Below are positions 1-64,000 of a stretch of DNA of 64,000 nt, in pieces (the first letter of the stretch is position 1; each line of letters starts with the position of its first letter). Under the pieces are notes generated by a model. The model had not been told where the DNA came from, did not search any database, and saw only the letters and a list, made by a program, of their open reading frames with translations. The position numbers and the translations under genes were made by a program. Source of the stretch: Candidatus Alistipes intestinigallinarum. GTDB lineage: Bacteria > Bacteroidota > Bacteroidia > Bacteroidales > Rikenellaceae. The DNA is taken from NCBI GenBank assembly GCA_019115745.1, contig DXDA01000056.1, forward strand, positions 1 to 64,000, in the 5' to 3' direction.

Positions 1-372
1 GTTTCAAACTATCTTATCTGCCTCTCGTTTATCCGACATTTTTTTTAATGCGTCTTTCTGTCGCATCGGTCGTTTTCGTTTCGGGTGCTTAAAAAGGTAG
101 GGATTAGGGAATGCAAGGTTTTTCGGGAAAAATACTACCCGCAGGGCTGGAGATTTTTCCCAAAAACAGGAGGCTTGACCTTGCTTTCCCGTCAAATCCC
201 GGAGTTACCTTTGCGCCCAGAACGGAAATGACTGCCTGATGCGGCTCACTGAAAGGCGCGAAAATGGAGGTAAACGGAAGTAGAGGCAGATTAGACAGAA
301 AACTTCAAAAGAGAAATCCGTGAAAAAAGGAAGTCCCCCCAAAAAAAGGACATAGCCGGTAGCGTGAAACCG

Positions 373-457
373 GGCAAACCACCAGTAAGGAAGTATGGTT
401 TTATCTGTCTGGCCGGACGTGTCGGGGCGGGCAGATAAAATCATTCTTCCCGGTTTG
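373..457. repeat. Long imperfect hairpin
   Basis: The left arm begins GGCAAACC and ends TTTTATCTG (400-408). The right arm begins CAGATAAAA (432-440) and ends GGTTTGCC. Between these matched blocks the arms also share GGAAG and ATG, so they pair over most of about 33 nt around a GC-rich loop. The structure sits inside the 99-aa minus ORF, which argues against that ORF being a normal gene. It could be a structured RNA, a terminator or a recombination/transfer site of the element. Confidence 0.6.
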
Positions 458-562
458 CCTGCTGTGGGTGACGGCTTGTTACATTTATGGACACAAGCGG
501 TCATACACGGCTTTCCGCTTCCGGCTCAAAGGAACAGCGAAAAAGAAAAATCATCTGAAAAG

Positions 563-737
563 CCGTAAAAGCACCTCTTTGGCATAAGCACAAAAGAAAT
601 GGGCCTTGCATCATCAGTCTAAACTGTTGCTTAGGCGTGAGGCAAAGCCCTTTTCTCCGCTTATGCAGTAGTCGGCACACGTTCGTTCAAAATCCTTTTG
701 GGCGATGGTGTGCCGACGAATAAAGCCGCTTTTACGG
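563..737. ncRNA. Nested multi-branch inverted-repeat structure (candidate structured RNA)
   Basis: Four sets of complementary arms nest without crossing. CCGTAAAAGC (563-572) pairs with GCTTTTACGG (728-737). GCATAAGC (582-589) pairs with GCTTATGC (659-666). GGGCCTTGC (601-609) pairs with GCAAAGCCC (642-650) with one mismatch. GTCGGCACAC (671-680) pairs with GTGTGCCGAC (708-717), and a small CAAAA/TTTTG stem sits in the last loop. This folds as a closed outer stem with two branches. There is no ORF. Strand and function are unknown; I do not recognise the family. Confidence 0.45.
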
Positions 738-808
738 AAAAACTTGTATGAGATAGAAAAAATCAGGGAGATTCATATCAAAATCTCCCGTTTTATTGTT
801 ACTTTTGC

Positions 809-1021
809 ATACGAAGAGTTCTTTGAAGGTTACGCAACGCGCAGAAGAATAATGCAGCAGATAACTAACTAAATCGTAACCTATTACTATCATGAGCGAT
901 TAACATACGCTCATTTCCAATAAAATACACTCTTTTCGTAACTTCGTTTCACAAATATACGGATTCTTTTTTGGAAAAACACTAACTTTACACCCCAAAT
1001 AGACCTTTGTCGACCGCAACC
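809..1021 (+). other. Leader of the dcw operon, no mraZ
   Basis: About 210 nt of AT-rich sequence precede rsmH. No MraZ coding sequence can be found on either strand, although mraZ usually heads this operon in Bacteroidota. The only ATG-led reading frame near the middle (about 891) is three codons long. Several boxes come close to TAnnTTTG (for example TAACTTTA at 983-990), but none is a clean match, so the promoter is not assigned. Confidence 0.4.
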
Positions 1022-1924
1022 ATGTCGCTCTATCATACACCCGTACTTCTGGAAGAGTCTGTGGGCCTGCTCGGTATCGTGCCGACGGGGACCTACGCCG
1101 ATCTTACGTTCGGCGGAGGCGGCCATTCGCGCCGGATCCTCGCCGACCTGGGGCCCGAAGGACGCCTCTACGCCTTCGATCAGGACCGAGACACCCGGGC
1201 AAACTGCCCCGAGGACCCGCGTTTCCACTACGTCGAGAGCAACTTCCGCTTCCTGCGCGGGGCGCTGCGTCTGCGCGGGGTCGACGGGGTCGACGGCATT
1301 CTGGCCGATCTCGGGGTCTCGTCCCACCATTTCGACGCCCTCGAACGGGGCTTTTCGTTCCGCGGCGACGCACCGCTCGACATGCGCATGAACCAGCGCG
1401 GACGCCTCACGGCGGCCGATGTCGTGAACACCTTTTCCGCGGAGGAGCTGACCCGCATCCTGGGCGACTGGGGCGAACTGGAGACGCCGTGGAAGGTGGC
1501 CAACTGTCTGGTGAAGGCCCGCGCGGCGGCACCCGTGACCACGACGGCGCAACTGGTCGAGGCGGTGAAACCCTGCACCCCGGCCAAAGAGTCCGCGAAA
1601 TTCCTCACGAAACTCTTCCAGGCGCTGCGCATCGAGGTCAACGGCGAGATGGAGGCACTGAAAATGGCTCTGGAGCAGAGCCTGAAGGTGCTGAAGCCCG
1701 GCGGACGGCTGGTGGTGATCTCCTACCATTCGCTCGAAGACCGCCTGGTGAAGAACTTTTTGCGCAGCGGGAACTTCTCGGGTGAGGCCGAGAAGGACTT
1801 TTTCGGACGCTCGCTGGCCCCCTTTGAGTTGTTGACCCGCAAGGCGGTGGTGCCCTCCGCCGAGGAGCTGGCCCGCAATCCCCGCTCGCGTTCTGCGAAG
1901 CTCCGGGCGGCCGTAAAACGCTGA
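1022..1924 (+). CDS. rsmH: 16S rRNA (cytosine(1402)-N4)-methyltransferase RsmH
   Basis: RsmH (MraW) methylates N4 of C1402 in the decoding centre of 16S rRNA using S-adenosylmethionine. The SAM-binding motif TFGGGGHSR lies near residue 29, and the family segments ADLGVSSHHFD and VVISYHSLEDR follow in order. Length is about 300 aa, normal for the family. The ORF track starts at a TTG at 1007; I prefer the ATG at 1022, which gives the usual short N-terminus ending in YHTPVLLEE. It is the first gene of the seven-gene dcw operon here and ends 4 nt before the FtsL-like gene. Confidence 0.95.
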   Translation: MSLYHTPVLLEESVGLLGIVPTGTYADLTFGGGGHSRRILADLGPEGRLYAFDQDRDTRANCPEDPRFHYVESNFRFLRGALRLRGVDGVDGILADLGVSSHHFDALERGFSFRGDAPLDMRMNQRGRLTAADVVNTFSAEELTRILGDWGELETPWKVANCLVKARAAAPVTTTAQLVEAVKPCTPAKESAKFLTKLFQALRIEVNGEMEALKMALEQSLKVLKPGGRLVVISYHSLEDRLVKNFLRSGNFSGEAEKDFFGRSLAPFELLTRKAVVPSAEELARNPRSRSAKLRAAVKR

Positions 1925-1928
1925 TGCC

Positions 1929-2444
1929 ATGTACCGCGATCACGAATTCGATCCCATAACCCCCGAAGAGGAGGCTCGCCGCCGTGAGGAGGCGGAGTTT
2001 GCCCGGCGTGTGCGCCGCGAGGTGCGCCGCATGGAGAGCGGGGAGGCCGACGAGGAGATCCGTGCCGACGAGGAGCGCGAAGCCGCGGAGCGTGCCGAAG
2101 CCCAGGCCCGCGAGGCGCGCGAACGCCGCCGCCGGGCGAGTACCTTCTGGCAGCTTTTTTCGGGTTCGATCCTCGTCCGCAAGGGCGTGTCGCAGTACTA
2201 TCCCTATCTGTTGACCATTGCCGGGATGTTCTTCCTGAGCATCATGGTGATGTTCTGGTCCCTGCATCTCGACATGCGTTACACGCGCCTTTCGCGCGAC
2301 GTGCAGAAACTCCGCGAACGCTCGATCCGCCTGCAGGAGCAGCGCTTCCAGCGGACGACCCACTCGGCCATCATCGAGGAGCTCCACGCGCGCGGCATCG
2401 ACCTCTACGATCCGCTCGCTCCGGGCGAAATCATCGAAAACTGA
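1929..2444 (+). CDS. ftsL: FtsL-like cell-division protein
   Basis: A 171-aa bitopic protein. Residues 1 to about 85 are extremely rich in Glu and Arg and should form a charged cytoplasmic helix. A single membrane segment (about 93-113, containing LLTIAGMFFLSIMVMF) is followed by a short periplasmic coiled coil. Position between rsmH and the division transpeptidase, together with the topology, identifies it as the FtsL-type subunit of the divisome. Sequence conservation in this family is low, so the call rests on context. The long charged N-terminus is much larger than in E. coli FtsL. Confidence 0.75.
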   Translation: MYRDHEFDPITPEEEARRREEAEFARRVRREVRRMESGEADEEIRADEEREAAERAEAQAREARERRRRASTFWQLFSGSILVRKGVSQYYPYLLTIAGMFFLSIMVMFWSLHLDMRYTRLSRDVQKLRERSIRLQEQRFQRTTHSAIIEELHARGIDLYDPLAPGEIIEN

Positions 2445-2449
2445 CCGCG

Positions 2450-4708
2450 ATGAAGCAGGAACGATCGAAAGTCAAGAGCGATATTCTGTTGCGGGTGAGG
2501 TTGTTGTACGTGTTGTTCATCCTCGCCGGGGGGATCGTGCTTGCCCGGCTCGTCTGGGTGCAGCTTTTCAGCTCGGAGGTGGCTTACAACGCCGACCGGC
2601 TGGCCAGCCGCATCTTTACTCAAGAGGTGATCCCGGCGCAGCGCGGCAGCATCCTCTCGCGGGACGGCGAACCGCTCGCCACGTCGATTTTCCGCTACCA
2701 GGCCGCCTTCGACTTCGCATCCCCGGGCCTCGACTCGCTCGATACCTTCCGCGAACAGGCCGATTCGCTGGCCAAGCTCCTGGCGGCCTTCTTCAAGGAC
2801 AAGCCCGCCTCGGCCTATGCCCGGATGTTCCGCGAAGAGCACGCCCGGCGCTATCGGCTGGTGCGCCCCCGGGATACGACCTATCTGCGCTCGAAGGGGG
2901 CTATCGCCCGCTTTTTCGACCGCCTGCGCGGCGAGGAGTATATTACGCACCGCATCTACGACACGCTGCGCGACCATACGCCCGTGAACATCTTCCCCCG
3001 CGAGGTGGACTATGCCGAGTGGGAGGTGCTGCGGCGCTACCCGCTGCTGAACTGGAACATGGGTATGGTCTATAATCTGGTCGAGCGTGACGAGCGCATC
3101 TACCCGCAGGGCGAGCTGGCCCGACGGACGATCGGTCTGACGGGCGACCGCGGCAACTACGGCATCGAGGAGGCCTACCGCGGGGAGCTGGCCGGAAAGC
3201 CCGGCAAGGCGCTGCGGCAGCGGATCGCCCGGGGGTTCTACGGCCGGGTGGCGGGCGGTGACCACGAGGATCCGGTCGACGGCTACGATGTGGTGACGAC
3301 GCTCGACGTCGATCTGCAGGATGTTGCCGACAAGGCGCTGCGGCAACAGTTGGAGCGCCAGAACGCCCTGTGGGGCACGACGATTGTCATGGAGGTCCGC
3401 ACGGGCGAGATCCTGGCATTGGCCAACCTCGGGCGCGATCCCGGCGGCGGCTACTCCGAACGCGAAAACTACGCCCTGAGCCGTTCGATGGAGCCGGGTT
3501 CGACCTTCAAGCTGGCGACGATGCTCACGCTGCTGGACGATGCCCGGATGTCGCCCGAAACGGTCTACGACACCCACAACGGCGATCCGGTGACGGTGGG
3601 CCCGGCGCGGAACATCCGCGACTCGCACCGCGGCGACCACGAGATCGACTTCCGGCGTGCCGTGGCCTCGTCGTCGAACGTCTACTTCGCCAAGGCGATG
3701 TGGGACCGTTACGGCATTACGGGCAAGAAGTTCGATTACAGCAAGTATCTCCACGAGACGCTGCACCTGGGCGAAACGGTTGGGCTGGAGCGCCTCGGCG
3801 AGCGCAAACCCTCGATCACGACCGACTGGAAGGTCCCCGATCCGGGAGTGATGCTGGTGAAGATGGCCTACGGCTACCGCGTGCGGCTGGCCCCGATCCA
3901 GATGATCACCTTCTACAACGCCATCGCCAACGACGGGAAGATGGTCTCCCCGGTGCTGATCCGCGAACTGCGGCGCGGCGACCGGGTCGAGGAGCGTTTC
4001 GAGAGTCGGACGATCGCCTCGTCGATCGCCTCGCGGTCGGCTTTGCACGAGGTGCAGCGATGCCTGCAGGCCGTCTGTACGGAGGGTACGGCGAGCGCCT
4101 TCTTCCGCGACACGACGCGCGTCCGGGTGGCGGCCAAGACCGGTACGGCACAGATCACCTCCCCGACCGAGGGCGGACGTCCCTACCTGGGTTCGATGAT
4201 CGCCTACTTCCCGGCCGATGCCCCACGCTATACGGTGCTGACGACGATCGAGACACGGGCCCAACCCGGCAAGGCCTACTACGGAGGTCCGTTGGCCGGA
4301 CCGGTGGTGAAGCGCATGGTCGACTACATCTACAACCGCGGGCACGACTGGTACGGGAGGGTCGAGTCCGACGGCCCGCGCCGCTATCCGGAGCGGATCA
4401 AGGGGGGCGACATCGCCCAGATCCGCCGTGTGGCGGGGAAGTTCTCGCCCCGCACGGAGTATGAGGAGCGCTCGGGGTGGGGAAAGGTCCGGGTGGACAG
4501 CCTCTCCCGGGTGGTTGTTACGACTCTCCCCGACACGCCGGGCGTGATGCCCGACGTGCGCGGCATGGGGTTGAAGGATGCGCTGTTCCTGCTCGAAAGC
4601 CGCGGGCTGAAGGTCCGCTTCTCGGGGCAGGGAAGCGTCACGCAGCAAACGATTCCCGCCGGGGCCCGCATTACGCCGGGTGCGGCGGTAACCATAACGT
4701 TGAAATGA
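2450..4708 (+). CDS. Penicillin-binding protein, FtsI-type transpeptidase with C-terminal PASTA domain
   Basis: Septal peptidoglycan DD-transpeptidase. One N-terminal membrane anchor (about 14-37) precedes the PBP dimerisation domain (QRGSILSRDGEPLAT) and the transpeptidase domain. All three active-site motifs are present: STFK (Ser near 351), SSN (near 408) and KTG (near 563). The last 70 residues (from PGVMPDVRGM) form a PASTA domain. At 752 aa it is typical of Bacteroidota FtsI/PBP3. It lies 5 nt after ftsL and 1 nt before murE, so it is co-transcribed with them. The second PASTA protein of the window (52584-53567) is not catalytic. Confidence 0.92.
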   Translation: MKQERSKVKSDILLRVRLLYVLFILAGGIVLARLVWVQLFSSEVAYNADRLASRIFTQEVIPAQRGSILSRDGEPLATSIFRYQAAFDFASPGLDSLDTFREQADSLAKLLAAFFKDKPASAYARMFREEHARRYRLVRPRDTTYLRSKGAIARFFDRLRGEEYITHRIYDTLRDHTPVNIFPREVDYAEWEVLRRYPLLNWNMGMVYNLVERDERIYPQGELARRTIGLTGDRGNYGIEEAYRGELAGKPGKALRQRIARGFYGRVAGGDHEDPVDGYDVVTTLDVDLQDVADKALRQQLERQNALWGTTIVMEVRTGEILALANLGRDPGGGYSERENYALSRSMEPGSTFKLATMLTLLDDARMSPETVYDTHNGDPVTVGPARNIRDSHRGDHEIDFRRAVASSSNVYFAKAMWDRYGITGKKFDYSKYLHETLHLGETVGLERLGERKPSITTDWKVPDPGVMLVKMAYGYRVRLAPIQMITFYNAIANDGKMVSPVLIRELRRGDRVEERFESRTIASSIASRSALHEVQRCLQAVCTEGTASAFFRDTTRVRVAAKTGTAQITSPTEGGRPYLGSMIAYFPADAPRYTVLTTIETRAQPGKAYYGGPLAGPVVKRMVDYIYNRGHDWYGRVESDGPRRYPERIKGGDIAQIRRVAGKFSPRTEYEERSGWGKVRVDSLSRVVVTTLPDTPGVMPDVRGMGLKDALFLLESRGLKVRFSGQGSVTQQTIPAGARITPGAAVTITLK

Positions 4709-4709
4709 G

Positions 4710-6179
4710 ATGAAAAAAATTGCGGAAATAGTGCGCCATACGTCCGTTGTGGCGATGCATGGCGATCCGGAGCGCGTGGTCGGGGGACTGACCTACGATT
4801 CGCGGAACGTCCGGCCCGGCGACTGCTTCTTTGCCATTCGCGGAACGCAGAGCGACGGACACGACTACATTCCGATGGCCGTCGAGAAGGGTGCTGCGGC
4901 CGTGGTCTGCGAGCAGTTACCCGCCGAACCCGCCGAAGAGGTGGTTTACGTCGTGGTCCCGGATTCGGCCGGGGCGATGGCCGACCTGGCGGCGGCCTTC
5001 TACGGCTTCCCGAGCCGGGAGCTGAAACTCGTGGGCATTACGGGCACGAACGGCAAGACGACGACCGTGACGCTGTTGTACGACCTGGTGCGGGCCCTGG
5101 GCTATCGGGCCGGACTGATCTCGACGGTGGTCTACAAGGTCGACGGCCGCGAGATCGAGGCCACGCACACCACGCCCGACCCGATCCGCCTGAATGCCAT
5201 GATGCGCGAAATGGCCGATGCGGGGTGCGAATTCTGCTTCATGGAGTGTTCGTCGCACGCCATCGTGCAGGAGCGGATCCGCGGGCTCGACTTCGCCGGG
5301 GGGATCTTCTCGAACATCACCCACGACCACCTCGACTACCACAAGACCTTCGCCGAGTACATCCGGGCCAAGAAGCGCTTCTTCGACGGACTGCCCAAGG
5401 GGGCCTTTGCGCTGACGAATGCCGACGACCGCAACGGGATGGTGATGGTGCAGAACACCGCGGCGGCGGTGAGCACCTATTCGCTGCGGGGGATGGCCGA
5501 TTTCCGCTGCAAGATCATCGAAATGCACGTCGACGGGATGTTGCTGCGCATCGACGGGCAGGAGCTCTGGACGGGGCTCCTGGGACGCTTCAACGCCTAC
5601 AACCTCGTGGCCGTCTACGGGGCTGCGGTGCTGCTGGGGCTCGACCGGGGAGAGGTGTTGCGCGTTCTCTCGACGCTGCACCCCGTGAGCGGGCGTTTCG
5701 AGATCGTCCGCGCCGCGAACGGCACCGTGGCCGTCGTCGACTACGCCCATACGCCCGATGCGCTGGAGAACGTGCTGCGTACGATCGAGGAGATCCGCAC
5801 GCCTGCGCAGCAGCTGATCGTGGTGTGCGGCTGCGGCGGCGACCGCGACCGCACGAAGCGCCCCGAAATGGCGGCAATCGCCGTGAAGTACGCCTCGACG
5901 GCGATCTTCACGTCGGACAACCCGCGGCATGAATCTCCCGAGGCGATCCTCGACGAAATGGTCGCCGGACTCCAGCCCGGCACGCGTTACGTGCGCATCA
6001 CGGACCGGGCGGAGGCGATCCGTACGGCGGTGCTGCTCTCGCGCCCCGGGGACATCCTGCTCGTGGCCGGAAAGGGGCATGAGACCTATCAGATCCTGGG
6101 CGACGTGAAACACCACTTTGACGACCGCGAAGAGGTCCGCAAGGCCTTCGAACTGCTTCCGAAAGAGAATGGCCATTGA
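4710..6179 (+). CDS. murE: UDP-MurNAc-tripeptide synthetase MurE
   Basis: Cytoplasmic ligase that adds the third stem-peptide residue to UDP-MurNAc-L-Ala-D-Glu. The ATP-binding loop GTNGKTTT lies near residue 113 and the Mur-ligase C-terminal segment VVVDYAHTPDALEN follows. The DNPR motif (near residue 402) is the signature for meso-diaminopimelate rather than lysine. Length is 489 aa, as usual. A 32-nt gap separates it from mraY. Confidence 0.96.
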   Translation: MKKIAEIVRHTSVVAMHGDPERVVGGLTYDSRNVRPGDCFFAIRGTQSDGHDYIPMAVEKGAAAVVCEQLPAEPAEEVVYVVVPDSAGAMADLAAAFYGFPSRELKLVGITGTNGKTTTVTLLYDLVRALGYRAGLISTVVYKVDGREIEATHTTPDPIRLNAMMREMADAGCEFCFMECSSHAIVQERIRGLDFAGGIFSNITHDHLDYHKTFAEYIRAKKRFFDGLPKGAFALTNADDRNGMVMVQNTAAAVSTYSLRGMADFRCKIIEMHVDGMLLRIDGQELWTGLLGRFNAYNLVAVYGAAVLLGLDRGEVLRVLSTLHPVSGRFEIVRAANGTVAVVDYAHTPDALENVLRTIEEIRTPAQQLIVVCGCGGDRDRTKRPEMAAIAVKYASTAIFTSDNPRHESPEAILDEMVAGLQPGTRYVRITDRAEAIRTAVLLSRPGDILLVAGKGHETYQILGDVKHHFDDREEVRKAFELLPKENGH

Positions 6180-6211
6180 TTTTTTTTGTGTTGTTAACTT
6201 TTTGATCGAAA

Positions 6212-7456
6212 ATGCTTTATCATCTTTTCAAGTATCTGGACGAAGCCTATGACCTGCCCGGTTCGGGTATGTTCCAGTACATTTCGTTCCGCGCGGCGGC
6301 GGCGATCATCCTCTCGCTGCTGATCGTCATCATCTTCGGACGAAAAATCATCGACTTCTTGCGCCGCAAGCAGATCGGCGAGGAGATCCGCGACCTCGGA
6401 CTCCAGGGCCAGCTCCAGAAGAAGGGTACTCCGACGATGGGCGGGGTGATCATCCTCGTGGCCATTCTGGTGCCGATGCTGCTCGTCGGCAAGCTCGATA
6501 ACGTGTACGTGCAGTTGATGCTGGTCTCGACCGTCTGGCTGGGATTCATCGGCGGACTGGACGACTACATCAAGGTCTTCCGCCACCGCAAGGAGGGGCT
6601 CAAGGGGCGCTTCAAGGTCGTGGGACAGGTCGGACTGGGCATCATCGTCGGGACAACCATGTGGCTCTCGCCCGACATCGTGGTCCGCGAGAAGGCTACG
6701 CAGCCCGTGCAGACGGTCTACATGGACGAGGACGGTACGGTTATCGAGAGCGTGCAGCGCAACGTCGTGCTGAGCTCCGAAAGCCGCAAAACCACCCAGA
6801 CGACCATCCCCTTCGTCAAGAACAACGAGTTCGACTACGGCTGGCTGACGGGTGGCAACGAGACGGCCACGTGGCTGCTCTACGTGCTGGTTGCGATCTT
6901 TGTCGTCACGGCCGTGTCGAACGGCGCCAACCTCACGGACGGCCTCGACGGCCTGGCCACGGGGGTGTCGGTTCCGATCGTGGCGGTGCTGGGCGTGCTG
7001 GCCTACCTCTCGGGACACATCGTCTACGCCGACTACCTCAACATCATGTACATCCCCGACAGCGGAGAACTGGTCGTATTCGCCGCCGCGCTGGTCGGTG
7101 CTCTGGTCGGCTTCCTCTGGTACAACTCCTTCCCGGCGCAGATCTTCATGGGCGATACGGGTTCGCTTGCGATCGGCGGCGTAATTGCCGTCTTCGCCCT
7201 CTGCATCCGCAAGGAGCTGCTGCTGCCGATCCTCTGCGGCGTCTTCCTGGTCGAGAGTTTCTCGGTGATGCTGCAGGTCGGCTGGTTCAAGTACACCAAG
7301 CGCAAGTACGGCGAGGGGCGCCGCATCCTGCTCATGTCGCCGATCCATCACCACTATCAGAAACGGGGCATTTTCGAGACGAAGATCGTCATCCGTTTCT
7401 GGATCATTTCGCTGCTCCTGGCAGCCATCACGCTGGTCACGTTGAAGATTCGATAA
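6212..7456 (+). CDS. mraY: Phospho-MurNAc-pentapeptide translocase MraY
   Basis: Integral membrane enzyme that transfers phospho-MurNAc-pentapeptide to undecaprenyl phosphate, making lipid I. It has about ten membrane helices. The catalytic signatures are all visible: [44 protein letters not shown] and the SPIHHHYQK loop. At 414 aa it is longer than the E. coli enzyme. The extra residues lie in one extra-membrane loop (about 150-205, from [10 protein letters not shown]), an insertion I associate with Bacteroidota MraY. It stops 1 nt before murD. Confidence 0.96.
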
Positions 7457-7457
7457 T

Positions 7458-8807
7458 ATGAAAAACATCGTCGTACTCGGCGGCGGCATCAGCGGCTACG
7501 GCTCCGCGATCCTCGCCAAAAAGAAGGGCTTCGGGGTCTTTCTCTCCGATGCCGGCAAGATTGCCGAACGGTTCAAGTCCAAACTCGACGAGTGGCAGGT
7601 CCCCTACGAGGAGGGCGGCCACACCGAGGAGCGCATCCTCGCCGCTACGGAGGTTGTCAAGTCGCCGGGAATTCCCGACACGGCGCCCATCGTGCGGAAG
7701 GTCCGCGAGGCGGGGATCCCGGTGATCTCGGAGATCGAGTTCGCGGGCCGCTACATGGGCCGTGCGAAGTGCATCTGCATCACGGGCTCGAACGGCAAGA
7801 CCACCACGACGTCGATCATCTACAAGATCCTGCGCGACGCAGGGTACAACGTGGCTCTCGGGGGCAACATCGGCGAGAGCTTCGCCTACTCCGTGGCTAC
7901 GGGTGACTACGACTGGTATGTGCTGGAGCTGAGCTCGTTCCAGTTGGACGGCATGTACAAGTTCCGCGCCCATATCGGCGTCCTGACGAACATCACGCCC
8001 GACCATCTGGACCGTTACGACCACTGCTTCCAGAACTACGTCGATGCCAAGATGCGCATTACGCAGAACATGACTTCGCGCGACTGGTTCGTCTATTCGG
8101 GTGACGACGGGGTGATCCGCGAGCAGTTGCCGAAATACGACCTGCGGATGCGTCAGCTTCCGTTCATGGCCCACAGTGCCGTGGCAAGCGGAGCCGGGGA
8201 TGCGTTCCTCTGCGACGGGAAGTTCATCGCCACGGCCGGGAAGGCCTCCGTGGAGATCGACACCGCGAAGTTGCAGATCAAGGGGCTGCACAACGCCTAC
8301 AATGCAATGGCCGCGGCACTGGCGGCGCTGGCGGCCGGGGTTGCTCCGGCCCGGGTCCGCCGCTCGCTCTACGACTTCGCACCCGTGGAGCACCGCCTCG
8401 AACCCGTGCTGGAGAAGGAGGGCGTGCTGTGGATCAACGACTCGAAGGCGACGAACGTCGATTCGGTCTACTATGCGCTGGAGAGCATGACGCGACCCGT
8501 GGTGTGGATTGCCGGCGGTACGGACAAGGGCAACGACTACGAACCGTTGAAGGCCTTCGCCCGGGAGAAGGTGCATACGCTGGTCTGCATGGGGCTGGAC
8601 AACGAGAAACTCGTGCGCGAGTTTACGGGCGTGGTCCCGGAGGTGGTCTCGATCGCATCGCTCGACGCCGCGATGGAGGCCTGCAAGGCTGCGGCACGCC
8701 CGGGTGATGTCGTGCTGCTGTCGCCGGCCTGCGCCAGCTTCGACCTCTTCAAGAATTACGAAAACCGGGGCGAACTCTTCAAGGAGTGGGTCCGGGAACA
8801 CGCATAG
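7458..8807 (+). CDS. murD: UDP-MurNAc-L-Ala:D-Glu ligase MurD
   Basis: Adds D-glutamate to UDP-MurNAc-L-alanine in the cytoplasm. An N-terminal Rossmann-like UDP-binding region (VVLGGGISGYG) is followed by the ATP loop TGSNGKTTTT (near residue 112), a central Mur domain with TNITPDHLDRYD, and the C-terminal domain with WINDSKATNVDS and GGTDKGNDY. Length 449 aa is normal. The next gene, ftsW, starts 16 nt downstream. Confidence 0.96.
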   Translation: MKNIVVLGGGISGYGSAILAKKKGFGVFLSDAGKIAERFKSKLDEWQVPYEEGGHTEERILAATEVVKSPGIPDTAPIVRKVREAGIPVISEIEFAGRYMGRAKCICITGSNGKTTTTSIIYKILRDAGYNVALGGNIGESFAYSVATGDYDWYVLELSSFQLDGMYKFRAHIGVLTNITPDHLDRYDHCFQNYVDAKMRITQNMTSRDWFVYSGDDGVIREQLPKYDLRMRQLPFMAHSAVASGAGDAFLCDGKFIATAGKASVEIDTAKLQIKGLHNAYNAMAAALAALAAGVAPARVRRSLYDFAPVEHRLEPVLEKEGVLWINDSKATNVDSVYYALESMTRPVVWIAGGTDKGNDYEPLKAFAREKVHTLVCMGLDNEKLVREFTGVVPEVVSIASLDAAMEACKAAARPGDVVLLSPACASFDLFKNYENRGELFKEWVREHA

Positions 8808-8823
8808 AAAACAGGAACCGGTT

Positions 8824-10239
8824 ATGGAGCGCGAAGGGTACGGATACGACGAACGGGTCGCGGCCGAACTGGCCCGCGATGCCGCGCCGCGCCGCAGTCG
8901 CTATACGGGCCGCGGCGAGGCCTCCGAAGCCGCGGGCGGTGCCTCCGGAAGCTCGGATCCGGCACCTCGGAGCGCGCGTGCGGGCGCGGATACGGCGGAG
9001 CCGGAGAGGCCGCGTTTCCGCATCTTTACCGGCGACCGGGTGCTTTGGATCATCATTGCCGCCCTGGCCGTGATTTCGGTGCTGGTGGTCTACTCCTCGA
9101 CGGCCAAGATGGCCTATGACGCCCACACGGCCCGTTCGACGGCCCATTTCCTGCGTCAGCAGTTGATGATCCTGACCTTCAGCCTCATCATCATGGTGGC
9201 CGTGCAGAAGATCAACTGCCGCATCTACAATCTCTTCTCCCGCCCGATCTATTTCCTCTCGGTGGCCCTGACCCTGGCCGTCTACTTCATCGGAGCGACG
9301 ACCAACGGCGCGGCACGCTGGATTCCGCTGGGGCCTTTCCAGTTCCAGCCCTCCGAGGCGCTGAAGGTTGCGACGGTGCTCTTCATGGCCCGGCAACTGG
9401 CCGGTCGGCAGTCGAAAATCGACCGCATCCGGATCGTTCCGAGCTGGAAGTTCTGGACCTGGCGCACCTCGGCGCTGCAGCGCAAGATCTGGCGCGAGGG
9501 GACCTGGCCCATTCTGATGCCCGTCCTGGTGTCGTGTCTGGTGATCTTCCCGGCGCACACCTCGTCGGCCGTGCTGGTCTTCCTGGCTTCGTGGGTGATG
9601 ATGCTCATCGGGCGGGTGCGCTTCAGCGAGTTGATGAAGCTCGTGGGGTGGGCCGTGGCGGGGATTGTGGTCATCATGACCCTGAATCTCGGACGCAGTG
9701 AGACCGCCGAAGGGCGCGTCTCGACCTGGATCCACCTCTGGACCCAGCCGCAGACCGAAAAACCGATCGAACACCTCACCGATACCGAACGCTCGATGAT
9801 CGCCATCTACAACGGAGGGCTTCTCGGCGAGGGCGCCGGACAGAGTGCCATGCGTGTGGAGATGATCCACCCCGAGAGCGACTACGCCTATGCCTTCTTC
9901 GTCGAGGAGTACGGCATTGTGCTGGCCGTCCTGCTGTTGATGCTCTATCTGTGGATCTTCTTCCGGGCGATCGAGATTTTCCGGCGCTGCGGAACGGCTT
10001 TCCCGGGGCTGCTGGTCCTGGGGCTGGCGCTGCTGATCACATGCCAGGCGCTGCTGCACATCATGGTGACGGTGAATCTGATCCCCGAGACGGGTCAGAC
10101 CCTGCCGCTCATCTCGCGCGGCGGCTCGTCGGTGCTCTTTACGACCATTGCGCTGGGGATGATCCTGAGTGTCAGCCGTCAGAACGACGAGCAGTCGCAC
10201 GACCGTCCAAAAAGCGAGGAGTTGCGGATCAACGGGTGA
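8824..10239 (+). CDS. ftsW: SEDS-family peptidoglycan glycosyltransferase FtsW
   Basis: Polytopic SEDS protein that polymerises septal glycan strands together with the PBP encoded upstream. The C-terminal signature PETGQTLPLISRGGSS is intact and about ten membrane helices are visible. I start at the ATG at 8824 (471 aa); the ORF-track start at 8704 lies inside murD. Residues 1 to about 65 form a polar, Ala/Arg/Gly-rich cytoplasmic tail not needed by the family. This is the last gene of the operon: murG, murC, ftsQ, ftsA and ftsZ, expected next in Bacteroidota, are absent. Confidence 0.93.
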   Translation: MEREGYGYDERVAAELARDAAPRRSRYTGRGEASEAAGGASGSSDPAPRSARAGADTAEPERPRFRIFTGDRVLWIIIAALAVISVLVVYSSTAKMAYDAHTARSTAHFLRQQLMILTFSLIIMVAVQKINCRIYNLFSRPIYFLSVALTLAVYFIGATTNGAARWIPLGPFQFQPSEALKVATVLFMARQLAGRQSKIDRIRIVPSWKFWTWRTSALQRKIWREGTWPILMPVLVSCLVIFPAHTSSAVLVFLASWVMMLIGRVRFSELMKLVGWAVAGIVVIMTLNLGRSETAEGRVSTWIHLWTQPQTEKPIEHLTDTERSMIAIYNGGLLGEGAGQSAMRVEMIHPESDYAYAFFVEEYGIVLAVLLLMLYLWIFFRAIEIFRRCGTAFPGLLVLGLALLITCQALLHIMVTVNLIPETGQTLPLISRGGSSVLFTTIALGMILSVSRQNDEQSHDRPKSEELRING

Positions 10240-10258
10240 AAACGGGGGGGTGGAGGCC

Positions 10259-10281
10259 TCCGGAAGCGCTCCGACGGTCGG
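10259..10281. repeat. 23-bp direct repeat, copy 1
   Basis: TCCGGAAGCGCTCCGACGGT plus CGG. A second copy with one difference lies at 10415-10437. The pair brackets the intergenic space after ftsW, including a terminator. Confidence 0.8.
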
Positions 10282-10339
10282 CGAGGTTAAGCCGTTGTGA
10301 GTTGTATAGACTTGCCGTTTCCGTACCGGCAGCACACAT

Positions 10340-10365
10340 AAAGCCCCCGTCCGAGGCGGGGGTTT
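10340..10365. terminator. Terminator after ftsW
   Basis: GCCCCCG and CGGGGG arms flanked by AAA and TTT form a GC-rich hairpin about 100 nt after the ftsW stop. It should end the dcw transcript and works in either direction. Confidence 0.65.
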
Positions 10366-10414
10366 GGGGGTGGGTCAGATTTGCATACGCGGCCGCAGGC
10401 TGCGAACAACGACT

Positions 10415-10437
10415 TCCGGAAACGCTCCGACGGTCGG
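10415..10437. repeat. 23-bp direct repeat, copy 2
   Basis: Differs from the copy at 10259-10281 only by A for G at the tenth base (TCCGGAAACGCTCCGACGGT plus CGG). It is about 40 nt before the S4-protein start. Confidence 0.8.
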
Positions 10438-10474
10438 TATATGATTAATAATCAGTAAAAAGAATAATATTATC

Positions 10475-10870
10475 ATGGAAGATATTCGTCTCGATAAGTA
10501 CCTGTGGGCCGTTCGGGTCTTCAAGACCCGCAGCGATGCCGCGGATGCCATCCGCACGAACAAGGTGACGGTGAACGGCTCCTACGCCAAACCGTCGCGC
10601 GAGGTGAAGCTCGGCGATGTGATCGCCGTACGGAAACAGCAGGTGACCTACTCCTACAAGGTCCTCGACCTGGTGTCGAGCCGCCAGCCGGCCAAGAATG
10701 TCCCGACCTACTGCCTTAATATCACCCCGCAGGAGGAGCTGGACAAACTCAACGTGCCGCGCGAGACGATCTTCGTCTTCCGCGACCGCGGTACAGGCCG
10801 TCCCACGAAGAAGGAGCGCCGCGAGCTCGATTCGCTCATGGACGACCTCTATTACGACGAGGAGGAGTAG
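10475..10870 (+). CDS. S4-domain RNA-binding protein (Hsp15/RqcP-like)
   Basis: A 131-aa basic protein whose first 60 residues are an S4 RNA-binding fold (IRLDKYLWAVRVFKTRSDA, VTVNGSYAKPSREVKLGD, IAVRKQQ). In characterised relatives (Hsp15, RqcP) this domain binds the large ribosomal subunit carrying stalled peptidyl-tRNA. The C-terminal half is charged and ends in an acidic tail. It is alone between two terminators. Family membership is secure; the exact role in ribosome rescue is inferred. Confidence 0.85.
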   Translation: MEDIRLDKYLWAVRVFKTRSDAADAIRTNKVTVNGSYAKPSREVKLGDVIAVRKQQVTYSYKVLDLVSSRQPAKNVPTYCLNITPQEELDKLNVPRETIFVFRDRGTGRPTKKERRELDSLMDDLYYDEEE

Positions 10871-10912
10871 CGTGCGGCTTCTTCTTCCTCCTGTCGTTGG
10901 TGCGTAACGGAA

Positions 10913-10945
10913 CGACGGCCACCCTTGCGGGCGGCCGTCGTCTCA
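10913..10945. terminator. Convergent terminator
   Basis: CGACGGCC (10913-10920) pairs with GGCCGTCG (10933-10940). It sits between the S4 gene (+) and the SGNH lipoprotein gene (-) and can serve both. Confidence 0.7.
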
Positions 10946-10946
10946 T

Positions 10947-12458
10947 TTATCGGAGGTACTCCTTGGTCTGTTCGTAGATCTTGCGGGCCATGTAGCTGAA
11001 TCCCTCCGCCGTGGGGTGGCTTCCCGAGTATTTGGGAATGTTGTCCCCGTCGCCGTAGAAATTGACGCACGGAAGTCCGAAATGGTCGGCAATCTCCACC
11101 ACGGAACGGGCATAGTTCTCACCCAGGCGGTCTCCGACGATACAGATGAGCTGCACCCCTTCGTAACGCTCCTGCATCGTGCGGATGAGCTTGATGTAGG
11201 CCGGGCGGAATTCATCCGGATTGAGCGATTCGACGGGCAGGTCGTAGTCGTAGGCACCCAACGGTACCGAATTGTTCGTGTCGTTGGTCCCGCCGTGGAT
11301 CAGCACCACATCCGGGTGTATGAAGTCACAGCAGCGCGATACGAAATCGTAGCCGGGATATTTCGGGTCGGTGGTCACTCGGGTCCCGGCAAACGAACTG
11401 TTGATGTCCAACTCTCCGTTGGTCATGTATTCGTAGATGAGTTTGTACCAGTAGGTGTCGCTCACTTCGGTTACGTCACCGGCCGGATAGTAGGCCCCGT
11501 ATTCGCTGGAGATATAGCCCAGGAAGGTGGAGATCGAGTCGCCCAGGACTCCGACGTAGCAGACCTCCCGCCAGTCGGCTTCCGCCAGGTCGAGCCAGAT
11601 CGTACGCTCGTATCCGGCATCGAAACGCATGGCTTCGGTCACGGGAAACGTATAGGTGTATTGGTCGGTGACGACGCTGAAGGTGCCGCTGACGCGATCG
11701 GTGGGCAGTACGACCATGCCGATCATCTGCGCCTGTTCCTTGGAACCGGGGACCGTCAGCAGATCGGCGTCGCTGATCGGATCCCAGACGACACTCACGC
11801 GGGTCCCCGTCGTGGAGAGCTTCGTAACCTCGCCCGTGGTGAGGTCGCACGAGAGATTCCCGGCAATCGGTTCGGCGAAGAAACTTTCGAAGTCAACATG
11901 TTGGATGGCCTCCTTTACGCCGGGATTCCGCGAATCGTAGATCATCAGCCGCAACATCGATCCCGTGGGACAGGCTATGGCCGTCACCTCCTCGGTGTCG
12001 GGAGTCAGCGAAACGGGCCGCGTGTAGAACTCCATGTAGCGGCGGGCATCGCCGTAGTCGTCGTGCGAGGTTTTGCGCTGTGTGGTCGGGATGTCGAAGG
12101 TCATCGTGCGGTTGTATGCCACGCCGGAGTTCGAGGTGAAGTAGGCGAAGAGTTGTTGTGCCGCATAGTCGGCCTCAACGATGAAACAGGCCGTGTGGTT
12201 GTCGAGGCTGATGCAGGAGGCGACTCCCGATGTCCGGGTGTCGGTCATGTATCCGAGCCGCAGTTGGTCGTTTATGCCCCAGTAGTCGTAGGGCTGCACC
12301 TCCTGCACGACGCGGCTGCTCAGGGCCTCGTAGTCGACTTTCAGGAGGATCGGACGCTTGCCCTCGGGTATCTGCGGCTCCGGAGCGGAATCGTCGTCGC
12401 AGGAGCCTGCAAGGGCCAGCGCGATGCATGTGGCGAAAATACGCAGGTATCGTGTCAT
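10947..12458 (-). CDS. Surface lipoprotein with fimbrillin-like N-domain and SGNH/GDSL hydrolase C-domain
   Basis: The N-terminus is a lipoprotein signal ending ALAGSC followed by DDD, an acidic motif that in Bacteroidota directs lipoproteins to the cell surface. Residues about 35-290 resemble the fimbrillin-like domains of Bacteroidales surface proteins. The C-terminal 200 residues are an SGNH hydrolase: GDSIS (near 305) with the nucleophile, GGTND (near 388) and SHPTAEG (near 481) with the catalytic Asp/His region. It is probably an esterase or deacetylase on glycans, but the substrate is not evident. It starts 40 nt after the PKD/PQQ lipoprotein gene and is likely co-transcribed with it. 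Confidence 0.8.
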   Translation of the reverse strand: MTRYLRIFATCIALALAGSCDDDSAPEPQIPEGKRPILLKVDYEALSSRVVQEVQPYDYWGINDQLRLGYMTDTRTSGVASCISLDNHTACFIVEADYAAQQLFAYFTSNSGVAYNRTMTFDIPTTQRKTSHDDYGDARRYMEFYTRPVSLTPDTEEVTAIACPTGSMLRLMIYDSRNPGVKEAIQHVDFESFFAEPIAGNLSCDLTTGEVTKLSTTGTRVSVVWDPISDADLLTVPGSKEQAQMIGMVVLPTDRVSGTFSVVTDQYTYTFPVTEAMRFDAGYERTIWLDLAEADWREVCYVGVLGDSISTFLGYISSEYGAYYPAGDVTEVSDTYWYKLIYEYMTNGELDINSSFAGTRVTTDPKYPGYDFVSRCCDFIHPDVVLIHGGTNDTNNSVPLGAYDYDLPVESLNPDEFRPAYIKLIRTMQERYEGVQLICIVGDRLGENYARSVVEIADHFGLPCVNFYGDGDNIPKYSGSHPTAEGFSYMARKIYEQTKEYLR

Positions 12459-12498
12459 GGATTGATCTGTTTAAGGTCTGGATTTCGTTCCGAGGTCG

Positions 12499-14337
12499 TT
12501 ATTTTACACGCTGTACTCCGGTGCGGCGCTGGTTCTGGCCGAACTGTGACCAGTCGGAATCGGCTGCGGACGTCACGCCGTCGATCCGGAATGCGAAGAG
12601 ATAGCAACTGCCCTCCTTCTCGGCCGTGATGTAGACCGTGCCGTCGTCGGCAATCGCCGGGGACGAGTAGCACATGTCGCCGATCTGGATCGACGAGAGC
12701 TCTTCGCCGTCGACCGGAGAGTAGATGGCATAGTATCCCGAGTTGTCACAGACGTGGATCTGGCCCAGGTTGTCGATGGCCGGGACGCAGTAGCCTTGTC
12801 CGTGGATGGCGACTCTCCAGCGCAGGGCTCCGGTCGAAGCGTCGAGTGCAAAGAGTTCCGATGCCTGCGAGGTTCCGTAGATGGTCTGCCCGTCGGCACT
12901 CATCGAGAGGCCGGCACCCTTGCAGATCTGGTTGGAGGAGGCGGTCGGATTGCTCCAGAGCGGTGTGGGGGCCGTGCTTCCATCGTACCCGTTGGTGTCA
13001 TAGCAGTAGACGGCGCCTGCCGAGGGAACGTAGAGCCGACCTTGTGCATCGATCAGGGGTTGACAGCCGTTGGCGTTGACCGTTCCATATCCGAAGGAGT
13101 TGCCGAGCTCCGCAAAGGTGAAACGTCCATCTCCCGATCCGACGGCGGCAATGAATCCGTTGGACCCTGTTCCGGCAAAGAGAAAGAGTCGCTCGTCGGC
13201 TCGGGCGCACATGCCGCCTCCGATGCCCGAGATGGTCGAACTGGTCACCTTGCGGCCGCTCTTGTTCCAGATATAGGCCGTACCCGAGGTTGCCCGGTTT
13301 GCCACGGTGATGTAGTTCTCCGTGATGACGGGTGCCAGCCAGGGGATGCGCGACCCGCTCTTGGGCCACTCCGTTGCCCAGATCTGATCGCCGGTCTCCC
13401 CGTTGATGCCGAATCCGCAGCAGTTGCCGCCATCGGCTCCTCCCGCTGCGATGACCACGGTTCCGTCCGCCGGATCGACCGAGGGGGACGAGCCTTCAAC
13501 TGTCGACATGACGGTGGCGCCGTTCCGGGTCAGGTCGAAACGCCACTTCTCAGCGCCCGACGTCCGATCCAGTGCCACGAGCGATCCCGCAGTCGAGCTG
13601 ACGTAGACATACCGATCTCCGACGGCCGGCGAGGCGCCCAACAGATTGCCGTTCTCGGCATATTGTACGGACCAAAGCTGTTCGGCGATCTTCTTTTTCT
13701 GGATTTCGATCACCCGTTCTGTCGAACCGGTGGCTCCCTCGCTGTCCGTGACGGTGAGTTTTACCGTGTAGGAGCCTTCAGCAAGGAACGTGTGGGTGGG
13801 ATTCTGCTCCGTAGAGGAGCCTCCGTCTCCGAAATCCCACGACCAGGCGGCCAGCTCTCCCAGATCGTCGGTCGAGGTGTCCGTGAAGCGAACCTCCTCC
13901 TCGGCGCAGACCACTTCGGGCTCCCACGTGAAGGAGGCTTCGGGCGCCAGGTTGCGGCGGGCTACCACGATCTGACGCGTTGTGGTGGCCGACTCTCCCG
14001 TAAGAGCCTTGACAGTCAGTTGAATGGTGTATGTATTGGGCTCCGTATAGACGATGGCGGGATTCTTTTCGATGGTCAGTTCTTCGTTCTCCGGGGTGAT
14101 GCCGAAGTCCCACTCCCAGGAACCGATCGTTCCGCCGGTGATGGTGGAGGTATTGGTGATCCAGACGATGTCTCCGGCGAGATAACGCTCCTGGTCCGTG
14201 GAGAAGTCGGCCGTCAGGACCACTTTCTCCGGAGTCGGTTCCTGCTCTTCGGAGATATTCTCGTCGTCGCTGCATGAGACGGCGAACAGGAGTGTCATGA
14301 AGACCAATAAGTTCAGGTGTCGAAGTTTCTTGTTCAT
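12499..14337 (-). CDS. Surface lipoprotein with PKD domains and PQQ-like beta-propeller
   Basis: I start at ATG 14337 (612 aa) because it gives a lipoprotein signal, FMTLLFAVSC, followed by SDDE. Two PKD-type Ig domains follow (WEWDFG near 85; WSWDFGDGG near 170). From about 225 onward repeats such as GSLVALDRTSGAEKWRF and ELFALDASTGALRWRVAI mark a PQQ-like beta-propeller. This is a non-catalytic adhesion or scaffold architecture, exposed on the cell surface. It precedes the SGNH lipoprotein on the same strand, suggesting the pair works together on an external polymer (inference). Confidence 0.82.
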   Translation of the reverse strand: MNKKLRHLNLLVFMTLLFAVSCSDDENISEEQEPTPEKVVLTADFSTDQERYLAGDIVWITNTSTITGGTIGSWEWDFGITPENEELTIEKNPAIVYTEPNTYTIQLTVKALTGESATTTRQIVVARRNLAPEASFTWEPEVVCAEEEVRFTDTSTDDLGELAAWSWDFGDGGSSTEQNPTHTFLAEGSYTVKLTVTDSEGATGSTERVIEIQKKKIAEQLWSVQYAENGNLLGASPAVGDRYVYVSSTAGSLVALDRTSGAEKWRFDLTRNGATVMSTVEGSSPSVDPADGTVVIAAGGADGGNCCGFGINGETGDQIWATEWPKSGSRIPWLAPVITENYITVANRATSGTAYIWNKSGRKVTSSTISGIGGGMCARADERLFLFAGTGSNGFIAAVGSGDGRFTFAELGNSFGYGTVNANGCQPLIDAQGRLYVPSAGAVYCYDTNGYDGSTAPTPLWSNPTASSNQICKGAGLSMSADGQTIYGTSQASELFALDASTGALRWRVAIHGQGYCVPAIDNLGQIHVCDNSGYYAIYSPVDGEELSSIQIGDMCYSSPAIADDGTVYITAEKEGSCYLFAFRIDGVTSAADSDWSQFGQNQRRTGVQRVK

Positions 14338-14450
14338 AGGTCGGTTGTTTGTTGTGTTCTTCAATAATACGCCGAACCGGTCCGCCACACGTAATTTTTT
14401 TCGCGGTTTTCCGATACTGCCCTCTCCCTTCCTGCAATCCCCTCTCTTCT

Positions 14451-14486
14451 CTTCATACACCCCGGAAACTTCATACACCCCGGAAA
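14451..14486. repeat. Perfect 18-bp tandem duplication
   Basis: CTTCATACACCCCGGAAA occurs twice head to tail (14451-14468 and 14469-14486), upstream of the PKD/PQQ gene and downstream of the pth terminator. Confidence 0.9.
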
Positions 14487-14490
14487 CACG

Positions 14491-14520
14491 AAGGCCGTCT
14501 CCCCGGGGGAAGACGGCCTT
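14491..14520 (-). terminator. Terminator after pth
   Basis: AAGGCCGTCT and AGACGGCCTT form a perfect 10-bp stem 19 nt downstream of the pth stop codon. Confidence 0.75.
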
Positions 14521-14539
14521 TGCGGTTTGTCCGTGCGGA

Positions 14540-15103
14540 TTATTTCTTGTTGAAGAAGTTCATCGTCATGGCGCACCCCTGCGTGGCGAACGAACGGATG
14601 GCATCGACAAAGACTTTCAGCCGTTCGGGCATCGCTTGGCGCTCCTCGTCGGTCCACTCGCCCAGTACATAGTCTACCTGGTGTCCCTTCGGGAAGTCGC
14701 CGCCGATGCCGAAGCGCATCCGGGCATACTCCTCGGTCCCCAGCAGTTCGGCAATGTTCTTCAATCCGTTGTGGCCTCCGGCACTCCCTTTGGGCCGCAG
14801 GCGCAGGGTCCCGAACGGCAGGGCTATGTCGTCCGAGATGACCAGCAGATTCTCGCGGTCGATCTTTTCGGCATCCAGCCAGTAGCGGACGGCCTTTCCC
14901 GAGAGATTCATGTAGGTCGAGGGTTTCAACAGGATGAGCGTGCGGCCCTTGTAGCGGACCTCGGCCACATCGCCGTAGCGTGCCGTGGTAAAAACAGCGT
15001 TGGACGCCTCTGCGAGAGCGTCCAACACGTTGAAACCGATGTTGTGGCGGGTTCCGGCGTACTCGGCGCCGATGTTCCCGAGCCCAACAATGAGGTATTT
15101 CAT
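14540..15103 (-). CDS. pth: Peptidyl-tRNA hydrolase
   Basis: Cleaves peptidyl-tRNA released from stalled ribosomes and recycles the tRNA. The family opening [21 protein letters not shown] carries the catalytic His near residue 20. [10 protein letters not shown], the DDIALPFG loop and the [12 protein letters not shown] segment follow. Length 187 aa is normal. It lies 13 nt after the L25 gene on the same strand, a pairing often seen in bacteria. Confidence 0.95.
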
Positions 15104-15116
15104 GCCGGTTCAGCGA

Positions 15117-15689
15117 CTATTTGCCGGCAGCCTCGGCACCGCGCGAAGCACGCGTTACGCGTACGGCGCAGACAGCCGTCGTGGCCGGGGTCACGAACTT
15201 CAGGTTCTCGAACTGCAGGTCGCCGACGAAGATCGTCTTGCCTACGCCGAGCGTCGTCACGTCGACAACGATCTCGTCGGGAAGGTTCTCGACCAGGGCG
15301 CTCACGGTCAGCTTGCGGGCCGACAGAACGAGCTTACCGCCGACCTTCACACCTTCGGCGTTACCGGTCAGGCGTACCGGAATGGCGATCGAAACGGGTT
15401 TGCCGGCAGCGATGCGGTAGAAATCCATGTGGAGGATCTCCTCACGAACGGGGTGGAACTGAGCCTCGCGCAGTACGGCGAGCTCCTTCTTGCCCTCGAC
15501 GTCGAACTCGACGATGTAGGAGTTGGGGGTGTAGATCAGGGGTTTGATCTCTCGCGGGTCTACGGAGAACATCTCCGTTTCACCGTTTCCGCACAGTACG
15601 CAGGGGACGAGGCCCTCGCGGCGTACGGCTTTGGCGGCCTTCTTGCCGAATTCGGCACGTTTTACGGCCTTTACCGAAATGGTTTTCAT
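15117..15689 (-). CDS. rplY: 50S ribosomal protein L25 (CTC type)
   Basis: A 190-aa two-domain L25. The N-terminal 90 residues bind 5S rRNA (starting MKTISVKAVKRAEFGKKAAK, with VPCVLCG and LAVLREAQFHP). The C-terminal domain, characteristic of the longer CTC form, follows (HMDFYRI, VPVRLTGNAEGVKVGG). It is first in the L25-pth unit, preceded by a clear -7 box at 15775-15782. Confidence 0.95.
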   Translation of the reverse strand: MKTISVKAVKRAEFGKKAAKAVRREGLVPCVLCGNGETEMFSVDPREIKPLIYTPNSYIVEFDVEGKKELAVLREAQFHPVREEILHMDFYRIAAGKPVSIAIPVRLTGNAEGVKVGGKLVLSARKLTVSALVENLPDEIVVDVTTLGVGKTIFVGDLQFENLKFVTPATTAVCAVRVTRASRGAEAAGK

Positions 15690-15774
15690 AATGTTTTGGT
15701 TTTAAAAGTGTTACCTGCGGCGGTTCTCAATGCGGCCTCGGCGGGTCGCATCCCATTTCCGCCTGTTCGGGCTG

Positions 15775-15782
15775 CAAAGATA
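15775..15782 (-). promoter_or_regulatory. -7 box TATCTTTG for rplY-pth
   Basis: Read on the minus strand, TATCTTTG matches the Bacteroidota TAnnTTTG box and stands about 85 nt before the L25 start. No perfect TTTG -33 element is visible. Confidence 0.6.
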
Positions 15783-15854
15783 GAAATTTGGTTTGAAATA
15801 TGAAAGCCGGAGATCAAAAAACCTTCGTTATCAGCATGTCTGATACAAAAAGGA

Positions 15855-15888
15855 GCGGAAGTTCCGTCGAACCTCCGCCCTCTTTTTT
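15855..15888. terminator. Terminator between galE and rplY
   Basis: GCGGAAGTTC (15855-15864) pairs with GAACCTCCGC (15869-15878), nine of ten bases. T-runs on both strands make it bidirectional; its natural client is galE. Confidence 0.65.
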
Positions 15889-15902
15889 CCGCTTCGGGAA
15901 CG

Positions 15903-16931
15903 CTACTTGATGCCGCGGACGTGCTTCTCCCAGGCCCAGGCTGCAGCCAGCGTCTCGTCGAGCGTACGCTCGGCCTTCCAGCCCAGTTCGGTATTGGCCA
16001 GCGTCGGATCGGCCCAGATGGCGATGATGTCGCCCTCGCGGCGCGGTGCGATCTTGTAGTTGAGCTTCAGGTGGTTGACCTCCTCGAACTTGTGGACCAG
16101 TTCCAGCACCGAAACGCCGCGGCCCGTGCCGACGTTGAAGATCTCGTAGGGGGCCTTGTTCTTGTCCTCGATCATGCGGCGGATGGCGGCCACGTGAGCA
16201 CGGGCCAGGTCGACGACATCGATGTAGTCGCGGATGCACGAACCGTCGGGCGTCGGGTAGTCGTCGCCGAAGACCGAGAGACACTCGCGGATGCCGGCGG
16301 CCGTCTGCGTGATATAGGGTACGAGGTTCTGCGGCACGCCGCGCGGCAGCTCGCCGATCAGGGCCGACGGATGGGCGCCGATGGGGTTGAAGTAGCGCAG
16401 GGCGATACCTTTCAGTCCGGGATAGGCGGCCAGCGAGTCGCGCAGGATATCCTCGCACATCTGCTTCGTATTGCCGTAGGGCGAGGTGGCCGGCTTGCGG
16501 GGCGTCTGCTCCGTGACGGGCTGCTTCTCGGGTTCGCCGTAGACGGTGCACGACGACGAGAAGACGATGTTCTGGCGGCCGAACTCGCGCATCAGCGAGA
16601 TGACGTTCATGAACGACGTGAGGTTGTTGCCGTAGTATTCGAGGGGTTTCTGGACCGACTCGCCGACGGCCTTCGAGGCGGCGAAGTGGATCACCGAGTC
16701 GAACTCATACTGTTCGAAGACCTTGCGGAAGGCCTCGCGGTCGCAGCAGTCGACCTGGACGAAGGGGATCTCCACGCCGGTGATTTTGCGTACGCCCTCG
16801 ACGGCGCCCATGTCGCTGTTGGAGAAGTTGTCGACGATGACGACGTCGTAGCCGGCATTGATGAGTTCCACGGTGGTGTGCGAACCGATGTAACCGGCTC
16901 CGCCGCTCACCAAGACACACGATTTTTTCAT
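15903..16931 (-). CDS. galE: UDP-glucose 4-epimerase GalE
   Basis: NAD-dependent short-chain epimerase interconverting UDP-glucose and UDP-galactose. The NAD loop GGAGYIGSHT is at the N-terminus. The catalytic Tyr/Lys pair is in SPYGNTKQ, and SSSCTVYG carries the partner Ser. The start at 16931 (342 aa) gives the standard MKKSCVLVSGG opening; the track start adds nine unlikely residues. It stands alone, with a -7 box 25 nt upstream and a terminator behind it. Confidence 0.94.
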   Translation of the reverse strand: MKKSCVLVSGGAGYIGSHTTVELINAGYDVVIVDNFSNSDMGAVEGVRKITGVEIPFVQVDCCDREAFRKVFEQYEFDSVIHFAASKAVGESVQKPLEYYGNNLTSFMNVISLMREFGRQNIVFSSSCTVYGEPEKQPVTEQTPRKPATSPYGNTKQMCEDILRDSLAAYPGLKGIALRYFNPIGAHPSALIGELPRGVPQNLVPYITQTAAGIRECLSVFGDDYPTPDGSCIRDYIDVVDLARAHVAAIRRMIEDKNKAPYEIFNVGTGRGVSVLELVHKFEEVNHLKLNYKIAPRREGDIIAIWADPTLANTELGWKAERTLDETLAAAWAWEKHVRGIK

Positions 16932-16955
16932 AAGTCGCAAAGATTGATTGAGTAA

Positions 16956-16963
16956 CAAAGGTA
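16956..16963 (-). promoter_or_regulatory. -7 box TACCTTTG for galE
   Basis: TACCTTTG on the minus strand is an exact TAnnTTTG match 25 nt before the galE ATG. The upstream sequence is A/T-rich without an obvious TTTG. Confidence 0.55.
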
Positions 16964-17081
16964 TGAATTTTTTTGAAACATGCGGATACGGAGCAGATAA
17001 AATTTACGGAGCGGAGCAGGAGAGTAACGGTCGAGGCGCGGAACCGAATCTGAACCTTTCGGCATTCCTCCGCCCACAAAA

Positions 17082-17205
17082 CGGGCTTCTTAAGCCCGCG
17101 CCCACAAACCCGGCTCTTAGCCGGGCGCGGGACTGGATCGGAAACCCTTCACTCACTCCACCGCCCACGAAAAACCCGGCTCTTAGCCGGGCCCTTTCTT
17201 AAGGG
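17082..17205. repeat. Array of four short hairpins with CTT-containing loops
   Basis: CGGGCTT/AAGCCCG (17082-17098), CCCGGCT/AGCCGGG (17109-17125), the same stem again (17175-17191) and CCCTT/AAGGG (17192-17205) are perfect stems. The first three close on exactly CTT and the last on TCTT. The first three are preceded by GCCCACAAA or a close variant, so the unit is leader plus hairpin. This is most of the 400-nt galE-kbl gap; there is no ORF. Confidence 0.75.
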
Positions 17206-17274
17206 GGCTGACAAATTGTAATCCCGGGTGTGAAAAATAAGTGCCGACGGATGTCTGTTTTCGGAAAAGTTTCC

Positions 17275-17282
17275 TATATTTG
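17275..17282 (+). promoter_or_regulatory. -7 box TATATTTG for kbl
   Basis: An exact TAnnTTTG match about 50 nt before the kbl ATG; upstream TTTTC runs could serve as a weak -33 element. Confidence 0.6.
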
Positions 17283-17332
17283 TAACAAATTGATACCACA
17301 ACAGCGAATTTTCATCAAAACATTAACGCGAT

Positions 17333-18520
17333 ATGTACGGAAAAATCAAGGAGTACCTGCAACATGAACTCGCCGAAATCGAGGCCGCAGGGCTCTACAA
17401 GCACGAACGGATCATCTGCTCGCCTCAGCGTGCCGAGATCGAGGTTGCAGGTCGGAAGGTCCTGAACTTCTGCGCCAACAACTATCTCGGGCTTTCGGAC
17501 AACCCCCGGCTCATCGAAGCTGCCAAACGCGCCATGGATGCCCGTGGCTACGGCATGTCCTCCGTGCGCTTCATCTGCGGCTGCCAGGACATCCACAAGG
17601 AGCTCGAAAAGGCTATCTCCGACTACTTCGGAACCGAGGATACGATCCTCTATGCCGCCTGCTTCGATGCCAACGGAGGCGTCTTCGAACCGCTCTTCAC
17701 CGAGCAGGACGCCATTATCTCCGATGCCCTGAACCACGCCTCGATCATCGACGGCGTACGTCTCTGCAAGGCCGTGCGCTATCGCTACGCTAACGCCGAC
17801 ATGGCCGATCTGGAGGAGTGCCTCAAGAAAGCCCAGGCGCAGCGCTTCCGCATCATCTGCACCGACGGCGTCTTCTCGATGGACGGCAATGCCGCACCGC
17901 TCGACAAAATCTGCGCTCTGGCCGAGAAGTACGACGCCCTGGTGATGGTCGACGAGTGCCACTCGGCGGGCGTCCTCGGCAAGACGGGCCGCGGCATCAC
18001 CGAACTCTACAACCTCCGCGGGCAGGTCGACATCCTGACCGGTACGCTGGGCAAGGCCTTCGGCGGCGCCGTGGGCGGATTCACCACCGGCCGCAAGGAG
18101 ATCATCGACATGCTGCGCCAGCGTTCGCGTCCCTACCTCTTCTCGAATTCGCTGCCGCCCGCCGTGGTGGGGGCCGGAATCGAGATGTTCCGCATGTTGG
18201 CCGAAAGCAACGAGCTGCACGACCGCCTCGTGGCTAACGTCGAGCACTTCCGGGCCGGCATGATGGCTGCCGGGTTCGACATCAAACCCACGCAGTCGGC
18301 GATCTGTGCCGTGATGCTCTACGACGCCAAGTTGTCGCAGGACTTCGCCGCGAAGCTGCAGGACGAGGGCATTTTCGTCACGGGATTCTACTATCCGGTC
18401 GTCCCGAAGGGCCAGGCCCGTATCCGCGTACAGGTATCCGCTGGCCACACCTTCGAACAGCTCGACCGCTGCATTGCCGCCTTCACGAAGATCGGCAAGG
18501 AGTTGAACGTCCTCAAATAA
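17333..18520 (+). CDS. kbl: Glycine C-acetyltransferase (2-amino-3-ketobutyrate CoA ligase)
   Basis: PLP enzyme of the alpha-oxoamine synthase family that, in threonine breakdown, splits 2-amino-3-ketobutyrate with CoA into glycine and acetyl-CoA. NFCANNYLGLS, GYGMSSVRFICG, VDECHSAGVLG and the PLP-lysine motif GTLGKAFGGA (Lys near 240) are present. Length 395 aa matches Kbl rather than the shorter-specificity relatives. The usual partner, threonine dehydrogenase, is not adjacent; an Lrp-type regulator follows 14 nt downstream instead. Confidence 0.92.
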   Translation: MYGKIKEYLQHELAEIEAAGLYKHERIICSPQRAEIEVAGRKVLNFCANNYLGLSDNPRLIEAAKRAMDARGYGMSSVRFICGCQDIHKELEKAISDYFGTEDTILYAACFDANGGVFEPLFTEQDAIISDALNHASIIDGVRLCKAVRYRYANADMADLEECLKKAQAQRFRIICTDGVFSMDGNAAPLDKICALAEKYDALVMVDECHSAGVLGKTGRGITELYNLRGQVDILTGTLGKAFGGAVGGFTTGRKEIIDMLRQRSRPYLFSNSLPPAVVGAGIEMFRMLAESNELHDRLVANVEHFRAGMMAAGFDIKPTQSAICAVMLYDAKLSQDFAAKLQDEGIFVTGFYYPVVPKGQARIRVQVSAGHTFEQLDRCIAAFTKIGKELNVLK

Positions 18521-18534
18521 AATAACTCGGAGAC

Positions 18535-19008
18535 ATGGCTAAAACCGCATTGGATGCGATCGACCGCAAGATCCTCAAATACCTCATTAAGAATGCACGT
18601 ATGCCGTTCCTGGAGATCGCCCGGGAGTGCGGCATTTCGGGTGCGGCCATCCACCAGCGCATCCGCAAGCTCGACGAAGCGGGCGTCATCCTGGGCAGCC
18701 GCCTGATCGTGGACCCCAAGGTGATGGGCTTCGACGTCTGTGCCTACATCAGCATCATGCTCAAGGACCCGCAGTTGCAGGCCCGCACGGTCGAGGAGCT
18801 GAAGAAGGTCGACGAAATCGTCGAGTGCCACTACATCACGGGTAAGGGCAATATCCTCGTGAAACTCTACTGCGTGGACAACGAGCACCTGATGCATACG
18901 ATCTTCGACGGGATCCTGCGCATTCAGGGCATCTCCACCACCGAGACGAATATTTCGCTGCAGGAGGTTTTCCAGCGCGAGGTCAATATCGATTTCATCG
19001 AGGAGTAG
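18535..19008 (+). CDS. Lrp/AsnC-family transcriptional regulator
   Basis: A 157-aa protein with an N-terminal winged helix-turn-helix (DAIDRKILKYLIKNARMPFL, then ISGAAIHQRIRKLDEAGVI) and a C-terminal RAM ligand-binding domain (VCAYISIMLKD, ECHYITGKGNILVKLYC). Members sense amino acids and form octamers. Being downstream of kbl by 14 nt, it may regulate glycine/threonine metabolism, but global roles are equally possible. Confidence 0.9.
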   Translation: MAKTALDAIDRKILKYLIKNARMPFLEIARECGISGAAIHQRIRKLDEAGVILGSRLIVDPKVMGFDVCAYISIMLKDPQLQARTVEELKKVDEIVECHYITGKGNILVKLYCVDNEHLMHTIFDGILRIQGISTTETNISLQEVFQREVNIDFIEE

Positions 19009-19030
19009 GCTTCGTTCCGGTCCTGCATGT

Positions 19031-19066
19031 AAAAACGGACGGCCCCGTGCGGGTCGTCCGTTTTTT
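19031..19066. terminator. Convergent terminator
   Basis: AAAACGGACG pairs with CGTCCGTTTT around a GC-rich loop, with A- and T-runs outside. It lies between the Lrp gene (+) and the KdsC-like gene (-). Confidence 0.8.
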
Positions 19067-19082
19067 GGTGGAGTATCCGCTT

Positions 19083-19628
19083 TCAGCACGAAGCGGCCAG
19101 CGACGAGGGCGTCACACCCTGCGAATCGCGTGCCCAGTCGCCGTGGGCCCGGAGCACCTGCTCGATGATGTCGCGCACGGCCCCTTCGCCCCCTTTGAAC
19201 TCCGAGACGTAGCGCGAGGCCTCGATCACCTCGGCGGCGGCATCCGACGGGCAGACCGGAATCCCCACTTCACGCATACACTCCAGGTCGGGAATGTCGT
19301 CGCCCATGTAGATCACGTCGGAGGGCTCCACCCCCTCGTCCCGAAGGTATTCGTGCAGTGCCGCGATCTTGTCCATGCAGTCGACGTAGTAGCGCTTGAT
19401 GCCGAGCATCCGGAGGCGGTATTCGAGCGTCTTGCCGCGTCCGCCGGTGATGATGCAGACGCGATAGCCCAGCTTGATGGCGTAGGCCAGGGCGTAGCCG
19501 TCCTTGGCGTTGTAACGGCGGATGAAGTCGCCGTCGGGTGTGGGGATGATTCCCCCGTCGGTCATCACGCCGTCGACATCGAAGATGAAGGTCCGGCAGC
19601 GGGCTATCTGTTCCTTGAAGTTTTCCAT
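19083..19628 (-). CDS. KdsC-like HAD phosphatase (KDO-8-phosphate phosphatase)
   Basis: A 181-aa HAD phosphatase of the C0 tetrameric type. The nucleophile motif FDVDGVMTDGG, ITGGR and YMGDDIPDLECM are intact. KdsC removes phosphate from 3-deoxy-D-manno-octulosonate 8-phosphate for lipopolysaccharide core synthesis. The start at ATG 19628 overlaps the DUF2520 gene by 25 nt; the longer ORF in the track runs through that gene in the wrong frame. Its C-terminus extends about 15 residues beyond the conserved domain. Confidence 0.85.
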   Translation of the reverse strand: MENFKEQIARCRTFIFDVDGVMTDGGIIPTPDGDFIRRYNAKDGYALAYAIKLGYRVCIITGGRGKTLEYRLRMLGIKRYYVDCMDKIAALHEYLRDEGVEPSDVIYMGDDIPDLECMREVGIPVCPSDAAAEVIEASRYVSEFKGGEGAVRDIIEQVLRAHGDWARDSQGVTPSSLAASC

Positions 19629-20383
19629 ATGTTTTCGCTGATTTGGGTATAGATCTCCTGAAGGGTCGGGTTGCCGTCGAGCAGGGCGAGGTGGCGCTCC
19701 TGCGTGGCGGTATCGTTGCGCACGGCGGGTCCGGTCTGCACGTCGCGCGGCGAGGGGCTGTCGCACGCCTTGGCCGCGGTCTCGGCGATCAGCGGCTTGA
19801 GCACCCCGAAATCGAGCCCGGCGCTGCGGACCACCTCTTCGCCCAGGGCGTACATGTGGTTGGCGAAGTTGCAGGCGAAGACCGCGGCGAGGTGCACTTT
19901 GCCCCGCTGCGCGGAGTCGGCCCAAAGCACCGTTCCGGAGAGTTCGCGGGCGAAGGCTTCGAGTTCGGCCCGGCATGTGGGGTCGGAGGTCTCCAGAAAG
20001 ATCGGAATGCTTGAAAAATCGACCCGGCGGCCCTTGGTGAAGGTCTGCATCGGGTAGAAGACGGCGCGACGGGTGAATCGCTCCGGAATGGCATCCAGGG
20101 GTACGCTCCCGGCGGTGTGGGCGACGGCGGCCGACACGGGGATCGGCAGCGTGGAGGCCACTTCGGCCACGGCGCGGTCGCTGACGGCGATCAGATAGAT
20201 GTCGGCGTCGCGGCGAAGCGCTTCGGGGTCGGCGGTCCAGTCGCAGCCGGCCAGAGCGGCGACGGTGCGGCCCCGTTCCGGGTTGCGGGCGAAGAGCTGG
20301 AGGAGTTCCAGGTCGCTCTCGGCGACGGCGCGGGCCAGGGCTTCCGCCAGATTCCCGCTTCCGATAATGACGACGCGTTTCAT
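19604..20383 (-). CDS. Rossmann-like / DUF2520 domain protein
   Basis: A 259-aa protein with an N-terminal NAD(P)-type Rossmann fold (VVIIGSGNLAEALARA) and a C-terminal helical DUF2520 region (FACNFANHMYALGEEV, LKPLIAETAAKA). The shape is that of the ketopantoate/prephenate reductase superfamily, but no substrate is established. In Bacteroidota this family commonly sits next to a KdsC-like phosphatase, as here, with a 25-nt overlap implying coupled translation. Confidence 0.82.
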   Translation of the reverse strand: MKRVVIIGSGNLAEALARAVAESDLELLQLFARNPERGRTVAALAGCDWTADPEALRRDADIYLIAVSDRAVAEVASTLPIPVSAAVAHTAGSVPLDAIPERFTRRAVFYPMQTFTKGRRVDFSSIPIFLETSDPTCRAELEAFARELSGTVLWADSAQRGKVHLAAVFACNFANHMYALGEEVVRSAGLDFGVLKPLIAETAAKACDSPSPRDVQTGPAVRNDTATQERHLALLDGNPTLQEIYTQISENIWKTSRNR

Positions 20384-20398
20384 GTTTCTCTTTGGGGT

Positions 20399-21703
20399 TT
20401 ACAGCAGGTCCGTCAGTCGCACGTTGCTCGGTGAGTGGAGGACCTCCTGTTTGAGCTGTTCCACTTCGCGGTTCATGCGGGCCAGTTCGGGGGTTTGTCC
20501 CAGGTCGAGGGTGGTTTGCCCGGTGCGTTCGACGGCTTCGAGGATTCCGTAGACGGTGATCGACGAGAGGTCGTGGGCCGGAGCGAAGGCCACTTCGCGT
20601 TCGCCGTCGCCGTTGCGCACGGCGATGAGCTGCCCGGCCTGCACGAGCTGGAAGAGGATATCGTTGACGATGCGGGTCGGGAGTCCGAGGCGTTCGCGGA
20701 TCGCATCGGTCGAGAGCGTCCCGCCGTGGTCACGAAAATTCCGCGCCACGAGGATCATCACGGCGAGGAGCACCTTGCGGCGCTGGTCGTAGCTGATCCT
20801 GAGCGACTCGCGCTCCTCGGCGAAGCGGCTGATGTTCTGGTAGGCGAACGAGAGCTCGCCGCCGAAGAGGAGGATCTCCCAGGAGGTCTGCATCCAGATG
20901 AGGAAGAGCGGCAGGGCTGCGAAACTGCCGTAGATGGCGTTGTAGGAGGTCATCCAGCGCTGGACGTAGACGTAGCCCCACTGGAAGAGCAGGAAGATGG
21001 TCCCGGCGACGATTCCGGCCATCAGGGCGCTCTGGAACCGCACGCGGGCGTTGGGGATGATCAGGTAGAGCAGGGTGAACATCGTCCAGATGACGACCAT
21101 CGAGGCCAGGCGGGAGAGGGTCGTGAAGTACCACTTGTCGTAGAGACCCAGGGCCTGTTCGATGTAGTTGCCGACGGCATTGGCGAGGATCCAGAGCACG
21201 GGGACGATCATCACCACGGCGATGTAGTCGGTCCACTGGCGGGCGATGCTTCGTTCGACCTTGACCTCCCAGATGTTGTTGAAGGCGTTTTCGATCGACC
21301 CGAAGACGCGGATCACGGCCCAGAAGAGCATCACCAGACCCACGGCGGCCACAACCCCGCCCTGGGTCCGGGCCAGGGCGTTTTCGGCGAATCCGACGAT
21401 GTAGTCGACGGTTTCGGGGTGCTGTGGGAAGAGTTCGTAGAGGTTTTCGACGAGTCCGTCGGCGAGTCCGAATCCCTTCACGACGGCGAAGACCAGGGCC
21501 AGGAGCGGCACGAGCGACATGAGCGTGTAGAAGGTGAGCGCTGCGGAGCGGACCAGCGTTCCGTGTTCGACCAGCCCGCGGGCCGTGTAGAAGAGCAGCC
21601 GGTATTGCTGTACGAGCCACCGCACGACGGGATTGCGCCATTCGTTGACGTCCTCCCGGAAGATCGTGTCGGTAAAGTAGGTGAAGAGTTTTCGGAGTTT
21701 CAT
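20399..21703 (-). CDS. YihY/BrkB-family inner membrane protein
   Basis: 434 aa with about six membrane helices (VRSAALTFYTLMSLVPLLALVFAV; GVVAAVGLVMLFWAVIRVFGSIENAFNNIW; WEILLFGGELSFAYQN). This is the family once called ribonuclease BN; it is now regarded as a membrane protein of unsettled function. The last 100 residues add a soluble winged-helix-like tail, common in Bacteroidota homologues. A -7 box (21735-21742) is upstream. Confidence 0.88.
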   Translation of the reverse strand: MKLRKLFTYFTDTIFREDVNEWRNPVVRWLVQQYRLLFYTARGLVEHGTLVRSAALTFYTLMSLVPLLALVFAVVKGFGLADGLVENLYELFPQHPETVDYIVGFAENALARTQGGVVAAVGLVMLFWAVIRVFGSIENAFNNIWEVKVERSIARQWTDYIAVVMIVPVLWILANAVGNYIEQALGLYDKWYFTTLSRLASMVVIWTMFTLLYLIIPNARVRFQSALMAGIVAGTIFLLFQWGYVYVQRWMTSYNAIYGSFAALPLFLIWMQTSWEILLFGGELSFAYQNISRFAEERESLRISYDQRRKVLLAVMILVARNFRDHGGTLSTDAIRERLGLPTRIVNDILFQLVQAGQLIAVRNGDGEREVAFAPAHDLSSITVYGILEAVERTGQTTLDLGQTPELARMNREVEQLKQEVLHSPSNVRLTDLL

Positions 21704-21734
21704 GGGCTCGGTCCGCCGTCGCGGTGCTATTCGA

Positions 21735-21742
21735 CAAAGATA
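21735..21742 (-). promoter_or_regulatory. -7 box TATCTTTG before the YihY gene
   Basis: An exact TAnnTTTG match on the minus strand about 30 nt before the start, abutting the 3' end of the methyltransferase gene. Confidence 0.5.
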
Positions 21743-21743
21743 G

Positions 21744-22889
21744 CTATTTTAGGCGGATCGCCCAAAAATCGTTCCCGATTTTCGTGAAGGCCATTCGCAG
21801 GTCGGCGCCGGGGCGGGTGCCGAGGCGCCGCATCAACGCTTCGGCCGGGAGCGGAAAGTCGCGTTTGAGAAGTTCGAGGCCGCGGCCTTTCAGCTCGTGT
21901 TTCAGTCTTTTCGGGTCGTAGGGTTCGATTCCGGCGACGGGCAGCACACGTCCGATCACCCCCTGCGGCTCCTCTTCGGCGAACCCGAATCCGAGGTCGC
22001 TCCAGCAGTCGGCCTTCCCGGCCAGGTGGAGCCGCACGAGGCGCGCTTTCTGGAGGGCGACGTCGGGGACCACGAGCCAGCGGTAGCGCGCCGGGTCGAA
22101 TGCCGGGGCTTCGGGCGCCGCACTCCCGGGTTGGGCCGAGAAACTCCCGATTCCGAGTGCGGTGGCCGTAACGAGGGGCCCGGTTCCGTCGGCGTAGACC
22201 ATCACCTCCTTGCATTCGTCGCCCGACGAGACAACCTCTACACGGCTCCCGGGGAAGAGCCGCAGGGCCTCGTCCACATCGAACAGCGGGGAGTTTTTCA
22301 GACAGAGCCGCGGCGCGATCCGGTCGATCGCCGGTTTCAGGGCCACGATGTCGGGCGAGCAGGCTTCGAGCCGCACCTGTTTGCGCCCCTCGGCCGAACG
22401 GCGGTCGGGATCGGCGTAGACCCAGTCGAAGTGCAACCCTTCGCGGTCGAGGAACTCCTCGGCCGAAGAGTTGACGACCTCGATATTCGCAACCCCCATG
22501 CTCGAAAAGTTGTCGGCGGTGATGCGGGCCAGCAGCGGGTCGCGTTCGAGGGCTACGACGCGGCGGAAATGCCGGGCGAGATAGAGCGCATCGACCCCCA
22601 GCCCGCAGGTGAGGTCCAGCACCGTGTCGCCCGTGATCCGCTTGTGGGTGGCCGTTGCCTCGCTCGACGCCTGTTCGAAGGCCCGTGGGGGCAGAATGCA
22701 CTGCGCGGCGGCATACGTCGGGAGTTTGCGCTCGGCGCGTGCGAGGTACTTGACCTGCGTGGCGACGAGCCGCGCATGGGGTACCGTCCGGTCGAGCGCC
22801 ACCTCCAGCGGGTCGCGGCCCCGGGCGGCGGCAATCGCCTGTCGGAGCTCGTCGCTACGGAGCAGTTCGTATTCCTCGACGGTGATCAT
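21744..22889 (-). CDS. SAM-dependent methyltransferase with THUMP-like C-domain
   Basis: A 381-aa protein. The SAM-binding core DTVLDLTCGLGVDALYLARHF is near residue 92 and the YADPDRR motif resembles the catalytic loop of RNA/N-methyltransferases. The C-terminal region (GIEPYDPKRLKHELKGRGLELLKRDFPLPAEAL) looks like the THUMP-like domain of a conserved Bacteroidota family. The substrate is probably RNA, but that is not shown. It lies between the ComEC and YihY genes on the same strand. Confidence 0.8.
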   Translation of the reverse strand: MITVEEYELLRSDELRQAIAAARGRDPLEVALDRTVPHARLVATQVKYLARAERKLPTYAAAQCILPPRAFEQASSEATATHKRITGDTVLDLTCGLGVDALYLARHFRRVVALERDPLLARITADNFSSMGVANIEVVNSSAEEFLDREGLHFDWVYADPDRRSAEGRKQVRLEACSPDIVALKPAIDRIAPRLCLKNSPLFDVDEALRLFPGSRVEVVSSGDECKEVMVYADGTGPLVTATALGIGSFSAQPGSAAPEAPAFDPARYRWLVVPDVALQKARLVRLHLAGKADCWSDLGFGFAEEEPQGVIGRVLPVAGIEPYDPKRLKHELKGRGLELLKRDFPLPAEALMRRLGTRPGADLRMAFTKIGNDFWAIRLK

Positions 22890-22907
22890 GGGGCGGAAGG
22901 GTTCGGT

Positions 22908-24386
22908 TTACGGACGCAAAGGTAGGCTTTTTTTCGGTTCCCGACACCCTGCGGCCAGTGTTGCGAGGAGGAAAACCGCATAGAGGAGTACGGTCGTGCG
23001 GCTTCCGAGGCGGAGGTCGGTTGCGCCTCCGGGCAATGCGGCCGTTGCGCGGGCCAGGAGGTTGATCGTCTCGGCGGCCTTGCCCGTCACCAGCCCGAAG
23101 AGCGGTGCGAACCACCCGACGGGCAGGAGCATCCAGAGCGCGCCGCCGAATACCACGACCCCGGCCAGCAGAATGGCCACCGGATTGACGACCAGCCCGG
23201 CCAGGGGGACGATGCCGAAGGTGTGCGAGACGAGCGGAGCCGTAGCCAGTGTGGCCGTCAACCCGATCACGTAGGCGTCGATCACGGCATTCAGCCATCG
23301 GTGCCGGGTCCGGCATCGGCGGCAGAGGGGCACGCCCCAGAGGAGAATCCCCGCGACGGCGAGGAACGAGAGCAGGAAACTCAGGTCGCCGATCCAGTTG
23401 GGATTCCAGAGCAGCATCCCGAAGGCCGCCAGAGCCAGGGCGTTCATGGCGACATACTCCGAAGCTGCTGCGAGCGCCGCCTGCAGGAAGGTGCACATCA
23501 CGGCGGCCCGCACGGCGCTGGGCGGAAATCCGGCTGCGGCGACAAAGAGCCAGATGGCCGCCGCTGCGAGGAGGTTCTTCCAGAGGTGCCCGCGCCGCAG
23601 CAGGGGCAGCCACCAGAGCAGGGCGTTCACCACGACGAAGACAATCCCGGTGTGGAGTCCCGATACGGCCAGCAGGTGCGAAAACCCGCTCCGGGAGTAG
23701 ACCGTACGGAGTTCGGCGGGGATTCCGCGCCGTTCGCCCGCAGCCATCGCCTCGACGACGGCACGGGCTTCGGGAGCCATCGGCAGGCGGTCGAGACGTT
23801 CCACGGCCCGGCGGTGCAGCGAGACACCCCGGGGCTCCTCCCGGTCGAGGATCGCCCGTTCGCCGATCCACAGCGTTCCGGCGTAGCCCCGTCGTTCCAT
23901 CAGCCGCCGGTAGCTCTCGGCACCGCCCTGGAAGGGCTTCACACGACCTCGGCAGCGGATCCGCTCTCCGTCCCGAAGCTCCGTCAGCGAATCGGCATAG
24001 AGCCGGATCCGGGCCTCGGAGGCGTGCCAATGGCCATTCGTCGGGTCGCGCCAGACCGTGACTGCGGCATCGGCCGTCGAGTAGCGCTCCCGCTCGACGG
24101 GAAACCCCTCCACGACAACTTCGTAGGCGGTGTACACCTCCCGCGGGACCGTTATCTCGGGAGTCTGGAGTTGTGCCGCGGCGAATCCCGACGTGAGGAG
24201 CATCGCCACGGCGGCGGCCGCCGACCGGAAGAGCAGGGCCAAGACACCCGTGCAGACGAAAGCCCCTGCGAGAAACCACAGGGGCAGTTCGTACACTCCG
24301 GCCAAGGCAATTCCCGCGGCGAAGGGTGCGAGGAGCTTGACCATCGGCATCCGATTGAGCCGATCCAACAGGCAGGCGATTTTCAT
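22908..24386 (-). CDS. ComEC/Rec2-related membrane protein
   Basis: 492 aa. Two or three N-terminal helices and an OB-like periplasmic DUF4131 region (AYEVVVEGFPVERERYST) are followed by the competence domain (SGFSHLLAVSGLHTGIVFVV, GFPPSAVRAAVMC). In competent bacteria ComEC forms the inner-membrane channel for single-stranded DNA. This protein ends after the competence helices and has no metallo-beta-lactamase domain. It lies only 33 nt downstream of the last phage-type gene (24420) on the same strand. Confidence 0.85.
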   Translation of the reverse strand: MKIACLLDRLNRMPMVKLLAPFAAGIALAGVYELPLWFLAGAFVCTGVLALLFRSAAAAVAMLLTSGFAAAQLQTPEITVPREVYTAYEVVVEGFPVERERYSTADAAVTVWRDPTNGHWHASEARIRLYADSLTELRDGERIRCRGRVKPFQGGAESYRRLMERRGYAGTLWIGERAILDREEPRGVSLHRRAVERLDRLPMAPEARAVVEAMAAGERRGIPAELRTVYSRSGFSHLLAVSGLHTGIVFVVVNALLWWLPLLRRGHLWKNLLAAAAIWLFVAAAGFPPSAVRAAVMCTFLQAALAAASEYVAMNALALAAFGMLLWNPNWIGDLSFLLSFLAVAGILLWGVPLCRRCRTRHRWLNAVIDAYVIGLTATLATAPLVSHTFGIVPLAGLVVNPVAILLAGVVVFGGALWMLLPVGWFAPLFGLVTGKAAETINLLARATAALPGGATDLRLGSRTTVLLYAVFLLATLAAGCREPKKSLPLRP

Positions 24387-24419
24387 ACCTGCAAGATAAT
24401 CAAAACAGACGAAAAAAAG

Positions 24420-24827
24420 TCACTCGGGTGAGAGAAAAAGCTCCCATCCGTCGGCCACCTGCCGCATGTCGGCCGGAGCGCCGTTCTCCACGCGCGAGAT
24501 GGCCGCGGCGAGGGGGATCATCGTTCCGGCGTCGCGCGTGTCGAGCGGCTCGTCGGGGTCGATGCCCGTATCGGCGGCCACGGCGCGGATGTAGACCTCG
24601 GTGTGGTTCTCCGAGGGCGGGGCCCAGCGGGAGATCATCCCCCGGATGGTGTCGAGCCCGTAGCGGAGGCGGTAGGTGTCGAGCAGCACGAAGATGGCGC
24701 GGTATCCCCAGGCCAGCGTCTCGAACTCCTTGAAGTCCGGGTCGCGCGAGGGGCGGACTTCGCCCCGGTAGCGGACCTTCGACTGGCGGATGTTTCCCGG
24801 ATTGCGGTTATCGAGTCCTCGGGCCAT
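24420..24827 (-). CDS. Phage P5-like muralytic structural protein
   Basis: 135 aa from ATG 24827. The pattern NRNPGNIR, YRGE, DPDFKEFETLAWGYRAIF, TIRGMISRWAPPSEN, YIRAVA matches the family annotated in Bacteroidota phages as structural protein P5, a transglycosylase-like virion/lysis enzyme acting on peptidoglycan. It overlaps the holin gene by 20 nt, so the two form a lysis pair at the 3' end of the phage block. Glu in the ENHTEVY segment is a plausible catalytic residue (inference). Confidence 0.78.
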   Translation of the reverse strand: MARGLDNRNPGNIRQSKVRYRGEVRPSRDPDFKEFETLAWGYRAIFVLLDTYRLRYGLDTIRGMISRWAPPSENHTEVYIRAVAADTGIDPDEPLDTRDAGTMIPLAAAISRVENGAPADMRQVADGWELFLSPE

Positions 24828-25260
24828 AGTCGTCGTCCTTGATGTGAAGGTGGGACTCCACGCGGCGTTTGGCGTAGCGCCGCAGCCAGCGGAAGAGCGG
24901 GGCCTCGGAGAGCTGTGCGGCATTTTCGAGGAACGACCAGAATTCCACGCCGCAGGTGAATCCGGTGAAGAGCTTGGCGAGGTTCAACTGCATGAAGTCC
25001 AGCACGCAGCGGTCCAGGAGCCAGGCCATGACAATGGCCGTGACGGCGAGTCCCATCTTGACGACCGTGCGCCAGGCCTTGCAGCTTTCGAAGTACCACT
25101 CCCGCCCTTCGCGGCGGGCAACGGCTCGGTCGGCGAAGATCCCCGAGATGAAATCCACGCCGATGAAGAGCAGTGTGGTGATGACGAGCGGATGAATGGG
25201 GGCGAAGAGGGCGGCAACACCGGCCACGACGCCGCTAACGAATCTGAACAAAGCCTCCAT
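24808..25260 (-). CDS. Phage holin family protein
   Basis: 150 aa with about three or four hydrophobic segments (VSGVVAGVAALFAPIHPLVI; VITTLLFIGVDFISGIFA; VVKMGLAVTAIVMAWLLD) and a basic C-terminus, the layout of phage holins of the toxin-secretion/lysis type in Bacteroidota. It would open the inner membrane so that the adjacent P5-like enzyme reaches the wall. It overlaps the preceding gene by 26 nt and the following one by 20 nt. Confidence 0.78.
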   Translation of the reverse strand: MEALFRFVSGVVAGVAALFAPIHPLVITTLLFIGVDFISGIFADRAVARREGREWYFESCKAWRTVVKMGLAVTAIVMAWLLDRCVLDFMQLNLAKLFTGFTCGVEFWSFLENAAQLSEAPLFRWLRRYAKRRVESHLHIKDDDYGPRTR

Positions 25261-25708
25261 CGGTCGTACAGCGGTTGAGGATGTTCTTTTCGGGACGGTA
25301 CTCGGGGAATTCGTCCCGGTTGTTTTCGAGATAGGCCGCGGCACGCCGCAGGAGCGTGCGGGCTTCGCAGCGCAGGGCATGGCACAGCCGTTGGCGGGCC
25401 TGTTCGTCGGCGGGCTGGCTCCAGGAGGATTTCGGGGCGGTCGTTCCGCACTGTCCGGTGCGGATGTCGAGCCGCGGCTGCAGGGCGAGCCGGGTGAAGA
25501 GGGCCGTCGGTGCCGCGAGGTATGCGTCGCGGAAGTCGGCATGGTCTCCGGCGAGGAGTTTTTCGTGGAGCTCCGGGCCGATCACCGGAACGATGTAGCG
25601 TTGTTCGGCGGCGGCGATGTCGGCCTCGCCGAACGTGTCGGGCGGGAGGTACTCGCCCTCTCCGAAGGCGAGTTTCAGGACCTGAAGGGGTGAGATGAGC
25701 GTATTCAT
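25235..25708 (-). CDS. Phage head-completion/connector-like protein (DUF6712-like)
   Basis: 157 aa from ATG 25708. ADIAAAEQRYIVPVIGPELHEKLL and the helical middle part resemble the small connector proteins (gp6-like, DUF6712) that bind below the portal in Bacteroidota phages. Position directly after the portal gene supports this. The exact family is from memory and not searched. Confidence 0.6.
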   Translation of the reverse strand: MNTLISPLQVLKLAFGEGEYLPPDTFGEADIAAAEQRYIVPVIGPELHEKLLAGDHADFRDAYLAAPTALFTRLALQPRLDIRTGQCGTTAPKSSWSQPADEQARQRLCHALRCEARTLLRRAAAYLENNRDEFPEYRPEKNILNRCTTDGGFVQIR

Positions 25709-25731
25709 GAAAAAGCGGCTTTTTCGGACTT

Positions 25732-25784
25732 GCGCCGCCGTGCGACGCCCTCCGATCGGGACCGGAGGCCCCGCACGGGCGGCG
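25732..25784. repeat. Long hairpin between portal and connector genes
   Basis: GCCGCCGTGCG (25734-25744) pairs with CGCACGGGCGGC (25772-25783) with one bulge; CCTCCG and CGGAGG form an inner stem. It fills the portal-connector gap and could act as an attenuator or RNA-stability element. Confidence 0.65.
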
Positions 25785-25785
25785 A

Positions 25786-27012
25786 TCATCCGATGCTTGT
25801 GACGTTGTATTTGGTGATTTCGGAGAGGAAGGCCTGCTGCTTCGGGTCTTCGGGGTCGTAGTCGAGACCGTCGGCCTTGCGGGCCTCCCAGACCTTCATG
25901 TAGATGGGTTTCGAACGGGTCGGCGGGCGGTTGACGATCTGCAGCGAGGAGGTGTCGAGACCGAGGACGGCGGTGATGACCTCGCGGATGGGCTCGGTGA
26001 GTTCGGCCTGTTCGGCGAGGATCACCGTGTTGAGTGCCACCTCGTACTCGTGGAGGATGCGCTCGGCATTGAATCCCGAGGCGTAGTCCAGGCCGCTCAG
26101 GGTCCGGAACCAGGAGTGCGCCACGACGATGTCGCCGACGGCCTGTTCATGCAGGGCCTGCCAGTCGCCTTCGTTCTGAGCGGTGATGGGGATGAAGCGC
26201 GAGTTGTCGTCGTCGCCGCCGTCGCGGATGACGAACATCACCTGCCCGGGATTCCCGGCAAACTTGCGTTCGGCCATCCTGACGATGCGTTCGGCTTCGG
26301 CCTCGCTGTCGACCGTCGAGTCGAGCATCATCACGCCCGACAACTGGAAGGAGTTGTCCAGCCGGGAGATGTTCCAACGGTCGGTCTTGTAGGCGATGGC
26401 CGAGACGTTGAATCCGGCGATGTAGGTCGGGACGCCGTAGTGCTCGAACATGGGTTCGTAATCCTTGTAGTGGACGATTGCGCGGAGGGTCCCGTCCTCC
26501 TGGGGCTCGAAGTTCGGGTAGAGCGGCAGGGTGCGGGCCTCGTCGGGTTTGAAGGCCGACCAGTCGTGGTGGAGGAGGATGTGCTCCGAGTCGCGTGCCA
26601 CGCGGCAGCGGGAGGCGTCCTGGTGGTAGAGCGAGAGGAACGAGTGGTCGGCATCGGTGACGATTTCGAGGAAGGCGTTTCCGAAGAGCGACTTGTCGAA
26701 TGCCAGTTTGTTGAGCACCTGCCTCAGACTCTCCCCGCTTCCGTTCACGCGGCGGACGAATGCCGCCAGGGCGGGCAGTCGAGCCTCGTCGCAGACAAAC
26801 CCCTTTCCGGAGATGTAGTCGGCCTTGTCGTTGATGATGCGGCGATGGGTGGTCGACCGGCGGGCCATCAGGGCGAGGGCTGCGGGGAAGAGGTTGTCGT
26901 CGCCCCAGCGCCAGAAGCGGTCGTTTTCGACCCGCGTCGTACCCAGTGTGACATAGGGGTCCGTGCGATTGGCGACGGCGACGGCGGTTTTGAAGTTTTT
27001 CGCTTTGCTCAT
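25786..27012 (-). CDS. Phage portal protein
   Basis: 408 aa from ATG 27012. WRWGDDNLFPAALALMARRSTTHRRIINDKADYISGKGF and FDKSLFGNAFLEIV are typical of portal proteins of Bacteroidota phages, the dodecameric vertex through which DNA enters and leaves the capsid. Full length with no frameshift. It follows the capsid gene and precedes the connector, with a strong hairpin in each gap. The terminase that would dock on it is not encoded in the window. Confidence 0.82.
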   Translation of the reverse strand: MSKAKNFKTAVAVANRTDPYVTLGTTRVENDRFWRWGDDNLFPAALALMARRSTTHRRIINDKADYISGKGFVCDEARLPALAAFVRRVNGSGESLRQVLNKLAFDKSLFGNAFLEIVTDADHSFLSLYHQDASRCRVARDSEHILLHHDWSAFKPDEARTLPLYPNFEPQEDGTLRAIVHYKDYEPMFEHYGVPTYIAGFNVSAIAYKTDRWNISRLDNSFQLSGVMMLDSTVDSEAEAERIVRMAERKFAGNPGQVMFVIRDGGDDDNSRFIPITAQNEGDWQALHEQAVGDIVVAHSWFRTLSGLDYASGFNAERILHEYEVALNTVILAEQAELTEPIREVITAVLGLDTSSLQIVNRPPTRSKPIYMKVWEARKADGLDYDPEDPKQQAFLSEITKYNVTSIG

Positions 27013-27034
27013 GGGAAAATTTCGGATTTCGGGG

Positions 27035-27073
27035 GAGTGCCGCCACACCCTGTGGCGGGTTGCGGCGGCGCTC
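27035..27073. repeat. Hairpin between capsid and portal genes
   Basis: GAGTGCCGCC (27035-27044) pairs with GGCGGCGCTC (27064-27073) with one G-T, and CCACA/TGTGG forms an inner stem. It lies just after the capsid stop and before the portal start. Confidence 0.65.
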
Positions 27074-27081
27074 GGTGTGAA

Positions 27082-28059
27082 TTACTGTTTGTAGGCGTAG
27101 GTGATCAGGGCATCGTCGAGGAGTGCACATCCGGCCATGAAGACGGCGCGCTGACGGTTCTCCATCTCGTCGGGGTTGTACCACATGCGGACTTCGTTTC
27201 CGGGCATGTCGGCGGTGTTGACGGCCAGGACGAGGTTGCGGCGGTCGGTGAGCAGGCAGAACGACTGGTGGAGGCTCGTGCTCATGAGATAGCTGCCCAT
27301 GCGCACGTCGACGACCGGGATGCCGTGGTATGCGAGGATCTTGCGGCCGTTCACCGAGTCGAGGTACGCGGAGTCTACGCCCTTTTCGTCGAGGTACTTC
27401 TCGTAGAGGTAATAGATGTCCGAGGAGACGAAGTAGGCGAGCTGTCCTTCGGCCTTGAGGTATTGGGCTCTGGGGTCGGCCTGCGTCCAGAGTTCGTCGA
27501 AGAGCTCGACGGCGAAGGTGTTGTTTTCGAGGTCGGCGGCCTGGTAGGTGGAGTTGTAGATGCTCTGTTCGGTGACGAGCTCCTTGATGAGCTTGAGGAA
27601 TCCGTCGAAGGTGTTGTATCCGGATCCTGCCGAGGTGTCTCCGGCCCACATCGTTGCGCGGATGTTCTCGGCAAGGGCCTTGCGGAAGAGTTCGGTTTCG
27701 GCCTGTTCGAGAATCGTCCCGGAGAGGTCCTCCATGTTGACGCCCACGATCGAGGAGACCTTCTCGTAGACCATCGAGAAGTAGTCTGCGGCGGAGAATC
27801 CCAACTCGGCCTTCACGCGCTGGAGGTCGATCGTCTTTTCGAAGCGCTTGGCGGCGCTGCTGCCGGTCCATCCGGCTTCGGTGAACTTCTGAAGGATGTT
27901 CCGCTGTCCGTCCCAGAGTTGGATGTGGGCGGCCTGCGGCATGTTGTAGAGGACGCGGACGCCGAGCTCTTCGGCCGACTGCCCGGTCAGAATCGGCCGG
28001 AAGAAGATGTTTTCGAGGTCGGAACCGGTGTACTGTTTGGCATTTTCAAGGTAAGTCAT
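27082..28059 (-). CDS. Phage major capsid protein
   Basis: 325 aa from ATG 28059 (MTYLENAKQYTG). A long N-terminal helical part, the IVGVNMEDLSGTILEQAETELFRKAL helix, TMWAGDTSAGSGYNTFDGFLK and the late KILAYHGIPVVDV strand suggest the HK97-type capsid fold. Its place between a ClpP-like protease and a portal supports the call. It is the only capsid-like gene in the window and is intact. Confidence 0.78.
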   Translation of the reverse strand: MTYLENAKQYTGSDLENIFFRPILTGQSAEELGVRVLYNMPQAAHIQLWDGQRNILQKFTEAGWTGSSAAKRFEKTIDLQRVKAELGFSAADYFSMVYEKVSSIVGVNMEDLSGTILEQAETELFRKALAENIRATMWAGDTSAGSGYNTFDGFLKLIKELVTEQSIYNSTYQAADLENNTFAVELFDELWTQADPRAQYLKAEGQLAYFVSSDIYYLYEKYLDEKGVDSAYLDSVNGRKILAYHGIPVVDVRMGSYLMSTSLHQSFCLLTDRRNLVLAVNTADMPGNEVRMWYNPDEMENRQRAVFMAGCALLDDALITYAYKQ

Positions 28060-28142
28060 GGTTTTTGTTGTTTTTTGAAGGTTTATGATAAGATTCGGCG
28101 TCGGGAAAATCCTTCGGCCTTTTTTTCGGATGCGGGGCGGGG

Positions 28143-29015
28143 TCAGTTGCGGAAACACTTGGCATCCTCGGCATAGGCGCGTTCGTTTGCCGAGCGGATG
28201 GTTTCGCCGCAGGAGGGGTCTTCGCAGGGCCGCACGCGGGTCGGGGCGATCCGCCGTCGGGTCTCCTCGGCGACGATCGACGACCGGCGGTGCAGCTCCC
28301 GCATCTCCGCTTCGGAGTGGAGGATGTTCCGGTCGGCCGCGGGCTGCGGGCCGCTCTTCGCGCCGAGTTCCGCGAGGAGCCGTTTCCAGCCGCGAGCGAT
28401 GTTCTGCGTCAGGGTATTCCCGGCCTGTCGGGCGGGTTCGATCACGCGGTCGGCCAGCCCGGCGGCAATAGCCTCCTCGGGCGAGAGCCAGCGTCCGTTT
28501 CCGTTGTTTTCGGACATCAGGGCTTCGAACTCCTCGGCGGGACGCCCCGAACGGGCGGCGTAGACGGCGGCGATGCGGGCATCGGTCTGGTGGAGGAGCT
28601 CGATCTCGGAGGCGATCTCGGAGGCATTTCCTTCGGTGGCGCAGATCGCGTTGTGGATCAGGTAGAGGGCGTTTTCAGAGATCTCCCGGGCCCCTTCGGA
28701 GGCGGCCTGGGCGATGATCGTGGCGGCCGAGGCGGTGTACCCGTAGCAGCGGGTTACGATCCGTGCGGGGAGCTGGCGCAGGGCGTCGAGGATCAGCAGG
28801 GCGTCGTTGACGTCGCCGCCCGTCGAGCGGATGTTGACCACCACCTCCGGGGCCTCGATCTCGGCGATGCGCCGCAGGGCGTCGCGGAAGCGTTCGTAGG
28901 TTGCCACACGGGCGTCGGGGTCATCGAACTGCCACTCTTCGGGGATTCCGATGGTCCCCTCGATGTCGATCTGGCAGCAGTCGGCGGAGTTGTTGATTTG
29001 GATTTCCGATTTCAT
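28143..29015 (-). CDS. ClpP-like phage head-maturation protease
   Basis: 290 aa. The S14/ClpP core is clear: NIRSTGGDVNDA (60-72), YGYTASAATI with the nucleophile Ser near 96, and LIHNA with His near 121. The segment where ClpP normally has its catalytic Asp reads NNGNGRWLSPEEA, so that Asp may be missing or displaced. The C-terminal 80 residues are charged and could be a scaffold for capsid assembly. It directly precedes the capsid gene in transcription order. Confidence 0.85.
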   Translation of the reverse strand: MKSEIQINNSADCCQIDIEGTIGIPEEWQFDDPDARVATYERFRDALRRIAEIEAPEVVVNIRSTGGDVNDALLILDALRQLPARIVTRCYGYTASAATIIAQAASEGAREISENALYLIHNAICATEGNASEIASEIELLHQTDARIAAVYAARSGRPAEEFEALMSENNGNGRWLSPEEAIAAGLADRVIEPARQAGNTLTQNIARGWKRLLAELGAKSGPQPAADRNILHSEAEMRELHRRSSIVAEETRRRIAPTRVRPCEDPSCGETIRSANERAYAEDAKCFRN

Positions 29016-29018
29016 GAT

Positions 29019-29279
29019 TCAGTTTTTGGAGTGGTTGTAGAATGCGTTTCGGGCTTTTTCGTAGGAGCAGCAGAAGGTTGCGGCCGCGACCTCGAAGGCT
29101 TCGCAGCGGGGCATCCCCTGGCGTTGGAGACGCTCCACTTCGTCGCGGATGGCCTGGCGTTCGCAGGCCCGGGCGTCGATGAATCCGCGGTCGAGGAGTT
29201 TGAGGAGCGCCTGCCGGAGCGGGAGACCGCGGACTTCGCGGATCAGCACTTCGGCCAGTTTTTCGTCGATTCGGGTCAT
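29019..29279 (-). CDS. Small phage-block protein, unknown function
   Basis: 86 aa from ATG 29279, which overlaps the stop of the 786-aa gene in an ATGA. It is helical and charged, with a Cys-containing C-terminal part (FEVAAATFCCSYEKARNAFY) that looks like a helix-turn-helix. I do not recognise a family. Similar small genes occur beside protease/capsid genes in Bacteroidota prophages, by impression only. Confidence 0.6.
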   Translation of the reverse strand: MTRIDEKLAEVLIREVRGLPLRQALLKLLDRGFIDARACERQAIRDEVERLQRQGMPRCEAFEVAAATFCCSYEKARNAFYNHSKN

Positions 29280-31636
29280 GCTTCGTCGATGCGTTCGAAG
29301 AGACACTTTACGGAGGCTTCCCGGGGGTCGTAGTCGTCGATTTCGCGGAGTGCGGCGGTGACGATCCCCTCCCCGGTGTCGATCCGGAATGCGGAGCGGA
29401 TGTCGGGGGCTCCGGTCCCGGGCGCAAAGAGCGCCTCGAATTCGTGAGGAGCGATCCGCAGACGGAGCGAAATGCGTTCGCGGAGGGCTTCGCGGCGGAC
29501 CTGATGGTCGTAGTAGCGGTGGAGACCCTGGGCGCCGTCGCGGTCCTCGAATCCCAGCGTAAAGGGCTCCGTGTCGTCGTCGCCGGGGTGGAGGAAGGCG
29601 ATGAGTGGGTATTCGCTCTGCCCCGAGGGGTACCCCCATCGCTCGTTTTCGGGCAGGGGCTTGATCCCGACGTAGCGAACGATGCGGGGTGTGAAGTTCG
29701 TGCCGTCGTCTTCGGCGTCGTCGCGGTCTCCGACCTGCAGGAGTAGGGCCGACGGGGCGTTGAGATAGTGTCCCGTGGAGTTGAGCGAGGGGGCGAAGAG
29801 GGGGTTGCGGAGGACCTTTTCGCCCTGCAGCGAGGCGTAGGAGGGAACCTCGAAGCTCCAGCTCCCGAGCGTGGTCTCTTCGTCGGCGTCGAAACGGGTC
29901 ACGGCCCCGTCACCCTCCTGGAACCGCCAGGTGCGCACTTCGTGGATTTCGGGAGCGATCTGCTGCCGGACGACGGGCTGCGAGAAGTCGGTCCGACGGC
30001 TCCAGTCGACCGCTTCTCCGATACCGAAGAAGTCGGGTTCGGGCTCGATCCATACGGTGCGGGTCGGCTCTTCGGTGTAGAACCTCAGGTTGAAGAGGTG
30101 TGCGAGGGCTTCGAGCAGCTCGGACTGCTGTATGTCGTGCCGGGCGACGTCGGCGAAGTCGATCGACGAACCGAACGCCGGTCCGGGTTGAAAGACGGGC
30201 CGCAGCGAACACTCCTTGTGCAACGTGAGCTGCATCCCCTCCTCGGCCCCTGCGAAGTAGATCTGGTTGAAGTATTTGGGCGAGGTCGGGGATACTTTTT
30301 CCGAAGGGGTCCGGAGTTTCACCTCGACGGTTGTCTCTCCCGTTTCGTCGATATACCCGTTGTAGAGGGCCCAGTCACCGGTGTAGGGTACCCACTGCGC
30401 ATTTTCGTAGATCTGCAGCTTGAGATTGGAGAGTTTTCCCGTCTCGGGGCTGTTGAGCACGATCGTGCGCGCGATGAAGGTGGTCCATATGACATCCTGA
30501 ATGATGCCTCGGGTCAGGCTCAGCCGGTATTGGTTTCCGGGCTGATGGTCGAAGACGATTACCCGGTATAAGAAGTTGTTCGTGAGCTGGTTGCGGAGGT
30601 CTTCGTAACGGTTGGCCAGTTGGAATCCGAATTCGGCGCCGGGTCCGAGATAGATGGTGTCGAATCCGGAGAGACGATCCCGGGAGAGGATTCGGTGGGT
30701 GGTGGTGTATTTGAGGTAGTATTCGAATCCGACGGTGATTTCGGACGGGGGCGTGAAGCAGATTTTGTCGTCGACCGTCGAGAAGCAGTTGCCGTTGTTG
30801 TAGAGTCCGCTGATGGCCTCTCCGTCGACATCGATGGCCTGGGGTGTGGCCGTGTCGACGATGTTTCCGACGGTGTTGGCCAGGGCCTTGGGGTTGGCCG
30901 TGACGCGTCCGAATTCGTTTCCGGTTGCGGTGGCGGGCCCGAGCCTCCGTGCCTGAAATCCCATCCGGTTGACAGCCGCGGCGGTGTCGCGTGAGGCGTA
31001 GGCCCCGCTCATGTAGAGCGACTGGAAGAGCTCCGACTCGAAAAAACGGCTTTTGACGCGGTATCCGGCCTGTGAGAAGATTGTCCCGACGAGCGTGGCG
31101 ACGTGCAGGAAGGGGTGGTAATCCTCCACGGCGAGAAACCGTTCCGCGGGGAGCAGGTCCGACGAGCTGTTCTGCTGCTCGTAATCGTCGTGGTGGACGG
31201 GGAAGAACCGGACGGGAGAGTCGTCGGTCCAACTTTGGTAGATGGCCGTGGGGGTCAGCTTTCCGGACCAGTCGATTCCGAGTTCGTCGAATTTGCTTCG
31301 TGCGGCCTGTTCGGCCCACCCGGCCCCGCCGCTGCGGATCTCGATTTCGTACCGGGCGCCCTTCACGGCGAGCAGGCGGACGCTCCCTTCGATCAACACG
31401 GCACCCTCTTCAGTGAGTTCGGCGCGGTGCGGCGCCTCGTTGAAGAGCAGGGCGGAGTCGGGGTCCTCGGCGAACTGCAGAATCGGACGGTTGCGGGGCG
31501 TGACCGGAAGCTCGATCTTCAGCGAACGCCCTTCGCGTGCGTCGTCGATCGTTTCGGTCCGTGCGGCGTCGTACCCGGGTACGGCGATGGCGTCGGTTCC
31601 CAGGTCGCAAATCATTCCGTCGATGCTCAGTTCCAT
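29276..31636 (-). CDS. Large phage-type virion protein, unknown function
   Basis: 786 aa from ATG 31636 (MELSIDGMICDLG); the track's 966-aa version runs back through the 321-aa gene. No signal peptide. It is rich in beta-strand and aromatic residues throughout, with no enzyme motif, which fits a tail-tip, baseplate or adhesin protein. It is coupled to the upstream gene by a 10-nt overlap and to the downstream small gene by 4 nt. The function is inferred only from its place in the block. Confidence 0.6.
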   Translation of the reverse strand: MELSIDGMICDLGTDAIAVPGYDAARTETIDDAREGRSLKIELPVTPRNRPILQFAEDPDSALLFNEAPHRAELTEEGAVLIEGSVRLLAVKGARYEIEIRSGGAGWAEQAARSKFDELGIDWSGKLTPTAIYQSWTDDSPVRFFPVHHDDYEQQNSSSDLLPAERFLAVEDYHPFLHVATLVGTIFSQAGYRVKSRFFESELFQSLYMSGAYASRDTAAAVNRMGFQARRLGPATATGNEFGRVTANPKALANTVGNIVDTATPQAIDVDGEAISGLYNNGNCFSTVDDKICFTPPSEITVGFEYYLKYTTTHRILSRDRLSGFDTIYLGPGAEFGFQLANRYEDLRNQLTNNFLYRVIVFDHQPGNQYRLSLTRGIIQDVIWTTFIARTIVLNSPETGKLSNLKLQIYENAQWVPYTGDWALYNGYIDETGETTVEVKLRTPSEKVSPTSPKYFNQIYFAGAEEGMQLTLHKECSLRPVFQPGPAFGSSIDFADVARHDIQQSELLEALAHLFNLRFYTEEPTRTVWIEPEPDFFGIGEAVDWSRRTDFSQPVVRQQIAPEIHEVRTWRFQEGDGAVTRFDADEETTLGSWSFEVPSYASLQGEKVLRNPLFAPSLNSTGHYLNAPSALLLQVGDRDDAEDDGTNFTPRIVRYVGIKPLPENERWGYPSGQSEYPLIAFLHPGDDDTEPFTLGFEDRDGAQGLHRYYDHQVRREALRERISLRLRIAPHEFEALFAPGTGAPDIRSAFRIDTGEGIVTAALREIDDYDPREASVKCLFERIDEA

Positions 31637-32592
31637 GACACGCTGTTTTTGGGACGTACAACCAGTTCCAGGGCGCGGAGCACTCCGCGCTGCTGCACGA
31701 CGGCCTCCTGGGTGACGACATCGACCGGCGTGCAGGCCTCGCCGTCGATGCTCCACACCTGCGGGGCCGCAATGATCTCGGCGAGAGCCTCCAGCACCTC
31801 GGGGGTCTCGTATGCCGAGACGAGTTCCGTTTCGCGGTCGGTTTCGGCGGCGGTGACGAGGATGCCGTCGGCGCTTTCGGCGCGTTGCTTGGCAATGCGG
31901 AGCGTGGTGGAGCGCACCACGGGGAAGGAGTAGTGCTCGATCGATCCGCAGTGGGTTCTCCAGGCCATTCTCACGGCCTCCTGCGAGGCGGGGATCACCG
32001 TGTAGCGGACCACGCCGCAGGCCCCGGCATCGACCGTCAAGGTCTCGCACGCCGGGAAATCCCGGGTGTCGAGGCGGAAGATCTGAATTCCGACGCCTTC
32101 GGAATGGTAGCTTTCGGCCGTTACGGAGTCGGCGGATTGCCCGGAGACGGTCACGGCGCAGGCTTCGTCGCTCCACAGGGTGAGTTCGTCGGCGGCCCCT
32201 TCGGGGATGAGGCGTTCGAGCGGCATGGTGGTGCGGATGCAGGGGGCTGCAGGGACCTCGTCTCCGGGGAGGAAGGTGCGGGCCGGAGCCGTTGCCGCGA
32301 CGGCTTCGCTGCCGGTTTCCAGGGCGTCGACCCGGACCGTGATGCTGCGCTCTCCGGCCGGTTGGAATCCGGTGCCGCCCGTCGTGGGGGTGAACTGCAG
32401 GGTCCGGCGCAGCATCGGGGCGATGTCGAATGCCGCGGAGGTCGTCTCGGCGAACCGTTTGGCTCCGACGAGGGTCTCGGAAGCCTCGTCGACGATCCTG
32501 ACGTCGAGATTCCCGGCAGTCTCCTGCTCGACGGCATAGCGGATCGCCTGTCCGAGCGGGGCGTACGGTTGCGGAATTTGGGTGAATTGCAT
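31627..32592 (-). CDS. Phage-type virion protein, unknown function
   Basis: 321 aa (MQFTQIPQPYAPLGQAIRYAV). Predominantly beta, Thr/Ala-rich and without a signal peptide, resembling tail or fibre-associated proteins of Bacteroidota prophages. It is the first gene of the phage block; its start is about 600 nt downstream of the operator-promoter at 33190-33229. No homologue can be named from the sequence alone. Confidence 0.55.
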   Translation of the reverse strand: MQFTQIPQPYAPLGQAIRYAVEQETAGNLDVRIVDEASETLVGAKRFAETTSAAFDIAPMLRRTLQFTPTTGGTGFQPAGERSITVRVDALETGSEAVAATAPARTFLPGDEVPAAPCIRTTMPLERLIPEGAADELTLWSDEACAVTVSGQSADSVTAESYHSEGVGIQIFRLDTRDFPACETLTVDAGACGVVRYTVIPASQEAVRMAWRTHCGSIEHYSFPVVRSTTLRIAKQRAESADGILVTAAETDRETELVSAYETPEVLEALAEIIAAPQVWSIDGEACTPVDVVTQEAVVQQRGVLRALELVVRPKNSVSWN

Positions 32593-32701
32593 GGTAAAAG
32601 GGATTTAGGGGAAATGTTTCGAGGGTGTTTGGAGCCGACCAGGAAGGACCCGGATTCGGTTCGGAACCGGGTTGGCCCGAGAGAACGTCTTGGATACGGC
32701 C

Positions 32702-32925
32702 CGGCGGTTTTCGAGAGAGGACGTGAATCCGGAGGTTGCCCGGCAGTTTTCGAGAGAGAGGGACCGGCCCCGGAGACTCCCTGTTGGTTTTCGAGAGGAG
32801 GAGCGTGAGCCCGGAGGCAGCCCGGCCGTTTTCGAGAGAGGGGACGGCTCCGAAGACTCCCCGTCGGTTTTCGAGAGAGGAAGTGAATCCGGAAGCAGTC
32901 CGGCGGTTTTCGAGAGAGGGAGGGA
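32702..32925. repeat. Degenerate ~40-bp tandem repeat array
   Basis: GGTTTTCGAGAGAGG or a close variant occurs six times, its GTTTTCGAG core starting at 32707, 32746, 32787, 32828, 32867 and 32906 (spacing 39, 41, 41, 39, 39). The intervening segments alternate between two types, one like GTGAATCCGGAGGCAGCCCGG and one like GGACGGCTCCGGAGACTCCC, so the higher-order unit is about 80 bp. The spacers are similar to each other, so this is not a CRISPR. Unit lengths are not multiples of three and several frames stay open, so coding is unlikely. Confidence 0.85.
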
Positions 32926-33189
32926 ACGGTCCCGGAGACTGCCCGGAGACGGGTTGGAAATGCCCCGGAACCGTCCCGGTCGTGGCGGAAATCGGCAGGA
33001 AGGGAGCACCTTCGAGGGCTGTCGACGCTTCGATGAGGACTTGCCTCGGGACCGGATGCCGGAAGCCTTCCGGGCTGTCGATAACGTGTCGAAAAGATGT
33101 TTATAACTGGTAATATCTCCCGGCAATGGTTTCTCGGACAGCGATTTTTGAATGTTGATAACTTGCCGGTCTCAGGCCTCAGCCTGTGA

Positions 33190-33217
33190 ATTGCAGGACA
33201 AATATACAACCTGCAAT
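33190..33217 (-). promoter_or_regulatory. 28-bp palindromic operator over the -7 box of the phage block
   Basis: ATTGCAGG (33190-33197) and CCTGCAAT (33210-33217) are perfect inverted repeats 12 nt apart. The spacer contains, on the minus strand, TATATTTG (33199-33206), an exact -7 box. A dimeric repressor bound here would block the promoter. Confidence 0.7.
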
Positions 33218-33230
33218 ACCCCCTTGTCAA
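33199..33230 (-). promoter_or_regulatory. Promoter reading into the phage block
   Basis: On the minus strand TTG (33228-33230) is followed, 21 nt later, by TATATTTG (33199-33206), a near-consensus Bacteroidota -33/-7 pair. Transcription would run leftward through about 600 nt containing the repeat array before the first phage gene at 32592. Confidence 0.6.
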
Positions 33231-33283
33231 GAGGCGGGCGCACTTTTTCCAAAAATTATGGAAAACTTTTCGTAAAAAAGTCT

Positions 33284-33291
33284 TACCTTTG
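33284..33291 (+). promoter_or_regulatory. -7 box TACCTTTG for the mqnA-like gene
   Basis: An exact TAnnTTTG match 31 nt before the ATG, with a TTTTCG about 16 nt upstream. It diverges from the phage-block promoter. Confidence 0.6.
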
Positions 33292-33322
33292 TTCTCCGAA
33301 CCAACGTTTATATACCGTATGG

Positions 33323-33880
33323 ATGATGGTCATAGTTCCCCGTATAGCCGTCGTGTCGTGCCTCAGCACGACGCCCTTCATCTATGGTATCCGGCACGAA
33401 GGTAATCTGCGTGCCGAACTCTCGTTGTCTGCCCCATCCGAAATCACCCGCCTCTTTGCCGACGGCCTTGCCGATCTGGCGCTGATCCCGGCTGCCGCCT
33501 ATCCGACGTTGAAGGAGGCCCGCCTGGTCACGGAGTATTGCGTGGGCGGAGTTCCGAAATCGCTTTCCGCACTGCTTGCGTGCGATGATCCGCTGGTCGA
33601 GGCGTGGAAACCCTACGGCAAACTGCCTTGTGCCTTTGGGCTTTGGGTCGCGCGTCCCGAGGTGGAACCGGAGACGGTCGAGGCGTTGCAGTATGCCCTG
33701 ACCTACGGGCTGGAACGGGGCTACGAGGCGATTCTGGAGTCACCGTTTGCCGACGATCCGGGTCGCGCCTACGAGGGGCTGGCCCACTTCGACTACATTT
33801 TCGACAATCAGAAAGACAAGGCACTCAAAAAGTTCTGGGACTCGGGGCTGAAAGTGGCCCCGAGGACCAATCCGGGCTGA
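33323..33880 (+). CDS. mqnA: MqnA-like protein with apparent internal deletion
   Basis: 185 aa from ATG 33323. The first 80 residues look like the start of MqnA (chorismate dehydratase of the futalosine menaquinone pathway): RIAVVSCLSTTPFIYGI, then LFADGLADLALIPAAAYPTL. The end (KPYGKLPCAFGLWVARPEVE, YGLERGYEAIL) matches its C-terminal lobe. About 80 residues that normally lie between (including the SRTS-type segment) are missing after ALLACDDPL, in frame. In MqnA these residues help build the substrate cleft, so this protein is probably altered or inactive. Family positions are from memory. Confidence 0.65.
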   Translation: MMVIVPRIAVVSCLSTTPFIYGIRHEGNLRAELSLSAPSEITRLFADGLADLALIPAAAYPTLKEARLVTEYCVGGVPKSLSALLACDDPLVEAWKPYGKLPCAFGLWVARPEVEPETVEALQYALTYGLERGYEAILESPFADDPGRAYEGLAHFDYIFDNQKDKALKKFWDSGLKVAPRTNPG

Positions 33881-33949
33881 AGGGCATAGCGGACCGCAGG
33901 GCCCGCCTCTCTTGATTACGGATTTACGAACCTTTACAGAGAGCCTTTC

Positions 33950-34933
33950 ATGATTACCATCTACCTCAAACAATACAACAAGATCATCCGGAATGCCGAT
34001 ACGAAGCTCTTCGACGAGCTGGGCTACGACGACATTCTGTGGATCGACATGTTGTCGCCCACGATCAAGGAGCAGAAGGCCGTCGAGAACTTCATGGAGA
34101 TCAGCCTCCAGACCCGCCAGCAGGTCGAGGAGATCGAGTCGACGTCGAAATACTCGGAGAACGAGAATTCGATCGTCTCGAACGCGAACTTCTTTATTCC
34201 GACGGGCGATTCGTTCATCGTGGAGCCTGTTTCGTTCATCATCTCGAACGAGGGCGTGCTGGTCTCGGTGCGGAACGCCGAATTCCGGACCTTCCGCGAG
34301 ACGGAGAAGCGCCTCCAGATGAACTACCGCAGCTATTCGACGGGCTACCACCTGTTCATCTCGCTGCTGGAGGTGCGCATCGACTTCGACGCCGACCTCG
34401 TGGAGCTGATCGCCAAGCAGGTTGCGGCCTTGTCGAAGGACATCAACTCGGAAGATTCGATCGACAAGGAGGTTCTGCACCGCATCAGCGCCCTGCAGGA
34501 GAGTACGATGTCGCTGCGCGAGAACATCTTCGACCGGCAGCGGGTGCTGTCGGGCATTCTACGTTCGGAGCGCTTTCCGAACGATATCTACCCGCGTCTG
34601 CAACTGATGATCAAGGACGTGAACTCGCTGATCAACCATGCGGACTTCAGTTTCCAGCGTTTGGACTATATCCAGGATGCGGCGCTGGGTCTGATCAATA
34701 TCGAGCAGAACGGCATCGTGAAGATCTTCTCGGTGGCGGCCGTGATCTTCATGCCGGCGACGCTCATTGCGTCGATCTACGGGATGAACTTCAAGACGAT
34801 GCCCGAACTGGAGTGGACCTGGACCCTCTCGAACGGTTGGGTCGTGCCGGTGGGTTACCTGTTCGCCATTGCGCTGATGATCATCTGTTCGATCCTGACG
34901 ATCTGGTTCTTCCGTTACAAGAAGTGGCTTTGA
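33950..34933 (+). CDS. corA: CorA-type magnesium/cobalt transporter
   Basis: 327 aa. A long cytoplasmic alpha/beta part and stalk helix (FSFQRLDYIQDAALGLINIEQN) precede two C-terminal membrane helices with the selectivity motif GMN (SIYGMNFKTMPE). This is the standard CorA pentamer subunit for Mg2+ uptake. It is followed by a terminator at 34967. Confidence 0.92.
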   Translation: MITIYLKQYNKIIRNADTKLFDELGYDDILWIDMLSPTIKEQKAVENFMEISLQTRQQVEEIESTSKYSENENSIVSNANFFIPTGDSFIVEPVSFIISNEGVLVSVRNAEFRTFRETEKRLQMNYRSYSTGYHLFISLLEVRIDFDADLVELIAKQVAALSKDINSEDSIDKEVLHRISALQESTMSLRENIFDRQRVLSGILRSERFPNDIYPRLQLMIKDVNSLINHADFSFQRLDYIQDAALGLINIEQNGIVKIFSVAAVIFMPATLIASIYGMNFKTMPELEWTWTLSNGWVVPVGYLFAIALMIICSILTIWFFRYKKWL

Positions 34934-34966
34934 TCCGGCTGTCGGCACAGCGACGTCCGTTGTTTA

Positions 34967-34998
34967 CCGCACATCCCCGGGGTGTGCGGTTTGTTTTT
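34967..34998 (+). terminator. Terminator after corA
   Basis: CCGCACA pairs with TGTGCGG, extended by CCCC/GGGG, followed by TTTGTTTTT. Confidence 0.8.
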
Positions 34999-35055
34999 AC
35001 GCTCTTCTTTCTATGAAAGAAGACGAAATGATGCGGGCAATCCGGTTAAAATTTG

Positions 35056-35063
35056 TATCTTTG
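35056..35063 (+). promoter_or_regulatory. -7 box TATCTTTG for the flippase gene
   Basis: An exact TAnnTTTG match 20 nt before the chosen ATG at 35083, which also argues against the track start at 35053. Confidence 0.55.
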
Positions 35064-35082
35064 CTGCCTATATTGCCCTCTT

Positions 35083-36552
35083 ATGCTCGAAAAACTGGCC
35101 AAACAGACTGCCGTCTACGGAATCAGCACCATCGTGGTGCGGTTCCTGAGCTACCTGCTCACACCCTACTATACGCGGGTGTTCGGTCAGGAGACCTACG
35201 GAATCGTCACGGACGTCTACGCGCTGATCCCGCTGGCGCTCACGCTGCTGACCATGGGTATGGAGTCGAGCTATTTCCGCTTTTCGGCCAAGGCCGAGGA
35301 GGCGGGTGGCGATGTCAAGGGGGCCAAACGGCGCCTGTTCGCTACGACGTGGGGTGTCACGTCGCTGGCCGCCGCGATTTTCTTCGTCGTGATGGCTCTT
35401 TTCCGCGACGGGATCGCCGGATTGATGGGCGAGGCCTACGTCGCCCATCCGGAGTACGTCGTGTGGGTGGCGCTGATCATCCTCTTCGACGTGTGGGGCT
35501 GCATCCCCTTCTCGCGGCTGCGCGAACAGGGCCGTGCGATGACCTTCGTGGGTCTGAAGGCGCTGAACGTGGTGCTGAACGTGGCGCTGGCCTTCGCCTT
35601 CGGGGCCGCGGGGCTCTTCCGGACGGAGTTCGGCGTGGGGTGGGTCTTCGTGGCGAACCTGGCGGCGAGCGTGGTGACGTGGCTGGCGATTCTGACGACC
35701 ACGGAGCGCACCGTTCCGCGGATCAACCGGGCGCTGTTGGCGGCGGTTTTCGCCTATTCGCTGCCGCTGCTGGTGGGCGGACTGGCGGGCACGGCCAACG
35801 AGTTCATCGACCGGCAGTTGATCAAGTACCTCGTTCCCGAAGGGGCGATGGCGCAACTGGGCGTCTACGGCGCGATCACGAAGATCGCCGTGGTGATGAT
35901 GCTCTTCTACCAGATGTACCGGCTGGCTGCGGAGCCGTTCTTCCTGTCGAACTTCAAGAAATCGGACTTCGTGGCGATGAACGCCGCGGCGCTGAAATAC
36001 TACATGATGGCCTCGATGGTGATCTTTCTGGGAATCGCGCTGTTCCGCGACCTCTTTGCGCTGATCGTGGGCCGGGATTTCCGCGAGGGGATCTTCATCC
36101 TGCCGGTGGTGCTGGGCGCGAATGTCCTGACGGGCGTGTGGCTGAACCTCTCGTTCTGGTACAAACGCGAGGAGCGGACCTCACTGGCCATCGTGGTGAC
36201 GGGTTCGGGACTGGTGGCCATGACGGCCTTCGGGTTCTGGCTGATTCCGCTGTGGGGCTACTACGGTGCGGCCTGGGCGCGGCTGGCGAGCGAATCGGCG
36301 ATGGTTGCCGTGAGCTGGTGGCTCAACCGCCGCTACTACCCTACGCCCTACCCGTGGGGTCGGATCTGGGAGTATGTCCTGACGGCCCTGGCGGCCTTCG
36401 GGCTGTGCGAGATCGTAACACGCCTCGCGGACAATATGTTTGTCAGCTATGCGTTTAATATAGTGCTGTTTGGCGGATATGTGCTCTACCTGATCCGGCG
36501 GGAACGGATCGACGTGGGCGCGATGCTCCGGGCAGTCGTGAAAAGAGGTTGA
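35083..36552 (+). CDS. Polysaccharide flippase (Wzx/MOP superfamily)
   Basis: 489 aa with about 12-14 membrane helices. The opening MLEKLAKQTAVYGISTIVVRFLSYLLTPYYTRVF is typical of oligosaccharide-lipid flippases of the MOP superfamily. It would move undecaprenyl-linked saccharide units across the inner membrane. There are no glycosyltransferases beside it; the next gene, 5 nt away, encodes a DNA polymerase subunit. The start at 35083 is chosen for the promoter spacing. Confidence 0.85.
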   Translation: MLEKLAKQTAVYGISTIVVRFLSYLLTPYYTRVFGQETYGIVTDVYALIPLALTLLTMGMESSYFRFSAKAEEAGGDVKGAKRRLFATTWGVTSLAAAIFFVVMALFRDGIAGLMGEAYVAHPEYVVWVALIILFDVWGCIPFSRLREQGRAMTFVGLKALNVVLNVALAFAFGAAGLFRTEFGVGWVFVANLAASVVTWLAILTTTERTVPRINRALLAAVFAYSLPLLVGGLAGTANEFIDRQLIKYLVPEGAMAQLGVYGAITKIAVVMMLFYQMYRLAAEPFFLSNFKKSDFVAMNAAALKYYMMASMVIFLGIALFRDLFALIVGRDFREGIFILPVVLGANVLTGVWLNLSFWYKREERTSLAIVVTGSGLVAMTAFGFWLIPLWGYYGAAWARLASESAMVAVSWWLNRRYYPTPYPWGRIWEYVLTALAAFGLCEIVTRLADNMFVSYAFNIVLFGGYVLYLIRRERIDVGAMLRAVVKRG

Positions 36553-36557
36553 ACGGG

Positions 36558-37703
36558 ATGCGATTTGCGGATATTATCGGACAGGAGGAGTTGAAGCGGC
36601 ATCTGACCCGGTCGGTGGATACCGGACGGGTGAGCCATGCGCAGCTCTTTACGGGCCTGGCGGGCTACGGAACGCTGGCCCTGGCCGTGGCCTACGTGCA
36701 GTACCTCTGCTGCCGCCATCGCCACGACGGGGATTCGTGCGGCGAGTGCCCGGACTGCAGGCAGATCGAGGCGCTGGCCCATCCGGACCTGCACCTGGTC
36801 TTCCCGGTCAACAAACAGGGCAAGAAGTCGGGCGAGGCGATGCTGAGCGACGAGTTTCTCACGCCGTTCCGGGGGTTGTTCGCCGAGCGCGGGGGTTACT
36901 TCTCCCCGCAGGATTGGTACGACCGGCTGGACCTGGGCAAGACGCTCAAGGGGATGATCTCGGCGCGCGAGGCGGACGAAATCATCCGCAAACTCTCGTT
37001 CAAGAGCTTCGAGGCGGACTATAAAGTGATGCTGGTGTGGCTTCCGGAGACGATGAACGAGGAGGCTTCGAACAAGATCCTGAAGATCCTGGAGGAGCCC
37101 TGGGCGCGGACTGTTTTCGTGCTGGTGAGCGAGCAGCCGGACCGGTTGCTGCCGACGATTCTGTCGCGGACGCAGGAGGTTGCGGTGCCGCGGATCGCTC
37201 CGGAGGTGCTGGAGCAGGAGGCGCGGAACCGGGGCATCGTCGATCCGGTGCAGGCCCGGAACATGGCACGGCTGGCGGGCGGCGACCTGCTGGAGCTGGG
37301 TCACCTGGTGGCCGGGGAGAGCGATGCGGTCCGGAAGGAGCACTTCGACCTGTTCTGCAGCCTGATGCGTTTGAGTTACAACGACAAGCACCTCGAACTG
37401 ATCGGCTGGGCCGAGGAGGTTGCGCAGTTGTCGCGCGAGCAGCAGCGGGCCTTTCTGCGCAATGCGGCGCGTCTGTTGCGGGAGAGTTTCATGCTCCATG
37501 CGGGGATCCGGGAGATCGGTTACCTGTGGGGCGAGGAGCTGGCTTTCTGCACGAAGTTCGCGCCGTTCGTCGGGACGCAGAACATCGAACCGCTGATTGC
37601 AGAGATCGAGCGGTCCGGGGCTCAGATTGCGCAGAACGGCAATCCGACGATCGTTTTCACGCATTTTGCGCTCACGGTGAGCAAGATGATAAAACATTTG
37701 TAG
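36558..37703 (+). CDS. holB: DNA polymerase III subunit delta'
   Basis: 381 aa from ATG 36558. FADIIGQEELKRHLTRSV, HAQLFTGLAGYGTLALA (Walker-A position without the GKT needed for ATP binding), the zinc-finger cysteines CCRHRHDGDSCGECPDC, VMLVWLPETMNEEASNKILKILEEP and LSRTQ show a clamp-loader AAA+ protein. Loss of the functional P-loop separates delta' from the tau/gamma subunit. Followed by folK after 12 nt. Confidence 0.85.
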   Translation: MRFADIIGQEELKRHLTRSVDTGRVSHAQLFTGLAGYGTLALAVAYVQYLCCRHRHDGDSCGECPDCRQIEALAHPDLHLVFPVNKQGKKSGEAMLSDEFLTPFRGLFAERGGYFSPQDWYDRLDLGKTLKGMISAREADEIIRKLSFKSFEADYKVMLVWLPETMNEEASNKILKILEEPWARTVFVLVSEQPDRLLPTILSRTQEVAVPRIAPEVLEQEARNRGIVDPVQARNMARLAGGDLLELGHLVAGESDAVRKEHFDLFCSLMRLSYNDKHLELIGWAEEVAQLSREQQRAFLRNAARLLRESFMLHAGIREIGYLWGEELAFCTKFAPFVGTQNIEPLIAEIERSGAQIAQNGNPTIVFTHFALTVSKMIKHL

Positions 37704-37715
37704 TTTAGTGACGCT

Positions 37716-38207
37716 ATGGCACGAGTGGCTTTGTTATTAGGAGGAAACCAGGGGGATGTGAAACGGACATTCCAAACGGCACAACAGTTGATCAACTCGC
37801 GTGTAGGAGCCGTGCTTCGGTGCTCGCACCGCTACGAGAGCGAGGCGTGGGGTTTCCGGAGTTCGGACCGGTTTTCGAATCAGGCGCTGGAGGTCTCGAC
37901 GGACCTGACGCCTCACGAGGTGCTGGACGCCTGCCAGGCGATCGAGCGGGAACTGGGCCGCAATCGGGCTGCGGAGGCGATCGAGAAGGCGACGTCGGGT
38001 GCCCCCTACTGTTCCCGGCCGATCGACATCGACGTGATTTTCTACGACGATGCGGTCTTTTCGGACGAACGGCTGACGGTACCTCATCCGCACCTTGCCG
38101 AGCGGGAGTTCGCACTGGTTCCGCTGAACGAGATCATGCGCCAGCACCGGCATCCGGTGACGGGTCAGACGGTTGGCGAGATGCTGGAGTCGTTGCGAAA
38201 GGGATAA
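37716..38207 (+). CDS. folK: 6-hydroxymethyl-7,8-dihydropterin pyrophosphokinase
   Basis: 163 aa. Transfers pyrophosphate from ATP to hydroxymethyl-dihydropterin in folate synthesis. ALLLGGNQGD, RYESEAWGF, the Arg-Pro-Ile-Asp-Ile-Asp metal/ATP motif RPIDIDVIFYDD and VPHPHLAEREFALVPL are present. Normal length. The next gene starts 8 nt after its stop. Confidence 0.95.
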   Translation: MARVALLLGGNQGDVKRTFQTAQQLINSRVGAVLRCSHRYESEAWGFRSSDRFSNQALEVSTDLTPHEVLDACQAIERELGRNRAAEAIEKATSGAPYCSRPIDIDVIFYDDAVFSDERLTVPHPHLAEREFALVPLNEIMRQHRHPVTGQTVGEMLESLRKG

Positions 38208-38215
38208 AACGAACC

Positions 38216-39184
38216 ATGAAGGGAATACGGATCATATTGCTGTGTGGCGTTGTTCTTTGGGCCGCGGGGTGTTTCAAGGACACCTCCGTGAAGACGAACT
38301 ATGTCCTCAAGCCGCTGAGCCAGACGCTGTCGACGGATCCTTACGAAGCGCTGGAGGGGGTGAAGGCCTACGCCTTTGCGGCGGATACGACGCTCTATAC
38401 GGTAGCGAGCTACGAGGATGCGCTGAACGGTGTGATCAGCCTGAAAAGCGACCTTTCGTCGAAGCTTTCGGAACCGACGGCGGTTTCGGAGCCCTACGAA
38501 CAGGAGGGTGCGACGGGTTGGGTGCACATGTCGCTGTCAGCCCCGACGCAGATGGTGGTTGCGGTGGATACGCAGCACCGGCTGTATGCCTACACGCAGC
38601 AGGAGCTGGAGGTGAACCTTCCGAATCTCTACGTGGTTCTTCCGTTCAAGGTGTGGAAGGAGGGCAACTCCTACAAGGACGGGAACTGGAGCTTCTATAA
38701 CGAATACTATACGCCGCCGGTCTATCGGGACTGCTACGTGGATGCGAAGGTCCAGTTGACGGAAGAGGGGGAGACGACGTCGATCTCGAAGATGGAGGTC
38801 TATGCCTATGCGGCCGACACGACGGCGTGGTTCATCGCGTCGTACGACGATGCGGTCAGCGGAAAGATCACCTCGAAGGCCGATACGACGGAGACGCGGA
38901 CGATACCGAGCTTCCAGGCCTATGCCGACGGCGAAACGGGCCTTTACAAGATGTCGGTGAGCGCGGAGAACCTGATGGTGGTGGTTGCGGACCGCAGCGA
39001 CCAACTGTACGCCTATACGCAGCAGACGGTGGATCTTGCGGAGACGGATCCGCTGAATTTCCCGTCGCTGGTTTTCCGGCCGTGGAAGGGGATCTGGATC
39101 GACAAGACGGATACGAACGGCTGGACGGTGGTGAACCCGACCTACGAACCCGAGGAGCCTGAAACGCAAAAACAACGACGATGA
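38216..39184 (+). CDS. Lipoprotein with two tandem related domains, unknown function
   Basis: 322 aa from ATG 38216; the signal ends LWAAGC. After a 40-residue linker two domains of about 110-130 residues share YAFAADTTLYTVASYEDA/YAYAADTTAWFIASYDDA, then MVVAVDTQHRLYAYTQQ/MVVVADRSDQLYAYTQQ, then PFKVWK/FRPWKG. They arose by internal duplication. It overlaps the Ig-like lipoprotein gene by 4 nt (ATGA). Cell-envelope location is secure; function is unknown. Confidence 0.82.
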   Translation: MKGIRIILLCGVVLWAAGCFKDTSVKTNYVLKPLSQTLSTDPYEALEGVKAYAFAADTTLYTVASYEDALNGVISLKSDLSSKLSEPTAVSEPYEQEGATGWVHMSLSAPTQMVVAVDTQHRLYAYTQQELEVNLPNLYVVLPFKVWKEGNSYKDGNWSFYNEYYTPPVYRDCYVDAKVQLTEEGETTSISKMEVYAYAADTTAWFIASYDDAVSGKITSKADTTETRTIPSFQAYADGETGLYKMSVSAENLMVVVADRSDQLYAYTQQTVDLAETDPLNFPSLVFRPWKGIWIDKTDTNGWTVVNPTYEPEEPETQKQRR

Positions 39185-41217
39185 ATCGAGAAATCACCCG
39201 TTCCAATATGAATTGGCTGCGTCTGTTCGTGGCGTTGTTGTTCGTGTCGGCCTTTCTGAGCCGTTGCGCGAGCATGATGACACCGACGGGCGGGCCTCGG
39301 GACTCACTGCCTCCGGTGATCGTGACGATGGTCCCGGACAACTTCACGACGAACCGCCCGACGACGAACCACGGGAAGATCTACATCGAATTCGACGAGT
39401 TCGTGCAGATCAAGGACCAGCAGAAGGAGTTCTTCACCTCTCCGCAGATGAAGAAGAAGCCGACGATTACGATGCGGGGCCGCGGGATCGTGATCCAGAT
39501 GCGCGATACGCTGCGACCGAATACGACCTATGCGTTGAATTTCGGGAGTTCGATCCGCGACAACAACGAGGGTAACCCGCTCTATTCGATGCGTTATGTC
39601 TTCTCGACGGGGCCGGAGATCGACTCGATGGTGATGTCGGGTTATACGGCGGACAGTTACAAGGCGGATTCGGTTTCGAAGTCGTTCATCTGGTTCTTCC
39701 CGGCGGATTCGGTGAAGGAGCCTGCGGAGTACGACTCGACGATCTTCAACTACCAGCCGGCGGTGATTGCGCGTGCGGAGACGAACGGAATCTTCATTGC
39801 GCAGAACCTCAAGCCGATCCCCTATCGGGTCTACGCCGTGGAGGACAAGAACGACAACCAGATGTACGATCCGGGTACGGACCAGGTGGGCTTTATCGAG
39901 GGAACGTGGAATCCTGCCGAGATGCCCGATTTTGCGATGTGGTACGATTCGGTGCGACGGTACGTCTCGGCGGAGCCCCAGCTCTACTTCCGGATGTTCA
40001 TGGACAAGGCATTCAAGCGTCAGGTTCTTTCGGAGAGCCAGCGTCCGAAGCAGCACCAGGCGATGCTCTACTTCTCGGCGGCGCATCCCCAGATCCGGTC
40101 GCTGCGCTTCGACAGCATTCCGATGGATCGGGTGATCGTGGATCCGCAGACCGTGGGCAAGGATACGATTGCGTTGTGGTTCAACGTTCCGTCGGCGTCG
40201 CTTCCCGACACGATCAAGGGGGAGATCGTCTACCTGAAACACGATACGCTGAACCGGCTGCAGCCGGATACGGCGAAACTGAAACTCTTCTGGCGCCTGA
40301 TCGAGACGAAGGAGCAGGAACGCGCCCGGGAGAAGCTCGAACGGGACCGGAAGAAGGCGGAGGCCGCGGGCGAGGAGTTCGAGGAGCCGAAGGCGGAGAA
40401 CCCGTTCAAGTTCAACATGCCGACGTCGGGGGACCTGAACCCGGAGAACCACCTGACGATCGACTTCGACTATCCGCTGGTTGAGGCGGACTCTTCGCGG
40501 CTGCTGCTGACGCGGCAACTGGAGGACAACACGATCGAGGATGTTCCGATTCATATGGTCCGCGATACGGCGATGCTTCGGCGCTGGTATCTGCGAGCGG
40601 CGTGGGTTCCGGGGGGGCAGTATACGCTGACAATTCCGGACAGCGTGTTCCGGGACGTGGCGGGCTATGCCAACGACTCGATCGTGGGGAAATATACGGT
40701 CTACGATCCGGAGAAGTTCGCCACGGTGAAGGTTCACGTCACGAGCCGGGATCCGCAGATGAAGTATATCGTTCAGTTGCTGGACGGCAACGGCTCCTTG
40801 AAGCAGGAGCGGCGTGACGTCACGGTGGGAGACATCCAGTTCAACTACGTGCCGGCCGGAGAGATCAAGTTCCGGATCATCGAGGACCGGAACGGCAACG
40901 GGAAGTGGGATTCCGGGAATCTGGTGGCTCGTCTTCAGCCGGAGCGTGCGGAGATGTACGTCAACGACGAGGGGGAGGATACGTTTGCCACGAAGACCAA
41001 CTGGGAGATCGAGTTCACGATGGACATGAGCCGCGTCTTTGCGCCGGTAACGATGCAGTCTCTTTCGCGGCTGCTGGACGAGCGGGAGTCTCAGCGTCTG
41101 CGGCGCGAGGCGGAGAAACGGGCCAAGGAGGGTCCGCAGCGGCAGCAGGAGGATCGTCAGAACATGAACAACAGCAGTTTCGGTTCGGCGGGCAGTATGT
41201 TCAGTAATTTCAGATAG
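39181..41217 (+). CDS. Ig-like domain lipoprotein
   Basis: 678 aa. A signal ending VSAFLSRC is followed by ASMMTPTGGPRDSLPPVIV and an Ig-like (Big_5) domain with NHGKIYIEFDEFVQ, the start characteristic of a conserved Bacteroidota lipoprotein family. The remainder is a long beta-rich region with a Lys/Glu-rich segment near 380-410 and a polar Gln/Asn-rich tail. Probably in the outer membrane facing the periplasm or surface. It stops 1 nt before the next gene. Confidence 0.8.
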   Translation: MNREITRSNMNWLRLFVALLFVSAFLSRCASMMTPTGGPRDSLPPVIVTMVPDNFTTNRPTTNHGKIYIEFDEFVQIKDQQKEFFTSPQMKKKPTITMRGRGIVIQMRDTLRPNTTYALNFGSSIRDNNEGNPLYSMRYVFSTGPEIDSMVMSGYTADSYKADSVSKSFIWFFPADSVKEPAEYDSTIFNYQPAVIARAETNGIFIAQNLKPIPYRVYAVEDKNDNQMYDPGTDQVGFIEGTWNPAEMPDFAMWYDSVRRYVSAEPQLYFRMFMDKAFKRQVLSESQRPKQHQAMLYFSAAHPQIRSLRFDSIPMDRVIVDPQTVGKDTIALWFNVPSASLPDTIKGEIVYLKHDTLNRLQPDTAKLKLFWRLIETKEQERAREKLERDRKKAEAAGEEFEEPKAENPFKFNMPTSGDLNPENHLTIDFDYPLVEADSSRLLLTRQLEDNTIEDVPIHMVRDTAMLRRWYLRAAWVPGGQYTLTIPDSVFRDVAGYANDSIVGKYTVYDPEKFATVKVHVTSRDPQMKYIVQLLDGNGSLKQERRDVTVGDIQFNYVPAGEIKFRIIEDRNGNGKWDSGNLVARLQPERAEMYVNDEGEDTFATKTNWEIEFTMDMSRVFAPVTMQSLSRLLDERESQRLRREAEKRAKEGPQRQQEDRQNMNNSSFGSAGSMFSNFR

Positions 41218-41218
41218 C

Positions 41219-42043
41219 ATGACGAAACAGAGTCATATCCGGATGTTGATATTCGCCGTCGCGGCTCTTTTCGCCGTGGAGGGGGCCTCGGGCCAGCATA
41301 CGCTGGGCGTGATCGGGGGCTACGGCATGGGCAGCGGCCGTTTCGATCCGAAGCAGGAGACGCGGGCGATCTGGGGTCTTTACAGCGGAGGTTTTACGTG
41401 GCGTTACTACGGCAAGCAGCGTTTCGTGGGGGGCTTCGGTGTCGATCTGGAGTTCCAGCAGCAGGCCTTTTCGTTTGCGACGAACGCCTCGCAGGTCGAC
41501 GAGAAGGAGACGGCAAACTACCTGTACTATACGCGGCGGATCAATTCGGTGGTGCTTCCCGTGGTGTGGCAGCCTCACTTCTACCTGTTGAAGAACCATG
41601 TCCGGGTCTATTTCGAGGCCGCCGCGACCTTTTTCTACAACTTTTCGTCGACCTGGGAGCAGGAGTATTTCGTCGATGCGGAGACCAAGCAGAAGGATAC
41701 CTACGGCGGGACCTACCATTTCAAGGTTCCCCGCGACAACCGCTGGGGTTACGGTCTGGCGGGGGGCGGCGGCATTTCGTTCCTGATCCGGCGTTTCGAG
41801 TTGAATTTCCGGGCCCGCTACTATTTCGGCTATTCGGACATCGTGCGGAACCGGAACCGCTACTACGACAACAGCGACGACGGACCGGAGAATCCGTTCT
41901 ATACGACCCCGATGCGTTCACCGCTGGACAACCTGATGATTTCGGTCGGTGTGAGCTACCGCTTCAACAAGGAGGGCTTCGAGACGTGGAAACCGCGGCC
42001 GAAACGGGAGAAAAACCGGGAGGAATTCAAGTTCGGACAGTAA
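41219..42043 (+). CDS. Outer-membrane beta-barrel protein (PorT-like)
   Basis: 274 aa with a signal peptide ending near GASG. Alternating strands with aromatic ends (TLGVIGGYGMGSGRF, RRFELNFRARYYFGYSD, NLMISVGVSYRFNKEGF) indicate an 8-10-stranded barrel of the outer-membrane-protein beta-barrel family common in Bacteroidota. The basic tail after the last strand is unusual. It lies in the envelope operon between the Ig-like lipoprotein gene and rbfA. Confidence 0.75.
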   Translation: MTKQSHIRMLIFAVAALFAVEGASGQHTLGVIGGYGMGSGRFDPKQETRAIWGLYSGGFTWRYYGKQRFVGGFGVDLEFQQQAFSFATNASQVDEKETANYLYYTRRINSVVLPVVWQPHFYLLKNHVRVYFEAAATFFYNFSSTWEQEYFVDAETKQKDTYGGTYHFKVPRDNRWGYGLAGGGGISFLIRRFELNFRARYYFGYSDIVRNRNRYYDNSDDGPENPFYTTPMRSPLDNLMISVGVSYRFNKEGFETWKPRPKREKNREEFKFGQ

Positions 42044-42055
42044 AAAGAGAGCATT

Positions 42056-42397
42056 ATGGAAACAACGCGACAACAGAAAATCGCCAAGCAGATCCAGAAG
42101 GACATGGCGGATATCTTCCAGAAGGAGGGCGCGTCGCTGGTCCGGGGGGCCTTGGTGACGGTAACGGGAGTGCGGGTCTCGCCGGACTTCAGCTATGCGA
42201 AGATCTACGTGAGCATCTTCCCGTTCGAACAGAGCAAGGAGTTGATGAACCGTTTCGAACATCAGAACTGGTTCCTGCGCCGGGCCCTGGGGCAGCGGAT
42301 CCGGAACCAGTTGAAGAACGTTCCGGAGATCCAGTTCTTCCTGGACGACTCGCTCGAATATATCGAACATATCGAGAAGGCGTTGAAGGAGGATTGA
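42056..42397 (+). CDS. rbfA: Ribosome-binding factor A
   Basis: 113 aa. A KH-type fold that assists late 30S maturation. TRQQKIAKQIQKDMADIFQKEG, VTVTGVRVSPDFSYAKIYVSIF and ALGQRIRNQLKNVPEIQFFLDDSLEY follow the family pattern. Followed 13 nt later by the LolE-like permease gene. Confidence 0.94.
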   Translation: METTRQQKIAKQIQKDMADIFQKEGASLVRGALVTVTGVRVSPDFSYAKIYVSIFPFEQSKELMNRFEHQNWFLRRALGQRIRNQLKNVPEIQFFLDDSLEYIEHIEKALKED

Positions 42398-42410
42398 TCG
42401 GTTCGGAGCC

Positions 42411-43622
42411 ATGCTGTCTCACTTTATAGCCCGGCGCTATCTCTTTTCGCCCCACTCCCGGTCGGTCGTGAACCTGATTTCGGGACTGAGCGTTGCGGCC
42501 GTGGCGGTTCCGGTTGCGGCGATGGTGATCCTGCTGTCGGTCTTCAACGGGTTCGAGACGCTGGTGAAATCGATGTATTCGGCCTTCGATGCGGATCTGA
42601 CACTCACGCCGCGCCGGGGTCAGACCTTCGTACAGACGGAGCTCGATACGGCGGACCTGCGGCGAATTCCGGGTGTGGCGGCCCTGTCCTGCACGTTGGA
42701 GCAGAGCGTGCTGCTGGAACATGCGGAGCGCCAGGCCACGGCGACGGTGCGGGGCGTGGACGACTCCTACGGGGAGGTTTTCGACCTGGAGGATGCCGTC
42801 ACGACGGGCGAATGGCGGGTCCGCCTGGGCGATCTGGAGCGGCTGGTCATCGGACAGTCGATGGCCTGGATGCTGGGGATCCGCACGCTGGCGGATGCCG
42901 ACGTGACGCTCTACGCCGTGCGGCGGGGGAGCTTTTCGACGCTGCTGCCGATGGACAACTACACGCGGCGCACGGAGCCCGTCGGCGGAGTCTATGTGCT
43001 GGACCTCGATACGGAGCGGACCTACGTGCTGAGCTCGCTGCGGCTGGCCCAGTCGCTTTTCGAGGCGGAGGGACGGGTTTCGGGCGTTGTTTTCCGGCTG
43101 ACGCCGGATGCGGATGTCGAGCGGACGCGGGAGGCCGTGTCCGCAGCGGCCGGGGATTCGTTCCGGGTGCGGACGCGCGACGAACTGCGGGCGTCGTTCT
43201 ACCGGATCATGACCTACGAGAAGTGGGGCATCTTCTTCATTGCGCTGCTGGTGCTGGTGATCGCCTCGTTCTCGGTGGTGGGGGCGCTGTCGATGCTGAT
43301 CGTGGAGAAGCGCCGGGACATTGCGACGCTCCGGGCCCTGGGTGCGGACACGCCGCTGCTCCGTCGCATTTTCCGGACGGAGGGTATGCTGATCTGCGGC
43401 CTGGGGGCGGTCATCGGGCTTCTGCTGGGCGTGTCGCTGAGCCTCGTGCAGCAACACTTCGGGGTGATCGAGATCCCTGCGGAGAGTTTCCTGACGAAGA
43501 GCTATCCGGTCGAGTTCCGCCTTTCGGACCTGTTTGCCGTGGCGGTCTCCTTTGCGCTGGTTGCGGCTCTTCTTGCGGACATCACGGTCCGCAGCATGAT
43601 TAAAAATACGACCCGTTCATGA
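42411..43622 (+). CDS. ABC transporter permease, FtsX/LolE family
   Basis: 403 aa. One N-terminal helix (near 20-45, after FIARRYLFSPHSRSVVNLIS), a large periplasmic MacB-like domain, then three C-terminal helices with VEKRRDIATLRALGAD. This is the topology of LolC/LolE, which extract lipoproteins from the inner membrane. The ATPase LolD is not adjacent. It overlaps the DUF4296 gene by 4 nt. Confidence 0.85.
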   Translation: MLSHFIARRYLFSPHSRSVVNLISGLSVAAVAVPVAAMVILLSVFNGFETLVKSMYSAFDADLTLTPRRGQTFVQTELDTADLRRIPGVAALSCTLEQSVLLEHAERQATATVRGVDDSYGEVFDLEDAVTTGEWRVRLGDLERLVIGQSMAWMLGIRTLADADVTLYAVRRGSFSTLLPMDNYTRRTEPVGGVYVLDLDTERTYVLSSLRLAQSLFEAEGRVSGVVFRLTPDADVERTREAVSAAAGDSFRVRTRDELRASFYRIMTYEKWGIFFIALLVLVIASFSVVGALSMLIVEKRRDIATLRALGADTPLLRRIFRTEGMLICGLGAVIGLLLGVSLSLVQQHFGVIEIPAESFLTKSYPVEFRLSDLFAVAVSFALVAALLADITVRSMIKNTTRS

Positions 43623-44440
43623 AACGATTCATTCTGTATTCGCTTTGCGGCCTGCTGCTGGGGAGCTGTGCCCGCCATACGATCATCCCGGACGACGAAC
43701 TGGCGCTGATCTTCCACGATGCGTTTCTCACGAATGCCTATCTCAATGCGGAGGACATCCGTTCGGATTCGCTGCGCCTCTACGAGCCGATCTTCGCGCA
43801 TTACGGCTATACGACCGAGGATGTGCACTATACGATCGGGAACTTTTCGAAACGGAAGAGCGCGCGCCTGGGAGATGTCGTCGAGGAGGCGATCGATCTG
43901 CTGGAGGCGGAGGGCAAGATCTACAACCGGGAGGTCGCCATCCTGGATACGATCGACAACGTGGCGCGGCGGACCTTCACGCGGGCGGTGTTGTCGGATA
44001 CGCTGATCCGGGTTTCGGCGCTTCGGGATACGTCGCGTCTGAGTTTCGTGGTTGACGTGGAGCCCGGGGAGTACGAACTCTCGCTGAAGTACCATGTCGA
44101 CTCGCTGGACCGGAATCCGCGGGGGATGCGGAGCTCGATGTGGCTGGAGCGGCGCGACAGCACGCGGGCGAACGTCTATACGACGACGCTTCGCCGCAAC
44201 CGGGATGAGTCTTTTTCGCGCCGTTTCTCGGTCGATTCGACGCACCGGCGGCTGCACATCCACCTGCTGACCTTCGGGGAGACCCCTCAGCGTCCGTCGG
44301 TTACGGTGCGAGACTTGAAGTTGTCGTTCACGCCGCCGACGCGGGATGCCGTGGAGCTTCTGTATGAAAAACAACTCAATATCCGGATCTTCGCCGATGA
44401 ATTCTTCCGTTCGGCCCTTTCGCCGCAGGATAGCCTCTAA
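43619..44440 (+). CDS. DUF4296-domain lipoprotein
   Basis: 273 aa. The signal ends GLLLGSC, followed by ARHTIIPDDELALIFHDAFL, which opens the DUF4296 domain (about 25-120) known only in Bacteroidota. The following 150 residues are beta-rich (VDVEPGEYELSLKYHVDS) and not assigned. Function unknown. Translation is coupled to the LolE-like gene by a 4-nt overlap. Confidence 0.82.
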   Translation: MKRFILYSLCGLLLGSCARHTIIPDDELALIFHDAFLTNAYLNAEDIRSDSLRLYEPIFAHYGYTTEDVHYTIGNFSKRKSARLGDVVEEAIDLLEAEGKIYNREVAILDTIDNVARRTFTRAVLSDTLIRVSALRDTSRLSFVVDVEPGEYELSLKYHVDSLDRNPRGMRSSMWLERRDSTRANVYTTTLRRNRDESFSRRFSVDSTHRRLHIHLLTFGETPQRPSVTVRDLKLSFTPPTRDAVELLYEKQLNIRIFADEFFRSALSPQDSL

Positions 44441-44747
44441 CCTGCTCTGGACGCCGCAGGGGCTTGTCCGTCACCCGTTGGTGACCTTCTACGGGGAGCG
44501 GGACTTCCTGGTGGAGAGCTGCCCGGCTCCGGACCGCCTTCCGGCGACGGAGTTCCATGCGGGGCTGCTGGTCGGGGATTTTCCGGAGGATTATCGGGCG
44601 GCTTTCGAACGCCTGCGGAGCGATGCGGACGATCTGTCGACCGCCTTGCCGCGGGTGGTGGTCCCGCACGGCATCTGGGTGGTGCTTTCGGGACTGGATT
44701 ACGCCGCCCTGCGCCTTACGCCCCACTCCCGGATCCAGCGGCTGTAA
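44397..44747 (+). CDS. Small conserved-looking protein, unknown function
   Basis: 116 aa from ATG 44397 (an earlier ATG at 44364 is possible). It overlaps the end of the DUF4296 gene by 44 nt in another frame. GLVRHPLVTFYGERDFLVESCPAPDRLPATEFHAGLLVGDF reads like a real protein: composition and codon use match the neighbours beyond the overlap, and the frame is open where no other gene exists. No family recognised. Confidence 0.55.
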   Translation: MNSSVRPFRRRIASNLLWTPQGLVRHPLVTFYGERDFLVESCPAPDRLPATEFHAGLLVGDFPEDYRAAFERLRSDADDLSTALPRVVVPHGIWVVLSGLDYAALRLTPHSRIQRL

Positions 44748-44869
44748 TCCCGGCCTCTGCCAGGGCCTTGCGCTCCGGACGAGCTGCGGACCCTCCTCCT
44801 GCCTTGTTTTCTTGTTTGTCTTTTGTTTCGGGCTCTTCCAGTCTGCCGTATCCCTCTTTCCGTCCCGGT

Positions 44870-45766
44870 TCAGATCGGAAGGTGCTCTTCGACCGTACGC
44901 CGGAGGTGGCTGCTGTCGAGATGGGTGTATATTTCGGTCGTCAGGATGCTTTCGTGTCCGAGCATCTCCTGCACCTGACGGATCGAGGCGCCGCCCTCGA
45001 GCAGGTGGGTGGCGAACGAGTGGCGGAAGGTGTGTGGGCTGATGCGTTTGTCGATTCCGGCGCGGCGTGCGGCCTGCTTGAGAATCGTGAAGACCATCAC
45101 CCGGGTCAGTTTTCCGCCGCGGTTGTTCAGAAAGAGCACCTCCTCGCCGGAACGGACCTCGGTACGTTTGTCGAGATAGCGTTGGATGCGCTCCCGGGCC
45201 AGGGTGCTGATGGGGACGATCCGCTGCTTGTCCCCCTTTCCGATCACCCGGACATACCCTTCTCCGAAAAAGAGGTCCTGCACCCGGAGCTCGGTCAACT
45301 CCGAGACGCGGAGCCCGCACGAGTAGAGGAGTTCGAGCATGGCCTGATCGCGCAGCCCCTTGACCGTCGAGGGATCTATGGCGGCGATGATGCGGTCGAT
45401 CTCGTCGGTCGAGAGGATGTCGGGTAACTGCCGTCCGAACTTGGGCATCTGAATGAATTCGGCGGGGGATGCTTCGATCCGGTCGTCGATCATCAGGAAG
45501 TTGAAGAAGCTCTTCACGCTGCTCAGGGCGCGGGCCTGCGAGGTTTTCTCGCGTCCGCGGTCGTAGAGCCAGGCCATGTACCGTTCGATCATCTGGGGTT
45601 CGACCTTGCGGGGCGGGAGGTCCCACATCCGGAGGATGAAGTGGGCGAACTGCCTCAGGTCGCGCATGTAGGCTTCGACGGAGTTTCCGGCGAGTCTTTT
45701 TTCGAGTTTGATGTAGGTTCGGTACCGCCGGGCGGCCTCCTCCCACTTTTTGGTATTTTCTGCCAT
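44870..45766 (-). CDS. xerD: Tyrosine recombinase XerD
   Basis: 298 aa. An N-terminal SAM-like DNA-binding domain (TYIKLEKRLAGNSVEAYMRDLRQF) and a catalytic domain with all conserved residues: Arg in YSCGLRVSELTEL, Lys in VIGKGDKQRIV, HTFRHSFATHLLEGG, LGHESILTTEIYTH with the Tyr. The length and standard neighbours point to the chromosomal XerC/D type that resolves chromosome dimers, not an element integrase. Choice of XerD over XerC is by resemblance. Confidence 0.9.
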   Translation of the reverse strand: MAENTKKWEEAARRYRTYIKLEKRLAGNSVEAYMRDLRQFAHFILRMWDLPPRKVEPQMIERYMAWLYDRGREKTSQARALSSVKSFFNFLMIDDRIEASPAEFIQMPKFGRQLPDILSTDEIDRIIAAIDPSTVKGLRDQAMLELLYSCGLRVSELTELRVQDLFFGEGYVRVIGKGDKQRIVPISTLARERIQRYLDKRTEVRSGEEVLFLNNRGGKLTRVMVFTILKQAARRAGIDKRISPHTFRHSFATHLLEGGASIRQVQEMLGHESILTTEIYTHLDSSHLRRTVEEHLPI

Positions 45767-45795
45767 CCCGGGTGTGTTATAACGGGGAATTTGCG

Positions 45796-45803
45796 TAACT
45801 TTG
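45796..45803 (+). promoter_or_regulatory. -7 box TAACTTTG for prmA
   Basis: An exact TAnnTTTG match 40 nt before the prmA ATG, in the divergent xerD-prmA gap. Confidence 0.6.
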
Positions 45804-45843
45804 TCGAAGCTAAGGTACGAAAAATTTTACATAATATTATTCC

Positions 45844-46674
45844 ATGGATTACATATCGCTTCAAATTCCGGTTTCGGATGCCGAACAGGGCGAGATCCTG
45901 ACGGCGGAACTGGCCGATTATCCGTTCGAGAGCTTCGAGACGGAGGGTTCGATGCTCAAGGCCTATATCCCGAGCGAACGGCTGGTGGACTGCAAGGGTG
46001 CTGTGGACGCACTGCTTGAGCGCTACGGGGTTTCGGGACGCTATATCGCCATCGAGACGCAGAACTGGAACGCGCTGTGGGAGCGGAATTTCCCGTCGGT
46101 GGACGTCGAGGGGCGCCTTCGGATCCGGGCGCCGTTCCACGATCCGGCACCGGACGGGGAGCTGGAGGTGGTCGTGATGCCGAAGATGTCGTTCGGCACG
46201 GGGCACCATGCAACGACGTGGCTCGTCTCGCGGGCGGTCCTGGATCTGGACGTGGCGGGCCGTACGGGGCTGGACATGGGGAGCGGTACGGGAGTGCTGT
46301 CGATCGTGGCGGTGAAGTGCGGGGCTTCGCACGTCGACGCGGTGGACATCGACGACTGGGCCGACGCGAACTGCCGGGAGAACATCGCGGCGAACGGAGT
46401 TGCGGACCGGATCACCCCACTGCTGGGCGACGTGCGCCGCATTGCAGGGCGCCGCTACGGCTTCATCCTGGCCAACATCAACCGCAACATCCTGCTGGCG
46501 GACATGCCCTCCTACGCCGCGACGCTGGAACCGGGCGGCGATCTGGTGATGAGCGGTTTTCTGGAGGCGGACGTTCCGGCGATCGTCTCCCGGGCGAAGG
46601 AGTTGGGGATGGAGCACGTGGAGACGGCCTCGCGCGAGGGTTGGCAGATGGTCCATGTGCGTAAGACGGAGTAA
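45844..46674 (+). CDS. prmA: Ribosomal protein L11 methyltransferase PrmA
   Basis: 276 aa. An N-terminal substrate-binding domain is followed by the linker NWNALWERNFPSVDV, then MSFGTGHHATTWL and the SAM motif GLDMGSGTGVLSIVAVKCGA, and NINRNILLADMPSYA containing the catalytic-loop N. This matches PrmA, which trimethylates ribosomal protein L11. recO follows after 6 nt. Confidence 0.93.
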   Translation: MDYISLQIPVSDAEQGEILTAELADYPFESFETEGSMLKAYIPSERLVDCKGAVDALLERYGVSGRYIAIETQNWNALWERNFPSVDVEGRLRIRAPFHDPAPDGELEVVVMPKMSFGTGHHATTWLVSRAVLDLDVAGRTGLDMGSGTGVLSIVAVKCGASHVDAVDIDDWADANCRENIAANGVADRITPLLGDVRRIAGRRYGFILANINRNILLADMPSYAATLEPGGDLVMSGFLEADVPAIVSRAKELGMEHVETASREGWQMVHVRKTE

Positions 46675-46680
46675 CCCGGC

Positions 46681-47406
46681 GTGAAGAGCTACAAGGGGCG
46701 CGGCATCGTACTGCATACGCTCAAATACGGCGATACGTCGCTGGTGGCCTACCTGCTGACCGATGTGGGAGGGTGCCGGAGCTATATGGTGCAGGGGGTC
46801 CGGAGCCGGAAGGGCCACGGCTCGAAACTGGCGCTGTTCCAGCCGCTGTTCCCGGTGGAGTTCGAGGGTCTGGAGTCGCCGCGGCAGCAGATGGACCGCT
46901 TCAAGGAGGTCCGTTCGGGTTTTCTGCTGCAAAGCCTGCCCTTCGATGTGCGGAAATCGACGATTGCGCTCTTCATGGCCGAAGTTTTGTATCGTCTGAT
47001 CCGGGAGAGCGAGCCGAACGAGGCGTTGTTCGAATTCGTCTGGAATTCGACCGCGGCGTTGGATGCGCTGGAGCGGGGTGTTCCGAACTTCCACCTGTGG
47101 TTCCTGGCGAATCTGAGCCGCCTGCTGGGCTTCCGTCCGGGGAACGACTACCGGGACGGCTGGTGGTTCGACATCCGCGAGGGCCTCTATACGCCGAGCT
47201 GTCCGGTGCATCCGGGATCGATGACACAGCCCTGCGCGGCGCTGCTGGACCGGATGCTGGGCCTGGACGTTCGGCTTCTGGGCGAGATCGAACTCAACCG
47301 GACGCAACGTTCGGACTTTTTGAGTGCGATGTTGTCCTATTTCAGCTATCACCTCGAAGGGATCAACTCCGTGCAGTCGATCCGCATACTACGGGAGGTT
47401 TTTTGA
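46681..47406 (+). CDS. recO: DNA repair protein RecO
   Basis: 241 aa from a GTG start at 46681. The OB fold (YKGRGIVLHTLKYGDTSLVAYLLTD, SYMVQGVRS) and helical C-domain (YRLIRESEPNEALFEFVWNSTAALD, NLSRLLGF) are typical. RecO helps load RecA onto SSB-coated DNA. No ATG lies at a sensible place, so the GTG start is accepted. Confidence 0.93.
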   Translation: MKSYKGRGIVLHTLKYGDTSLVAYLLTDVGGCRSYMVQGVRSRKGHGSKLALFQPLFPVEFEGLESPRQQMDRFKEVRSGFLLQSLPFDVRKSTIALFMAEVLYRLIRESEPNEALFEFVWNSTAALDALERGVPNFHLWFLANLSRLLGFRPGNDYRDGWWFDIREGLYTPSCPVHPGSMTQPCAALLDRMLGLDVRLLGEIELNRTQRSDFLSAMLSYFSYHLEGINSVQSIRILREVF

Positions 47407-47439
47407 CGTTTTATAAGTAAGGAAATAAACAAGAACAGG

Positions 47440-47829
47440 ATGAAAAGATCGATTTTTCTGGCGGTCGTTGCTCTTTTCGTAGCTTTGGCCGCCTCGGCCC
47501 AACTTCCGGAACGGCCTATCGAGTTCAAACCGGATACGGTCCGTCATACGACTCCGGGTTTTACGCTTCCGGATTCGCTGGCGCACATGTCCCCCTGGAA
47601 ACCGGATTACCGAACGATGGCTCCGTTGAAGACCAAGCCTGCGGTCTCGATGACGTCGGTCGTTGTAATCCAGCGCGAGAACCTGCCCTCGCGGGTTACG
47701 GTTATCGACAACAATACGTTGCGCCTGGGTCCGCATTTCAACCTTTCGAACGGTCAGGCCTGGAACTGGGGACCGTTCCCGAATGCGTATCTGGATGCGC
47801 GGACGCTTTCGTTCCCGATGCCGCGTTGA
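47440..47829 (+). CDS. Small secreted protein, unknown function
   Basis: 129 aa. A clear signal peptide (MKRSIFLAVVALFVALAASAQ) is followed by about 108 residues without Cys, Pro-rich and beta-leaning. No family recognised. It lies 33 nt after recO and is followed by a terminator at 47868. Confidence 0.65.
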   Translation: MKRSIFLAVVALFVALAASAQLPERPIEFKPDTVRHTTPGFTLPDSLAHMSPWKPDYRTMAPLKTKPAVSMTSVVVIQRENLPSRVTVIDNNTLRLGPHFNLSNGQAWNWGPFPNAYLDARTLSFPMPR

Positions 47830-47867
47830 GGCGTCGGATCCGGCGTTCTTTCCGGATGCTTTCCTCA

Positions 47868-47898
47868 CCCCTGCCGACAGCCGACAGGGGTTTGTTGT
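47868..47898 (+). terminator. Terminator after the small secreted protein
   Basis: CCCCTG (47868-47873) pairs with CAGGGG (47885-47890), followed by TTTGTTGTT. The rest of the 350-nt gap before the exporter gene shows no ORF or clear promoter. Confidence 0.65.
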
Positions 47899-48176
47899 TG
47901 AAATCGGCGGCCCGACGCGTGGAATATAGGTATTTTCGCGTATTGACGGGCCGCGTTGAAATTCCGAATTTTGTGCCGGGGAAAATGGCATTTTCCGACG
48001 CTGACGGCAGGCTTTAGCCTCGGTCCGTTCGTGATTTCCGCTTTCTGAAATCCAGCCCGGCGCCGGTGTTTCCCGCTGCCTCTTCGATCGTTCGCCCGGT
48101 GTCCCGGGGCCTTTGGTCCCTGCAGCGCCGGGGGCTTCGCAAGGGGTCCGTATTTCATGCAACCGATGAACAACAA

Positions 48177-49457
48177 ATGAAAAACTGGCTTGAAAAACTC
48201 CGAACCGAGGATTGGGTTGTGGTGTGGGTTTCGATCCCGCTGCTGGCGCTTGCGGCGCTGATCCCCTCTGACCTGCCCTCCGTGCCGTCGACGCTGATCG
48301 GCGAAGTGGCGTGGTACAACATCGCCTACCTGTTTGGGATTGTCCTGGTGGTGCTCTATGTCGGGAGCCTGCTGTTGCGCCGCCCCTTGCGGGGGATGCT
48401 GCCGTCGCTGGTGGTGGTCTTCGCGCTGTCGCTGCTGGCGCAGATGGTGGCCAAACTCCCGGCCGTCTCGTACTACGGTTTCGAATCGGTCTTTTTCTCG
48501 GTGCTCTTCGGCCTGCTGGTCCGGAACGTGTGGCGGGTCCCGGCGTGGATGAAACCGGCGATCCAGGGCGAATTCTTCATCAAGATCGGCGTGGTGTGCC
48601 TCGGGGCGACGATCCTCTTCAGCGACGTGATGAAATCCGGCATTTTCGGATTGCTGCAGGCCTGCCTGGTGGTTGCCGTGGTTTGGTTCTTCGCCTTCCG
48701 GGTTTCGCGGCGCCTGGGCGTCGACGAACGCTCGGCGATGGTCCTTTCGAGCGGGGTTTCGATCTGCGGGGTCTCGGCCTGTATCACGGCGGCGCGTGTC
48801 GCCGGGGGTGACGACCGCAAACTCTCCTACATCGTCTCGCTGGTGCTGATCGTGGTGGTTCCGATGATCTACCTGATGCCGTGGCTGGCCCATTGGATCC
48901 TTCCGCACCTGTTCGCTCCGGAGGTGGCCGAGGAGGTCGCGGGGGCGTGGATCGGCGGTACGATCGACACGACGTCGGGCGTTGCGGCATCGAGTCTGAT
49001 TGTCGGGGAGGTCGCCAACCAGCACGCCGTGATCATCAAGGCGGCCCAGAACGTGCTGATCGGCGTGGTGGCCTTCTTTATTGCGCTGTACCTCTCGGCC
49101 CGGGGCGGTCAGGGCGGTCAGAAGCCGTCGCTGGGCATCGTCTGGGAGAAGTTCCCGAAATTCATCCTGGGCTTCGTGGCGGCCTCGCTGGTCTTCAGCG
49201 TGCTGCAGTCGAGCGGGGTCTTCGTGCCGGGAGCGAAGGGCAAACTGCTCGAACCGGGCGTAGCGAAGATGTTCTCGTCGGTCTTCTTCTCGCTGGCCTT
49301 CGTCTGCATCGGGCTCGATACGCGGTTGAAGGAGATCGTCTCGAAGGAGAACCGCAACATCCTGCGGGCGTTCCTGACGGCCCAGACCTTCAATATCGTG
49401 GCGACGTTCCTGATTGCGTGCCTGCTCTTCGGGGTACTGAAACCGCTGTGGTCGTAA
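48177..49457 (+). CDS. YeiH-family putative sulfate exporter
   Basis: 426 aa from ATG 48177, about ten to eleven membrane helices. FFSVLFGLLVRN, EFFIKIGVVCLGATILFSD, SGVSICGVSACITAA, GAWIGGTIDTTSGVAASS and VFFSLAFVCIGLDTRLKEI follow the YeiH/UPF0324 pattern. Some members have been linked to taurine-derived sulfite/sulfate export; this one's substrate is unknown. Ends at a perfect terminator. Confidence 0.87.
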   Translation: MKNWLEKLRTEDWVVVWVSIPLLALAALIPSDLPSVPSTLIGEVAWYNIAYLFGIVLVVLYVGSLLLRRPLRGMLPSLVVVFALSLLAQMVAKLPAVSYYGFESVFFSVLFGLLVRNVWRVPAWMKPAIQGEFFIKIGVVCLGATILFSDVMKSGIFGLLQACLVVAVVWFFAFRVSRRLGVDERSAMVLSSGVSICGVSACITAARVAGGDDRKLSYIVSLVLIVVVPMIYLMPWLAHWILPHLFAPEVAEEVAGAWIGGTIDTTSGVAASSLIVGEVANQHAVIIKAAQNVLIGVVAFFIALYLSARGGQGGQKPSLGIVWEKFPKFILGFVAASLVFSVLQSSGVFVPGAKGKLLEPGVAKMFSSVFFSLAFVCIGLDTRLKEIVSKENRNILRAFLTAQTFNIVATFLIACLLFGVLKPLWS

Positions 49458-49479
49458 CCTCTCTCCCCGACCGGATATG

Positions 49480-49514
49480 AAAAAGGCTGATTCGACATCG
49501 AATCAGCCTTTTTT
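49480..49514. terminator. Strong bidirectional terminator
   Basis: AAAAAGGCTGATTCG pairs with CGAATCAGCCTTTTT around ACAT. It lies between the exporter gene (+) and ygiQ (-), and overlaps the last codons of ygiQ. Confidence 0.85.
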
Positions 49515-51353
49515 CGCTCCTTTTCGAAACGGAGGATTCGTCCCTTTTCCGGAATCTTTCCGGATGGACCCCTTGTGTTTGTCCCTCCCGCTGCCTCTGA
49601 ACTCCTCTCTTCCGTTGCCGGGGCCTTTCCTGCCTTTGGGTGCCGCCTTCCCGCCGGTCCCGAAGAAATAACTCTTCTGACGGCGCTTCTCCTCCTGCGA
49701 GCGGGCGACGTACACCGGTTCGTGCGTGTAGGGATTTTCGCCCGTGTAGAACATCACCGACGAGAGGGTCATGGGCGTGGGGGTCAGGTCCTGTACCTGC
49801 TCCAGATTGAAATGGAGCCTCCCCAGCACCTTTTCCGCGAGGGACTTCATGTCGTGCTCCGTGCATCCGGGATGCGAGGAGATGAAGTAGGGAATCAACT
49901 GATAGGGTAGCTGCTCCTCGCGGCAAATGCGGTGGAAGTCGGCGTTGAGCTTTTCGAAGAGGGCAAAGGGCGGTTTGCGCATCAGCCGCAATACACCCTC
50001 TTCGGTGTGTTCCGGGGCGACCTTCAGCCGTCCGGAGGTGTGGTGTATGAGCACGTTGCGCAGATAGGGCGAGTCGTCGAACAGGTCGTAACGGATTCCG
50101 CTGCCGATGAAAGCCTTCTTGATCCCCTTCACGGCGCGGATTTTCGCGTAGAGATCGAGCAACGGCCGGTGGTCGTTGTCGAGATTGGGACACATCTTCG
50201 GATGGAGACACGAGGCCCTGCGGCACCGGGCGCACAGCGTCCGGTCGCGGCCGCCCATGCGGTACATGTTGGCTGACGGGGCCCCGACATCGGAGAGATA
50301 GCCCTTGAATCCGGGCATCTTCGTGATGCGTTCGACCTCGGCGAGAATCGAGCGTTCGCTGCGCGAGTGGATGAACTTGCCCTGATGGGCGGAGATGGTG
50401 CAGAACGAACATCCCCCGAAACAACCGCGGTGAATGTTCACCGAGAACTTGATCATCTCCCAGGCGGGAATCTCCCCGCGACCGTTGTAACGGGGATGGG
50501 GCGCCCGCTCGTAGGGAAGGTCGAACGAATGGTCCAGCTCCTCGGTCGTGAGGGCGGCATTGGGGGGCGTCACGACGACATACTGGCTGCCGACGGCCTC
50601 GACCAGCGTGGCTTCGGGAGCCATCAGGTTGCTCTGGGTCTCGATGACGGTGAAGTTTTCGCCGAAGGCTCGCTTGTCGTGCAGACACTCCTCGAACGAG
50701 TGGAGCCGGATCGTGCGCTCGGGATCGAGCCGCGCGACATACCCCTCGTCGGCCAGAAAGGCCACCTGACGGATCTTGCGCAGCAGTTTGGCGTTGTAGC
50801 CGTTGCGCATGGCGCGTGCGACCTGCTGTACGACGCCCTCTCCCATGCCGTAGATCAGCAGGTCGGCGCCGCTTTCGACCAGCAGCGAGGGCTTCAGCCG
50901 ATCGCTCCAGTAGTCGTAGTGGGTGAGCCTCCGCAGCGAGGCTTCGATGCCACCCACGACGACCGGAACATGGGGATACAACCGTTTGAGGATCTGCGTG
51001 TAGACCGTCACGGCGTAATCGGGCCGGAATCCGGCCTTTCCGCCGGGGGTGTAGGCGTCGTCGTGCCGCAGCCGGAGGTTGGCCGTGTAGTGGTTGACCA
51101 TCGAGTCCATGGCGCCCCCGGAGACTCCGAAGAAGAGCCTCGGAGTTCCTAATTTGGTGAAGTCGCGCAGGTCGTCGCGCCAGTTGGGCTGGGGAACGAT
51201 CGCCACGCGGTAGCCCTCGGCTTCGAGCAGACGCCCCACGACGGCGGCCCCGAAGGCCGGGTGGTCGATGTAGGCATCGCCCGAGAAGAGGATCACGTCC
51301 AACTGATCCCATCCGCGTTCGCGGACCTCCTTGACGGTTGTCGGCAGAAACAT
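49503..51353 (-). CDS. YgiQ-family radical SAM protein
   Basis: 616 aa. The N-terminal YgiQ domain (DVILFSGDAYIDHPAFGAAVVGRLLE) is followed by the radical-SAM motif CFGGCSFC (cluster cysteines near residue 320) and a C-terminal part ending in a very basic Gly/Lys/Arg-rich tail. The reaction is unknown; homologues occur across bacteria. The last residues overlap the shared terminator, so the basic tail is partly encoded by the hairpin. Confidence 0.88.
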   Translation of the reverse strand: MFLPTTVKEVRERGWDQLDVILFSGDAYIDHPAFGAAVVGRLLEAEGYRVAIVPQPNWRDDLRDFTKLGTPRLFFGVSGGAMDSMVNHYTANLRLRHDDAYTPGGKAGFRPDYAVTVYTQILKRLYPHVPVVVGGIEASLRRLTHYDYWSDRLKPSLLVESGADLLIYGMGEGVVQQVARAMRNGYNAKLLRKIRQVAFLADEGYVARLDPERTIRLHSFEECLHDKRAFGENFTVIETQSNLMAPEATLVEAVGSQYVVVTPPNAALTTEELDHSFDLPYERAPHPRYNGRGEIPAWEMIKFSVNIHRGCFGGCSFCTISAHQGKFIHSRSERSILAEVERITKMPGFKGYLSDVGAPSANMYRMGGRDRTLCARCRRASCLHPKMCPNLDNDHRPLLDLYAKIRAVKGIKKAFIGSGIRYDLFDDSPYLRNVLIHHTSGRLKVAPEHTEEGVLRLMRKPPFALFEKLNADFHRICREEQLPYQLIPYFISSHPGCTEHDMKSLAEKVLGRLHFNLEQVQDLTPTPMTLSSVMFYTGENPYTHEPVYVARSQEEKRRQKSYFFGTGGKAAPKGRKGPGNGREEFRGSGRDKHKGSIRKDSGKGTNPPFRKGAKKG

Positions 51354-51474
51354 TTTTCAGGAACAGGTTTTGCGGGAGATTCACCCTCCCGTCCGATTCA
51401 TTTTGTCTTTCGTTTTTTGAAGGGCGGCCGCCTCTCCCCGGCTCACCGGGGCGGGCTTTCTCTTCGGAGTTGGA

Positions 51475-52584
51475 CTATTCCGCCGTCTCCTGGCCCCGTC
51501 CCCCGGCAATATAGGTATCCCACTTGGCGAGCAGGGCCTTGAAGTCTTCGGGCAGCTCGCTGTCGAAGAGGACGTTGCGGTGCGTGGCGGGGTGCTCGAA
51601 TCCCAGCAGGCGGGCATGGAGAGCGTGGCGGGGCATCAGGGCGAAGCAGTTCTCGATGAACTGTTTGTATTTGGCAAAGGTCGTGCCCTTGAGGATGCGG
51701 TCTCCGCCGTAGCGCTCGTCGTTGAAGAGCGGGTGCCCGATCCAGGCCATGTGGACGCGGATCTGGTGCGTGCGGCCCGTTTCGAGTCGGCACTCCACGA
51801 GTGTCACGTAACCGTACCGGCGCAGCACCTTCCAGTGGGTTACGGCGTGCTTGCCGTCCGAACCGTCGGCGAAGACGTACATCTTCTGCCGGTCTTTCGG
51901 ACTGCGGCCGATGTTTCCGGTGATGGTCCCCTCGTCCTCGTCGAAGTTGCCCCAGACGAGGGCGACGTATCGGCGCTGGATCGTGTGGTCGAAGAACTGC
52001 TTGGCCAGCCGGGCATGGGTCTGCTCGTCCTTGGCGATCACGAGGAGCCCCGAGGTGTTCTTGTCGATGCGGTGGACCAGTCCGGCGCGGTTCTGCTCCT
52101 CGGCCGGGATTCCCTGGGCGTTGAGGTGGTACATCAGGGCGTTTACGAGCGTTCCGGTGTAGTTTCCCACGCCGGGGTGGACAACCATCCCCGCGGGTTT
52201 GTTGACAATCAGCAGGTGGTCGTCCTCGTAGGGGATGTCGAGTGGAATGTCCTCGGCCACGAGTTCCGTTTCGCGCCGCGGGTAGGGCAGCACGATCTGA
52301 ATACGGTCCAGCGGTTTGACCTTGTAGCTCGACTTGGCGGCCTTTCCGTTGACGAGGATGTTTCCGCTGTCGGCCGCGGCCTGGATGCGGTTGCGCGAGC
52401 AGTGCTCCATCCGTACGGTGAGGAACTTGTCCAGCCGCATCGGGGTCTGGCCCTTGTCGGCCGTTACGGCGAAGTGCTCGTAGAGTCCGGCCTCCTCCTC
52501 ATCCTCCGATTCGGCAGCCAGCGTTTCGGGATCCTCGGGAAGCCTCTCCAGCAGGGAGTCGTCGATATGGTGTTCGGCACTCAT
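51475..52584 (-). CDS. rluD: RluD-type 23S rRNA pseudouridine synthase
   Basis: 369 aa. An acidic N-terminal extension of about 45 residues, an S4 domain (MRLDKFLTVRMEHCSRNRI, NILVNGKAAKSSYKVKPLD) and the catalytic domain with HRIDKNTSGLLVIAKD, whose Asp is the nucleophile. The arrangement is that of the RluA/RluD family acting on 23S rRNA helix 69. Its start overlaps the PASTA gene's stop by one base. Confidence 0.88.
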   Translation of the reverse strand: MSAEHHIDDSLLERLPEDPETLAAESEDEEEAGLYEHFAVTADKGQTPMRLDKFLTVRMEHCSRNRIQAAADSGNILVNGKAAKSSYKVKPLDRIQIVLPYPRRETELVAEDIPLDIPYEDDHLLIVNKPAGMVVHPGVGNYTGTLVNALMYHLNAQGIPAEEQNRAGLVHRIDKNTSGLLVIAKDEQTHARLAKQFFDHTIQRRYVALVWGNFDEDEGTITGNIGRSPKDRQKMYVFADGSDGKHAVTHWKVLRRYGYVTLVECRLETGRTHQIRVHMAWIGHPLFNDERYGGDRILKGTTFAKYKQFIENCFALMPRHALHARLLGFEHPATHRNVLFDSELPEDFKALLAKWDTYIAGGRGQETAE

Positions 52585-53567
52585 CAGTCGAAAAATCCTT
52601 CGTTGTCGTCGTTCGTGCGATGGGCTTCGGGGCTTTCCATCTCCCGGGCGGGTTCGGCCAGGGCCTCTTCGAGCGAGATGCGGGCCAGCGAATCGCTTTC
52701 GGCCAGCTCTTCGGCTCTTCGGGCTTCGGCAGCGGCCGCAGCCTGCTTTTCGGCCGTGGCGCGGTGTTCGGCGAGTTTGTCGTCATCGAGCGTGAGCCGC
52801 AGGTCGACGCGCGAACCCAGCGCCGCGGCGTGCTCGGCCCCGGGGACCTGGATGTAGACGCGGGCATCCTTCTGGTTGAGGAGATTGATCCCCTCGTCGA
52901 AATCGATGCGTCCGATGTTCAGCCCGAGCTCCCAGAGGCGGCCTTTTGCCTGAGCGAGCGGCTGCCCGACCACCTGCGGGACGATCGTCGAGGCGTATCC
53001 CTCCTCGACGCCGACGTAGAGCGTGACGCCCGATCCCATTTCGGCCTCGATCCGGGAGTTTTGCTGGACGGGTTTCCCGCCGCAATACTCTTCGAGGACG
53101 TAGTTGGTGGCGATGTCGGGCCGGTAGATGAGCTCGTCGATTCCGAGCCCTGCGATTTCGAGCATGTTCTTGGCCTGGCGGAGCGACCGTCCGGCGACGT
53201 AGGGCACGGGCACCATCTTCTGTCGGAAGGAGTTGATTGTGATATAGACCGTCCGTCCGGGTTTTACCTCGACACCGCCTTCGGGGAGCTGGTCGAGGAC
53301 GATTCCGCCCTCGTATGCGGGTACGAACAGCGAGTCGTTGATGTGGAGTTTGAGGTCGTACTTGCGGGCGATCCGCTGGGCTTCGGGGAGTGGGATTCCC
53401 GAGAAGTCGGGGACGGTGCGCCGGGCTCCGTGGCGCGTGCCGATCTGCATGAGCAGGTGTGCGGCGACGGCCATCACGAGGATGATCGCTGCAATGACGA
53501 GAAGGTTCCAGAGGAGCTTGTGCTCCCGGATGCGCGCGAAGATGCTGGCTGGTTTCTGCATGGTCAT
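52584..53567 (-). CDS. Membrane-anchored PASTA-domain protein
   Basis: 327 aa. One membrane helix (near 19-41) and three PASTA domains: about 45-113 (VPDFSGIPLPEAQRIARKYDL), 115-185 (VPYVAGRSLRQAKNMLEIAGL) and 190-260 (VPQVVGQPLAQAKGRLWELGL). The C-terminal 65 residues are a charged Ala/Glu helix. There is no kinase or transpeptidase part, so it probably binds peptidoglycan fragments or division proteins. It sits between lptF/G and rluD. Confidence 0.88.
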   Translation of the reverse strand: MTMQKPASIFARIREHKLLWNLLVIAAIILVMAVAAHLLMQIGTRHGARRTVPDFSGIPLPEAQRIARKYDLKLHINDSLFVPAYEGGIVLDQLPEGGVEVKPGRTVYITINSFRQKMVPVPYVAGRSLRQAKNMLEIAGLGIDELIYRPDIATNYVLEEYCGGKPVQQNSRIEAEMGSGVTLYVGVEEGYASTIVPQVVGQPLAQAKGRLWELGLNIGRIDFDEGINLLNQKDARVYIQVPGAEHAAALGSRVDLRLTLDDDKLAEHRATAEKQAAAAAEARRAEELAESDSLARISLEEALAEPAREMESPEAHRTNDDNEGFFD

Positions 53568-53571
53568 GGAT

Positions 53572-54675
53572 TTATTTCGGCGCCTTTTGGTAGAGGTAGA
53601 CGGCGATGCCGAGGTAGATGATGTTGGGGAGCCAGACGGCGATTCCCGTGGGGAGCGTTCCGCTCTTGGCGAACTCCTCGAAGAAGCGGTTGAAGAGGAT
53701 GTAGGAGAAGCAGAGTCCGGTTCCGATACCGATATGGAGTCCGGTTCCGCCGCGGACCTTGCGCGAGGAGAGCGAGACGCCGATCAGCGTGAGGATGAAG
53801 GTCGAGAGGGGGTATGCGTAGCGGGCGTGCTTCTCGACCTCGATGATGTTGATCGAATCGGAGCCTTTGGCGCGCTGCTGTTCGAGGAACTGGTTCAGCT
53901 CGGTGATGTTCATGGTCTGAATCAGGTCGTTGATGGCCCCGAGTTCGGCGACTTCGAGGTTGATGAGCGTATCGAGGTTGCGGAACTGTTCGAAGGTTTC
54001 GCTGCCGTCGGCCGCGAATTCGCGTTTGGTGTATCGGGGGGCTGTCCAGCGTTTGGTTTCGGGGTCGAACTTGGCGTCGGAGGCTTCGAGCGAACGGACC
54101 ATGGATCCGTTTTCGTAGCGTTCCAGGACGAAGAACGAGGCCTGGCGGGCGTTTCCGTTGTATCCGCGGATGTAGGCGAAGGTTCCGGGTTCGATCTGGC
54201 GGTAGATGTGTCGGTCGTATCGGGTGTTCTGCTTTTTGGGGATGTACTCCTGCTGGAAGGCGATGACGCGGCGCTGGGAGCGGGGTATGACCCAGAGGTT
54301 GAGGGTCAGCGAGAGCGACGCGATGATGAGCGCCCCGAGGAAGTAGGGCCACATGAGTCGTCGGAAGGACATGCCTCCGGACAACATGGCGACGATCTCG
54401 GTCTGATAGGCCATCTTCGAGGTGAAGAAGATGCAGGCGATGAAGGTGAACAGGCCGCTGAACTGGTTGATGAAGAAGGGGATGAAGTTGAGGTAGTTCT
54501 GCAGCAGGATGGCCTTCATCGGGGCGTGCGTGGCGGTGAAGTCGTCGATTTTCTCGGCGTAGTCGAAGATCACGACGATGACGATGATCATCGCAATGGC
54601 GAAGAAGTAGGTTGCGAGGAACTTGCCGAGTATGTAGCGGTCCAGAATCTTGAACCCGGGGAAACGGATTTTCAT
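53572..54675 (-). CDS. LptF/LptG-family permease
   Basis: 367 aa. Three helices at each end around a periplasmic beta-jellyroll (ILDRYILGKFLATYFFAIAMI; KMAYQTEIVAMLSGGMSFRRLM; FSYILFNRFFEEFAKSG). This is the YjgP/YjgQ fold of the ABC machine that pulls lipopolysaccharide from the inner membrane. A single member is visible here; its partner and LptB are elsewhere. It is 3 nt after tgt. Confidence 0.9.
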   Translation of the reverse strand: MKIRFPGFKILDRYILGKFLATYFFAIAMIIVIVVIFDYAEKIDDFTATHAPMKAILLQNYLNFIPFFINQFSGLFTFIACIFFTSKMAYQTEIVAMLSGGMSFRRLMWPYFLGALIIASLSLTLNLWVIPRSQRRVIAFQQEYIPKKQNTRYDRHIYRQIEPGTFAYIRGYNGNARQASFFVLERYENGSMVRSLEASDAKFDPETKRWTAPRYTKREFAADGSETFEQFRNLDTLINLEVAELGAINDLIQTMNITELNQFLEQQRAKGSDSINIIEVEKHARYAYPLSTFILTLIGVSLSSRKVRGGTGLHIGIGTGLCFSYILFNRFFEEFAKSGTLPTGIAVWLPNIIYLGIAVYLYQKAPK

Positions 54676-54678
54676 CGG

Positions 54679-55815
54679 TCAGAGCCTTCTTGTGAGTTTT
54701 TGAACCATCGTCTCTTTCCAGGCCTTGAAATCGCCGGCGAGGATGTGGTTGCGGGCCTCTCCGACGAGTCGCAGGTAGAAGGCGATGTTGTGCAGCGAGG
54801 CGATCTGTGCGGCGAGCATTTCGCCGCAGGTGGCCAGGTGGTGCAGGTAGGCCTTCGAGTAGAGGGTGTCGACGAACGCCGTGCCGTCGGGGTCGATGGG
54901 CGAGAAGTCGTCCTCCCACTTCTTGTTGCGGATGTTGATGACGCCCTCGGCGGTGAAGAGCTGTCCGTTCCGGCCGTTTCGCGTGGGCATCACGCAGTCG
55001 AACATGTCGACGCCGCGTTCGATTCCTTCGAGGATGTTGACCGGCGTGCCGACCCCCATCAGGTAGCGGGGCCGGTCCTCGGGGAGAATGGCGTTGACCA
55101 CCTCGATCATTCGGTACATCACCTCGGTGGGTTCACCGACGGCCAGACCGCCGATGGCATATCCGTCGGCATCGTACCGTTTGACGTTTTCGGCGGCGCG
55201 GATCCGGAGGTCGGGATAGGTACACCCCTGTACGATGGGGAACAGCGCCTGATAGTGGCCGTATTTGGGTGCGGTCTGGTGGTAGCGGTTGAAGCAGCGG
55301 TCGAGCCAGCGCTCGGTGAGGTCGAGCGACTTGGCGGCATATTCGCGGGGTGCGTCGCCCGGGGGGCACTCGTCGAATGCCATCATGATGTCGGCGCCGA
55401 TCGTCCGCTCGGTGTCGATGACGCTTTCGGGGGTGAAGAGGTGCTTCGAGCCGTCGATGTGGGATCGGAAGTAACACCCCTCCTCCTTGAGTTTTCGGCA
55501 CGCCGCGAGGGAGAAGACCTGAAACCCGCCGCTGTCGGTGAGCATGGGCCCGTCCCAGGTGGAGAAGCGGTGGACGCCTCCGGCGCGTTCGAGGATCTCC
55601 ATGCCGGGTCGCAGGTAGAGGTGGTAGGTGTTAGCCAGGATGATCTGCGCGCGGGCTTCGTCGCGGACGTCGCGGTGGAAGATTCCCTTGACGGTTGCGG
55701 CGGTGCCTACGGGCATGAAGATCGGTGTCCGGATCGTTCCGTGATCGGTCTGGAGTTCACCGGCTCGGGCCTGCGAAGCAGGGTCTTTCTGTTGGAGGGT
55801 AAATTTCATACGCAT
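54679..55815 (-). CDS. tgt: tRNA-guanine transglycosylase
   Basis: 378 aa. Exchanges G34 of certain tRNAs for preQ1 on the way to queuosine. TDSGGFQVFSL, MAFDECPPGD, GGLAVGEP and MFDCVMPTRNGRNGQLFT (with the nucleophilic Asp) are all present. The C-terminal zinc motif CxCxxC is absent: the segment reads PIDPDGTAFVDTLYSKAYLHHL where bacterial enzymes have the three cysteines. Either the Met at 55815 or the next one at 55809 may start it. Confidence 0.93.
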   Translation of the reverse strand: MRMKFTLQQKDPASQARAGELQTDHGTIRTPIFMPVGTAATVKGIFHRDVRDEARAQIILANTYHLYLRPGMEILERAGGVHRFSTWDGPMLTDSGGFQVFSLAACRKLKEEGCYFRSHIDGSKHLFTPESVIDTERTIGADIMMAFDECPPGDAPREYAAKSLDLTERWLDRCFNRYHQTAPKYGHYQALFPIVQGCTYPDLRIRAAENVKRYDADGYAIGGLAVGEPTEVMYRMIEVVNAILPEDRPRYLMGVGTPVNILEGIERGVDMFDCVMPTRNGRNGQLFTAEGVINIRNKKWEDDFSPIDPDGTAFVDTLYSKAYLHHLATCGEMLAAQIASLHNIAFYLRLVGEARNHILAGDFKAWKETMVQKLTRRL

Positions 55816-55823
55816 CTATTCGG

Positions 55824-55831
55824 CAAAAATA
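55824..55831 (-). promoter_or_regulatory. -7 box TATTTTTG for tgt
   Basis: Exact TAnnTTTG match on the minus strand a few bases before the tgt start, in the divergent 53-nt gap. Confidence 0.45.
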
Positions 55832-55844
55832 CACAAAATATTCG

Positions 55845-55852
55845 TATCTTTG
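55845..55852 (+). promoter_or_regulatory. -7 box TATCTTTG for the glycosyltransferase gene
   Basis: Exact TAnnTTTG match 16 nt before the ATG at 55869; the leader would be very short. Confidence 0.6.
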
Positions 55853-55868
55853 CGCATATTTTGTCAAT

Positions 55869-57023
55869 ATGCGATTCTTCGAACAAATTCTGGTCTCGTA
55901 TGGCTGGGAGGGTCTTGCGCTTGCGGGGTCCCTGCTTGTAATGTTCGGCGTACAGCTCTACTACTATATTTTCGTTTACGGACGGATCTCCGGCTACAAG
56001 AACAACCGCCGGGCGGTGACGCTGGAGACGGAGCCGCCGGTTTCGGTGATTGTCCCGTTGTTTTCGGAGGACTACTCGTTCGTCGAGGAGCGCCTGCCGC
56101 TGATGCTGGCCCAGGCCTACCCGGACTTCGAGGTGGTGATCGTCTACGTGGGTCACGATTCGGATTTCTACGAGGACCTCATGCGGCTCAAGCAGTCGTT
56201 CCCGCAGATCACGACCACGAAAATCCACCTGGACCCTCGTTTTCCGATTTCGCGCAAGATGGCGCTGAACGTGGGCATCAAGTCGGCGCACTACGAACAC
56301 CTGATCTTCACCTCGACGGATGCCGTACCGCAGACGGACCGCTGGCTGTCGCTGATGGCCAAGGGTTTCATGCGCGGGGAGATCGTCCTCGGCTACTGCG
56401 GGATCGAACGCGGCAAGGGCTTCACGAACTACCTGATGCGGACCTGGCGGATGATGCACTCGGCAAACTGGATCGCCCGGGCCGTCCGGCGCCGCGCCTA
56501 TCGGGGAACGCTCCACAATCTCGGCTTCACGAAACGCCTCTATTTCGGAGCCAACGGCTTCGACCATCTGAACATGAACATCGGCGAGGACGACCTCTTC
56601 ATGCAGCGGGTCATGACGCGCGACAACGTCAGCGTGATCCTTTCGCCGCGTGCCACGCTGCGTGAGAAGACGTGGGGCGGCATGGGCTGGTGGATGAGCC
56701 AGTTGCGTTACTACGGGTCGTCGTTCCGCTTCTACCCGCAGGGTGTCAAGAGCTCGGTCCGCTGGGAGCTGGGTTCGCGGGTTCTCTTTTTCCTGACGGC
56801 GATCTGCGCCCTGGCGGTCATGCCGCCGGAGTACAAACTCGGCGCCGCGCTGTTTGTCGTCATCCGCTACGGGATCGTCCTCTTCGGGGTGCGCCGCGTG
56901 GCCCGGCGGCTGGGTGAAGAGGGAATCACGGGGCGCTACTTCCTCTATGATCTGCTGAGCCCGCTGTGTGAGGCAGCTTTGGGCGTGCTGCTGCTGCGCC
57001 GCGACGAACGGGTATGGAGATAG
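55869..57023 (+). CDS. Family-2 glycosyltransferase, membrane bound
   Basis: 384 aa. An N-terminal helix (WEGLALAGSLLVMFGVQLYYYIFVYG) is followed by a GT-A domain (PVSVIVPLFSEDYSFVEERLPLMLAQ, TSTDAVPQTDRW as the DxD-like position, GEDDLFMQRVM) and two or three C-terminal helices. It probably extends a lipid- or surface-linked glycan; acceptor unknown. It overlaps the sigma-factor gene by 10 nt. Confidence 0.85.
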   Translation: MRFFEQILVSYGWEGLALAGSLLVMFGVQLYYYIFVYGRISGYKNNRRAVTLETEPPVSVIVPLFSEDYSFVEERLPLMLAQAYPDFEVVIVYVGHDSDFYEDLMRLKQSFPQITTTKIHLDPRFPISRKMALNVGIKSAHYEHLIFTSTDAVPQTDRWLSLMAKGFMRGEIVLGYCGIERGKGFTNYLMRTWRMMHSANWIARAVRRRAYRGTLHNLGFTKRLYFGANGFDHLNMNIGEDDLFMQRVMTRDNVSVILSPRATLREKTWGGMGWWMSQLRYYGSSFRFYPQGVKSSVRWELGSRVLFFLTAICALAVMPPEYKLGAALFVVIRYGIVLFGVRRVARRLGEEGITGRYFLYDLLSPLCEAALGVLLLRRDERVWR

Positions 57024-57577
57024 CCGACTATATCGTAGCCGAGGACCGGGAACTGGTGGCCCTTGTGCTCGGAGGCGACGATACGGCCTTCGAGTACCTG
57101 TTCAACCGCTATCGGGATGCGATCCACCGCCTTTTCGTGCAGCGGCTCGGGGGGACGAACGACGCCGACGATCTGCTGCAGGAGACCTTCATCAAGGTCT
57201 ATATCAACCTGCACCGCTACAGCCGGGAGTATACCTTCGGACAGTGGGTCTATACGATCGCGCGGAATACGTTCATCGACTTCGTGCGGCGGCGGCAGGA
57301 GGACTTGTCGATCGACGACCGCTTTTCGGCCCCGGCGTCGAGTGCGCCGACTCCGGAGGAGAGCGTGATCAACCTCCAGCAGCGGACCCAGATCGAACAC
57401 TACCTCGAACGGCTGGCCCCGCGCTACCGGCAACTGATCGTGATGCGCTTTTTCGACGAATACTCCTACGAGGAGATCGCGGCGAAACTTTCGCTGCCGC
57501 TGGGGACGGTGAAGACGCAGATTCACCGGGCCCGGGAGCAGATGTGCCGCCTGATCGCCGAGGGGGAGAAGAACTGA
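57014..57577 (+). CDS. ECF-type RNA polymerase sigma factor
   Basis: 187 aa. Sigma region 2 (FEYLFNRYRDAIHRLFVQRLGGTNDADDLLQETFIKVYINLHRY, WVYTIARNTFIDFVRRRQ) and region 4 (RYRQLIVMRFFDEYSYEEIAAKLSLPLGTVKTQIHRAREQM) are complete. No anti-sigma gene follows. The 10-nt overlap with the glycosyltransferase gene suggests it is expressed with it. Confidence 0.92.
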   Translation: MEIADYIVAEDRELVALVLGGDDTAFEYLFNRYRDAIHRLFVQRLGGTNDADDLLQETFIKVYINLHRYSREYTFGQWVYTIARNTFIDFVRRRQEDLSIDDRFSAPASSAPTPEESVINLQQRTQIEHYLERLAPRYRQLIVMRFFDEYSYEEIAAKLSLPLGTVKTQIHRAREQMCRLIAEGEKN

Positions 57578-57635
57578 TAGCGGAGACGGCCGTGCCGGAG
57601 AAATCGAATACCCGCTGCCGTGAATTCAAAAAACG

Positions 57636-58259
57636 ATGGAACTGATCGAAAAATATTTTCCGGATCTGACCGAAAGCCAGCGCGCACGCTTTGCCGCGCT
57701 GTATGACCTTTATGCCGATTGGAACGCGAAGATCAACGTCGTCTCGCGCAAGGATTTCGACCAGCTCTACCTGCGGCACGTGCTGCACTCGCTGGCCATT
57801 GCGAAGGTTTGCCGGTTCGACGCCGGGGCGCGCATCCTGGATGTGGGTTGCGGGGGTGGTTTCCCGTCTGTTCCGCTGGCGATTCTCTTCCCGGAGGCAT
57901 ACTTCACGGCGGCGGATTCGATCCGCAAGAAGATCACGGTGGTCGAAGGGGTCTCGCAGAGCCTGGGTCTGACGAACCTGACTCCCTGCTGCGTGCGGGT
58001 CGAGACCTTGCCGGAACGTTACGACTACGTGGTTTCGCGGGCCGTGACGGCGATGCCGGAGTTCGTGGACTGGATCTGGTCAAAGATCGAACGGGGACAG
58101 CGGGGCACGCTTCCGAACGGCATTCTCTACCTGAAGGGCGGTGATCTGGCCGAAGAGCTGGCCCGTACGGGCAAACACTGGGATCTCTACGACATCCATG
58201 CGTTCTTCGACGAGGAGTTCTTCGAGACGAAAAAGGTGGTCTACACCCCGAAAAAATAG
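57636..58259 (+). CDS. rsmG: 16S rRNA (guanine(527)-N7)-methyltransferase RsmG
   Basis: 207 aa. NVVSRKDFDQLYLRHVLHSLAI, the SAM motif ILDVGCGGGFPSVPLAILFP and VVSRAVTAMPEFVDW match RsmG (GidB), which methylates G527 of 16S rRNA. Normal length. The stop codon overlaps the GTG start of the next gene. Confidence 0.94.
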   Translation: MELIEKYFPDLTESQRARFAALYDLYADWNAKINVVSRKDFDQLYLRHVLHSLAIAKVCRFDAGARILDVGCGGGFPSVPLAILFPEAYFTAADSIRKKITVVEGVSQSLGLTNLTPCCVRVETLPERYDYVVSRAVTAMPEFVDWIWSKIERGQRGTLPNGILYLKGGDLAEELARTGKHWDLYDIHAFFDEEFFETKKVVYTPKK

Positions 58260-58789
58260 TGTCGGTTTTGCTCTCCGAAACGCTTCTATGGTTGTTTCCT
58301 GCGGTGTTCGTGCTGCATGAGGCCGAAGAGATTCTCTTCCTGCCGCCCTGGCTGCAACGCCATCGGGAGTGGCTCTTGAATCGTTTTCCGCGCGGGTCTT
58401 CCCGCCTGCTTCCGTTTTTTGACGGGATTTCCCGCACGACCTTTGCCGGAATCGCAGCCGAAGAGTTCGTGCTGGTGCTGGGGGTCACGGCATGGGCGTC
58501 ATGGGCGGATGTTTGCTATCCGTGGCTGGCGCTGTTCCTCGCCTTTGGCGTGCACCTTGTCGTTCATCTGCTGCAGGGGCTCTTGATCCGGCGTTACGTT
58601 CCGGTTGTCGCCACCTCCCTGATCGGTTTGCTCTATTGCGGATGGGGATTGCGGACTCTGCTTCAACTTGGAATGTTCTCCCTCCGGGAATATGTGCTTT
58701 GCGCCGTGGCGGGCTGTCTGATCGCCGGGGTCAATCTGTGGACCATGCACGCTTTGGCTGCAACGCTCCGCCGCCGTCCGCGAAACTGA
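58259..58789 (+). CDS. HXXEE-domain membrane protein
   Basis: 176 aa from a GTG start at 58259, which overlaps the rsmG TAG by one base. About five membrane helices; LHEAEEILFLPPW holds the family's H-x-x-E-E motif and a later HLVVHLLQGLLIRRY matches the second conserved block. Function unknown; a metal-binding membrane enzyme has been suggested by the conserved polar residues (inference). Confidence 0.78.
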   Translation: MSVLLSETLLWLFPAVFVLHEAEEILFLPPWLQRHREWLLNRFPRGSSRLLPFFDGISRTTFAGIAAEEFVLVLGVTAWASWADVCYPWLALFLAFGVHLVVHLLQGLLIRRYVPVVATSLIGLLYCGWGLRTLLQLGMFSLREYVLCAVAGCLIAGVNLWTMHALAATLRRRPRN

Positions 58790-58801
58790 CCCCCTCCGCC
58801 T

Positions 58802-58890
58802 CTTCTCTGTCTTTTTTCAGCCTTTTCCTGTCTCTGCTTGCCCCCGCTTCTCTGTCTTTTCTCAGCCTCTTCCTGTCTCCGCTTACCCCC
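58802..58890. repeat. Imperfect 45-bp tandem repeat
   Basis: Two head-to-tail copies (58802-58846, 58847-58890) starting CTTCTCTGTCTTTT and ending GCTT-CCCCC, with a few substitutions. Pyrimidine-rich, non-coding, after the HXXEE gene. A CCCCG/CGGGG hairpin (58901-58917) follows. Confidence 0.8.
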
Positions 58891-59022
58891 CCCCTGCCTC
58901 TCCCCGCAGAACGGGGACCGAATCCGAACAAGCCTCCTTTCGCTCTCTAAGGCCCGCTTTTCATATTGCTGAATATCAAAAAGAAATGCTGCTCATTATA
59001 GATAAATGAATGGCATTTTTTG

Positions 59023-59030
59023 TAATTTTG
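59023..59030 (+). promoter_or_regulatory. -7 box TAATTTTG for the small membrane protein
   Basis: Exact TAnnTTTG match 28 nt before the ATG at 59058. Confidence 0.5.
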
Positions 59031-59057
59031 TACAGCTTATAATGAATATCTTCGCAT

Positions 59058-59297
59058 ATGAAGAAATGGCAGAAAACAGTCGGTATTATTGCATTTGCGC
59101 TGATTGTCATATATGAGTTATTGATATGGGTAAATGCCTATGTAGATATGAAGTACATAGTAGAGCCCAATGGAAATAACTTTTTAGCAGAGCGTATGTA
59201 TATGCGTATTGGCTCATTATCCTTTGGAATGTGGCTGAACTTTGCCTTGATGATATTCCTGTTCATATGCCTTTGGCATAAAGAAGGCAAGCGGTGA
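59058..59297 (+). CDS. Small two-helix membrane protein, AT-rich
   Basis: 79 aa with two hydrophobic segments (VGIIAFALIVIYELLIWV; FGMWLNFALMIFLFICLW) and basic ends. The gene and its leader (about 58960-59300) are strikingly AT-rich between GC-rich neighbours and use A/T-ending codons, suggesting recent acquisition. It has its own -7 box. No family recognised. Confidence 0.6.
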   Translation: MKKWQKTVGIIAFALIVIYELLIWVNAYVDMKYIVEPNGNNFLAERMYMRIGSLSFGMWLNFALMIFLFICLWHKEGKR

Positions 59298-59322
59298 AAA
59301 GATTGGGTAAACGAATTGCGTA

Positions 59323-60354
59323 TTAAGCGGGTTCGTTTTTCATTTGGGTGCTCAACAGCCCGCAGGCGGCCTGAATATCCTCGCCGCGGGAGGCGCGGAT
59401 GGTGGTCTGAATGCCGCGGGCGGTGAGTGCGTCGCGGAATCGGATCATGGCCTCGGCGTCGGGCGAGAAGTAGGGCGACCCGGGAATCTTGTGGAAACGG
59501 ATCAGGTTGATGCGGCACTTGATGCCGTTCAGCAGCCGCGACAGCTCGCGGATGTGGCGGGGCGAGTCGTTCAGCCCGCTCATGACGATGTATTCGAAGG
59601 AGACCCTCCGCTGATGGGTGAAATCGTATTCGCGCAGAATCTCGACGACCTGGGCGATGGACCAGGCCTTTTCGACGGGCATGATCTCGGCGCGCTCGTC
59701 GGGAAAGGGGTTGTGGAGACTCACGGCTAAATGAACCTTCGAAGCGTCGAGAAAGCGCCTGAGCTGAGGCACGACCCCGGCCGTGGAGAGGGTGATGCGG
59801 GTCGGGGACCAGGCGAAACCCCACTCGGCGGTGAGGATTTCGAGGGCCCGCAGGACGTTGTCCGGATTGTCGAGGGGCTCGCCCATCCCCATGAATACGA
59901 GGTTTGTGAGCCGGTCGCGCTCGGGGAGCGAGACGATCTGGTTGAGGATCTCGGCTGCGGAGAGCGACTGTTGGAGTCCCTGGCGGCCTGTTGCGCAGAA
60001 GCGGCATCCCATGCGGCATCCGGCCTGCGAGGAGACGCAGAGCGTGGCGCGCTCGCCGTCGGGAATGTAGGCCGACTCGATGAAATGGCCCTGCAGGGTT
60101 CGGAAGAGGTATTTTTTGGTTCCGTCTGCGGATACGCTCTCGTGCTCCGGGGCGCGGAGTGCGGGGGAGAAACGCTCGGCAAGGTGTTGTCGGTGCAGGG
60201 CAGCGATATCGGTCATGCACAAGGGGTCCTCGATGTGGCGGACATAGAGCCAGCGTGCGATTTGCCGGGCGGCGAATCGCGGCATACCCAGTTCGTTGCA
60301 GAGTTCTGCGAGTTCCGCGGGATTTTTTCCGTACAGGTATTCCGGATCGGTCAT
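59323..60354 (-). CDS. rlmN: 23S rRNA (adenine(2503)-C2)-methyltransferase RlmN
   Basis: 343 aa from ATG 60354. A radical-SAM enzyme methylating A2503 of 23S rRNA and A37 of some tRNAs. The cluster motif CRMGCRFCATG, the GMGEPLDN loop, GVVPQLRRF and the C-terminal catalytic Cys in ACGLL are visible. The upstream extra codons in the track are not needed. A -7 box (60384-60391) precedes it. Confidence 0.94.
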   Translation of the reverse strand: MTDPEYLYGKNPAELAELCNELGMPRFAARQIARWLYVRHIEDPLCMTDIAALHRQHLAERFSPALRAPEHESVSADGTKKYLFRTLQGHFIESAYIPDGERATLCVSSQAGCRMGCRFCATGRQGLQQSLSAAEILNQIVSLPERDRLTNLVFMGMGEPLDNPDNVLRALEILTAEWGFAWSPTRITLSTAGVVPQLRRFLDASKVHLAVSLHNPFPDERAEIMPVEKAWSIAQVVEILREYDFTHQRRVSFEYIVMSGLNDSPRHIRELSRLLNGIKCRINLIRFHKIPGSPYFSPDAEAMIRFRDALTARGIQTTIRASRGEDIQAACGLLSTQMKNEPA

Positions 60355-60383
60355 TTTGCGACTTTGGGGTTTGTTTCCGGAGG

Positions 60384-60391
60384 CAAAAGTA
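60384..60391 (-). promoter_or_regulatory. -7 box TACTTTTG for rlmN
   Basis: Exact TAnnTTTG match on the minus strand 30 nt before the start. Confidence 0.5.
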
Positions 60392-60444
60392 GGCAAAAAA
60401 TAAAGATTTTTGAGGCTGGGCGCACGATTTTGAATTTTTATCCC

Positions 60445-60452
60445 TATATTTG
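60445..60452 (+). promoter_or_regulatory. -7 box TATATTTG for tonB
   Basis: Exact TAnnTTTG match about 180 nt before the tonB ATG, giving a long leader that contains the 21-bp repeat. Confidence 0.55.
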
Positions 60453-60514
60453 TGGTGCATAGCGCGCCTGTGCCCGTATGAGGGTGCCGGAACGAGCCGG
60501 AGGGCCGGAGAACT

Positions 60515-60556
60515 GGAGCTGAAAGTTGGAAGGCCGGAGCTGAAAGCCGGAAGGCC
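60515..60556. repeat. 21-bp tandem repeat in the tonB leader
   Basis: GGAGCTGAAAGTTGGAAGGCC (60515-60535) is followed directly by a copy with CC for TT (60536-60556). Shorter CCGGA-type fragments continue on both sides. Confidence 0.8.
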
Positions 60557-60629
60557 GGAAGTGGATGGCCGGAACCGGAGTCGGGATGGGGCGGAGTAAG
60601 GAAGACGAAACAATTAAAACCAGAAATAG

Positions 60630-61313
60630 ATGGAAATCAAAAAAAATCCTAAAGCAGACCTTAAGAACAAACGGGGCCTTTTGCTGGAGATCGGCCTTGT
60701 GGTATCGTTGCTGCTCGTGATTGCGGCTTTCTCGTATACGCCGAAAGAGAAGCGCATTGAGAAGGTAGACCTTCAGACGGCTATCGTCGAGGAGCAGATT
60801 GTCGAGATTACGCGTCAGGACCAGAAGCCGCCCGAGCCCCCCAAGAAGGTGGAGGTGAAGGTGATCGCCGACTTGTTGCAGGTGGTAACCAACGACACGA
60901 AGATCACCACGGAGGTGGACTTTACGGAGTTCGACGACGATGTGGAGATCGTGCAGCAGGTGGCTGTGAAGGAGGAGGTTATCGAGGATGACCAGCCGTT
61001 CCTGATCGCCGAGACGATGCCCTCGTTCCAGGGTGGCGACCTCAATACGTTCCGTGCGTGGGTTCAGCAGAATGTGAAATTCCCGCAGATTGCCCTTGAG
61101 AACGGTATCCAGGGCCGTGTTGTTCTGTCGTTCGTGATCGAGAAGGACGGGCGTCTGACGAACATCCAGGTGCTGCAGACTCCGGACCGTTCGCTCTCGG
61201 AGGAGGCGATCCGCGTGCTGAGCAAGTCGCCGAAATGGTCGCCGGGCAAGCAGCGTAACCAGGTTGTCCGTGTCAAGTATACGTTGCCGGTTGATTTCCG
61301 CGTACAGAACTGA
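60630..61313 (+). CDS. tonB: TonB-family energy-transducing protein
   Basis: 227 aa. An N-terminal membrane helix (near 20-38, LEIGLVVSLLLVIAAFSY), a Pro/Glu/Lys-rich periplasmic spacer (QKPPEPPKKVEVK) and a C-terminal TonB domain (GRVVLSFVIEKDGRLTNIQVLQ, SPKWSPGKQ). It transmits proton-motive force to TonB-dependent outer-membrane receptors. ExbB/ExbD are not adjacent. A terminator follows. Confidence 0.88.
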   Translation: MEIKKNPKADLKNKRGLLLEIGLVVSLLLVIAAFSYTPKEKRIEKVDLQTAIVEEQIVEITRQDQKPPEPPKKVEVKVIADLLQVVTNDTKITTEVDFTEFDDDVEIVQQVAVKEEVIEDDQPFLIAETMPSFQGGDLNTFRAWVQQNVKFPQIALENGIQGRVVLSFVIEKDGRLTNIQVLQTPDRSLSEEAIRVLSKSPKWSPGKQRNQVVRVKYTLPVDFRVQN

Positions 61314-61338
61314 TGCGGGTCTTCGGATCTTTTATATA

Positions 61339-61370
61339 GGGTATCCTGCTTCGTGGAGGATACCCTTTTT
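61339..61370 (+). terminator. Terminator after tonB
   Basis: GGGTATCCT (61339-61347) pairs with AGGATACCC (61357-61365), followed by five T. Confidence 0.85.
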
Positions 61371-61445
61371 GTAGCATGAAATTGAGCCGTCGGCCGGGAT
61401 CGGGAAGCCTGTTCCGGACATTGGACGGCACAGAATGAACGGATT

Positions 61446-62666
61446 TTGGAAGAAAAGAGACAATCGAATAGCCCGGCGGAGTCCTCTCCGGCGGATTTGC
61501 GGGAGCGGGCCGTGCTGGTTGCCGTCGTTCGGGACAGCCAGGAGGTGCGGCAGGCCGAGGAGTACCTCGACGAACTGGAGTTCCTGGCCGAAACGGCCGA
61601 CATCCGGGCGGTGAAACGCTTTACGCAGCGGCTTCCGCAGCCGTCGTCGCGCATCTACGTGGGCCCGGGCAAACTGGAGGAGATCGTGACGTATTGCAAG
61701 GAGGAGGAGATCGACGTGGTGATCTTCGACGACGAACTGAGCCCGTCGCAGACGCGCAATATCGAGAAGGAGTTGCCGTGCCGGTTGCTGGACCGTACGC
61801 GGTTGATCCTGGACATCTTCCTCTCGCGGGCCCAGACGGCCTATGCGAAGACGCAGGTGCAACTGGCCAACTACGAATACATGCTTCCGCGGCTGTCGGG
61901 CCTGTGGACCCACCTCGAACGGCAGCGCGGCGGTACGGGAACGCGCGGTGGTGCGGGAGAACGGGAGATCGAGACCGACCGCCGTATCATCCGCAACCGC
62001 ATCGCCAAACTGAAGGAGGACCTGAAGAAGATCGACCGTCAGATGGCCGTGCAGCGCTCGAACCGCGGGTCGCTGGTGCGCGTGGCGCTGGTCGGCTATA
62101 CGAACGTGGGGAAATCGACGCTGATGAACCTGATTTCGAAGAGCGACGTCTTTGCGGAGAACAAACTCTTCGCCACGCTGGACACGACGGTCCGGAAGGT
62201 GGTCTTCGACAACCTTCCGTTCCTGCTTTCGGATACGGTGGGCTTCATCCGCAAGTTGCCGACGGAGCTGATCGAGTCGTTCAAGTCGACGCTCGACGAG
62301 GTGCGCGAGGCGGACCTGTTGATTCATGTGGTGGACATCTCGCATCCGCAGTTCGAGGATCAGATCGCGGTGGTGAAACAGACCCTGCAGGAGATCGGGG
62401 CCGGGGACAAGCCGGTTTACCTGGTCTTCAACAAGGTGGATGCCTATACGTGGGTCGAGAAGGCCGAGGACGATCTGACGCCGGCCACGCGCGAGAACCT
62501 TTCGCTGGACGATCTGAAACGGAGCTGGATCGCACAGGCCAATACGCCGTGCATTTTCCTCTCGGCGTTGCAGCGGCTCAACCTGGAAAAATTCCGCTCG
62601 GATCTGTACGGTATGGTGCGCGAGATTCATGCCGGGCGTTATCCGTTCAACAATTTCCTCTATTGA
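61446..62666 (+). CDS. hflX: Ribosome-associated GTPase HflX
   Basis: 406 aa. The N-terminal HflX domain (RIYVGPGKLEEIVTYC, VVIFDDELSPSQTRNIEKEL, CRLLDRTRLILDIF) and the GTPase domain (G1 GYTNVGKSTL, G3 DTVGFIRKLP, G4 NKVD) are complete. HflX splits stalled ribosomes. The reading frame begins at TTG 61446; no in-frame ATG lies nearby, so the start is a rare TTG or a little downstream. Confidence 0.92.
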   Translation: MEEKRQSNSPAESSPADLRERAVLVAVVRDSQEVRQAEEYLDELEFLAETADIRAVKRFTQRLPQPSSRIYVGPGKLEEIVTYCKEEEIDVVIFDDELSPSQTRNIEKELPCRLLDRTRLILDIFLSRAQTAYAKTQVQLANYEYMLPRLSGLWTHLERQRGGTGTRGGAGEREIETDRRIIRNRIAKLKEDLKKIDRQMAVQRSNRGSLVRVALVGYTNVGKSTLMNLISKSDVFAENKLFATLDTTVRKVVFDNLPFLLSDTVGFIRKLPTELIESFKSTLDEVREADLLIHVVDISHPQFEDQIAVVKQTLQEIGAGDKPVYLVFNKVDAYTWVEKAEDDLTPATRENLSLDDLKRSWIAQANTPCIFLSALQRLNLEKFRSDLYGMVREIHAGRYPFNNFLY

Positions 62667-62685
62667 CCAACCAACAACCGTAATT

Positions 62686-63342
62686 ATGACACTTCACGTT
62701 CTTTCCCAACAGAACACCGTACTGAACAAGTTCATTGCGCAGATCCGCGACCGTGAGATCCAGAAGGATTCGATGCGTTTCCGGCGGAATATGGAGCGGA
62801 TCGGCGAGATCACGGCCTACGAGATTTCGAAGGCGTTGCACTACCGGCCCCAGGTTGTCGAGACGCCGCTTGGCGAGGCGACCGTGGAGATGATCGACGA
62901 TCAGTTGGTGATTGCGACGATTCTCCGGGCGGGGCTTCCGTTTCACCAGGGGTTCCTGAACTATTTCGACGATGCGCAGAACGCCTTTGTGTCGGCCTAC
63001 CGCAAGAGCACGAAGGACGGGAAGTTCAAGGTGAAGGTGGAGTATATCTCGTGCGGAAGTCTGGAGGGCAAGACGCTGCTGCTGGTCGACCCGATGCTGG
63101 CGACGGGATCGTCGCTGGTGCTGACCTATAATGCGCTGTGCGAGAAGGGCGGGACTCCGGCCTGCACGCACGTGGCGGCGGTGATCGCCAGCGAGCAGGG
63201 TGTCGACTACGCGATGAAACACATGCCGCACCAAACGACGACGATCTGGACGGCCGTGGTCGATGAGGAGCTGACTTCGCGCTCGTATATCGTTCCGGGG
63301 ATCGGGGATGCGGGCGACCTGGCTTACGGGGAGAAAATCTGA
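62686..63342 (+). CDS. upp: Uracil phosphoribosyltransferase
   Basis: 218 aa from ATG 62686. Converts uracil and PRPP to UMP. ATILRAGLPFHQGFL, the PRPP loop LLVDPMLATGSSLV and the C-terminal PGIGDAGDLAYG uracil-binding segment are present. It begins 19 nt after hflX and is followed 6 nt later by the sulfatase-like gene. Confidence 0.93.
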   Translation: MTLHVLSQQNTVLNKFIAQIRDREIQKDSMRFRRNMERIGEITAYEISKALHYRPQVVETPLGEATVEMIDDQLVIATILRAGLPFHQGFLNYFDDAQNAFVSAYRKSTKDGKFKVKVEYISCGSLEGKTLLLVDPMLATGSSLVLTYNALCEKGGTPACTHVAAVIASEQGVDYAMKHMPHQTTTIWTAVVDEELTSRSYIVPGIGDAGDLAYGEKI

Positions 63343-63348
63343 CGGGCG

Positions 63349-64000
63349 ATGAAGCGGAAGATCGGGTTTGTTCTGGCTGCGTTTGCAGCCACGGTCGTGT
63401 TGATGGCGCTCCAGAAGCCTGTTTTCATGGCGTGGTATGCCGTGGAGGCTTCGGGTGTGGGCTTCGGCGGATGGCTGGCGGTGCTGGGACACGGGCTGTC
63501 GCTGGATCTGACCGTGGCGGGCTATGTGACGGCCCTGCCGCTGCTCGTGACGCTCGCAACGCTGTGGGTGCGCCTTCCGGAACGGCTCTGGCGGGGAATC
63601 CTGACGGGGTATTTCGCGCTGGTAGCCGTTTTCACGGCGGTGATCTTCGCCGTGGACGTGGCGCTTTACGAACATTGGGGCTTCCGCCTGGACTCCACGA
63701 TCCTGATCTATCTGGCCGATCCGAAGGAGGCGATGGCGAGTGTCGATTTCTGGCTTGGGGTGCGGCAGACGCTGCTGGCGGCGGTCTATGCGGGATTGAT
63801 GATCGTGCTCTACCGACAGGTGCTGCGGCTTTTCGACGGCGAACCGACGGGCTGGCGCGTGGCGATTCCCGGAAGCCTGGTGATGCTTCTGCTGGCGGGC
63901 TTCGACTTCCTGGCCATCCGTGGCGGTACGGGGGCTTCGACGGCCAACGTCTCGAAGGTCTACTTCAGCTCCACGATGTTCCTGAACCATGCGGCGATCA
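63349..64000 (+). CDS. LTA synthase/sulfatase-family membrane protein, N-terminal part (cut by window end)
   Basis: Open reading frame from ATG 63349 to the window edge, 217 complete codons, not in the ORF track because it is unfinished. MKRKIGFVLAAFAATVVLMAL begins a series of about five membrane helices (VLGHGLSLDLTVAGYVTALPLL; GYFALVAVFTAVIFAVDVALYEHWGF; SLVMLLLAGFDFLAI). This is the N-terminal layout of LTA-synthase-like phosphoglycerol/phosphoethanolamine transferases in Bacteroidota; the catalytic domain lies outside. The family call is by resemblance. Confidence 0.65.
   Translation, partial: MKRKIGFVLAAFAATVVLMALQKPVFMAWYAVEASGVGFGGWLAVLGHGLSLDLTVAGYVTALPLLVTLATLWVRLPERLWRGILTGYFALVAVFTAVIFAVDVALYEHWGFRLDSTILIYLADPKEAMASVDFWLGVRQTLLAAVYAGLMIVLYRQVLRLFDGEPTGWRVAIPGSLVMLLLAGFDFLAIRGGTGASTANVSKVYFSSTMFLNHAAI

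Follow-up and report, generated by a model that had tools for sequence, protein, structure and literature searches.

Enterobacterial plasmids are known to express genes early, from the strand that enters the recipient. In F, ColIb-P9, and other enterobacterial conjugative plasmids, the Frpo/ssi sequences are long hairpins on the transferred strand, with promoter boxes in the duplex, that drive ssb, ardA, and psiB-type genes; the gene driven is encoded on the other strand, past the 5' side of the hairpin, and several copies per element share one orientation (PMC11541004, PMC7690428). Frpo was also found to prime replication in vitro and was likened to the single-strand origins, or sso (PMC7690428), which are folded single-stranded starts of second-strand synthesis in rolling-circle plasmids and, as Sso1, in ICEBs1 (PMC4595007). 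The establishment gene regulatory sequences (EGeRS) of pLS20 are likewise repeated before establishment and anti-restriction genes, but there the nicked strand is the non-template strand, and thus they are not single-strand promoters (PMC8708921), unlike what we propose below. Published searches for such promoters relied on the E. coli promoter consensus and on BLAST with Frpo (PMC11541004, PMC12826799); the -7 box consensus of Bacteroidota is TAnnTTTG (PMC7366714). In the literature searched, with most subscription papers outside reach, we found neither a nic map for CTnDOT nor a single-strand promoter in Bacteroides or other Bacteroidota, the latter absence being provisional.

Here we describe a strongly folded block at the end of an element of the CTnDOT type. 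The window is a stretch of 64,000 nucleotides from Candidatus Alistipes intestinigallinarum, and its positions 1-1000 are the start of the contig (G000:C38). Positions 1 to about 945 constitute the right end of a CTnDOT-type ICE beside rsmH, in agreement with the mobile-element setting suggested by an earlier note on this DNA; matches in Bacteroides, Parabacteroides, Phocaeicola, Prevotella, and their relatives have 77-97% identity and usually extend up to 945-961. Repeated CGTAACC/GGTTACG sites at 790-945 look like integrase arm sites. The rsmH start lies about 60-80 bp past the ICE end, so the element sits just upstream of the head of a division and cell-wall gene cluster (945-1023), whose transcription in the host may start from att-junction sequence. 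In relatives, a divergent operon has its start codon about 60 bp from where the block begins and encodes a 72-aa protein, a 74-aa protein, PcfK, PcfJ, DUF3873, and others; still further left lie the tra genes, on the + strand. Eight relatives (L010, L011, L042, L043, L103, L104, L111, L113) have an extra gene of ~340 bp between the leader and the 72-aa gene, which indicates that leader and hairpin behave as an upstream unit of the operon.

The + strand of positions 1-760 folds at -321 kcal/mol (z about -10), and three folded domains, which we call D1, D2, and D3, occupy positions 1-740. Sequence conservation is 73-82% in the spacers and 66% just after D3, and is higher in D1 and D3. The last domain, D3 (563-737), was the starting point of this study: the earlier note had seen there a closed outer stem with two branched helices, a description that proved right but incomplete, given that a twin domain lies just upstream. 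The RNA fold reproduces it to the base as a three-way junction with the outer stem 563-572/728-737, branch 1 at 582-666, and branch 2 at 671-716. The arms had been judged unlikely to arise by chance, and indeed the RNA fold of 543-757 has z -7.8 on the + strand and -8.3 on the - strand, none of 200 shuffles being as good; DNA folding parameters give z -8.4. Compensatory changes in homologues, without which the structure was to be abandoned, are present. Among 30 distinct relatives, 98.7% of cells pair and 10 pairs are changed on both sides, values of pairing and covariation that none of 500 shuffles reaches, and sliding the partner by 1-3 columns lowers pairing to 38-50%. Whole helix blocks are swapped together with their matching partners in L020, L044, and L109, and L020 and L109 have a different loop region. 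The mean identity of D3 among relatives is 88.5%.

Strong matches to D3 occur in 12 of 393 genomes, at CTnDOT-like ICE ends only. Parsimony over its consensus pairs, read on the + strand, gives nine changes between Watson-Crick and G-T pairs versus eight between Watson-Crick and A-C pairs, that is, no strand preference. The earlier remark that no ORF covers 563-737 is upheld insofar as no conserved ORF lies there; a coding reading was rejected, as the 'hypothetical' genes annotated over it in relatives use different frames and both strands. The TAnnTTTG box is absent from 563-737, and D3 was accordingly dismissed as a second promoter. Rfam covariance models yielded no family at gathering score, only sub-threshold chance-like matches, and lent no support to a group II intron or a GOLLD/ROOL-type RNA.

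D2 (354-526, + strand) repeats the architecture of D3, with the outer stem AGCCGG-AGCG/CGCT-CCGGCT and two branches, and is matched by the covariance model of D3, R3, with E 2e-5 in the window and 3e-7 in L158. By architecture and model score, D2 and D3 are tandem modules of one kind. Apart from these two, the R3 search for D3-like copies gave weak candidates 3' of D1 in L166, L160, and L167. The mean identity of D2, 79%, is lower than that of D1 and D3; 17 of its 58 consensus pairs show a double Watson-Crick change. Its strand events are strongly asymmetric (44 Watson-Crick to G-T versus four Watson-Crick to A-C on the + reading), and kinship with D2 suggests that D3 acts on the + strand as well. 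Like D3, D2 is devoid of a promoter box and an ORF, and the pair has no conserved terminator: the terminator-like hairpin GGGAGATT/AATCTCCC at 766-789, 3' of D3, is absent or broken in six relatives (L015, L044, L045, L103, L110, L113).

D1 (12-295, + strand) is a long imperfect hairpin of ~300 nt. Its core CAAGGTTTTT..AAAATACTACCCG..GGGCTGGAGATTTTT..CTTGACCTTG at 105-186 is the part common to relatives across the class. The 3' arm carries the -7 box TACCTTTG (206-213), nearly invariant in D1 relatives, with TTGC at 181-184 as a possible -33 element. In the D1 relatives inspected, the complement of the 5' arm opposite the box is not TAnnTTTG, hence the strand of the gene lacks that promoter in double-stranded DNA. 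Upstream of D1 no + strand promoter was found, only T-rich sequence and a block with the small hairpin H0 being conserved; the 3' part of H0, ATGCGGATT..ATCCGACATTTTTTT, occupies 1-36 on the + strand and its 5' part lies beyond the contig end. Mean identity of D1 among relatives is 92-98%, and in an alignment of 15 diverged D1 sequences 26 of 53 consensus pairs have a double Watson-Crick change. The strand events (18 versus 2 on the + reading, by the same parsimony count) agree with those of D2 and indicate that both domains act on the + strand, since tolerance of G-T pairs gives the strand, although it does not tell RNA from DNA. Class-wide, the core has an apical internal loop of constant sequence (AATAC.../...GGAGATT), likely a protein contact; the helix above it varies (TACC/GGTG, GCTC/GAGG, CGCA/GAGG).

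Two models of the core were used in samples of genomes with mechanically called ORFs: R1, which includes the box, and R2, without the box columns. R1 hairpins occur in 78 of 393 genomes of the order, with up to nine copies each, and R2 hairpins in 34 of the 395 genomes of a class-wide sample, for the most part from outside the order; the D1 hairpin family is widespread and apparently undescribed so far. Among 92 R1 hits, the ORF closest to the hairpin on its 5' side is on the opposite strand and reads away from it in 63 cases, versus 13 on the same strand (p 5e-9), and for 22 held-out R2 hits outside the order the ratio is 16 to 5. TAnnTTTG is present on the hairpin strand in the 3' arm in 68/92 R1 hits, but only 4/92 have a -7 box that would serve the gene's own strand; with the box-free model outside the order, the corresponding counts are 16/22 and 1/22. 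A -7 box that stands on the wrong strand relative to its gene is sensible only if the strand folds back, so that the 3' arm is the non-template and the 5' arm the template, and transcription proceeds into the gene. Among the hits listed, adjacent hairpin copies no more than 10 kb apart agree in strand by 15:1.

By Pfam, the genes directly behind the hairpins encode ArdA, ArdC, SSB, RadC, PcfK, a 1735-aa N6-MTase/helicase, DnaJ-like and putAbiC proteins, and also DUF6943, DUF4120, DUF4121, and DUF932 proteins. A similar gene set was reported behind Frpo in enterobacterial leading regions (PMC11541004). DUF6943 proteins recur 70-150 nt behind R1 hairpins (L173, L258, L259, L272, L273, L284, and others) and are a candidate leading-region, counter-defence family; a 158-aa DnaJ-like protein is found likewise (L174, L208, L212, L215, L218, L232, L239). 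In a 44-kb island (G292:C1:2434000-2478000; L248-L250), at least five R1 hairpins, all on one strand, lie between genes for DUF4120, DUF4121, a 1000-aa protein, and others, and this is likely a counter-defence island expressed from single-stranded DNA. The btgA/btgB element nested in the tra region of CTn214 brings an R1 hairpin of its own, which is oppositely oriented and immediately precedes a putAbiC gene (L119:38333-38453).

The polarity of transfer can be approached through the oriT. In circular CTn214 the order is mobC-mobB-mobA (-), a gap of 420 bp, ParA and tra genes (+), the PcfJ operon (-), D1-D3, att, and int, MobB being a relaxase of the MobA/VirD2-like kind. A conserved oriT core lies in the gap, consisting of an inverted repeat, 8 nt, a CTTG|C-like nic site, and a second small inverted repeat, a layout that we take to resemble MOBP oriTs. 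D1 and D2 fold on the strand bearing the nic-like site, and the oriT core and the hairpin are on the same strand in all 14 elements for which a single contig or circular record contains both, and each of these has one or more hairpins 3' of oriT. Because of this co-orientation, the folding + strand is most likely the transferred strand (T-strand), as judged from the motif. In four elements (L156, L157, L164, L168), oriT lies 190-510 nt before D1 with no gene between. No relaxase relative was detected near the oriT core and D1 homologue of these four, which are probably mobilized by CTnDOT-type ICEs.

We propose, with a probability of roughly 0.6, that positions 1-740 are a + strand folding block of the T-strand, in which D1 would be a single-strand promoter and D2 and D3 accessory single-stranded folds. 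The + strand would enter the recipient as single-stranded DNA and D1 would fold into its long hairpin, the 3' arm presenting the host -33 and -7 boxes in a duplex and the 5' arm serving as template. Host RNA polymerase would start in D1, exit at the hairpin base, and copy the T-strand into a complementary RNA, the mRNA of the divergent 72-aa/74-aa/PcfK/PcfJ operon, which would here lie to the left of the contig end on the - strand; this RNA may serve as a primer for the complementary strand, too. D2 and D3, directly 3' of D1, would act as accessory folds of the single strand, e.g., as a second-strand start or a protein-binding site, rather than as free RNA; for D3 we put the chance of such a role, probably one of these two, at about even. 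The folds and covariation, the strand of D1 and D2, membership in the D1 family, box position, gene orientation and content, and co-orientation with the nic-like oriT were computed; from them we infer the identity of the T-strand, transcription of single-stranded DNA, and any role of D2 and D3.

At the level of sequence, D1 has every feature of a Frpo/ssi promoter, built from Bacteroidota boxes: a covarying hairpin conserved on one strand, host boxes in the hairpin duplex that point out of its base, an adjacent gene templated by the hairpin strand, and ssb or anti-restriction-type genes behind it. The likeness is one of layout; TAnnTTTG replaces the -10 and -35 boxes, and the conserved core is distinct. 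A limit on the leading-region reading is that the ICE operon, unlike the genes behind Frpo/ssi, follows the tra genes, about 25 kb behind oriT, and is not the first DNA to enter. To our knowledge, the D2 and D3 modules have no counterpart in Frpo/ssi systems.

The earlier note had left open whether D3 belongs to an RNA of the mobile element or to a folded single-stranded DNA transfer signal. The layout of the D1 family and the folding of D1 and D2 on the strand of the nic-like site better support the latter, though not as the oriT itself. An origin of transfer or relaxase site within 563-737, which hairpins at a mobile-element end might suggest, is most improbable, as the nic-like oriT core adjoins mobA, at a distance of about 28 kb in CTn214, and its motif is missing from D3. 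A non-coding RNA is the main rival for D2 and D3, albeit an unlikely one: the two domains would be the body of a + strand ICE transcript, made in the donor from TACCTTTG and ending near the 766-789 hairpin. In double-stranded DNA the perfect D1 box just upstream would be a legitimate + promoter firing toward D2 and D3, from which such an RNA might be made; both domains are strongly structured, D2 with wobble tolerance on the + strand, and a terminator-like hairpin follows. However, the box lies inside D1, which would leave the conserved 5' arm unexplained, and it is common to the whole D1 family, where genes sit on the other strand; the terminator is not kept by relatives, D3 has no strand bias, and there is no Rfam family. 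RteR of CTnDOT is a small non-coding RNA of this ICE family, but it is 90 nt long and differs in function and region (PMC7366714).

Two further explanations concern the block as a whole. It might be solely a single-strand origin for second-strand synthesis, D1 being a hairpin at which RNA polymerase primes, D2 and D3 further start sites, and gene expression incidental. This is in line with the sso of ICEBs1 and with the four elements in which D1 directly follows oriT; priming by Frpo would explain that position of D1, whose role there would be priming, not expression. Yet most members of the family stand in fixed orientation directly before ardA, ssb, radC, and similar genes, and both the associated genes and the position of the box also suggest a promoter; we therefore regard an origin-only function as somewhat doubtful. 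It is improbable that the block is a long structured 5' leader belonging to a - strand transcript of the PcfK operon that starts at the right end: D3 does fold equally well on that strand, but D1 and D2 fold better on the + strand by both strand events and energy, and the block has no - strand -7 box, the sole one (CAAATATA, about 952) being at the att core and dependent on host DNA.

With the T-strand promoter thus preferred for D1, we tentatively suggest, at somewhat lower confidence than for the locus itself, that ICEs and mobilizable elements of Bacteroidota may have their own, independently built class of single-strand promoters, consisting of the core and TAnnTTTG, before counter-defence genes, and that CTnDOT-type ICEs would add D2 and D3, whose distinct task would be to convert the incoming strand or to protect it. 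If this is true, it would explain how ArdA, SSB, RadC, and PcfK/J come to be expressed when CTnDOT-type ICEs, main tetQ carriers in gut bacteria, arrive, and R1 and R2 would provide a sequence marker for counter-defence genes, such as those encoding DUF6943, DUF4120, and DUF4121, across the class.
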